Shown here piece by piece: positions 1-29,526 of a DNA stretch of 29,526 nt (the stretch's first letter is position 1; each line of letters opens with the position of its first letter). The notes under the pieces are model-generated. The model was not told the DNA's origin and ran no database searches. It saw nothing but the letters and a program-made list of their open reading frames with translations. Origin of the DNA: a virus; the IMG/VR virus record IMGVR_UViG_3300025849_000151, positions 1 to 29,526 of that record. One strand, given 5' to 3'. The position numbers and the translations under genes were made by a program.

Positions 1-362
1 TCTGCTTCATAGTATTTTCTGTACTCGTCCAAGGTTTGACCTTGTTGTATCATATATGCACGTATTTGTGCAAAGTTCTTAGCTAACAATTCGTAGTCAT
101 CATCACTTAGGCCAAAAAGTACAGGGTCTTTACCAGACTCTTGCATTTTAGCAAATACTTCTGCTGCATTTTCACTAGTGATAATAATCCATTTAATATT
201 TTCTAACTTAGGTGTTTCTGGATTAGGGAGATTAAGAGGAGCTCTTTCAACCTCTGTCTTAAACACGTCTAACTTTTGTACCGAACTACAACTAGTAAGG
301 AACGTAGTTAGGATTAGCAATGCTAGGACACTCAGAATTGATCTGTGATTTCTTAGTTGCAT
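1..362 (-). CDS. Putative o-spanin lipoprotein (Rz1-like), partial
   Basis: The reading frame is open from an ATG at 362 to the left edge, so the C-terminus is missing; 120 codons are visible. The first ~25 residues form a lipoprotein signal: basic MQLRNHR, a hydrophobic stretch, then lipobox LTSC with the Cys near residue 24. The rest is hydrophilic and ends in the window with a DEYRKYYEA-like segment. A GGAGG ribosome site lies a few bases before the ATG. The start lies inside the 3' end of the i-spanin gene in another frame (71-bp overlap), the classic Rz/Rz1 arrangement. By family knowledge, an o-spanin sits in the outer membrane and pairs with the i-spanin to fuse the two membranes in the last step of lysis. 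The visible part is longer than most Rz1 proteins and not proline-rich, so the role rests mainly on the lipobox and context. Confidence 0.72.
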   Translation of the reverse strand, partial: MQLRNHRSILSVLALLILTTFLTSCSSVQKLDVFKTEVERAPLNLPNPETPKLENIKWIIITSENAAEVFAKMQESGKDPVLFGLSDDDYELLAKNFAQIRAYMIQQGQTLDEYRKYYEA

Positions 363-777
363 TTATCTCGTCCTCCGTTAAGGGCGATCCCATAGCAATT
401 TCTACACAACGCATTGCTTTGTTACTCGCACCGTTAATAACACGTTCAATTGATCTACTACGCTCAACAGCAAGTTTGCCAATATCACGTACTTCGCCTT
501 GAGCATTTATTTTGTTAAATCGTTCGTCAAGTGCTGCAAATTCTTGTTGCAATACTCTGTTTTGATTTTGCAATGTTTCATTGGCTGCTAGTATATTAGT
601 AAAGTCTTGCTTTTGCTGTGCTATTACGGCTTGTTGTTCGCCTATTGATTGTTCTAATATAAGATTGTTTGCTTTAGCAGTTTCTAAATCTGCTTTTACT
701 GTTTTATAATGTAAAAAGCCGCCACCCGCTGTTAACAGGGTAACGACAATCATAGCAATTTTTAATGAACTAAACAT
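292..777 (-). CDS. Putative i-spanin (Rz-like)
   Basis: 161 residues. An N-terminal membrane anchor (about residues 5-22) is followed by a long predicted coiled coil rich in Gln, Glu, Ala and Leu (about 25-95). The C-terminal part carries a Cys pair (CVEIAMG and SECPS). This is the topology of inner-membrane spanins: one N-terminal anchor with a periplasmic coiled coil. It directly follows the small membrane protein at 784-948 and contains the start of the lipoprotein gene in another frame, completing the order endolysin, holin candidate, i-spanin, o-spanin. Spanins diverge too fast for a sequence-only name, so the call depends on topology and neighbours. Confidence 0.75.
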   Translation of the reverse strand: MFSSLKIAMIVVTLLTAGGGFLHYKTVKADLETAKANNLILEQSIGEQQAVIAQQKQDFTNILAANETLQNQNRVLQQEFAALDERFNKINAQGEVRDIGKLAVERSRSIERVINGASNKAMRCVEIAMGSPLTEDEINATKKSQINSECPSIANPNYVPY

Positions 778-783
778 AATTGC

Positions 784-948
784 TTAGTCTTCTTTTTTCC
801 ATATAGTCCAAGCGCCGTACCCAATAGCCGCATATGCAGCTAGTTTTGCAAATGGTCCTGCAATTAGTACAATAATACCTACAGCAACCAAAGCAGCTCC
901 ATCCCAAGATGTGCGCTCGTCTAATCTATTTTTAATCCAATTAATCAT
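784..948 (-). CDS. Small membrane protein, holin candidate
   Basis: 54 residues, beginning MINWIKNRLDERTSWD and ending with the charged tail WKKED. Residues ~17-33 and ~36-50 are hydrophobic with a Gly/Pro break (AGPF), so one long or two short membrane segments are possible. The start ATG overlaps the endolysin stop as ATGA, which indicates translational coupling. It sits between endolysin and i-spanin, the usual place of a holin. A holin forms inner-membrane lesions that release the endolysin. No family match can be asserted for so short a protein; size, topology and position support the call. It is a real gene by frame, overlap and composition. Confidence 0.65.
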   Translation of the reverse strand: MINWIKNRLDERTSWDGAALVAVGIIVLIAGPFAKLAAYAAIGYGAWTIWKKED

Positions 949-1823
949 CCTAATAGTTTCTCCAATGTGTTAGGTCCAGCAATACCATCAGCTACTAAAC
1001 CTTTTTTAGCTTGCCATTCTTTTAATTTTGCTTCTGTTCCAGGTCCAAAATGTCCATCATCTGTAACACCTAATGCTTTTTGTAACATTTTAACACCGTC
1101 ACCTTTTGAGCCTTTACGTAGTAGTCCGATATCGTCAATGATATCTTCAAACTCGTCATCTGTTGAATCTAATTCTTCTGGCTCCATACCAAGTACTTTC
1201 ATAGCATGTATATAACGACTTTGACGATCTTCAAGACCGATTGTACCACCGTTGATTTTTTTAGTCATTTCTCTAACATCATCAGGGGAGTTATCAGCTG
1301 TATCATTTAAGTTACGTGTATCCCAATACCAGCAAGCACTTTCAACAGCGCCTTCAGGTGTTGCAACATATTCAGCTGCTTTTTCAGGAGTTATTCCTAC
1401 TGATCTTCCGAAGTTAGTATAATTTTCACGTCCGGTTAATTGTTTAAGTCCTCTGCCTCTAAACAACCATCCGTCACCTTCTTCAGTGTTGCCCATTTTG
1501 TATCTACGATATTCATCATTGTATACATAGTTTGCAATCATTTCTGGTTTACGAGCATATTCATCTGCATCACGCTTTGGAGCATCACCAAAATAACGTC
1601 CAAACACAGCACGAAGTGCTTTTGCTGAATAGTTTAAATTTTCTTCAAGACGCTTAAAGCCGCCTGATTCATGAGCACATTGGCTTAAGAAATGTGCTAC
1701 TCTACGCTCTGTTGTAATGCTATACCTAGGTAGAATTTCGTATAACGCATCAAACCAATCATCTGCATCTGCATCAATTATTTCTGCTAGATGCTCTTTT
1801 GTAAAATCAAATTCAAAACTCAT
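945..1823 (-). CDS. Endolysin: GH19-like muramidase/chitinase domain plus peptidoglycan-binding domain
   Basis: 292 residues. The N-terminal catalytic domain resembles glycoside hydrolase family 19 lysozyme/chitinase-like endolysins. It has the HFLSQCAHESGGF segment at 44-56 with the likely catalytic Glu52, a second acidic site near Glu60-61, and the GDGWLFRGRGLKQLTGRENY region (116-135) typical of the family. An acidic linker (~213-232) leads to a C-terminal PG_binding_1 domain (~234-292, with DGHFGPGTEAKLKEWQ and VADGIAGPNT). There is no signal peptide, so export would need a holin, which fits the next gene. A ribosome site (AAGGAT) precedes the ATG. It would cleave the peptidoglycan glycan backbone at the end of infection. 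Confidence 0.88.
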   Translation of the reverse strand: MSFEFDFTKEHLAEIIDADADDWFDALYEILPRYSITTERRVAHFLSQCAHESGGFKRLEENLNYSAKALRAVFGRYFGDAPKRDADEYARKPEMIANYVYNDEYRRYKMGNTEEGDGWLFRGRGLKQLTGRENYTNFGRSVGITPEKAAEYVATPEGAVESACWYWDTRNLNDTADNSPDDVREMTKKINGGTIGLEDRQSRYIHAMKVLGMEPEELDSTDDEFEDIIDDIGLLRKGSKGDGVKMLQKALGVTDDGHFGPGTEAKLKEWQAKKGLVADGIAGPNTLEKLLG

Positions 1824-1824
1824 A

Positions 1825-2541
1825 TTATATCCTTTTTAAAACGAGAGCCTTGTCTTCATTTTCAAAAACAAGTTTATCTCCATACTTACTTATGTTATAG
1901 TCGCCGATGTACTTAGTCAAAAAGAGTATTTCGGGGTAGCTTTCCATTAAATCAAACTTACCTTCAATTGATTCAAAAATGTTATGATTTGTATCAAAAT
2001 CTATAAACTCAAATACTAATGGATCTGCATAAGCCTTTTTGATAGTAAGCATATTATGCTTCATATCAACACTTTCAACAAAACTTTTATTAAAAAAGTT
2101 TTTGAAATTATTTAAATTACTTTCAACAGCTATTATACCGTAGTTTTCTGGTGCGTCAGGAACCAGTGCTTGGTATTCTTCTAGTGTCGCATCCTTACTA
2201 TGAAAGTCTTTATAGTAACGAAATTTAAACTTATCCATTGCTGCTAATTTTCCAACGCCGTCAATTATTTCGTTTATATTATCGTGTACACCACGTTCTC
2301 TTTGCAACTCTACAAATACTTTGTACATACCATCTGACTGTTCTCCGGCTGTAGCATCTGCATCTAAAATAAAGTTATATCCTTTTTCTAGAAAGTTTGC
2401 TAAATCTTCAGCTGGCTGTTTGTCTTGAACACTAAAACTTAGTGTTACAATGTTCTTATCATCACCCATCTTTGATGAGAATGAATCTACTTCAAATACA
2501 CTATCAATAAGGTTAACTAAATCTCCTGCACGTAAACTCAT
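1825..2541 (-). CDS. Unidentified phage protein, 238 aa
   Basis: I do not recognise the family. The protein is acidic and hydrophilic with no signal peptide or membrane segment. It reads as a folded alpha/beta protein with many Phe/Tyr/Ile-rich strands in its second half. The start overlaps the stop of the upstream gene (TAATG), and its stop lies just before the endolysin start, so it is translated as part of the unit that ends in lysis genes. A late-promoter motif upstream of the unit suggests late expression and a virion or assembly role; that is inference from position only. Confidence 0.85.
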   Translation of the reverse strand: MSLRAGDLVNLIDSVFEVDSFSSKMGDDKNIVTLSFSVQDKQPAEDLANFLEKGYNFILDADATAGEQSDGMYKVFVELQRERGVHDNINEIIDGVGKLAAMDKFKFRYYKDFHSKDATLEEYQALVPDAPENYGIIAVESNLNNFKNFFNKSFVESVDMKHNMLTIKKAYADPLVFEFIDFDTNHNIFESIEGKFDLMESYPEILFLTKYIGDYNISKYGDKLVFENEDKALVLKRI

Positions 2542-3110
2542 TAAATTACATCCTCTGCGCCTGCAGCTGGTGCCGCTCCTGGTGCTGCTAGATCAGGTAT
2601 TGGTGCCGCTCCTGCGGCTGCTGTGTCTGCGGCTTGTGTTTCCATTTCTGGAGCATTTACGTCAGTAGCAGGTTCTGCATTAAATCCTTTTGCATCTGCA
2701 TAACTAGTGTAAATGTCTGCAATTAATTTTTTAGGCATTTCAATCTCTACTACCCATATAGGCATACGATCTAATTTTCCCTTTTTAGTACCAGGACGCA
2801 AATCATCTGGTGTACGAATCTTTCTAGGATTTATAATATGTGTTTTTGAATAACCTATTTTACAATCATAATCCACTAATCTTTTTGCACCCATAGGATC
2901 TGGCATTTTAGCTCTTGGCCACATAAACTTACAAGTGATCCAATGTCGTCCAATTTTAGGACCATCTAATAATTCACCATCTTCCCAGTTTTTGTAAACA
3001 TATAATTCAACTTCGTCAAGAACTCTTTCAAAGTCTTTTAATACTTGAAATGATGTGTCACTGTCGTAGATTGTTTCTACGTTCTTGACTAAATCGTAAA
3101 TATCTTCCAT
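2541..3110 (-). CDS. Unidentified phage protein with Ala/Pro-rich tail, 189 aa
   Basis: First gene of the leftward lysis-linked unit. Residues 1-~140 look globular, with an Asp/Glu-rich N-terminal helix region and basic strands (for example KIGYSKTHIINPRKIRTPDD). Residues ~145-189 are low complexity (AADTAAAGAAPIPDLAAPGAAPAAG), probably a flexible tail. The start is preceded by AGGAT and, 39 bp upstream, by the late-promoter motif GATAAATA. No function is recognised; late timing suggests a structural or assembly protein. Confidence 0.85.
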   Translation of the reverse strand: MEDIYDLVKNVETIYDSDTSFQVLKDFERVLDEVELYVYKNWEDGELLDGPKIGRHWITCKFMWPRAKMPDPMGAKRLVDYDCKIGYSKTHIINPRKIRTPDDLRPGTKKGKLDRMPIWVVEIEMPKKLIADIYTSYADAKGFNAEPATDVNAPEMETQAADTAAAGAAPIPDLAAPGAAPAAGAEDVI

Positions 3111-3141
3111 TTAAATTTATCCTATTGTTCTGTGCTATACT

Positions 3142-3149
3142 TATTTATC
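3142..3149 (-). promoter_or_regulatory. Late-promoter-like element GATAAATA
   Basis: GATAAATA read on the minus strand, 39 bp before the start of the 189-aa gene. It matches the T4-type late promoter core TATAAATA at seven of eight positions and is identical to elements before three other genes in the window. It lies in the divergent gap between that gene and phoH. Confidence 0.65.
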
Positions 3150-3192
3150 GTATCTAAGGAGTTAACAACTATTTTTACTAGAGACATTCGAT

Positions 3193-3200
3193 GCTAAATA
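3193..3200 (+). promoter_or_regulatory. Possible late-promoter element GCTAAATA before phoH
   Basis: GCTAAATA on the plus strand; CTAAATA-type elements are described as late promoters in T4-like cyanophages. It is 77 bp before the phoH ATG, much farther than the 27-28 bp seen elsewhere here, so a long leader or another promoter is possible. A weak sigma70-like pair (TTGTGT at 3202-3207, N16, TATTAA) lies just downstream. Confidence 0.35.
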
Positions 3201-3269
3201 TTTGTGTAGGGCAGGTGCTTTACTATTAAAGCATGATGTCTTACTCCATAATCCGTAGGAGGACAATTA

Positions 3270-3998
3270 ATGGGTGCAAGAAGAAAAGCGGCTGAAAAGC
3301 GCAATTCAAACAAAGGCTACGCCAACGTAGTTGATATTAAACCTTTCCAAAAAAAGCAAACACAAGTAAATATACTTCCAAGAAACAGAAATCAAGAAAC
3401 ATATGTATTATCACTGTTAGACCCGTCGAAAGATATAGTCTTTGGCATCGGGCCGGCAGGTACAGGAAAAACGTTGTTAGCTGTTCAAGTTGCTGTAAAA
3501 TTATTTAAACAAGGAGACATTGATAAAATTATTGTTACTCGTCCAGCTGTATCAGTTGACGAGGATCTAGGATTCTTACCGGGTACATTAGAAGAAAAAA
3601 TGGCACCGTGGACCAGGCCAATCTTTGATGTGTTAAAAGAATACTTTAACGCCGCAGAAATTACAGGAATGATCCAAGAGGGGATTATTGAAATATCACC
3701 ATTAGCATATATGCGTGGTAGAACTTTCAAAAATTCGTTCATATTAGCAGATGAAATGCAAAACGCAACACCAAATCAAATGAAAATGTTATTAACACGT
3801 TTAGGCGAAGGAAGCATGATGGCTGTCACAGGCGATCTTAACCAGGCAGATAGGCTAAAAGACAATGGCTTGATTAACTTTACTAAACTGTTAGAAAAAA
3901 GCAATCAGTCGTGTTTGGACATAGTCCAGTTTGATCAAGGAGACATCGAAAGGCATGCAGCCGTTAAAGCAGTACTACAAGTTTATGGAGATGAATAG
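3270..3998 (+). CDS. phoH: PhoH-like P-loop ATPase
   Basis: 242 residues, the usual length of the phage PhoH family. Walker A is GPAGTGKT (61-68), Walker B is ILADEMQN (158-165), and the conserved TGDLNQAD sits at 187-194. The N-terminus (~1-30) is basic and probably disordered. A strong ribosome site (GTAGGAGG) fixes the start. PhoH is very common in marine phages; ATP binding is clear, while its role (RNA-related or phosphate-stress ATPase) is unsettled. It is the only plus-strand gene in the left 24 kb, and its stop abuts the stop of the convergent deaminase gene with no base between them. Confidence 0.95.
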   Translation: MGARRKAAEKRNSNKGYANVVDIKPFQKKQTQVNILPRNRNQETYVLSLLDPSKDIVFGIGPAGTGKTLLAVQVAVKLFKQGDIDKIIVTRPAVSVDEDLGFLPGTLEEKMAPWTRPIFDVLKEYFNAAEITGMIQEGIIEISPLAYMRGRTFKNSFILADEMQNATPNQMKMLLTRLGEGSMMAVTGDLNQADRLKDNGLINFTKLLEKSNQSCLDIVQFDQGDIERHAAVKAVLQVYGDE

Positions 3999-4400
3999 TT
4001 AGATTTTAACAATTCTAACATTAGATTTGACTAAAAACTCAATGCCCTGTATGCTACGATAATCATTTTTGTAGTATACAGCGGCAATGCCGCTTTGGTA
4101 GATTAGTTTTGCGCAATCTATACAAGGTGCGTGTGTAACAAAAATACTTGCACCATTACCACTTTCAGAACTTTTTGCTAGTTTAGCAATAGCGTTGCTT
4201 TCTGCATGTAAAACTTCAGGCTTAGTTTTATCTTCGTGTTCGCACACATTATCCCAACCACTAGGCATACCATTATAACCAATAGATATAATACGATCAT
4301 CCTTTACAACAATCGCACCTACGTTCAAACGTTTTGCTGAACTAAGTTGTGCAAAACGTTCTGCAACATCCATGTATGCTTCAACAAACTTTTGCTTCAT
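3999..4400 (-). CDS. Deoxycytidylate (dCMP) deaminase
   Basis: 133 residues from the ATG at 4400 (MKQKFVEAYMD). An upstream in-frame start at 4448 exists, but the 4400 ATG overlaps the previous stop as ATGA and matches the family N-terminus. Zinc motifs are HAESNA (His65, catalytic Glu67) and PCIDC (Cys93, Cys96). The enzyme converts dCMP to dUMP, which the nearby ThyX methylates to dTMP, so the two genes form a short dTTP-supply pathway suited to an AT-rich phage. Length and motifs match T4 Cd-type and bacterial ComEB-like deaminases, although it is shorter than T4 Cd. Confidence 0.92.
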   Translation of the reverse strand: MKQKFVEAYMDVAERFAQLSSAKRLNVGAIVVKDDRIISIGYNGMPSGWDNVCEHEDKTKPEVLHAESNAIAKLAKSSESGNGASIFVTHAPCIDCAKLIYQSGIAAVYYKNDYRSIQGIEFLVKSNVRIVKI

Positions 4401-4612
4401 TTTAATTGCTCCAATAAGTATTCGTTCTTCGTATAAACGTAAGTCCAACTTGGACCTTTGATAGGCGGCTTACCATTATGATCATAGTGAGTATGTTGTA
4501 TGTAATAACGCTTTAACCATATACGTTTGTTAGAACCACTACGTATGGGCAACCAGGCAAACTTTTCTTCAATTGATTTTTGAGGATCAATTTGCCAGTT
4601 GGCTCCAAACAT
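4397..4612 (-). CDS. Unidentified small protein, 71 aa
   Basis: Rich in aromatic and basic residues (WQIDP, KRIWLKRYYIQHTHYDHNGKPP, WTYVYTKNEYL). The ATG follows the ThyX stop directly (TAAATG), and its stop overlaps the deaminase start (ATGA). The tight coupling on both sides supports a real gene between two nucleotide-metabolism genes. No motif is recognised. Confidence 0.75.
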   Translation of the reverse strand: MFGANWQIDPQKSIEEKFAWLPIRSGSNKRIWLKRYYIQHTHYDHNGKPPIKGPSWTYVYTKNEYLLEQLK

Positions 4613-5278
4613 TTAAGATAGATCTGATGCTAACGGAAAAATTTCAGCAATAGCCTTTGCACAAGCATGAGCAATTTCCATATGCTCTTTCTGAGTACCG
4701 TTTGCTCCACGTAGTTCGATGTAATGCACCCAACTACGAATTGTACCATTCATGTATAAGCGTGTCTTGGTAAGACCTTCGGGCAATACAACACGGGCCT
4801 GTTCCTTGGCAATGCCATTTTCAATTGCCCACTCGTATGCTTGCTTTGCTCGTGCAATAACAGCATTCTGATGCGCTATCCAAGCACCTTCCAATGCACC
4901 GTCATCTGTCTCAATACTGTTCTGACGATTTTTAGTATCTTGTAGTCGTGCTTCACGCACAACAAACTGTTTGCCCATCTCTGCAGGGTCTGCATAGCGT
5001 TGACTAAACTCTTGGAAAGCAAAACTACGATGTCGCACAATTTGGTGTGCAATGTCACGGGTAGTATCAATTTCTAATACAGCATTTGCCATTTCTAACG
5101 GCGACCAATGTTGGTGTTTGATTAGAAACTTAATTAAACGTTCGCTTGTTTCTTTATTAATCTGCGCTGTAGGATTAGAAACTTTTGCACAAAACGCAAT
5201 AAGGTCTTGTACATTTTCTAGTCCTTCTTCAATAAATTCTTCTGTTGGTTGTGTGTAACTTACTAGTCTAACGGCCAC
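4613..5278 (-). CDS. thyX: FAD-dependent thymidylate synthase ThyX
   Basis: 221 residues. The ThyX signature RHRx7SxR appears as RHRSFAFQEFSQR at 82-94, followed by the usual basic/aromatic C-terminal half (LPEGLTKTRLYMNGTIRSWVHYIELR). ThyX transfers a methylene group from CH2-THF to dUMP using FAD and NADPH, giving dTMP. The start is a GTG with ribosome site AAAGGAGAA in front. It acts with the dCMP deaminase two genes downstream. The preceding gene is a ferredoxin; a redox link is possible but unproven. Confidence 0.95.
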   Translation of the reverse strand: MAVRLVSYTQPTEEFIEEGLENVQDLIAFCAKVSNPTAQINKETSERLIKFLIKHQHWSPLEMANAVLEIDTTRDIAHQIVRHRSFAFQEFSQRYADPAEMGKQFVVREARLQDTKNRQNSIETDDGALEGAWIAHQNAVIARAKQAYEWAIENGIAKEQARVVLPEGLTKTRLYMNGTIRSWVHYIELRGANGTQKEHMEIAHACAKAIAEIFPLASDLS

Positions 5279-5310
5279 GGCCTTCTCCTTTTGAATCTTT
5301 GATTTGATGT

Positions 5311-5685
5311 TTACTCATAGTCTGGACTATCCTTCATAATGTCCGGACCTTCTCCTACTGGATTAAAATACTTCTCGTACTTATTAGGTACACCATCATA
5401 CTTTTCAGCATCTGGCAATGGATCCTTTTGATCAACAATGTTTGGCCATTCGTAACTGTTTACAGTATTAATCTGAATCCATTTACTTCTGTCAGGTTCT
5501 GGTAATTCATTGTCTGCTACAATAGCATCAACTGGACATTCTGGAACACATACCCCGCAATCAATACATTCGTCTGGATTGATTACAAGCATATCTTCGC
5601 CTTCGTAAAAACAGTCTACTGGACAAACACTTACACAATCAGTGTGCTTGCATTTTATACAATTATCTGTTACTAAGTATGTCAT
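5311..5685 (-). CDS. 7Fe (3Fe-4S/4Fe-4S) bacterial-type ferredoxin
   Basis: 124 residues. Cysteines at 9, 12, 17, 21, 25, 40, 43, 46 and 50 reproduce the Azotobacter FdI/FdxA pattern shifted by one residue. By that precedent Cys9, 17 and 50 bind the 3Fe-4S cluster and Cys21, 40, 43 and 46 the 4Fe-4S cluster. The segments [13 protein letters not shown] and [14 protein letters not shown] are close to alphaproteobacterial FdxA. The tail is long and acidic. This differs from the plant-type 2Fe-2S PetF ferredoxins known from cyanophages. The start overlaps the clamp-loader stop (TAATG). It would carry electrons in the host cytoplasm; the partner is unknown. Confidence 0.93.
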
Positions 5686-6590
5686 TACAACCTCGCTAGT
5701 TTAATTAGCACTGCCGCTAAGTTAATCTCTGGATCTACAACAAGTGTATGATCTACTAATCCTTGTTTAATAATTAGCACTGCTTGATCTGCATCTGCAA
5801 ATAATTCAATATTGTCATACATCCAGCGATAAATTTCTTCCATCTCTTCTGAACGAACTGATCCACACAACAGTTTACGTGCTTCTTGAATCTTTCCTGC
5901 TTTAAATAGTTCAACCATATCCAGCTTCCAGTCGCTTTCGCCTGTGTCGCCTTCATTAGCTCTAACTAATACACCGTCTACACTATTCATTTGCACTGTG
6001 TTAATGCACTTACGCAAGTCTGGATATGTAGCTTTTACATATGTGTCAAGTGTATCCAAGTCTGGAGTTACACCTTCTGTAATCAAAATCTCTGCAACTC
6101 TTGCTGTAAACTCTGTTTGATCAATCTTAGCAATATGAAAGCCTTGACATCTGCTGTGTAGTGCAGGAATAACTTTGTTAGGATAGTTACAAGTAAGAAT
6201 AAAACGTGCTGTAGTATGATACTCTTCCATAACACCACGTAATGCCGCTTGTGCGTTTGGCGACAAGTAATCAGCCTCATCAAGTAGTACAACCTTAAAG
6301 TCACCGAAAGGAATCATTTGTACAAAGTTCACAATTTTATCACGTACATCATCTACACTGTTTGTACGACTTGCGTTTATTTCTAAGATGTCTAACGGAT
6401 TAATATCTAGTTCATTAAACAAAAGTTTTGCAAGTGTGGTCTTACCAATACCTGCATTACCACTAAACAGCAAGTGCGGAATAGTTTTATCTTTGATCCA
6501 AGTGTTTACTTGATTGCGTTGTGCATCATCACGAAACACATATCCGTCTACCGTCTTAGGACGATACTTCTCTACCCATAACTCTTTCAT
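5685..6590 (-). CDS. Sliding-clamp loader ATPase subunit (T4 gp44/RFC-like)
   Basis: 301 residues from [12 protein letters not shown]; the ATG at 6590 has AGGAGA five bases upstream, so it is preferred to the in-frame ATG at 6608. Motifs are WVEKYRPK (RFC box), Walker A GNAGIGKT (44-51), Walker B LLDEAD (102-107) and the SRC motif at 146-148. AAA+ clamp loaders use ATP to open the sliding clamp and place it on primed DNA. It is the large-subunit type; the small subunit (gp62), clamp (gp45) and polymerase (gp43) are not in this window. It sits in the early-type unit headed by tRNA-Arg. Confidence 0.94.
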
Positions 6591-6751
6591 TGGTTCTCCT
6601 GCTTCCATCTATATTGACAATAAAGTTGACCCCACAGTACTTCATATACCATATATGCTAGTATAGCACCTGCTATAGGAATTGTAAAGAAAAAATACAT
6701 AATAAGGTATGCAAATGCTATTGCCGCCGGATAGTCATACCATCTAATCAT
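6587..6751 (-). CDS. Small membrane protein, 54 aa
   Basis: From the ATG at 6751, MIRWYDYPAAI, 54 residues. Residues ~8-46 are strongly hydrophobic (AIAFAYLIMYFFFTIPIAGAILAYMVYEVLWG), enough for one or two membrane passes. The start overlaps the previous gene by eight bases and the stop overlaps the clamp-loader start (ATGA). A longer reading with upstream in-frame ATGs would overlap the previous gene much more and is less likely. Function unknown. Confidence 0.65.
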   Translation of the reverse strand: MIRWYDYPAAIAFAYLIMYFFFTIPIAGAILAYMVYEVLWGQLYCQYRWKQENQ

Positions 6752-6926
6752 TTTTAGATTCTGCCTCTTTTTTCTTTCTGCGCCTTGCATAAAATCCGCC
6801 TGTGTAAGTAATATCTTCAGTACGGGCATTTTTTTCACAATATGTAACTGTACCGCCTTTGTTAAAATACTCTTGTATTAAGTCTTTTGTTTCTTTTGGT
6901 ATTTCTTTTGGTGGTGGTGTACTCAT
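6744..6926 (-). CDS. Small basic protein, 60 aa
   Basis: Starts MSTPPPKEIPKETKDLIQEY and ends in a cluster of Arg/Lys (ARRRKKKEAESKND). The centre (GGTVTYCEKNARTEDITYTGGF) looks like a short beta structure. The start overlaps the exonuclease stop as ATGA. Similar short proteins next to the exonuclease are, to my memory, common in T4-like marine phages, but no function is known. Confidence 0.75.
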   Translation of the reverse strand: MSTPPPKEIPKETKDLIQEYFNKGGTVTYCEKNARTEDITYTGGFYARRRKKKEAESKND

Positions 6927-7459
6927 CGTGTTAGTCCTAACTCTTTATATGCAACTTGTATTGCTTTTGATTGATAATATGCATCTGCTAATGCGTTGTG
7001 CAGATCGTTTTGAATCTTTTTACGCGGATCTTCTTGACAACATCCAAAAAGTGTTCTAGAATCTCTTATAATCCAGAAGTTCCACGGAATAGGCTTTGCG
7101 CCGCGGCGGAACATGTCTTCCATAATGGTATAGTCAAAACCGTATCCTTGTCCCCATAATGTATCAACACCAACTACCCACTTACTAATTCGCTTTAAAG
7201 CCTCATCTACGGTAATACAACCTTCTTGATCAAACGCTTCTTCCATAATCTTAGGATCTTGTTTAGCCCACCATGCAATAGTATCGTCACTTGATGTACG
7301 TCCTAGTTTATCTTGGTCGTCAATACTAATCTTAAAATACATTTCACTGTGTGGTTCACTGTTGTCTAAAGGATTAAACTTAACAGCACCTAAACTTAAT
7401 ACAGTTGCTTGAGGACATGTGTCAATTGTTTCTAAATCTATAGTACCGTGCGTTGCCAT
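6923..7459 (-). CDS. DEDD-type 3'-5' exonuclease (T4 DexA-like/RNase T-like)
   Basis: 178 residues. The DEDD motifs are IDLET (Asp8, Glu10), GYGFDYT (Asp109) and HNALADA (His154, Asp159), so the DEDDh type. WWAKQ near 63-67 is typical of the DexA/Rv2179c-like group. It would remove nucleotides from 3' ends of DNA or RNA. Its ribosome site (AAGGA) begins directly after the CCA end of tRNA-Arg, so the mRNA leader is the tRNA 3' trailer. First protein gene after the early-type promoter at 7569-7597. Confidence 0.87.
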   Translation of the reverse strand: MATHGTIDLETIDTCPQATVLSLGAVKFNPLDNSEPHSEMYFKISIDDQDKLGRTSSDDTIAWWAKQDPKIMEEAFDQEGCITVDEALKRISKWVVGVDTLWGQGYGFDYTIMEDMFRRGAKPIPWNFWIIRDSRTLFGCCQEDPRKKIQNDLHNALADAYYQSKAIQVAYKELGLTR

Positions 7460-7473
7460 ATATATTTCCTTTT

Positions 7474-7550
7474 TGGCCTGCCCTAGAGGAGTCGAACCTC
7501 TGACCTCAAGTTCCGCAAACTTGTGCTCTATCCAGCTGAGCTAAGGGCAG
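7474..7550 (-). tRNA. tRNA-Arg (anticodon GCG), CCA encoded
   Basis: 77 nt on the minus strand. The acceptor stem is CTGCCCT/AGGGCAG, seven perfect pairs, with discriminator G and encoded CCA. The D stem is GCTC/GAGC with loop AGCTGGATA (A20, an Arg identity element). The anticodon stem is CAAGT/ACTTG with loop TTGCGGA, so the anticodon is GCG, reading CGC and by wobble CGU. The variable loop is AGGTC and the T arm AGAGG-TTCGACT-CCTCT. Bacteria normally read these codons with ACG (inosine), so GCG is unusual. It is the first element behind a strong sigma70-type promoter. Confidence 0.95.
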
Positions 7551-7568
7551 TTCGTTTATTATCTTTTT

Positions 7569-7597
7569 ATTATAACAAACAAACTACTAAAAGTCAA
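7569..7597 (-). promoter_or_regulatory. Sigma70-type promoter for tRNA-Arg and replication unit
   Basis: On the minus strand: TTGACT (7592-7597), exactly 17 bp, TATAAT (7569-7574). Five of six -35 bases and all six -10 bases match consensus. Expected transcription start is near 7562, about 12 nt before the mature tRNA 5' end. It lies in the short gap after the SGNH-like gene, so it starts a new unit that likely runs to the deaminase at 3999. Confidence 0.8.
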
Positions 7598-7616
7598 GTA
7601 CTATTTTTGTAAAGAA

Positions 7617-8288
7617 TTAATACAGATTGCCAATAAAATCTTTAGTAAGATCGATTACAGTGTTATTCTTAAAGTAGTCAATTATCTTATCGCCTAGTAT
7701 TTTATGATTTTCAGGACTCATATGATTTAGTCTAGGATCCATCCCTTCATTACTGTCAAAGAATTTTTTTGGATTTAATAACTCATTGTTGCATACATCA
7801 TCAGTTAGGTTACCAATAACTCCGGGAATTGATGCAAACCCTGGTAACAACAATGTTTTAACATCAGTACGTGTACTAGTTATAAATTGTAATGCGTATA
7901 TGTATGATGTATATTGTATATTATCTAAGTTATCATTTTGCAGGTTTACAAGATAACTGTCAGCAGCCTTCCTTTTTTCTTTGTCATTCCAGCCGTCGGT
8001 TTGAATAAAGTTACTTAAATATGGTTCCTTTTCAAAAAACCATTTTCTAGACGGTGCTGTTAATTGCACAATAACATGATCTCCACTTTTAAAATCATTT
8101 GCATGTTGCAAAAAAAATGCAAAAATAAAATCATTAGATACACCATGTTCAGAGCAAACTCTTACATCGTGTTCGTTGAGATCATCGGATACGTAATCTA
8201 TCCAATTCTTATCATAATGATTGTGGAAATTTTTATCTTGGGCTGTTGTTTCGATAGAATAACTATCGCCGAAAATCCATAAAGCCAT
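7617..8288 (-). CDS. SGNH/GDSL hydrolase-like protein
   Basis: 223 residues. IFGDSYS at 5-11 gives a GDS block with Ser9; GVSND at 49-53 could be block II; DPRLNHMSPENH at 184-195 resembles the C-terminal Asp-x-x-His block, with His189 the likely base. Length and order fit the SGNH fold (esterases, acetylhydrolases). No signal peptide. Possible roles are removal of acyl groups from a surface glycan or a DNA-modification sugar; neither is shown by the sequence. It is the last gene of the unit that begins with the DnaE-like protein. Confidence 0.62.
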   Translation of the reverse strand: MALWIFGDSYSIETTAQDKNFHNHYDKNWIDYVSDDLNEHDVRVCSEHGVSNDFIFAFFLQHANDFKSGDHVIVQLTAPSRKWFFEKEPYLSNFIQTDGWNDKEKRKAADSYLVNLQNDNLDNIQYTSYIYALQFITSTRTDVKTLLLPGFASIPGVIGNLTDDVCNNELLNPKKFFDSNEGMDPRLNHMSPENHKILGDKIIDYFKNNTVIDLTKDFIGNLY

Positions 8289-8297
8289 TACTGTGCC

Positions 8298-8654
8298 TTA
8301 TCTAATAAATTTTTCTAATTCAGGTGCTTTCCAGCCTTCTGGCTTTAGCACTTTGCCGTCTTCACGTTTGCGTACCTTGCCAGTGTCCGGATCAATCTTA
8401 GCAAAGTTTGTGTCCATTACTTCTTTCCACGCACCTTCGCCGTCAAAGCCGCCTGCTCTAATAGCACCCATAGTAACAACAAGAATATCTACTAGTGCGT
8501 CTAGTTGTTCTACTTTGTCGTTTGCTACAATAGCGTCTTTTAGTTCATTATACTCTTCTGTAATTAAGTCGAGGTACATTGCATAGTTTTCTACGCTAGG
8601 TGCTTGGTCACACGCTGTTGCAAAAGTGTCAATATCTTTAAACGTGTTGGTCAT
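8298..8654 (-). CDS. MazG/HisE-like nucleotide pyrophosphohydrolase
   Basis: 118 residues. The all-alpha NTP pyrophosphohydrolase motif EExxE...ExxD is present: Glu33, Glu34, Glu37, Glu49, Asp52. The C-terminal part (KIDPDTGKVRKREDGKVLKPEGWKAP) is typical of phage single-domain members. Such enzymes cleave NTPs or dNTPs to monophosphate and pyrophosphate; phage MazG is proposed to alter host nucleotide or ppGpp pools. Its ATG overlaps the GroES-like stop. Confidence 0.85.
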   Translation of the reverse strand: MTNTFKDIDTFATACDQAPSVENYAMYLDLITEEYNELKDAIVANDKVEQLDALVDILVVTMGAIRAGGFDGEGAWKEVMDTNFAKIDPDTGKVRKREDGKVLKPEGWKAPELEKFIR

Positions 8655-9061
8655 TACATTGCTCCTGCAAAATTTGGCATGTCAACACTTTGACCATTAC
8701 CAGTTGTAGATCCCATTCGAACACCCATCTCGGGCATCTCTTCTGACATTGCTAATATAGACTCAGCTTCTGCCATACGTATTTCAATTTCTTCACCGTT
8801 TACTTCTATAAGCATACCGCGTGTCCAACGTCCGTGTTCAATAAGAATCCAATCACCAACATCATACTCGTCCTTATTATCCGGACCTTTAGCATATACT
8901 TTACCCCAGCGAGGATAAATGCCTCTTTCTTTCCCATCATCAGTACTAATGATTAATCCGCTTTTAGTAGTTTGTTCACCAAAATACATATCAGTAATTA
9001 GTACACGATTTCCAACAGCCCGGAGGCCGCCTGTTTTGATTGCGTTAATATTGTTCGCCAT
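8654..9061 (-). CDS. GroES-like co-chaperonin (gp31 analogue)
   Basis: 135 residues. AVGNRVLITDM at the start, a mobile-loop-like segment (GEQTTKSGLIIST, ~28-40, with the hydrophobic GLII tripeptide region that contacts GroEL), WGKVYAKGPDNKDEYDVGDWILIEHGRW and VNGEEIEIRMAEAESILAM follow the cpn10 fold. It would cap host GroEL to fold phage proteins such as the major capsid protein, as T4 gp31 does. The C-terminal ~30 residues, rich in Met and Gly, are an extension beyond bacterial GroES. Confidence 0.87.
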   Translation of the reverse strand: MANNINAIKTGGLRAVGNRVLITDMYFGEQTTKSGLIISTDDGKERGIYPRWGKVYAKGPDNKDEYDVGDWILIEHGRWTRGMLIEVNGEEIEIRMAEAESILAMSEEMPEMGVRMGSTTGNGQSVDMPNFAGAM

Positions 9062-9064
9062 TAA

Positions 9065-9397
9065 TTATTCACCTTTTTGTATAAAGTTTCCGTCTTCGTC
9101 TTCGATCCAATCATCGTCAGTAACGTCTTTGCCATTAGCATCAATCTCTGTGTTTGATGTTGTTTTGCGAACAGCTGCTTCGTCAGCAACACCTTTAGAG
9201 TTTTCGTAATATTCTTTTAGTAAGTCTTCTTTCTTACGAACAATTTGTCCACCTGGTCCTAATTCATCGCCACGAGCATTTACTTTTGCGTTACCTACGG
9301 CAGGGGTCATTTCATTACGTTTGCGCAGCATATCCATATCAACAGTTTTGCCTTGCATAGTCTTATAGACCTTTGCGCCTTTTGTTCTTTGCACCAT
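9065..9397 (-). CDS. Conserved charged phage protein, 110 aa
   Basis: Hydrophilic. The N-terminal half reads KTMQGKTVDMDMLRKRNEMTPAVGN and KVNARGDELGPGGQIVRK, a block I remember as conserved in T4-like marine phages without an assigned function. The C-terminal end is acidic (VTDDDWIEDEDGNF). No catalytic motif or membrane segment. It lies four bases before the GroES-like gene in the same unit. Confidence 0.82.
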   Translation of the reverse strand: MVQRTKGAKVYKTMQGKTVDMDMLRKRNEMTPAVGNAKVNARGDELGPGGQIVRKKEDLLKEYYENSKGVADEAAVRKTTSNTEIDANGKDVTDDDWIEDEDGNFIQKGE

Positions 9398-9428
9398 TTT
9401 TATCTCCTATTATAAGTTATGTATGTAC

Positions 9429-9950
9429 TTATCTCAAGAACTCTCTCCAATCCAGGTCAAACTGGATTGAATTTATCTTGTGTACTCCTATTAAATATAG
9501 CACATATGATGCTACACTTGATCCACGTCCTACACCCCATACAATTCCATTTTTTCGCATAAAGTCTACAAGATAGCACATATAACGCAACAACGGTATC
9601 ATTCCACGTTCAGTAAATTCTCGTAGTTCTTCTTGAACACGCTCTCTTTGTTCGTAAGTAAGTTCTCTATTGTTTAAAAAACGTACTACGTCGAGCTCTT
9701 TGTATTCATCAGGCATAAACCATTCACCTTGACATACACCGTCAAAAGTCTTTTGATCTACATCTAATGGAATATACTTTTGTAGTTTATTAAGTCCTTG
9801 TTCTTCACATGCTTGATTAAACTTATCTATGTCATCATGTTCGTCACACAGAACTACATGCACCTTATCAGCATTACCTGAATAGATCATGTCAACTAAA
9901 TCTTTATTTGTAAATCGTGGGATTCCAAGAGAGTCTGTTTTCATAAGCAT
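9429..9950 (-). CDS. Free-standing DnaE (polymerase III alpha)-motif protein
   Basis: 173 residues. The C-terminal third, including NGIVWGVGRGSSVASYVLYLIGVHKI and FDLDWREFL, matches the C-family polymerase palm segment that in bacterial DnaE reads GPGRGSGAGSLVAYALGITxxDP followed by FERFLNPER. The protein stops at WREFLR, just before the place where DnaE would carry the catalytic PDxDxDF aspartates, so it cannot be a complete polymerase. Residues 1-110 are helical and charged. It could be a host-derived fragment reused as a replication partner or decoy, or one exon-like part of a split protein. A sigma70-type promoter sits immediately upstream. Starts at 9950 or 9944 are both possible. Confidence 0.75.
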   Translation of the reverse strand: MLMKTDSLGIPRFTNKDLVDMIYSGNADKVHVVLCDEHDDIDKFNQACEEQGLNKLQKYIPLDVDQKTFDGVCQGEWFMPDEYKELDVVRFLNNRELTYEQRERVQEELREFTERGMIPLLRYMCYLVDFMRKNGIVWGVGRGSSVASYVLYLIGVHKINSIQFDLDWREFLR

Positions 9951-9956
9951 ACTTGT

Positions 9957-9985
9957 ATTTTAACTGACTTTAATCAGTTTGTCAA
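9957..9985 (-). promoter_or_regulatory. Sigma70-type promoter for the DnaE-like/GroES/MazG unit
   Basis: On the minus strand: TTGACA (9980-9985), 17 bp, TAAAAT (9957-9962). The -35 is perfect and the -10 matches at five of six. The -35 falls inside the 3' end of the preceding 80-aa gene. Expected transcription start is near 9950, at or almost at the first ATG, so the message could be leaderless or use the ATG at 9944. Confidence 0.65.
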
Positions 9986-10202
9986 GAGAATTTTCGTCAT
10001 TATTTTCATCATTATCTCTTTGACGCTGTGCGGCTATGATTCTTCTACTAGATGATTCCTCTTTGTACATCTCAAGTAACGTAGAAATTTGAGATTGTAC
10101 TTGGGGATTTACAGACTGAAAATACTTACGACCTAACTCGGAGATTTTATTTTCAATCTCTGCATCAGTTAGGCCACTTAAATCTGCTAATGGATGAAAC
10201 AT
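9960..10202 (-). CDS. Conserved small phage protein, 80 aa
   Basis: From the ATG at 10202: MFHPLADLSGLTDAEIENKI, which follows the upstream stop with one base between. In-frame starts farther upstream would overlap the neighbour by ~96 bp and look non-protein. Residues 1-50 are helical, resembling a short protein family near tail genes in T4-like marine phages. The C-terminal third is charged and low complexity (RQRDNDENNDENS). Function unknown; late expression is likely from the promoter at 10808. Confidence 0.78.
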   Translation of the reverse strand: MFHPLADLSGLTDAEIENKISELGRKYFQSVNPQVQSQISTLLEMYKEESSSRRIIAAQRQRDNDENNDENSLDKLIKVS

Positions 10203-10203
10203 A

Positions 10204-10788
10204 TTATGATTGACGTTCGAACTGTCCAATATAATCAATGTATATATCAAGACCGTTGTCTGACCATACATCAAGTACTTTAGGTTGATCATTATCACTT
10301 ACAATAAATTCACCGTCGCCATTAACGCCAGCTGCTTTGTTATTAAAGTATAAGTTACCGTTTCCGCCTGTTTCAAAATTAACTGTATGTGACCCGCCAT
10401 TACTTTTTAGTATTAATCGTGTCGAAGCGTATTTTGCACCACCTGTTGGAAAGTTCGTAAATGTTAATGTAAGTGTACTAGATATAATAAACTTTTGAGC
10501 TACACCATCATTCCATTCAACTTGTTGATCGCTATCAAAATCCTGTGGTGCATAAACCGCACCAGATACAGCTAATAAATTAGCATCTTGGATATTGTTG
10601 CCATTGAAATCATTATTACCATCTGTACGTGCCGATGCTGTAAGGAGATCTGTTAACTCTCCACTAGCTGTTTCAAGAGCTGTTTTGATTGTTGCGAAGT
10701 TATCACGAAAGCCTTGACTATCGTTATCTTGTCCTGGTACCGGAAATTCTTCGTCAATTCCTGTGTACCTAATTGCACTGTCTGCCAT
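10204..10788 (-). CDS. Virion/tail-fibre-associated structural protein, 194 aa
   Basis: The N-terminus (FPVPGQDNDSQGFRDNF, ~16-32) is a divergent copy of the DNDGTGD...F-type module that begins two larger fibre proteins nearby. The middle (ISSTLTLTFTNFP, GGAKYASTRLILKSNGGSHTVNF) is rich in beta strands, Gly, Asn and Thr, typical of fibre tips. No catalytic motif. A late-promoter element lies 27 bp before the ATG. Confidence 0.75.
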   Translation of the reverse strand: MADSAIRYTGIDEEFPVPGQDNDSQGFRDNFATIKTALETASGELTDLLTASARTDGNNDFNGNNIQDANLLAVSGAVYAPQDFDSDQQVEWNDGVAQKFIISSTLTLTFTNFPTGGAKYASTRLILKSNGGSHTVNFETGGNGNLYFNNKAAGVNGDGEFIVSDNDQPKVLDVWSDNGLDIYIDYIGQFERQS

Positions 10789-10807
10789 GTTTTTATCTCC
10801 TACGTTA

Positions 10808-10815
10808 TATTTATC
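10808..10815 (-). promoter_or_regulatory. Late-promoter-like element GATAAATA
   Basis: GATAAATA on the minus strand, its first base 27 bp before the ATG of the 194-aa structural gene, in the 31-bp gap after the 891-aa gene. A ribosome site (GTAGGAG) lies between it and the ATG. Confidence 0.75.
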
Positions 10816-10819
10816 TGGG

Positions 10820-13495
10820 TTACACGTTGTATCTATAATTTGCGAACATTAAATATTGTGGATCGCTTGTTATATCTGTACTATCTATTATATATCTATC
10901 TATATCAAGATTAAATTTAGAAAAATCAAAGCCATTTGCATTAATTGCACTTTTAATTATTTCGCTAGTTCCTGGTTTACAATAACATAATACTATAGAA
11001 CTAGTGTAACCTAGCTCATTAACGCTACCCGGTTGTGAACTTCTCATCCATAATGGTACAAAATTTCTATCAGTACTTCCTGTAATTCTAATGTTATCTC
11101 GCATATTTGATATATTACTAATATATTTTACTCTATCATTTGTTTGTGATGCTTTAATTACATTAGTATCTGCTTTAATTGTATTTTCGTATTCGGGACG
11201 TAGAACTGATGTAGGACCTAATCCTCTTAGAATAGTAACTAATTTATCTTCTGTTCTACCGTCTATTTCTAATCCGTTTGCCCAATCTAATTTAATAGTA
11301 CCGTCTTCTTTAGTAACTATTTCAAAATCTTCGCCTAGGGTAACTGTTATATTTTTAAATCTAGTTTGTACAGTAAACGAAGGTTTTTCTGGCCAATCAT
11401 AATATATATCTTTAGGTGTATGAGAAACAGAGTCAACTGTAATTTCTTTACTTGAATTTATATTAATCTTTTTATTTGTTCTTCCTGTACTAGGATTTGC
11501 TGGATCAACTACTTCTAAATATAATACTTCATATACAGCATTATTAGTACCTGGTTCATTTGCTATTGCTGACTTTAATTCTCCGATACGATATTGTTTT
11601 CTTTTATGATTAGTTGATATTGCACTTACAAAGGTATCTAAACTATTTGTTTCAATGCCGTAATATACTGGAACTTTAATCTCACGTTGAATTCCAAAGT
11701 TTGGATCTTGCGGACGATATATATTATCTGGTATAAAAATTTCTGGATCTGAAATAAACGCATTAAACTCATTTCGAATATCTTCTTTTAAGAACGGCTT
11801 TAGATAAAGGTTACTGTAACGAACAGTATTAGGATCACGTACTGTAATATAAAATTCACGTTTAGCAATAGTGTACTTGTATTGGTCTTGTGCATTTACT
11901 GTAAATTTGTAAACTCTATCAAATGTTGTTTCAGTTCCGTCAGTAGTAAAAGTATCACGATCAAATACAGTTAGTCCTGTTCTTGTATATGCAAACTCGG
12001 TCCATAAAGCACTATCATCTGCAAATGTATTTGAACTAGCACTTAAATGGTCACTACTAGTAGTATACAATTGGCCATTATATTTTATTACGTCACCAGA
12101 CTTATAATTTCTACTACCTTTCCAATTACTACGATAAAAGTTTTGTCCAAATGCATTTACTTTGCCAACTATCTCTCCATCAAAACTTACTTGTAATCCT
12201 GGAGGTAATCTTCCACTAGATAGGCTGTACAATAACCTTGCATTAGGAACGTCAGTTGTTGCTTCAACTTTTAATACACTTATTACATTTGAATTAATTA
12301 TTCCTAAGTTGCTTGTGGTAACCCAAGTTGTATTAGAATTAAACTCACCTAGTAATTTTAATGTAAATGTTTTAGTTGAACTTATATTTTCGTCAACTTG
12401 GTCTGGAGTATATCGTGTTGCTTTAATAGTAAACTTATAATCTTTTGATACTGCACCTTGATAAGGAACTCTGCCTGCAATCTCACCATTTGATAGGTCC
12501 AATTTCATTCCGGGTGGTAATGCACTTACGCTGTTGTCAGGATTAGTACCATTTAAACTATAACTAACAAATCCTACTTGTGAGTTTGTATCAATAACAT
12601 CTAACGGAATAGTAACATAATTATTTGCACGTTTAACACCTAAGTCGCCTGGAGTGATCCAAATAGGTGTTCTAAGGTTTGTGTTATCTGCTGTAAATGT
12701 TCCAGTACCAACTTGTAATATAGTATTATCAGCTCTAAAAAAGTCATCGCCTACAACAAATATTCTAAATGTACGTCTTGCTATTGTATCTCCATCACTT
12801 ACGTTAACTGTAAATTGATAGTATCTATTTAATTTTTTAGGTGCTCTTTCGCTATAGCTAAAATCCCAAGTTGTAGTATCGTAATAAAAACTGTCAAAAC
12901 CATTTGAACTTTTAATTCCAAAGTCGTATCCACCGTTAATTATATCATATGGAGCTGTATCATAAGTTCCAGTACTATATAACAGTCCTCTTTCAATTGC
13001 TAGTATTGGGTCAACAATTCCAATAATTCGTCCATCGGTTGTTAATTCAGTTCCAGGAGGTAATTGACCATCTCCTTCGCCTATAAAATATTCCAATGTT
13101 TGACCAGTTTCTAAGTCCTCGTCTGTTGCTAATAATCGAAACTCAATTGGTGAACTATCTAATATATAAAATGTATTATTATTGCCTACAGGAAGTAGTC
13201 CTGGATCAGTAACCCAGTCAGGTGCATCTTCACCTGATACTGTTAATTTAAATGTTCTGTCTCTTATTGTTTGATCTAGTGTTGCTCGTAAAACAAATCT
13301 ATATTCTAATAGTCTTGCTACTTCGTATGGAGTTCCTATTATATTATTTCCACTTATACGTAGTCCAGGTGGTAACGATCCACTGATAAGACTTACAGTT
13401 GATCTGTTAAGTACCGGTAACGGTATAGTTGTAGTAACATTTTCTTCTAAGTTAGCTAGTAATGTTCCTGAAGGTTGACTCCAAAGATCTGCCAT
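10820..13495 (-). CDS. Multi-domain adhesin-like virion protein with Ig-like repeats and carbohydrate-binding module
   Basis: 891 residues. At least four putative-Ig (He_PIG/cadherin-like) repeats show the LPPG...G.I.G signature: SLPPGLRISGNNIIGTP (~40-56), QLPPGTELTTDGRIIGI, ALPPGMKLDLSNGEIAG and RLPPGLQVSFDGEIVG. Between repeats, around residues 455-500, is a CBM5/12-type module: NYKSGDVIKYNGQLYTT, DHL, ALWTEF. No signal peptide, as expected for a virion protein. It probably forms part of a fibre or baseplate appendage that touches host surface polysaccharide. The C-terminal third is unrecognised. It is third in the unit that starts at 15406. Confidence 0.82.
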   Translation of the reverse strand: MADLWSQPSGTLLANLEENVTTTIPLPVLNRSTVSLISGSLPPGLRISGNNIIGTPYEVARLLEYRFVLRATLDQTIRDRTFKLTVSGEDAPDWVTDPGLLPVGNNNTFYILDSSPIEFRLLATDEDLETGQTLEYFIGEGDGQLPPGTELTTDGRIIGIVDPILAIERGLLYSTGTYDTAPYDIINGGYDFGIKSSNGFDSFYYDTTTWDFSYSERAPKKLNRYYQFTVNVSDGDTIARRTFRIFVVGDDFFRADNTILQVGTGTFTADNTNLRTPIWITPGDLGVKRANNYVTIPLDVIDTNSQVGFVSYSLNGTNPDNSVSALPPGMKLDLSNGEIAGRVPYQGAVSKDYKFTIKATRYTPDQVDENISSTKTFTLKLLGEFNSNTTWVTTSNLGIINSNVISVLKVEATTDVPNARLLYSLSSGRLPPGLQVSFDGEIVGKVNAFGQNFYRSNWKGSRNYKSGDVIKYNGQLYTTSSDHLSASSNTFADDSALWTEFAYTRTGLTVFDRDTFTTDGTETTFDRVYKFTVNAQDQYKYTIAKREFYITVRDPNTVRYSNLYLKPFLKEDIRNEFNAFISDPEIFIPDNIYRPQDPNFGIQREIKVPVYYGIETNSLDTFVSAISTNHKRKQYRIGELKSAIANEPGTNNAVYEVLYLEVVDPANPSTGRTNKKININSSKEITVDSVSHTPKDIYYDWPEKPSFTVQTRFKNITVTLGEDFEIVTKEDGTIKLDWANGLEIDGRTEDKLVTILRGLGPTSVLRPEYENTIKADTNVIKASQTNDRVKYISNISNMRDNIRITGSTDRNFVPLWMRSSQPGSVNELGYTSSIVLCYCKPGTSEIIKSAINANGFDFSKFNLDIDRYIIDSTDITSDPQYLMFANYRYNV

Positions 13496-13508
13496 ATTTT
13501 AATCCTTA

Positions 13509-14207
13509 TTATACAATAAAGCCAAGGTCTACTGTATCTCCAGTGTCGGGTGTTATGCCACCGAAGTCAAGATCAACCGTAGCTATAATAAATTCTAAAG
13601 CGTTATTGTAAGTATTACGCATACTACCAAAATCAAATCCACTTAAATATGGACCAAATTCTCTAACATCAAAACCGTATACTAATCCTTCTATGTAAGC
13701 ATTAACAGTTGTTGCTGATATTGTACCTGCACCTGTAATATTATTATTATTTGCACTTAACGTGCCACTTAGTGTTGGTGCAGAATCTCTTTCAACAATG
13801 CCAGTAGTATCTAAGTCAAGAATTATTTGTTGTCCGTTAACTCTAGTACCTATACCTTCGCCGCCTAGTAAACTCATTGTTTGTCCAGGATCTACAGTTA
13901 TTGTACCATTGTCGCTTACAATAATTAATTCATCTAAAGCAGGAGCAGAATTAATAGTAAGGGTATTTTCAGTTGATGCAAGTGTAATGTTAGTTCCTGC
14001 ATTAATTCTTTTAAAGCCATGTATACTGTCATCTTTGCCTGTATAAAGAATCTCGCCTATACTACCGTTATTTTCTATAACAGTTTCTTCTATAAGTCTT
14101 AAATCTAATTCTTCAAAGTTATCATTTATCTTTATAAATGCTTCACGAAGATCATCACCTGTTCCGTCGTTTGCAATTGTTCCTGTATTAATATATTCTA
14201 TTGCCAT
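13509..14207 (-). CDS. Tail-fibre-like structural protein, 232 aa
   Basis: Begins MAIEYINTGTIANDGTGDDLREAF and continues IKINDNFEELDLRL, the same N-terminal module as the giant fibre protein. The middle is beta-rich (NNGSIGEILYTGK, TITVDPGQTMSLLGGEG) with a GTLSANNNNITGAGTISATTV stretch typical of fibre shafts. Likely a short fibre or adaptor that docks by its N-terminus; inference from the shared module. Confidence 0.75.
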   Translation of the reverse strand: MAIEYINTGTIANDGTGDDLREAFIKINDNFEELDLRLIEETVIENNGSIGEILYTGKDDSIHGFKRINAGTNITLASTENTLTINSAPALDELIIVSDNGTITVDPGQTMSLLGGEGIGTRVNGQQIILDLDTTGIVERDSAPTLSGTLSANNNNITGAGTISATTVNAYIEGLVYGFDVREFGPYLSGFDFGSMRNTYNNALEFIIATVDLDFGGITPDTGDTVDLGFIV

Positions 14208-14218
14208 TTGTGTCTCCG

Positions 14219-15406
14219 TTATAGTGCCGCTATAGCTGCTTGGAATGCAGCATAATCTGCCGCACCTGCTACTAATGTTTTTAAGTCTGTAATACTTATA
14301 TGGTCTTGAACAATAACATCGCCGGACGATGATGTTAGTGTTAAGTTATCTGTTGCTCCAATAGCAATAGTACTTGTTGCACTTAATGAAATTGTACTAG
14401 CGTTTGGTACGTTTACTGGACCAGCTGGTGAAAGTGTAATACCGTTTAGTGCTGTAAGAGTTAGTGTTGCTGTGCTTTCTACATTACCAACGAACTTAGT
14501 AGATGCTGTTATTGTTCCTGCATATATACTATTAGTAATAGCGTCAACTATTACAGAACTATCATCTCCAAATAATGATCCTTTAAAATCACCGTAGAAG
14601 TTTCCATCCTGGTCGACCATTATTGTTGATAGGTCTGGTGAAAATAGCTGTCCTGAAACATTACCTTTGAACAGCGCATCGTCTGTTGATGTATTACCTG
14701 AATATAAAACTTGTTTTAGACCATCTTGAGAATATACATCACCTATATGATCGCCTGTAGTATTACCTGTAACATCGCCTGTAACATCGCCTGTAACAAT
14801 GCCTGTTAATGGTCCTATGAAACGTTTGTTAACACTATCGACTAATAAAGTATTACCGTCTGCACTATAAACACTACCTTCTAGATCACCAGTGTTGTTT
14901 ACATCAATTTCTAATGTTCCGCCTGCTATTTCTGCTCTTGATATAAGTTGTGCTGAGTCAGTTAGGTCAAGATAAGAACCACCTGTTGCAACAGCTGATA
15001 GCCCAGATACTTGAGTTGCTTGTATTGTTACTTGTGCATTTGTTACAAAATTAGTGTCGTTTACTAATTGACTTAAACTTGTAGCAATCACAGGTTTGCC
15101 TGTAATGTCAGCCCAAGCTGCAACTATTGCAGAAGGTCTATTAGTTAAGCTATTATAATCTCCATCAAACAATGTAGGAAGATTAGATAAGTCAGTGTAG
15201 CTGTTTGTTTTTGCTACTTCAGCTATCGGATTCCCGCCAATGTTTATGTTAACAGAGTTAAGTGTATTAGCTACTATTGTTCCTGAAGCTGTTATATTAA
15301 TAGCATCATTAATGCTACTATTGGACATGTTAAGATTATCACCGGTAGGTAATTCTTTAATCTTGTTTTGTACTTTATCAAATACTAGCGGTATTCTGTT
15401 TGCCAT
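14219..15406 (-). CDS. Tail-fibre-like structural protein, 395 aa
   Basis: Gly/Thr/Asn/Asp-rich, beta-strand protein. A tandem GDVTGDVTGNTTGDHIGDVYS stretch (around residues 205-225) and further GN/GD repeats (SGNTSTDDALFKGNVSG, DGNFYGDFKGSLFGDD) resemble fibre-shaft repeats of T4-like marine phages. The last ~25 residues (ITDLKTLVAGAADYAAFQAAI) form a short helix. It heads the late unit, with a promoter element 28 bp before the ATG and AGGAAAC as ribosome site. Confidence 0.78.
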   Translation of the reverse strand: MANRIPLVFDKVQNKIKELPTGDNLNMSNSSINDAINITASGTIVANTLNSVNINIGGNPIAEVAKTNSYTDLSNLPTLFDGDYNSLTNRPSAIVAAWADITGKPVIATSLSQLVNDTNFVTNAQVTIQATQVSGLSAVATGGSYLDLTDSAQLISRAEIAGGTLEIDVNNTGDLEGSVYSADGNTLLVDSVNKRFIGPLTGIVTGDVTGDVTGNTTGDHIGDVYSQDGLKQVLYSGNTSTDDALFKGNVSGQLFSPDLSTIMVDQDGNFYGDFKGSLFGDDSSVIVDAITNSIYAGTITASTKFVGNVESTATLTLTALNGITLSPAGPVNVPNASTISLSATSTIAIGATDNLTLTSSSGDVIVQDHISITDLKTLVAGAADYAAFQAAIAAL

Positions 15407-15426
15407 GTTTCGTTTCCTATTTTATA

Positions 15427-15434
15427 TATTTATC
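15427..15434 (-). promoter_or_regulatory. Late-promoter-like element GATAAATA
   Basis: GATAAATA on the minus strand, 28 bp before the ATG at 15406, in the 35-bp gap behind the giant fibre gene. Same sequence and spacing as the elements at 10808 and 24787. Confidence 0.75.
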
Positions 15435-15441
15435 GTGTTTG

Positions 15442-18400
15442 TTATTTGCCGACTAATACTTCAACAATACCTTTTTCATTTCCTAATTTAGATGCAATTG
15501 CTTTCCCAATAACAGTTCCATATGCAGGGTTATTATCTACCATAGCATATCCTGGAATTGCACTTGTTACAAGCATGTCACCTTTATCTACAGAACCAAG
15601 TACTTTACAAGGTACACGACCTTGCAACGCAACACCTGTAACGTAGTCTCCTTCTAATGAACTATTCATCAAGTGTGCTGGATTAGTTGTAACAACTCCT
15701 GCAACTCTTTGATCACCTTTTTTATCTGTTAGTGTAACTTCAGCTTCCCCACCAAGTATAACTACTGTACCTGGTTCGTACTCTGCATCTCCTAAATAGT
15801 TTTCTGCTAAGTCAGCGTATTTTGCTGTAGTAGCTGTACCTGAGAATGTTGTAGCATAAACAGTACTCCAAGTTGATGTACTACTACCAATATTTCTTGT
15901 GCCAGATGGAATAATATTAGTATTAACACTACCGTTCATCGATATTGTATCTGCTCCAGCATTACCTAAAGTAACATTGCCTGTAAACGATCCTGTTGTA
16001 CCACTTATACTACCACCGGAATATGATGCACCACTTACAGCACCGCTGAATGTACCAGTTGTACCACTTACAGCACCGCTGAATGTACCAGTTGTACCAC
16101 TTATAGCACCACCTGAATAACTACCAGCTGTTAATGCTCCAGTAACTATCACTCCAGTATCCTGTGCTCTAAGTCTTTCAGCACCGCCAGTAACTAATAG
16201 TATTCTATCAGCTGCCGAGTTTGTAAAGCCGCCGCCAGCGCCAATACCAATACCAGTGCTGCCAGCGCCACCTTCACCTGGTGCTTCAATAAACGGAGCA
16301 TACAACCAGTTAGTTGACAGGAATGGATCACTTGCAAAGCTACTACCTGCCTGGAAACTACTTTGTGTAACATTAGTTGCACCTTGATCAATATTTCCTG
16401 GTATTTCTAATGTAGGATCAGTAGCACCAGTTGCTGTTAATATTGTTCCGCCACCTGGTGTACTAAATGTAAGTGTTCCGCCTGTTTCTGCTAATACAAC
16501 GTTGGTACTTGTACCGCCAACAATAATTGTGTTACCTTGTATTCCGCCTGTAGCAGATCTTCTAGCAATACTATTTGATGCCGACCCTGTACTAATTTGT
16601 GTTGTAGCATATATACCTTCTTCAAGTTGTACTAATGCTCTACCACTAAAGTTTTGATTGGCAGGTGATGTTGCTGTAGGTGTTCCAACTGCGCCGTTAG
16701 CGCCATCTACAATTGATGCAGATGAATTAAAGTTTGCAGCATTACTTGTTCCTTGTCTAACAACTCCTGTAACATATACTTTCTTTTCAGATACAACTTC
16801 ACCTTGTACAGTACCTTCGACAATAATACCAGAGCCTTGGTCTTGTACTAGTGTTTCTGCATTATCTAAAGTTACATTTGTACCAAATGTAATAATTTGT
16901 CCTGCTAGTAAAGTATTTTCACTGTTTTTAAAGTCATCGTCTTGTAGGCCAAATCCTTGATCAATTATTCTTTCAAACGGTACTGACTCAACATCTCCTG
17001 TTAAGGTATCACTATATCTTCCTAAAACATGTTCGCTATCGATAATTGATAACTTATCAAATCCTATTGCTCTATCTTTTAAACCAATGTATCCGCTTTC
17101 TTTAACTACTGTTATTACAGCACCTAAGGCTGTTTTTGTACCTTGTACACCATTAGTAAATGATGTTTTCTGTAAAATCTGCGAACCATCTACTACAAAC
17201 GGATCACTTGTTCTTACAATAACTATAGTATTATTAGCAATAGTGTTTACAACAGTACCAATATTTGTACCTTGATATAGATAGTCACCAGCTGAAAGTG
17301 TAAGACCAATATTTGTAGTTATTTGAATTTCATGTGTTAAATGATCAGAATCAAATGATGCTAATCCTCTATTTCCCTGGCCAGTATCATCATTACTACC
17401 AAATAGTCCTGTGCTTTGTACACGTGGTTTTGCTCTTTCTAATAATAGTTTAGATTGCTGTATACTTGCATTAGTATTGATATCAGCATTTGTAATTGAG
17501 TCGTTTTGAATTTGGAAATCAATTTCTGAAATCGGATCAGTTAGTGCATCTTCAAATACAGATTTATTTCTTGTAATAGTATAATTGATTACACTAGTTG
17601 ATGCTTCCCTAGTATGACCAAGTTCTTCAAATGGTCCTCTAAGTATTGCAGCACTAACTGTTGATTTTGAAACAGTGCCTTTAATTCTATTATCTGTTAA
17701 CAAGAAGTCTGCACTTGCGCCTTGGAGTGCATAAAAAACAATCCATATATTATTGCCTGGTTCATTTTCTCCTACAATAGCATCAGTTTTTTGTACGAGA
17801 TCTACAATCTTACCAGACTTAACACCTGCTGGATCTGTAATGAAATCGTCTATTTGGAAAGTTTGACTACCAGCTGAATCACTTGGAACTTCAATTAATA
17901 TTTTTTTGATGCCAGTATATAAAAGTATATCGCCTTCTTCTGGTCTATTCTCTGAAGTATTTCTTAAAGATTCATAACTATCAAATTCTAGTACTCTATC
18001 ATCTACATATCCTTTGTTTGTAGCATCAGAACCACTTGTTGGATTTGCAAGGTTTTGAATCTTTTGATTACCAAGGAGTAAATCTCCTGTCATTTCTGCA
18101 CTACCACTTAGTGGCAAGTATCCTGGAGTAATTGCTCCTGAAACAACATTGTCGTTTTTGTCTCTACCCAAGCGTTTGTTAACATAGTTAACAACAGCAA
18201 ATTCTGTAGGTACAGCACCCTCTGACTCGTCTGTCATGTTGTCATCAATTGAGAACTCATCAACTTCAACACCCTTTTTAAATCCTAATCCGTTAGCATT
18301 AGTAATTGTAAGTTCACCTGAGAAACTAATTGATCCTTGTGCTTGGTCAACATTGAAATACTTACCTACACGGAAGAATCCAAATTGGTCAGTTGCCATC

Positions 18401-21400
18401 CAGAACACACGCCCTTTTCTTCTTTCCCAAACTTGAGCACTTTCAGCTGTTGGTGAGTCGGAATAAAATGCCGCCAATGAATTAACTGGTGGTCCTAACA
18501 ATACATTTGGATAGTTACTATCGTTAAATCCACCTGTACCAATTTGAGTAAAGTCATGTGATGTAGCTCTACATAATGAAATTGCTACAGTAATCTCTGC
18601 TGTAGTTAATTTAGGTAACGCTGCTATTAGATTTATTTGGTCTGTTGGCAATGCCTGTGCTAAACCAGTTCCGCTAGGAGTTGTAATATCTAATACTGGT
18701 GTTGCTTCAATTGTAAGAATTGCTGCACCAGTGTCAGAAACAGTACCTGTTGTTCCTGCACTCGCTGCTGCTGTTGGTTTAATAATATCACCTACAGCAT
18801 ATGTAATACCACTTGTTCCTGCAACAGTATTCCAATTAGTATTTCCTAAAGCCTCAATTTTATATTCTCTTCCGTCAGTAATAATATTTACAGGGTCTAT
18901 AGCAGTTGTATCTAAAGCATAGTTTGATATTTGATGTGTACGTCCTGCCCAACTAAAGATCATGCCGCCAGTATATCCTGCATCGCCTGGTTGTTTGCCT
19001 GCTATATCTCTTGTTAATCTTGTAATATCGCCTGGTATTAATTTTGTTTGCTCAAGAAGCGTTCTTCTAATAGCAATTTGTGTATCGCCAATTGCACTTC
19101 CTTTACCGCCTGTAAGATTAGCAATATCAATTGGTATTTCAATTGTATCAAACTTTTGGTCAAACGTAGCAATAATACTATCAGCATCTAATGGGTTACC
19201 AAAGTTATCTGCATTTGCAAATGCAATTGAACGATATGTTATATCATCAGATTCGTCAAAGTTAATAGCAGTACTTGGTCTTGTTGCAATTGCTTGCTGA
19301 TCTCTAATACCGTCAAACTGGTGTGTAGTAGCATATCTAAATTCAACAAATGTTCCGTTTGGAATAGTTTCTTTAATTTTATTAAAGAATTGTCCGTTGT
19401 CACCTTCTGCTGTACCCTGTATTTGTAATCTATAAACAGTGTTATTAAACACACCATCAGTTGGTGTAGATGTTGTATCAATTGACACAGCACTAATATT
19501 ATACTTTAATGACCCTACAGCGGACGAGTGATGAACAACAACTTCTGATCCAGGTAACGGAACAGTTTTTAAATCATATACATAGAGACTACTAGCATCT
19601 AGTATGTTGGTATTGTCACCACCTTGTAAAAATGTTACAGTCTTAGCTGGCATTGACATATCATGTTCGTACACAACTTGATCTGGGATTTCGTTTGGAT
19701 CTGCTCCTTCAGCAACTAGGCCAAACTTACCATAACCATTTGATCCTGTTGTTGATCTAATTTCTGAACCGTTTTTGGCATAGTATGCTGCTTGACAGTA
19801 GTATGTAAACATACTAACCATTTCTGAAAACGCACCGTTATTAGTTACAAGTGCATAACCCAAATCGTTAATTTGAGTAAAGTCGTTACCTAGTATTGAT
19901 CTGTTACCAGCTGTTTGCAAGTATACAGTTCTTTCTACTTGACCTGTATTTTCTTCAAATAACGAAGGATCATATCCTTGTCCGTTATTTGAGTTTTTAT
20001 CAAGATAAAGTTTACACCAACCATTACCACTATCGTAATCAGATATAGCATTAACTTGGAAACGTCTACCTTCTATGTAGAACGGACAAGGCAATTCTGG
20101 AGGTCTATTAAATAGTCCTTGACCTTCTTCTGAGCGTACCCAGATTACAAAATCACTTTCTCTGCCTGATACCGAACTTCCATCGCCTTCGGGGTCAATA
20201 GTTTCTGGAACATATGCAGGCAAGTTACCAACATACGCATCAACAAACATACCACCAGCAAACGTCTTTGCGTTAATACTTTTACTGAAACTTGATCCAA
20301 CTTGGATGTATGGTGACTTAGTAAGAATTTGTCCTTCCGGATCAAGCACAGCCATAAATCCGCCATGACCTTGAACAGTCATGTTTTGTATTCTAGTAGC
20401 ATCGTTCATTAAGAACACATCCATCTCGTCATTACGTTTTGGAGGGTTATATCTACGATCAAATGCAAATACAATTTTATTAATTAAGTTAGTAATAATT
20501 GCACTAGTTTGTGCTTCGCCTACACCGTATCTAAAGTCAGGAGCAATATAACTAGCATCAGATGGTGTTTGCCAAATATCAGCTGGGGGATATGCGCCTT
20601 GTATTAATCTTCCAGCAATAATAGCAATATACTTGATTGCATTTTTAGTTGCATTTTCTTGTCCACCAAAGCCACCTAAACTTGTTTTAGTAATATAACT
20701 ATCGTAATATTGACCTTGTGTTTCTGTACTAAACTCATCTCCGCCTCTTAATAGATCTTTAATTAATCCGTCTACAATTAGGCCAACATCTCTTCTACAT
20801 TTTTCTCTTCTGTAATTCAATCCTGCATTAGTATCCATTACACTAACAGCATTAGTTTCAATAGATGTAGTTGCACCATCGATGCCATTCTTAGCACCAA
20901 CTAGAGCTGTATCTTCGCTAATAATATTTGGCAATGTACTTGCATTTAAGCTAAGTAGATTATTATTTTCAAGTTGTGTTTTTATAATATTAATAAGTGT
21001 AGTAGTGTTTGTTACTTCAGTTGATGTAGCATTACTACCAGAACTTACAACACTTTCTGTATTTCCTGTTGTTGGTGTTACACTATTACCTAATAAGATA
21101 TCTTCAATAACACTAGTTAATCTAGTAAGTGCATTAATAGTTTCTAGTCTAGTTGTAATTTCTAAACGTAACACTCCGTCAACAAATAGATTTTTAGCAA
21201 ACTCTCTAGTTCCAAAGTTCCCGCCGTATAATATATCATTGGATAGTGCATCAACAAGTTCACCAAAGTCTCTACGTCTAATTGCTTCATTAAAATATTT
21301 TCTAGGAGCAATTGATTTTAGATATGCCAAACCTTCTTCAGCTAAGAATGTTTTATTATTTTGTAATCTTACTACAGCATCATCTGCATTAGGACTCAAT

Positions 21401-24387
21401 GGTGATACCGGAGTTGGTAATACTAATGCATTAACAGCTATGTCTGTATCTAACACACCATTATTCATAATGTCAATAACTTCGTTTATTGCAGCATTTA
21501 CCCTTGATGTAGCTAGTGTTGAACTAACTACAGCTGGTAAACCTGTAATAATTCTTTTTGCTTCATTAAGACCAAACGTCCATAGTGTTTTTAATTCTGT
21601 ATCTAAGTATATGCTATTTGAACGCTGAAATCTTTGTCCAAAGTATCTTGCATTAAAGTTAGTACCAAATACTATATCGTATGTAATTCCTGTAACAAGA
21701 GCAAATAAGTCATCACCAAACTGTACTTTATCATATAGTATATCAGCTACATTAGTATCAATATAGGAGATAATTTCTTCAGCTATAAATAGTTTGTTTT
21801 CTTTAAGTATTGCAGCAGCCGCCAAATATTGTCCAGCATTGATTACTTTAATACCAACGTTTTGTTCTTTTTCAGGATCTGCCAGATAATGATATCCAAA
21901 GTAGCCTTGCCATTCACCTGTTTGATTATAGAAACGTGAACCAGCATTAGCTGTTTCAAGACCATCAAAGTATTTGTCACGATAGATATAAGTCTTTGCC
22001 CATTTAGATTGTGATACTCTACTTTTTGGACGTACAATTACACGTCTAAATTCATCACCTCTAACAGTAACGTTTGGTGGAAGTTTAATAGGATAGTCTT
22101 CTTCATATTGACCAGTTTCAACCATGATACCAATTTGTTTTTGATATACAAAGTTACCAAATTCTAATGCTTCTCCTGCAATAAAATCAATTGGCTTTAA
22201 AAGATGTAGTTTAATTAAATCGTAATTTCCACCACTACTATCGGCTTCTGTTATATTTTCTACAATTCGTCCTTGCGCCCCGGAAATTTTACCAACAACA
22301 ACTTTACCTGGTCTAATATCTAAATGTTGATCTAATGCTGTTAATGATCCATTGTTAACTTGTAGGTTATATGAACGACCTTGTACTGTTCTAGATCCTG
22401 CATCAATACCGTCTTCAATAATTTCAACTATTAAATCAAATCTATTTCTGACTTCTTGTCTTTCAAGTGCTCCTGTTGGAAGCGCAAGGCTATCAGTAAA
22501 TTGTTTATCGTCTGTTTGGAAAACAAGTCCTGAAACACCGCCACTACTGTATGCTGTAAATGCAAGACTGTTAACTGGTATTTCTAGTGCCTCATCTGTA
22601 AAAATTTCAAACTGTGTAGCTGATACTGGCTTCACATAATAGAATGTATCATTAACTTCAGTCATTCCAACAATGTCTGTCATCTTAACAATGTTCTTTG
22701 ATTCTAAACCGTGTGCAACTGAAGTTGTAACTCTACAAATTAAACTTTGACTAATATTACTAATTGCTACTTGTTTGTAAGGACGATTTAATAATATGTA
22801 ATCAGATACATAATCTCTCAATGTTTGAATGTGATCTACAGTCTGTGTTAATTGACGAGTGATTGCAATTCTAGAACTTGCACTAGCATAATAACGCTCA
22901 CCAGCAATACGTGTTAAGCTGTTTGCTGTTGCTAACACTGAACTTTGACTTCTATTGATATCAAACGCAATAGAATCAAGCATTAATCCAGTATCTCTTT
23001 CACATAAATCTACATCATAATCAAAAGTTGGGTATTTGTATTTTAGATATGCTGTAAGTTCTTTAATTAAGAATGCTCTGTTTTTAGTAATAAGTGTTCG
23101 TGTTTCGTTAAACAATGCTCCATCAATAGCTGCACCTACTACGTCTGCATTTGCTTCTGCCGAATCTCGTGTAATAGTTTGCATATACGGACCAGGTTCA
23201 ATCTGTGATGCTTTCATCATTTCTTCTGCACGTTGTGCAGCCGCATTGATTGATCTAAATGCATAGCTAGGAGAAGTACCTTCTTTACCAGCTGGAACAC
23301 CACGCATAGTATCATCACCTGAAGTAGATACATATAAATTTGTTGGCGAACTATATGACGTATTATCTACGTAAAATTTTGTTGCAGCTTGTAAGTCTTC
23401 ATCAGTAGTTGCAAGACCGGATAACTCACCAGGACTATCACTAAGTATTAGCGGTCCTGTCATAGTATCGCCTTGGCGTCTTACAATTGATTTTCTTGGT
23501 ATTGCTTGATTGTCTAACCATAATCCAGCTAAAGTTGTATCATACGCTGCATCAGTAAATGTATGAATATCATCTGGATCAATAGTATGTGTAATATATG
23601 CTTTATCAGTATCTGCTAGTGCGCCTGATTTAGTTCTATGCACACTTAGAGTATCAGCATTTACAAATCTAATGTAGTAAGTTGTTCCGCTTACTATAGA
23701 ACTTGGATCTGTATCTTCTGCTTTAAATACAAATGCTGTTCCGTCAACTGACTTAGTATATCCATGCCCTGCAAGAACAATATTACCATCTGAATAACTT
23801 GACACTGTTATTATGTAATCAGTATCTTCAATAGTAGCCGGCTCGTCTCCAATACGTAATGGCCTATCACCAGCAACATATCTAGCGTCAGCAAAGCCTT
23901 TTGTAATTACAAGATCATCTACTGTAATATCTGCACGGTCCGGTGAAAGATTGTGCTTACCATTCCATTCATCAACAGCATCCTGATCAATTGCTACTCC
24001 GGCAATACCATATCCTTGAGCATGTAAGCCTCCCCCTAGTGCTGGTCTATCGTCACCTGCTACATTTCTAAAGGTTGTCTTAAGAATAAGATTATCGCCA
24101 TCGCGTTCAACAGTAATACTATCTGCAGCGCCGCCGTCCGCAACATCACTTACTAAATTAAATAGCCCTATAACTGGACCGTCTGCTGTTGGTATACTAT
24201 ATAGTACTTTGTCACTTACTAGTGTGTTAGGTGTATCACCTAACGTAGTAAAACTAATACTTCCCCCTACACCAAATGCTGCATATAATTCTTGAAAGTT
24301 TTCGTTTACTTTACGAAAGGATTCTCTAATACTATCGCCAGTACCGTCATTACCCTCTACACCAATATCAATATCTAGTTTTGCCAT
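15442..24387 (-). CDS. Giant tail-fibre/virion protein, 2,981 aa
   Basis: The largest gene in the window, in one unbroken frame. The N-terminus (~10-38: GNDGTGDSIRESF, KVNENFQELYAAF) is the docking-like module shared with neighbours. Residues from ~350 (NLYVSTSGDDTMRG, YAFRSINAA) and again VRGDEFRRVIVRP and ATRIQNMTVQGHGGF look like parallel beta-helix segments of surface-binding fibres. Three related segments (YDVDLCERDTGLMLDSI, LAYLKSIAPRKYFN and NYRREKCRRDVGLIVDGL) suggest internal duplication. The end has Ser/Gly/Thr repeats (~2,760-2,800), then TAKYADLAENYLGD and a VAGVVTTNPAHL domain resembling C-terminal fibre maturation domains. It should be a long host-recognition fibre or baseplate-attached protein. 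Confidence 0.85.
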   Translation of the reverse strand: MAKLDIDIGVEGNDGTGDSIRESFRKVNENFQELYAAFGVGGSISFTTLGDTPNTLVSDKVLYSIPTADGPVIGLFNLVSDVADGGAADSITVERDGDNLILKTTFRNVAGDDRPALGGGLHAQGYGIAGVAIDQDAVDEWNGKHNLSPDRADITVDDLVITKGFADARYVAGDRPLRIGDEPATIEDTDYIITVSSYSDGNIVLAGHGYTKSVDGTAFVFKAEDTDPSSIVSGTTYYIRFVNADTLSVHRTKSGALADTDKAYITHTIDPDDIHTFTDAAYDTTLAGLWLDNQAIPRKSIVRRQGDTMTGPLILSDSPGELSGLATTDEDLQAATKFYVDNTSYSSPTNLYVSTSGDDTMRGVPAGKEGTSPSYAFRSINAAAQRAEEMMKASQIEPGPYMQTITRDSAEANADVVGAAIDGALFNETRTLITKNRAFLIKELTAYLKYKYPTFDYDVDLCERDTGLMLDSIAFDINRSQSSVLATANSLTRIAGERYYASASSRIAITRQLTQTVDHIQTLRDYVSDYILLNRPYKQVAISNISQSLICRVTTSVAHGLESKNIVKMTDIVGMTEVNDTFYYVKPVSATQFEIFTDEALEIPVNSLAFTAYSSGGVSGLVFQTDDKQFTDSLALPTGALERQEVRNRFDLIVEIIEDGIDAGSRTVQGRSYNLQVNNGSLTALDQHLDIRPGKVVVGKISGAQGRIVENITEADSSGGNYDLIKLHLLKPIDFIAGEALEFGNFVYQKQIGIMVETGQYEEDYPIKLPPNVTVRGDEFRRVIVRPKSRVSQSKWAKTYIYRDKYFDGLETANAGSRFYNQTGEWQGYFGYHYLADPEKEQNVGIKVINAGQYLAAAAILKENKLFIAEEIISYIDTNVADILYDKVQFGDDLFALVTGITYDIVFGTNFNARYFGQRFQRSNSIYLDTELKTLWTFGLNEAKRIITGLPAVVSSTLATSRVNAAINEVIDIMNNGVLDTDIAVNALVLPTPVSPLSPNADDAVVRLQNNKTFLAEEGLAYLKSIAPRKYFNEAIRRRDFGELVDALSNDILYGGNFGTREFAKNLFVDGVLRLEITTRLETINALTRLTSVIEDILLGNSVTPTTGNTESVVSSGSNATSTEVTNTTTLINIIKTQLENNNLLSLNASTLPNIISEDTALVGAKNGIDGATTSIETNAVSVMDTNAGLNYRREKCRRDVGLIVDGLIKDLLRGGDEFSTETQGQYYDSYITKTSLGGFGGQENATKNAIKYIAIIAGRLIQGAYPPADIWQTPSDASYIAPDFRYGVGEAQTSAIITNLINKIVFAFDRRYNPPKRNDEMDVFLMNDATRIQNMTVQGHGGFMAVLDPEGQILTKSPYIQVGSSFSKSINAKTFAGGMFVDAYVGNLPAYVPETIDPEGDGSSVSGRESDFVIWVRSEEGQGLFNRPPELPCPFYIEGRRFQVNAISDYDSGNGWCKLYLDKNSNNGQGYDPSLFEENTGQVERTVYLQTAGNRSILGNDFTQINDLGYALVTNNGAFSEMVSMFTYYCQAAYYAKNGSEIRSTTGSNGYGKFGLVAEGADPNEIPDQVVYEHDMSMPAKTVTFLQGGDNTNILDASSLYVYDLKTVPLPGSEVVVHHSSAVGSLKYNISAVSIDTTSTPTDGVFNNTVYRLQIQGTAEGDNGQFFNKIKETIPNGTFVEFRYATTHQFDGIRDQQAIATRPSTAINFDESDDITYRSIAFANADNFGNPLDADSIIATFDQKFDTIEIPIDIANLTGGKGSAIGDTQIAIRRTLLEQTKLIPGDITRLTRDIAGKQPGDAGYTGGMIFSWAGRTHQISNYALDTTAIDPVNIITDGREYKIEALGNTNWNTVAGTSGITYAVGDIIKPTAAASAGTTGTVSDTGAAILTIEATPVLDITTPSGTGLAQALPTDQINLIAALPKLTTAEITVAISLCRATSHDFTQIGTGGFNDSNYPNVLLGPPVNSLAAFYSDSPTAESAQVWERRKGRVFWMATDQFGFFRVGKYFNVDQAQGSISFSGELTITNANGLGFKKGVEVDEFSIDDNMTDESEGAVPTEFAVVNYVNKRLGRDKNDNVVSGAITPGYLPLSGSAEMTGDLLLGNQKIQNLANPTSGSDATNKGYVDDRVLEFDSYESLRNTSENRPEEGDILLYTGIKKILIEVPSDSAGSQTFQIDDFITDPAGVKSGKIVDLVQKTDAIVGENEPGNNIWIVFYALQGASADFLLTDNRIKGTVSKSTVSAAILRGPFEELGHTREASTSVINYTITRNKSVFEDALTDPISEIDFQIQNDSITNADINTNASIQQSKLLLERAKPRVQSTGLFGSNDDTGQGNRGLASFDSDHLTHEIQITTNIGLTLSAGDYLYQGTNIGTVVNTIANNTIVIVRTSDPFVVDGSQILQKTSFTNGVQGTKTALGAVITVVKESGYIGLKDRAIGFDKLSIIDSEHVLGRYSDTLTGDVESVPFERIIDQGFGLQDDDFKNSENTLLAGQIITFGTNVTLDNAETLVQDQGSGIIVEGTVQGEVVSEKKVYVTGVVRQGTSNAANFNSSASIVDGANGAVGTPTATSPANQNFSGRALVQLEEGIYATTQISTGSASNSIARRSATGGIQGNTIIVGGTSTNVVLAETGGTLTFSTPGGGTILTATGATDPTLEIPGNIDQGATNVTQSSFQAGSSFASDPFLSTNWLYAPFIEAPGEGGAGSTGIGIGAGGGFTNSAADRILLVTGGAERLRAQDTGVIVTGALTAGSYSGGAISGTTGTFSGAVSGTTGTFSGAVSGASYSGGSISGTTGSFTGNVTLGNAGADTISMNGSVNTNIIPSGTRNIGSSTSTWSTVYATTFSGTATTAKYADLAENYLGDAEYEPGTVVILGGEAEVTLTDKKGDQRVAGVVTTNPAHLMNSSLEGDYVTGVALQGRVPCKVLGSVDKGDMLVTSAIPGYAMVDNNPAYGTVIGKAIASKLGNEKGIVEVLVGK
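16031..16096 (-). repeat. 33-bp perfect tandem repeat, two copies, in the giant fibre gene
   Basis: Two identical 33-bp copies (16031-16063 and 16064-16096) with degenerate partial copies on both sides. Each encodes 11 residues of the GTTGTFSGAVS type, so copy changes keep the frame. It lies in the fibre's Gly/Ser/Thr-rich neck just before the C-terminal domain and could vary the length of that neck by slippage or recombination. Confidence 0.9.
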
Positions 24388-24407
24388 TTATAAATGCTCC
24401 GATTATC

Positions 24408-24767
24408 TTATATTATTTCTGGAATGGTATCCATATCAAAATTTACACTAACACCACATCCACAACTGCTTTGTGCATTAGGATTCTGTATATCAAACAT
24501 AGCACTCATAATGTCTTTTTTGTAGTTAATTACTGTTCCTACAAGAAACATTACACTGTGTGTTCCTATTACTAAATTGCCCAATCCTGTGTTAATAACT
24601 TCGTCGTTGTCTTCTATTTCATCTTCTGAAAGTATTGTTTGCCATTCGTATTCAAAGCCTGCACATCCGCCACCTTTTACATTTAATGTAACAGCATAGC
24701 ACTGATTTTCCTCACAAATTGTGTTGATTTGATGTTTTGCTTGGTCTGTTAGTGTACAAATAGTCAT
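24408..24767 (-). CDS. A-type Fe-S cluster carrier (IscA/ErpA/HesB-like)
   Basis: 119 residues. The three cluster-binding cysteines of the family are present: Cys35 in KGGGCAGFEYEW, and Cys102 and Cys104 in SSCGCGVSV. Length is close to bacterial IscA/ErpA. It would carry and hand over Fe-S clusters in the cytoplasm. It sits at the head of the late structural unit, with a late-promoter element 27 bp before its ATG and the giant fibre gene directly downstream, so its expression is likely late. HesB/IscA homologues are known in T4-like cyanophages. Confidence 0.9.
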   Translation of the reverse strand: MTICTLTDQAKHQINTICEENQCYAVTLNVKGGGCAGFEYEWQTILSEDEIEDNDEVINTGLGNLVIGTHSVMFLVGTVINYKKDIMSAMFDIQNPNAQSSCGCGVSVNFDMDTIPEII

Positions 24768-24786
24768 TCTTTACCTTCCTTATCAG

Positions 24787-24794
24787 TATTTATC
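24787..24794 (-). promoter_or_regulatory. Late-promoter-like element GATAAATA
   Basis: GATAAATA on the minus strand, 27 bp before the ATG of the IscA-like gene. It probably also drives the giant fibre gene, which follows after 20 bp. Confidence 0.75.
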
Positions 24795-24803
24795 GTATTG
24801 TTT

Positions 24804-24809
24804 TATAAT
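24804..24809 (+). promoter_or_regulatory. Possible -10 box (TATAAT) for the zinc-ribbon gene
   Basis: A perfect TATAAT on the plus strand 19 bp before the ATG at 24828. The matching -35 position (24781-24786, TATCAG) is poor. A TGTAAATA at 24815-24822 also resembles the late motif but is only 13 bp from the ATG. Which is used cannot be told from sequence. Confidence 0.35.
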
Positions 24810-24827
24810 CTTAATGTAAATATAGTT

Positions 24828-25115
24828 ATGTTTATAAGAGAATTTAAAAAGCAAAGTCGGCATGTACGTAAAAGCAAAACAGGCAAGGAACACGCCTACA
24901 AGCGTGAACAAACTGTATGTGTGTTTAGATGTGATAACTGTGATACAGAGTTCGAACGTGCCAGAGGAAGTATGGATCCTAAGCGCCTAAGTAATTCCTA
25001 CTTTCACGTATGTAAGAACTGTGATAGTAAGACTTTTGCTCAGAAAAAAGGCGTAGAACAAAAGCAAAAATGGAATATGACTGCTAGTAGTTCTACACCT
25101 ATAAGTAAGTTGTAG
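24828..25115 (+). CDS. Small zinc-ribbon protein, 95 aa
   Basis: From the ATG at 24828 (MFIREFKKQSRHVRKSK); a TTG ten codons upstream is less likely. Two CxxC pairs, CDNC (35-38) and CKNC (62-65), form a probable treble-clef or zinc-ribbon site. The N-terminus and C-terminal half are very basic. That suggests nucleic-acid binding, but no specific family is recognised. One of only three plus-strand genes in the window, divergent from the IscA-like gene. Confidence 0.8.
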   Translation: MFIREFKKQSRHVRKSKTGKEHAYKREQTVCVFRCDNCDTEFERARGSMDPKRLSNSYFHVCKNCDSKTFAQKKGVEQKQKWNMTASSSTPISKL

Positions 25116-25146
25116 TTCTTTTTTATACTATTGTCTTATAAAATTT

Positions 25147-25154
25147 AGTAAATA
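25147..25154 (+). promoter_or_regulatory. Late-promoter-like element AGTAAATA
   Basis: AGTAAATA on the plus strand, 28 bp before the ATG at 25175. It shares the TAAATA core and spacing of the minus-strand elements, which supports a functional late promoter on this strand. Confidence 0.55.
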
Positions 25155-25174
25155 CTAATTCAAAAGGAGAAATT

Positions 25175-25429
25175 ATGTTTAAATGGTTACAAAATTTATT
25201 TGGTTCTGGCACAGTAGTTAACGTTGTTAATGAAGTATTTCCTGACGAAGTACAGGAAAGTGTTAACTCAAAGAAAAGTGTAAAGGTTACTAAGGCAAGT
25301 TTGTCAAAGTTCACTAAGCAAGAATTAGAAACATTTGCAAAAGAAACTTACAGTGTTGACATTGACAGGCGTAAAAAGAAAGCTGATTTAGTCAGCGAAG
25401 TGCTTAAACTTTCTAAGAACGCAAAATAG
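25175..25429 (+). CDS. Small SAP/HeH-like protein, 84 aa
   Basis: Strong ribosome site AAAGGAGAA before the ATG. Residues ~40-80 (TKASLSKFTKQELETFAKETYSVDIDRR then KKADLVSEVLKLS) have the two-helix spacing of SAP/HeH or Rho-N-like DNA-binding motifs. The N-terminal 30 residues (MFKWLQNLFGSGTVVNVVNEVF) are hydrophobic to amphipathic. Function unknown; nucleic-acid binding is the best guess. Its 3' end overlaps the convergent coiled-coil gene by 17 bp. Confidence 0.75.
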   Translation: MFKWLQNLFGSGTVVNVVNEVFPDEVQESVNSKKSVKVTKASLSKFTKQELETFAKETYSVDIDRRKKKADLVSEVLKLSKNAK

Positions 25430-25700
25430 CACTTTTTAATTGTTCGATTGCAGTTTCACAACGAGTTAGCTTACGCTCTAATGTAGTAATAGCAGCTCGT
25501 TGTTTTCTTGACTGTTCTTCCAAGCTAGTTACATATTGAAGTGACGGAACTTCTTGCTGAGTGCCATCTTCACCTAACATGGTAAATCTATCAACACCCT
25601 GTGCTTTTAGTCCACCAGTAACTCTGTTTGGATTTTTATCAGACGCAGTCGGTAACGAAGGCTTCGCTTGGCGCCCGTACATTTTGTTCAAATAGCTCAT
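25413..25700 (-). CDS. Small coiled-coil protein, 95 aa
   Basis: N-terminus MSYLNKMYGRQAKPSLPTASDK is basic and probably unstructured. The C-terminal ~40 residues (VTSLEEQSRKQRAAITTLERK and LTRCETAIEQLKSAIL) form a clear coiled coil. It has its own perfect late-type promoter TATAAATA and ribosome site (GAGGAG), so late expression and a virion or assembly role are likely. It overlaps the 3' end of uvdE by 62 bp in another frame. Family not recognised. Confidence 0.78.
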   Translation of the reverse strand: MSYLNKMYGRQAKPSLPTASDKNPNRVTGGLKAQGVDRFTMLGEDGTQQEVPSLQYVTSLEEQSRKQRAAITTLERKLTRCETAIEQLKSAILRS

Positions 25701-26730
25701 AGTGTTTTAACTCCTCTTTGTATTTATATAGGTCAATACTAGCAAGGTTCTTACACTTGCTCTCGCACATAATATCTGCGTAAGGCAAAAAGCTCAATGC
25801 CCAGTCATTAACAAGTTGATTAGGATAGTAATCACTGTGCGCTCGTAGTTTTGCTTTCTTGTGTCCTGCTTCTAATAGTGCAGGCATATTGGGCATTGTA
25901 TCGTGTGCAAAGCCTTCGGGCAATGCTTCGTTGCGACTGTATGAATAATGTATTACAGGACGCACACCGCGCCAGCTGTCAATCACACGAGCAAATCTAT
26001 CGTCGGTGGGTAAGATATATTCAGCTTCGCGGCACCAGTGGTGGTGTATGTCAAGAACGAGGGCACATACATCGACGAGTTCAAGGCTGTGTTCAAGGCC
26101 CCATTTGTTTTCGTCATTTTCGATCGTGATAACATTTCTCGCCTCTTGAGATAGTCTTGTGTTAACTGCGTGTTTGATACCGGCTGGACCTTGCCTGCCT
26201 GATATGTGGACGTTGCATTTAAAGTCTTGGAATGTGCGTCCATAGCCCATCCAGCGGATGACATCGGTGTGATATTCAAATTCTTCTATGCTCCTATCTA
26301 CAATATCAGGGTTGTCAGATGCAAGCACAGTAAACTGACCAGGATGCATAGACAACCGTACATCCAACTGCCTTGCAAGCTCGCCGACCCTTGCGAAATG
26401 CTTTTCACAATATGCGACCACAGCAGGTAGTTTCCAATAATAACTCCAGTCAAGCTGAGTGTATACAGGAAGGACGTCACTGCCAAGTCGAACCATTCGT
26501 AATTCATTTGGTAAACTCCCTACGTATTCAATCAAATTGTAGTATGACTGAATGTTATGCACCATGATGTCCCACAAGCGTTCTTCTGCAACATCACGAG
26601 TTTGTCTATTAAGCCACTGTACTGTAGTACTACGAGTATTTAGTGGTCGCTGAATTTCTTCTAGTAGTTTCTTCTTCTGTGTTTGATCTGGATGCATGTA
26701 CTTACATGCAAAGCCTATACGTTTTACCAT
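25639..26730 (-). CDS. uvsE: UV-damage endonuclease UvsE/UvdE
   Basis: 363 residues, slightly longer than bacterial UvsE. Metal-site motifs of the TIM-barrel family are visible: RLSMHPGQF (125-133), HISGR with His175, ENDEN (204-208), LDIHHHW (226-232) and RAHSDYY (296-302). The enzyme nicks DNA 5' of UV photoproducts and some abasic sites, starting repair without light; for a sunlit-water phage it would protect or restore genomes. The start has a GGGAG ribosome site and an early-type promoter ~115 bp upstream. The last 62 bp overlap the next gene. Confidence 0.92.
   Translation of the reverse strand: MVKRIGFACKYMHPDQTQKKKLLEEIQRPLNTRSTTVQWLNRQTRDVAEERLWDIMVHNIQSYYNLIEYVGSLPNELRMVRLGSDVLPVYTQLDWSYYWKLPAVVAYCEKHFARVGELARQLDVRLSMHPGQFTVLASDNPDIVDRSIEEFEYHTDVIRWMGYGRTFQDFKCNVHISGRQGPAGIKHAVNTRLSQEARNVITIENDENKWGLEHSLELVDVCALVLDIHHHWCREAEYILPTDDRFARVIDSWRGVRPVIHYSYSRNEALPEGFAHDTMPNMPALLEAGHKKAKLRAHSDYYPNQLVNDWALSFLPYADIMCESKCKNLASIDLYKYKEELKHYELFEQNVRAPSEAFVTDCV
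25721..25728 (-). promoter_or_regulatory. Perfect T4-type late promoter TATAAATA inside uvdE
   Basis: TATAAATA on the minus strand, 28 bp before the ATG at 25700, identical to the T4 late consensus. It lies in the 3' coding part of the UV endonuclease gene, letting the coiled-coil gene switch on late apart from its early neighbour. Confidence 0.78.
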
Positions 26731-26879
26731 TTTCTATAACTCCCGTCGAGTTCGTGTGTGCCTGAATTGTGCCACGCCCATTGGATGCAGTTGTACCATG
26801 CATAGTCCGGGTGTTGTCGTAGTTGTTTGTACCATTGTCTAAACAGTATAACACGTTTACGAAAGTTAGTCAAGTTCAT
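26724..26879 (-). CDS. Doubtful small ORF, 51 aa
   Basis: Reads MNLTNFRKRVILFRQWYK and is Trp/Tyr/His-rich to its end. It overlaps the upstream GNAT-like stop by 14 bp and the uvdE start by 7 bp, a spacing typical of real genes here. However, it has no clear ribosome site, and a near-perfect sigma70 promoter lies inside its first codons. A transcript from that promoter would lack its start. It may be only the uvdE leader. Confidence 0.35.
   Translation of the reverse strand: MNLTNFRKRVILFRQWYKQLRQHPDYAWYNCIQWAWHNSGTHELDGSYRKW
26845..26873 (-). promoter_or_regulatory. Sigma70-type promoter for uvdE
   Basis: On the minus strand: TTGACT (26868-26873), 17 bp, TATACT (26845-26850); five of six bases match at each box. 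Expected start near 26838, giving a ~108-nt leader to the UV endonuclease. The -35 lies across the end of the GNAT-like gene. Confidence 0.68.
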
Positions 26880-27300
26880 ATTCAAAGTTTTGACATTCCA
26901 TATGCTTTGCAATAAATTTAGCACCGTTCTTTAGATGAAAGTTTTTAGCCATTTCTGTTAGCGGACTTAGTGTAACAAATTGTTTTACATCTAGATTGGT
27001 TTTCTTAATATGATCTGCAACGGCAAATACAATGTCTCGACCAGCACCTCGATCATAACTCCATACAGTATAAAACACAGCAACATCTGTACCAACCCAT
27101 TGCATATCACGTTCGCATGTAGGCACTTCGTCTGTGTAAGCTACACAGATGACCGCTCGTAGCTCTTCAAAGCTCTCATCGGTATACAGTCCATATACTT
27201 CTCTACCACTACGTGTGCGCCATTCTGCGCTTATGTGTGGGCGAACAGGATCGTCCTTAATTATATCTTCTACCACTTTATTGTTTAATTTTAATAACAA
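26866..27300 (-). CDS. GNAT-like acetyltransferase-fold protein
   Basis: 144 residues from a TTG at 27300, with GGAAG nine bases upstream. The order of elements (AVICVAYTDE, AVFYTVWSYDRGAGRDIVFAV as beta4-alpha3, FVTLSPL then AKNFHLKNGAKFI) fits the GNAT fold, and SPLTEMAKNFHLKNGAKF resembles its C-terminal motif B. The usual Q/RxxGxG/A acetyl-CoA loop is weak (DRGAGRD). An ATG with a better ribosome site lies at 27307 but in another frame (see findings), so the true N-terminus is uncertain. Substrate unknown. Confidence 0.68.
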   Translation of the reverse strand: MLLKLNNKVVEDIIKDDPVRPHISAEWRTRSGREVYGLYTDESFEELRAVICVAYTDEVPTCERDMQWVGTDVAVFYTVWSYDRGAGRDIVFAVADHIKKTNLDVKQFVTLSPLTEMAKNFHLKNGAKFIAKHMECQNFEYELD

Positions 27301-27316
27301 GACTCATATCTTCCTT

Positions 27317-28174
27317 TCATTTCCAATTATTAACTACCCAAGGGTCAAAACAATTTTCAGGATTTGGATCTCCATGGAAAACAGTAATGCAACATTCATT
27401 AGGTGGAACAACTTGTTCTATTGTCCTTAGTTGTCTGCTTCCTGATCGAGATCCTGCCTTAAACGTTTTATCTCTTCTAATTTCCCATTTCCAACTTAAT
27501 ATCCAATTGTCTGGAAATAGTTTTGCTTTAGTATGTGTACGTTGTGCTACATCGTATAACCAATCTTGATCTCCATGAAATCGACGTTGTATATTTTCTT
27601 GATCTATTTCAAAGTCTTCCCAGAAGTGTGTTAGTTGTCCTGAGTTAAATCTTATTACAGAGCTATTATACTTCTGCCAACTTGGCCGCATCTTACGTGT
27701 AAAGTCTCGTATAACACACCAACTATCTATTTCGTATAAGAACAAATGATCGATATTTCTTGCTATTACTACGTCAAGATCCATATAAAGTATTTTTCCC
27801 CTTAAAGGAATATCTTTAGAAAACATGTACGGCTTACACCACCAACCAGATACATTTTTTGGTAATGGTATAATTTTTATCTCTTTAGCTATATCAGTAG
27901 GATCATCTGTTAAACATACAAACTCAAAATCTAGTTTACAATGTCGTTTAACCATACTATAAAGTTTGTTAACATATTCAGCAGAATACTTTTTACCATG
28001 CTTTAAGCATAGCACATGATGTTTTTCTACAGTATTTCGCGGTGAAATCTTAGGAACTTCTGCACTTTTCTGCGCTTTCTCTAGTTCCTTACGAACTTTA
28101 CGTTGTTCTTTTGTTTCGCCTTCAACATACTTCTTGACCAAGCTATGCCTCGTATATCGCTGAGTTTGCTCCAT
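27317..28174 (-). CDS. Glycosyltransferase, GT8-like (GT-A fold)
   Basis: 285 residues from MEQTQRYTRH; a longer start at 28225 would overlap the queD gene by 83 bp. Residues ~20-45 are highly charged and helical. The GT-A domain has FVCLTDDP (86-92), KPYMF, the metal-binding DxD as LYMDLDVV (129-136), HGDQDWL (200-206) and a C-terminal VFHGDPNPEN. Retaining GT8-type enzymes move a sugar from a nucleotide-sugar donor. The target could be modified phage DNA or a host surface sugar. It overlaps queD by 32 bp, so the two are translated together. Confidence 0.8.
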   Translation of the reverse strand: MEQTQRYTRHSLVKKYVEGETKEQRKVRKELEKAQKSAEVPKISPRNTVEKHHVLCLKHGKKYSAEYVNKLYSMVKRHCKLDFEFVCLTDDPTDIAKEIKIIPLPKNVSGWWCKPYMFSKDIPLRGKILYMDLDVVIARNIDHLFLYEIDSWCVIRDFTRKMRPSWQKYNSSVIRFNSGQLTHFWEDFEIDQENIQRRFHGDQDWLYDVAQRTHTKAKLFPDNWILSWKWEIRRDKTFKAGSRSGSRQLRTIEQVVPPNECCITVFHGDPNPENCFDPWVVNNWK

Positions 28175-28592
28175 GCTCTGCACATTCAACTTTAACACAA
28201 TAACAACGATTGTCTGTTGCTTCACGTATTAGTTTGTCTGCAAAGTTAAATGCGTGTTCTGCAAATTTTTCTGCACCAACACCTTCAAATACTCTAATTT
28301 CTGCTAGTCCTAAATTTTGTAACATTAGCATAGTTTCCATCTCTGGATCTTCGTGGTCAACTGCTACTTTATGATCAAAGTGATCTTCTAACCAGGCCTT
28401 CAAAGGTTTTAGTCCACCAAAGTCGACAGCCCAGTTTTTATTGTCTAGTTCATCACAACCAAACGTGAATGTAAATGCTAGACTGTATCCGTGTAGTAAA
28501 TGACAATGTGAATGATCTGCGTTAGGCTGTCTAAAGACTGCCGAAAGACCAATGTTGTGTCCGTAATGTTTTGTACTATAATGTTTTCCCAT
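28143..28592 (-). CDS. queD: QueD/PTPS-family 6-carboxytetrahydropterin synthase-like protein
   Basis: 149 residues. Family segments are SHCHLLHGYSL (Cys30, His34), VDFGGLKPLKAWL (57-69), FDHK (His74) and VECAEHGANSA with Glu136. Canonical QueD has His in SAAH and HGH as zinc ligands; here these read SAVF and HGY, with extra His residues in DHSHCH, so the site is rearranged. I recall an alphaproteobacterial subfamily with the same FRQ...HC..HGY pattern. QueD makes a precursor of queuosine and 7-deazaguanine DNA bases; other pathway genes are not in this window. Strong ribosome site (AGGAG) and a consensus promoter upstream. Confidence 0.85.
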   Translation of the reverse strand: MGKHYSTKHYGHNIGLSAVFRQPNADHSHCHLLHGYSLAFTFTFGCDELDNKNWAVDFGGLKPLKAWLEDHFDHKVAVDHEDPEMETMLMLQNLGLAEIRVFEGVGAEKFAEHAFNFADKLIREATDNRCYCVKVECAEHGANSAIYEA

Positions 28593-28650
28593 AATTTTCT
28601 CCTGTTTATATGGGCGGCAGAATTAGAAGGGTTGACGCCAAGTCCTATTA

Positions 28651-29247
28651 TTAAATACTATTATAACGTATGTTACTTATCGTGTCAACCATTACATTAG
28701 GATAATTCCAGGCTTTAGGTAATTCCCAATTGTCTTGATATATTGTAAATTGTATCTTAGGAAAGCTCTTAAATACCATTCCTATTTGATGTATCCAATA
28801 TCTTGGATCTACAGGATTTTTATTTGACTTATCGTAATTAGGAGTGTCTTTATATACATTATTAACTGTTTTGGTTTTACTATGTAAATCAAATCCAATT
28901 AAACTAACGTGTTGATGATATGCATACATTGCAGCAATAAGAACAGCATATGGTCCACTTCCCCATTGAAAAGGTTCATCATGCCGTTCAGTGCCTTTAT
29001 AAGGTAAAGGCGGCAATTTTCTAATTCTTAATCCTTTATATCGATGGTACCAATCTTCTCGTGTATATACAAATGTATTATTTACATTTACATCATTTTT
29101 AATACATTCTTCTACCATTCTTTTGTCTACACAAACTAAGTAGTCAACAGAATAATCTCTCCAAAGGGCATTGCATCCAACCTTTGGTCCAGAAATTTTG
29201 TCTATGTTGATAGATTTACGACTTTCGCCGTTACCGAATACATACAT
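28651..29247 (-). CDS. MptE-like (DUF115-related) Rossmann-fold protein
   Basis: 198 residues. It begins MYVFGNGESRKSINIDKISG and continues GCNALWRDYSVDYLVCVDKRMV. The GNGxSR turn, GCNAL.RD and D-Y-L-V-x-V-D pattern resemble DUF115/MAF-type proteins that use nucleotide-linked substrates. Later WGSGPYAVLIAAMYAYHQHVSLIGFDL is a second Rossmann-like unit. Related proteins occur in glycan or flagellin glycosylation clusters and next to phage glycosyltransferases. The -35 box of the queD promoter lies in its 3' end. Confidence 0.6.
   Translation of the reverse strand: MYVFGNGESRKSINIDKISGPKVGCNALWRDYSVDYLVCVDKRMVEECIKNDVNVNNTFVYTREDWYHRYKGLRIRKLPPLPYKGTERHDEPFQWGSGPYAVLIAAMYAYHQHVSLIGFDLHSKTKTVNNVYKDTPNYDKSNKNPVDPRYWIHQIGMVFKSFPKIQFTIYQDNWELPKAWNYPNVMVDTISNIRYNSI
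28660..28688 (-). promoter_or_regulatory. Perfect sigma70 consensus promoter upstream of queD
   Basis: On the minus strand: TTGACA (28683-28688), 17 bp, TATAAT (28660-28665): both hexamers and the spacer are consensus. Expected start near 28653, giving a ~60-nt leader before the queD ATG at 28592. Probably a strong early promoter for queD, the glycosyltransferase and the GNAT-like gene. Confidence 0.85.
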
Positions 29248-29255
29248 AAAATTAT

Positions 29256-29526
29256 TTAGCGTGGTTCTACTTCGAGTAGAATATTATCGTATGTTTGTGA
29301 TTTTTCAGTTTGGAAGATCAAATAGTTGCAGACAAAGTTGCCTGTCATGCTAACACGGTATACGCCGCCTTCGACCATATCATCTGGTACTTTCATATGC
29401 CATTGATTAGGAACAGGTTCCCCAGGGCGTGTGTTACGAGTGTATTGTTTTGTAAACTTGTCTAATCTATGCATATGTCCATCTGCATGATATGCAGTTC
29501 CGTATACTTCTGTACTGTTACATTCA
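29256..29526 (-). CDS. Unidentified protein, C-terminal part only
   Basis: The frame stays open past the inner ATG at 29474 to the right edge (codons for ECNSTEVYGTAYHADGH are visible upstream), so the start lies outside the window. The visible 90 residues contain TRPGEPVPNQWHMKVPDDM and a beta-rich end with VYRVSMTGNF. No family recognised. Its stop is eight bases before the next ATG. Confidence 0.7.
   Translation of the reverse strand, partial: ECNSTEVYGTAYHADGHMHRLDKFTKQYTRNTRPGEPVPNQWHMKVPDDMVEGGVYRVSMTGNFVCNYLIFQTEKSQTYDNILLEVEPR

Follow-up and report, generated by a model that had tools for sequence, protein, structure and literature searches.

Spanin pairs, as well as cassettes which join an endolysin, a holin and spanins, are textbook features of phage lysis. 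Two-component spanins have been classified by Kongari et al., with 228 of 528 falling in the overlapped class (PMC6139136). For the family Kyanoviridae, a 2025 survey reports a predominantly endolysin-only condition (PMC12596118). The words lysis, holin and spanin are absent from the main text of a 2020 survey of pelagimyophages (PMC7029224). In the paper describing the phage Melnitz, gp67 is the only lysin-like gene, and the CsgGF curli pore is proposed as an analogue of a pinholin (PMC9004378).

The locus described here is found at one end of the window we have analyzed, 29,526 bp, which is the whole of the IMG/VR record IMGVR_UViG_3300025849_000151; the record contains no further sequence to the left of position 1. 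The locus codes for an endolysin, a 54 amino acid membrane protein (tm54), an i-spanin and an o-spanin. The observation is real, its core reading is correct, and the kind of system is ordinary: Many phages possess a gene set like this one. Taken as a whole, we consider it reasonably likely that these genes form a lysis module with a GH19 endolysin and an overlapped spanin pair, in which tm54 would most likely be the holin, or half of a holin-antiholin pair.

Genome and gene order

The virus had initially been described as a T4-like marine phage. Its genes for a clamp loader, ThyX, PhoH and a giant tail fibre agree with this description, as do its relatives HTVC008M and Melnitz, which are both filed under Kyanoviridae. 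The sequence supports a marine myovirus of the T4-like kind, with relatives in the pelagimyophage/methylophage branch of this family.

The lysis genes are all on the minus strand and are read leftwards. They are preceded by two virion structural genes and have the order endolysin, tm54, i-spanin and o-spanin, the last of which reaches the window edge. The four reading frames of the initial annotation were confirmed at the positions stated (Table 1). The endolysin gene starts 1 nt after the structural genes, so the lysis genes close a run of structural genes; the same order is found in most related loci. The genes had been described as chained by ATGA and frame overlaps. This is correct for the endolysin and tm54 (ATGA) and for the two spanins (frame overlap). 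On the other hand, tm54 and the i-spanin gene are separated by a 6 nt gap. SD-like sequences are found ahead of the gene starts, with ggagg before the ATG of the o-spanin. The cassette had also been considered complete, which is not borne out: Related phages hold more small membrane genes directly downstream, past the window edge.

Table 1. Features found in the window, with their positions, strand and main characteristics.
Feature	Positions	Strand	Characteristics
o-spanin (P0001), Rz1-like lipoprotein, first 120 residues	3–362	(−)	Signal peptide and lipobox LTSC-S; runs off the window edge
i-spanin/o-spanin overlap, 71 nt	292–362	(−)	o-spanin in the +1 frame of the i-spanin
i-spanin (P0002), Rz-like, 161 aa	292–777	(−)	N-terminal TM anchor and helical periplasmic domain
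tm54 (P0003), 54 aa membrane protein, candidate holin or holin partner	784–948	(−)	ATGA overlap with the endolysin gene
Endolysin (P0004), 292 aa	945–1823	(−)	GH19-type catalytic domain and C-terminal PG_binding_1
Two virion structural genes	1825–2541, 2541–3110	(−)	PHROG_13138 (3.8e-21), PHROG_12928 (5.3e-26)
Ferredoxin-like protein (apparent)	5311–5685		Two 4Fe-4S motifs
A-type (HesB-like) Fe-S carrier protein (apparent)	24408–24767		
HesB-like and UvsE-like genes	24408–26730	(−)	Site of the only tm54 copy in many relatives

Contigs seem to end often in or beside spanin genes. Besides the left edge of the window, this is the case in L007, L040, L042 and L048, and also in L002, L009, L020, L034 and L046, where the contig ends 84–466 nt beyond the o-spanin stop. 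Such ends may point to variable neighbouring sequence which breaks the assemblies.

Endolysin

The product of the first gene of the module is very probably an endolysin, judging from its similarity to known families. It belongs to an endolysin family in PHROGs (phrog_181, 1.4e-71). In Pfam, PG_binding_1 is found with 8.5e-12, while Glyco_hydro_19 (0.00023) stays below the cutoff. A comparison with the PDB gives endolysin 9ms6 (4.7e-30, with the ESG motif aligned), and also 9eoi and 4ok7. In these comparisons, the fold, the catalytic Glu motif and the likeness to solved endolysins are all those of a GH19-type enzyme. By inspection, the N-terminus has neither a signal nor a TM segment, so the enzyme should need a holin to exit the cytoplasm.

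Spanin pair

The i-spanin and the lipoprotein which follows it almost certainly constitute a two-component spanin pair of the Rz/Rz1 type, to be placed in the overlapped class. In PHROGs, both are assigned to Rz-like spanins: The i-spanin matches PHROG_739 (2.6e-9), PHROG_214 (2.8e-6) and also PHROG_89, and the o-spanin matches PHROG_812 (4.5e-9). Searches of Pfam and NCBIfam with the spanins only gave sub-threshold noise, and the alignment of the o-spanin gave no significant match when its profile was compared with the PDB. When a model of the o-spanin (pLDDT 70, pTM 0.33) was compared with BFVD using Foldseek, two significant matches were found, one of them named "Lipoprotein [uncultured Caudovirales phage]".

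The initial annotation was to be given up if homologues did not conserve the lipobox or the TM segment. Both are kept across 25–29 spanin homologues. The TM segment and the core of the i-spanin are conserved in alignment A3, and its N-terminal hydrophobic segment is present in 25 homologues. The lipobox cysteine of the o-spanin (Cys25) is invariant in the 25 rows of alignment A5, and the lipobox can also be read in the homologues from Vibrio phages and Melnitz. Homologous o-spanins have 124–131 amino acids, so the o-spanin in the window should be short by only about 4–11 C-terminal residues.

The o-spanin gene had been described as embedded in the i-spanin gene, which is wrong. The two genes share only 71 nt, at the end of the i-spanin gene, and the o-spanin continues for about 290 nt beyond the i-spanin stop, up to the window edge, which corresponds to the overlapped class (PMC6139136). 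The overlap also has 71 nt in L002, L017, L019, L031 and L045, and ranges from 14 to 176 nt in more distant relatives.

Spanin pairs in related phages

The o-spanin is found in 47 IMG/VR loci, nearly all of them, and every one which reaches far enough, with the i-spanin directly upstream. The gene upstream of the pair is exchanged among loci: It may code for a GH19 or a GH108 protein, or for a DUF1353 protein in place of an endolysin. The spanin pair remains constant, as a core beside which the endolysin is swapped. Certain loci also code for a small CxxC protein and even for an acyl-carrier-like protein. The latter (71–83 amino acids) directly precedes the i-spanin in L004, L008, L024 and L045, where it comes after the endolysin or CxxC gene. 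A second tiny lipoprotein-like reading frame is present just after the o-spanin stop, or overlapping it, in L011, L016, L030, L035 and L135. It has about 50–60 amino acids, with a lipobox such as SSC-S and further cysteines.

The pair is also present in the Vibrio phages phiKT1024, pv27 and Va1, in HTVC008M and in Melnitz, and the order and overlap of the spanin genes are kept from the Vibrio phages through to the window. Family profiles, the conserved lipobox and TM segment, gene order and an overlap maintained across deep divergence all bear out the endolysin and the two spanins proposed initially. It had also been remarked that such genes are seldom annotated in these phages. This agrees with the records of HTVC008M, Melnitz and the Vibrio phages, whose homologues appear as "hypothetical protein", and with both surveys (PMC12596118, PMC7029224).

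The pair of the Pelagibacter phage HTVC008M (L049, NC_020484.1, 117049–117788) is a particular case. As deposited, neither gene keeps an intact reading frame: There are apparent frame shifts at A-runs, which are probably due to sequencing error. These breaks may explain why the spanins were missed in its annotation. The presence of the pair in HTVC008M and Melnitz corrects the endolysin-only picture (PMC12596118) for at least part of Kyanoviridae.

The 54 amino acid membrane protein

That tm54 is a real gene is practically certain, to judge from its conservation. It has 380 relatives in IMG/VR, and alignments of representatives have a mean column identity of 68–70%. The comparison of the window with L017 gives a dS of 0.47 and a dN of 0.07 (dN/dS about 0.15). 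With dN well under dS, tm54 is under purifying selection. The gene is short, and the o-spanin overlaps another gene, so the two frames might be taken for a chance reading frame and an overlap artefact. This is extremely improbable, as both proteins are conserved, in dozens to hundreds of contigs, with SD-like starts. The chance frame is ruled out by its conservation in hundreds of contigs and by a dN much lower than dS. For the lipoprotein, the artefact is ruled out by protein conservation, the invariant lipobox cysteine and the SD-like start.

The hydrophobic stretch of tm54 covers residues 17–50, with KD values up to 2.65 (15-residue window). Two stretches have octanol energies of -5.0 and -4.0 kcal/mol. 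As expected of a holin, it is a small hydrophobic protein with at least one TM segment. The small residues G17-G24-G31-A38-G45, spaced as a heptad (i, i+7, i+14, i+21, i+28), are invariant in alignment A4, with a permutation p of about 0.0005 for a period picked among six tried. The more distant copy in L142 has a lysine at position 31, so G31 is not absolute. An AF2 model, based on an alignment of the window and IMG/VR loci with the Melnitz row left out, consists of a single helix (residues 2–53, pLDDT 84) with a low pTM (0.36). This helix might correspond to a single long TM segment or to two short ones. No family match, of holins or otherwise, was found in Pfam, PHROGs and NCBIfam, with only sub-threshold noise in Pfam and NCBIfam.

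In several lineages tm54 is located just before the spanin pair. The preceding gene codes for GH19 (the window and L017), GH108 (L077, L082, L085, L086, L088 and L089), a GH24 lysozyme (L075) or DUF1353 (L025, L029, L031 and L032). In L064 the DUF1353 gene follows the o-spanin instead. L122 has the order tm54-glutaredoxin-GH19, with tm54 one gene away from the endolysin. Contigs with both the o-spanin and tm54 have a single copy of the latter in 24 of 24 cases, six of them in the cassette and 18 elsewhere. Where the flanks were read, the copies away from lysis genes are found between UvsE-like and HesB-like genes, as in most pelagimyophage-like contigs. Two contigs (3300017770_003026 and 3300020463_001175) have a cassette without tm54 and a distant site which contains it. 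At the UvsE/HesB site of the window no second tm54 was found. tm54 is a mobile part, present either in the lysis cassette or at the distant site.

This location of most copies, next to UvsE/HesB-like genes and not to lysis genes, would also be expected if tm54 were unrelated to lysis: a small membrane protein involved, for example, in host takeover or superinfection exclusion, inserted by chance between lysis genes in some lineages. We consider this unlikely, as tm54 is repeatedly found near endolysins of three different folds (GH19, GH108 and GH24) and near the spanin pair, even where the o-spanins of the lineages share only about 25% identity. A location away from other lysis genes also has a precedent which counts against a role outside lysis: The T4 holin gene t is found beside tail-fibre genes, far from the endolysin and spanin genes.

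L141 (PAWD01000044.1) has tandem tm54-like genes beside the spanins, DUF1353 and TM93 (a TM protein of 93 amino acids), as expected of a holin/antiholin pair. This contig is binned as Thaumarchaeota. Three tm54 loci are found in GTDB contigs, which we judge, from their gene content, to be phage contigs mis-binned into MAGs. Besides L141, this applies to L140, in a Neomarinimicrobiota bin, and to several contigs of the Rhodobacteraceae bin G080.

Candidates for the holin

The initial annotation proposed tm54 as the holin of the cassette. The membrane protein itself is real and the role is plausible: Its size, its hydrophobicity and its recurrent presence near endolysins and spanins make it a holin candidate. 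On the other hand, it has no function assigned in the libraries, its position is not fixed (the 18 contigs mentioned above keep it away from the spanins), and HTVC008M and the Vibrio phages have the same spanins with no detectable tm54. In addition, the AF2 helix of 52 residues does not clearly resemble a two-TM holin, with its pTM of 0.36, and rival membrane proteins are found beside the spanins.

These rivals are two-TM proteins, either EF108 (108 amino acids, with an EF-hand) or TM107 (107 amino acids, phrog_10198). One of them might be the holin, together with TM93, leaving the endolysin and spanins as described and tm54 as an accessory or regulator (an antiholin, for example) or as a membrane protein without a role in lysis. 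In most of the loci which extend far enough downstream, the o-spanin is followed by TM93, EF108/TM107 or both. Among these is L017, whose layout comes closest to that of the window. Their position is stable, while that of tm54 varies, and tm54 comes directly behind TM93 or EF108 in L142, L066 and L069. However, they have no assigned function either, and neither EF108 nor TM107 was found next to the spanin pair of Melnitz, HTVC008M or the DUF1353 loci. The window ends ahead of this region, which is known from relatives alone. We regard this alternative as possible, but rather doubtful. In L017 (5421–6028) and its homologues, TM93 and EF108/TM107 form a second block of membrane proteins beside the spanins, and the phrog_10198 type is also found in about 350 Vibrio phages.

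With all this considered, tm54 probably acts in lysis, given its sequence and its neighbours, and it has slightly less than an even chance of being the holin proper. If it is, its long hydrophobic helices would pack through the stripe of small residues and assemble in the inner membrane. The resulting lesion would release the endolysin from the cytosol, and the enzyme, with its GH19 and peptidoglycan-binding domains, would then cut the peptidoglycan. Once this is cut, the i-spanin/o-spanin complex would fuse or disrupt the inner and outer membranes. We infer this last step, disruption of the outer membrane, from the established biology of Rz/Rz1.

When T4-like phages lyse SAR11, OM43 and other abundant bacteria of the ocean, a large amount of carbon is moved. 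In T4-like ocean phages, such gene sets have been mostly unrecognised so far. The spanin pair is now placed in HTVC008M and Melnitz, as well as in dozens of metagenomic relatives. As a candidate for the missing holin of Melnitz, tm54 is simpler than a curli pore (PMC9004378). We tentatively suggest that it founds a new family of holins (or holins/antiholins) in abundant T4-like phages of marine bacteria, characterized by a helix of about 54 residues, a zipper of small residues every seven positions and a mobile, single-copy gene. Together with the spanins, it might replace both the view of Kyanoviridae as endolysin-only and the curli-pinholin proposal for Melnitz. The small size of tm54 and of the two-TM proteins encoded downstream would allow them to be synthesized and assayed directly in E. 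coli, which makes this candidate family testable.

Comparison with known systems

Among the closest known systems is that of the Methylophilales phage Melnitz, whose host is the OM43 strain H5P1. Its gp32–gp35 (L133, MZ577097.1, 23669–24908), all annotated as hypothetical, correspond to tm54, a TM/coiled-coil protein (gp33), the i-spanin and an overlapping o-spanin, and its tm54 is 81% identical to that of the window. It differs from the window in gp33, an extra gene which separates tm54 from the i-spanin, and in the endolysin (gp67), which is unlinked. After gp35 come a DUF1353/TM protein and a coiled-coil protein which resembles the one behind the HTVC008M spanins.

HTVC008M and the Vibrio phages phiKT1024, pv27 and Va1 have homologous i-spanins and o-spanins, about 33–46% identical and adjacent as in the window, and in the Vibrio phages the two genes also overlap. 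Unlike the window, the records of HTVC008M, phiKT1024 and Va1 have no detectable tm54, and the homologous GH19 endolysin of the Vibrio phages is encoded elsewhere.

The similarity of tm54 to holin T of T4, gp17.5 of T7 and the pinholin S21 of phage 21 is only a functional analogy, as small inner-membrane proteins which trigger or allow endolysin action. No sequence similarity to them was found in the libraries used, and tm54 is shorter, with a single long helix in the AF2 model.

The window pair is placed among Rz-like spanins only by families at the PHROG level (phrog_739/812). In contrast to lambda, its o-spanin is not embedded, is longer (124–131 amino acids in homologues) and has a C-terminal helical region. 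As in lambda Rz/Rz1 and P2 LysB/LysC, a TM-anchored i-spanin and an outer membrane lipoprotein in the +1 frame are encoded downstream of the endolysin gene, and the overlapped layout is the same as that of P2 LysB/LysC.
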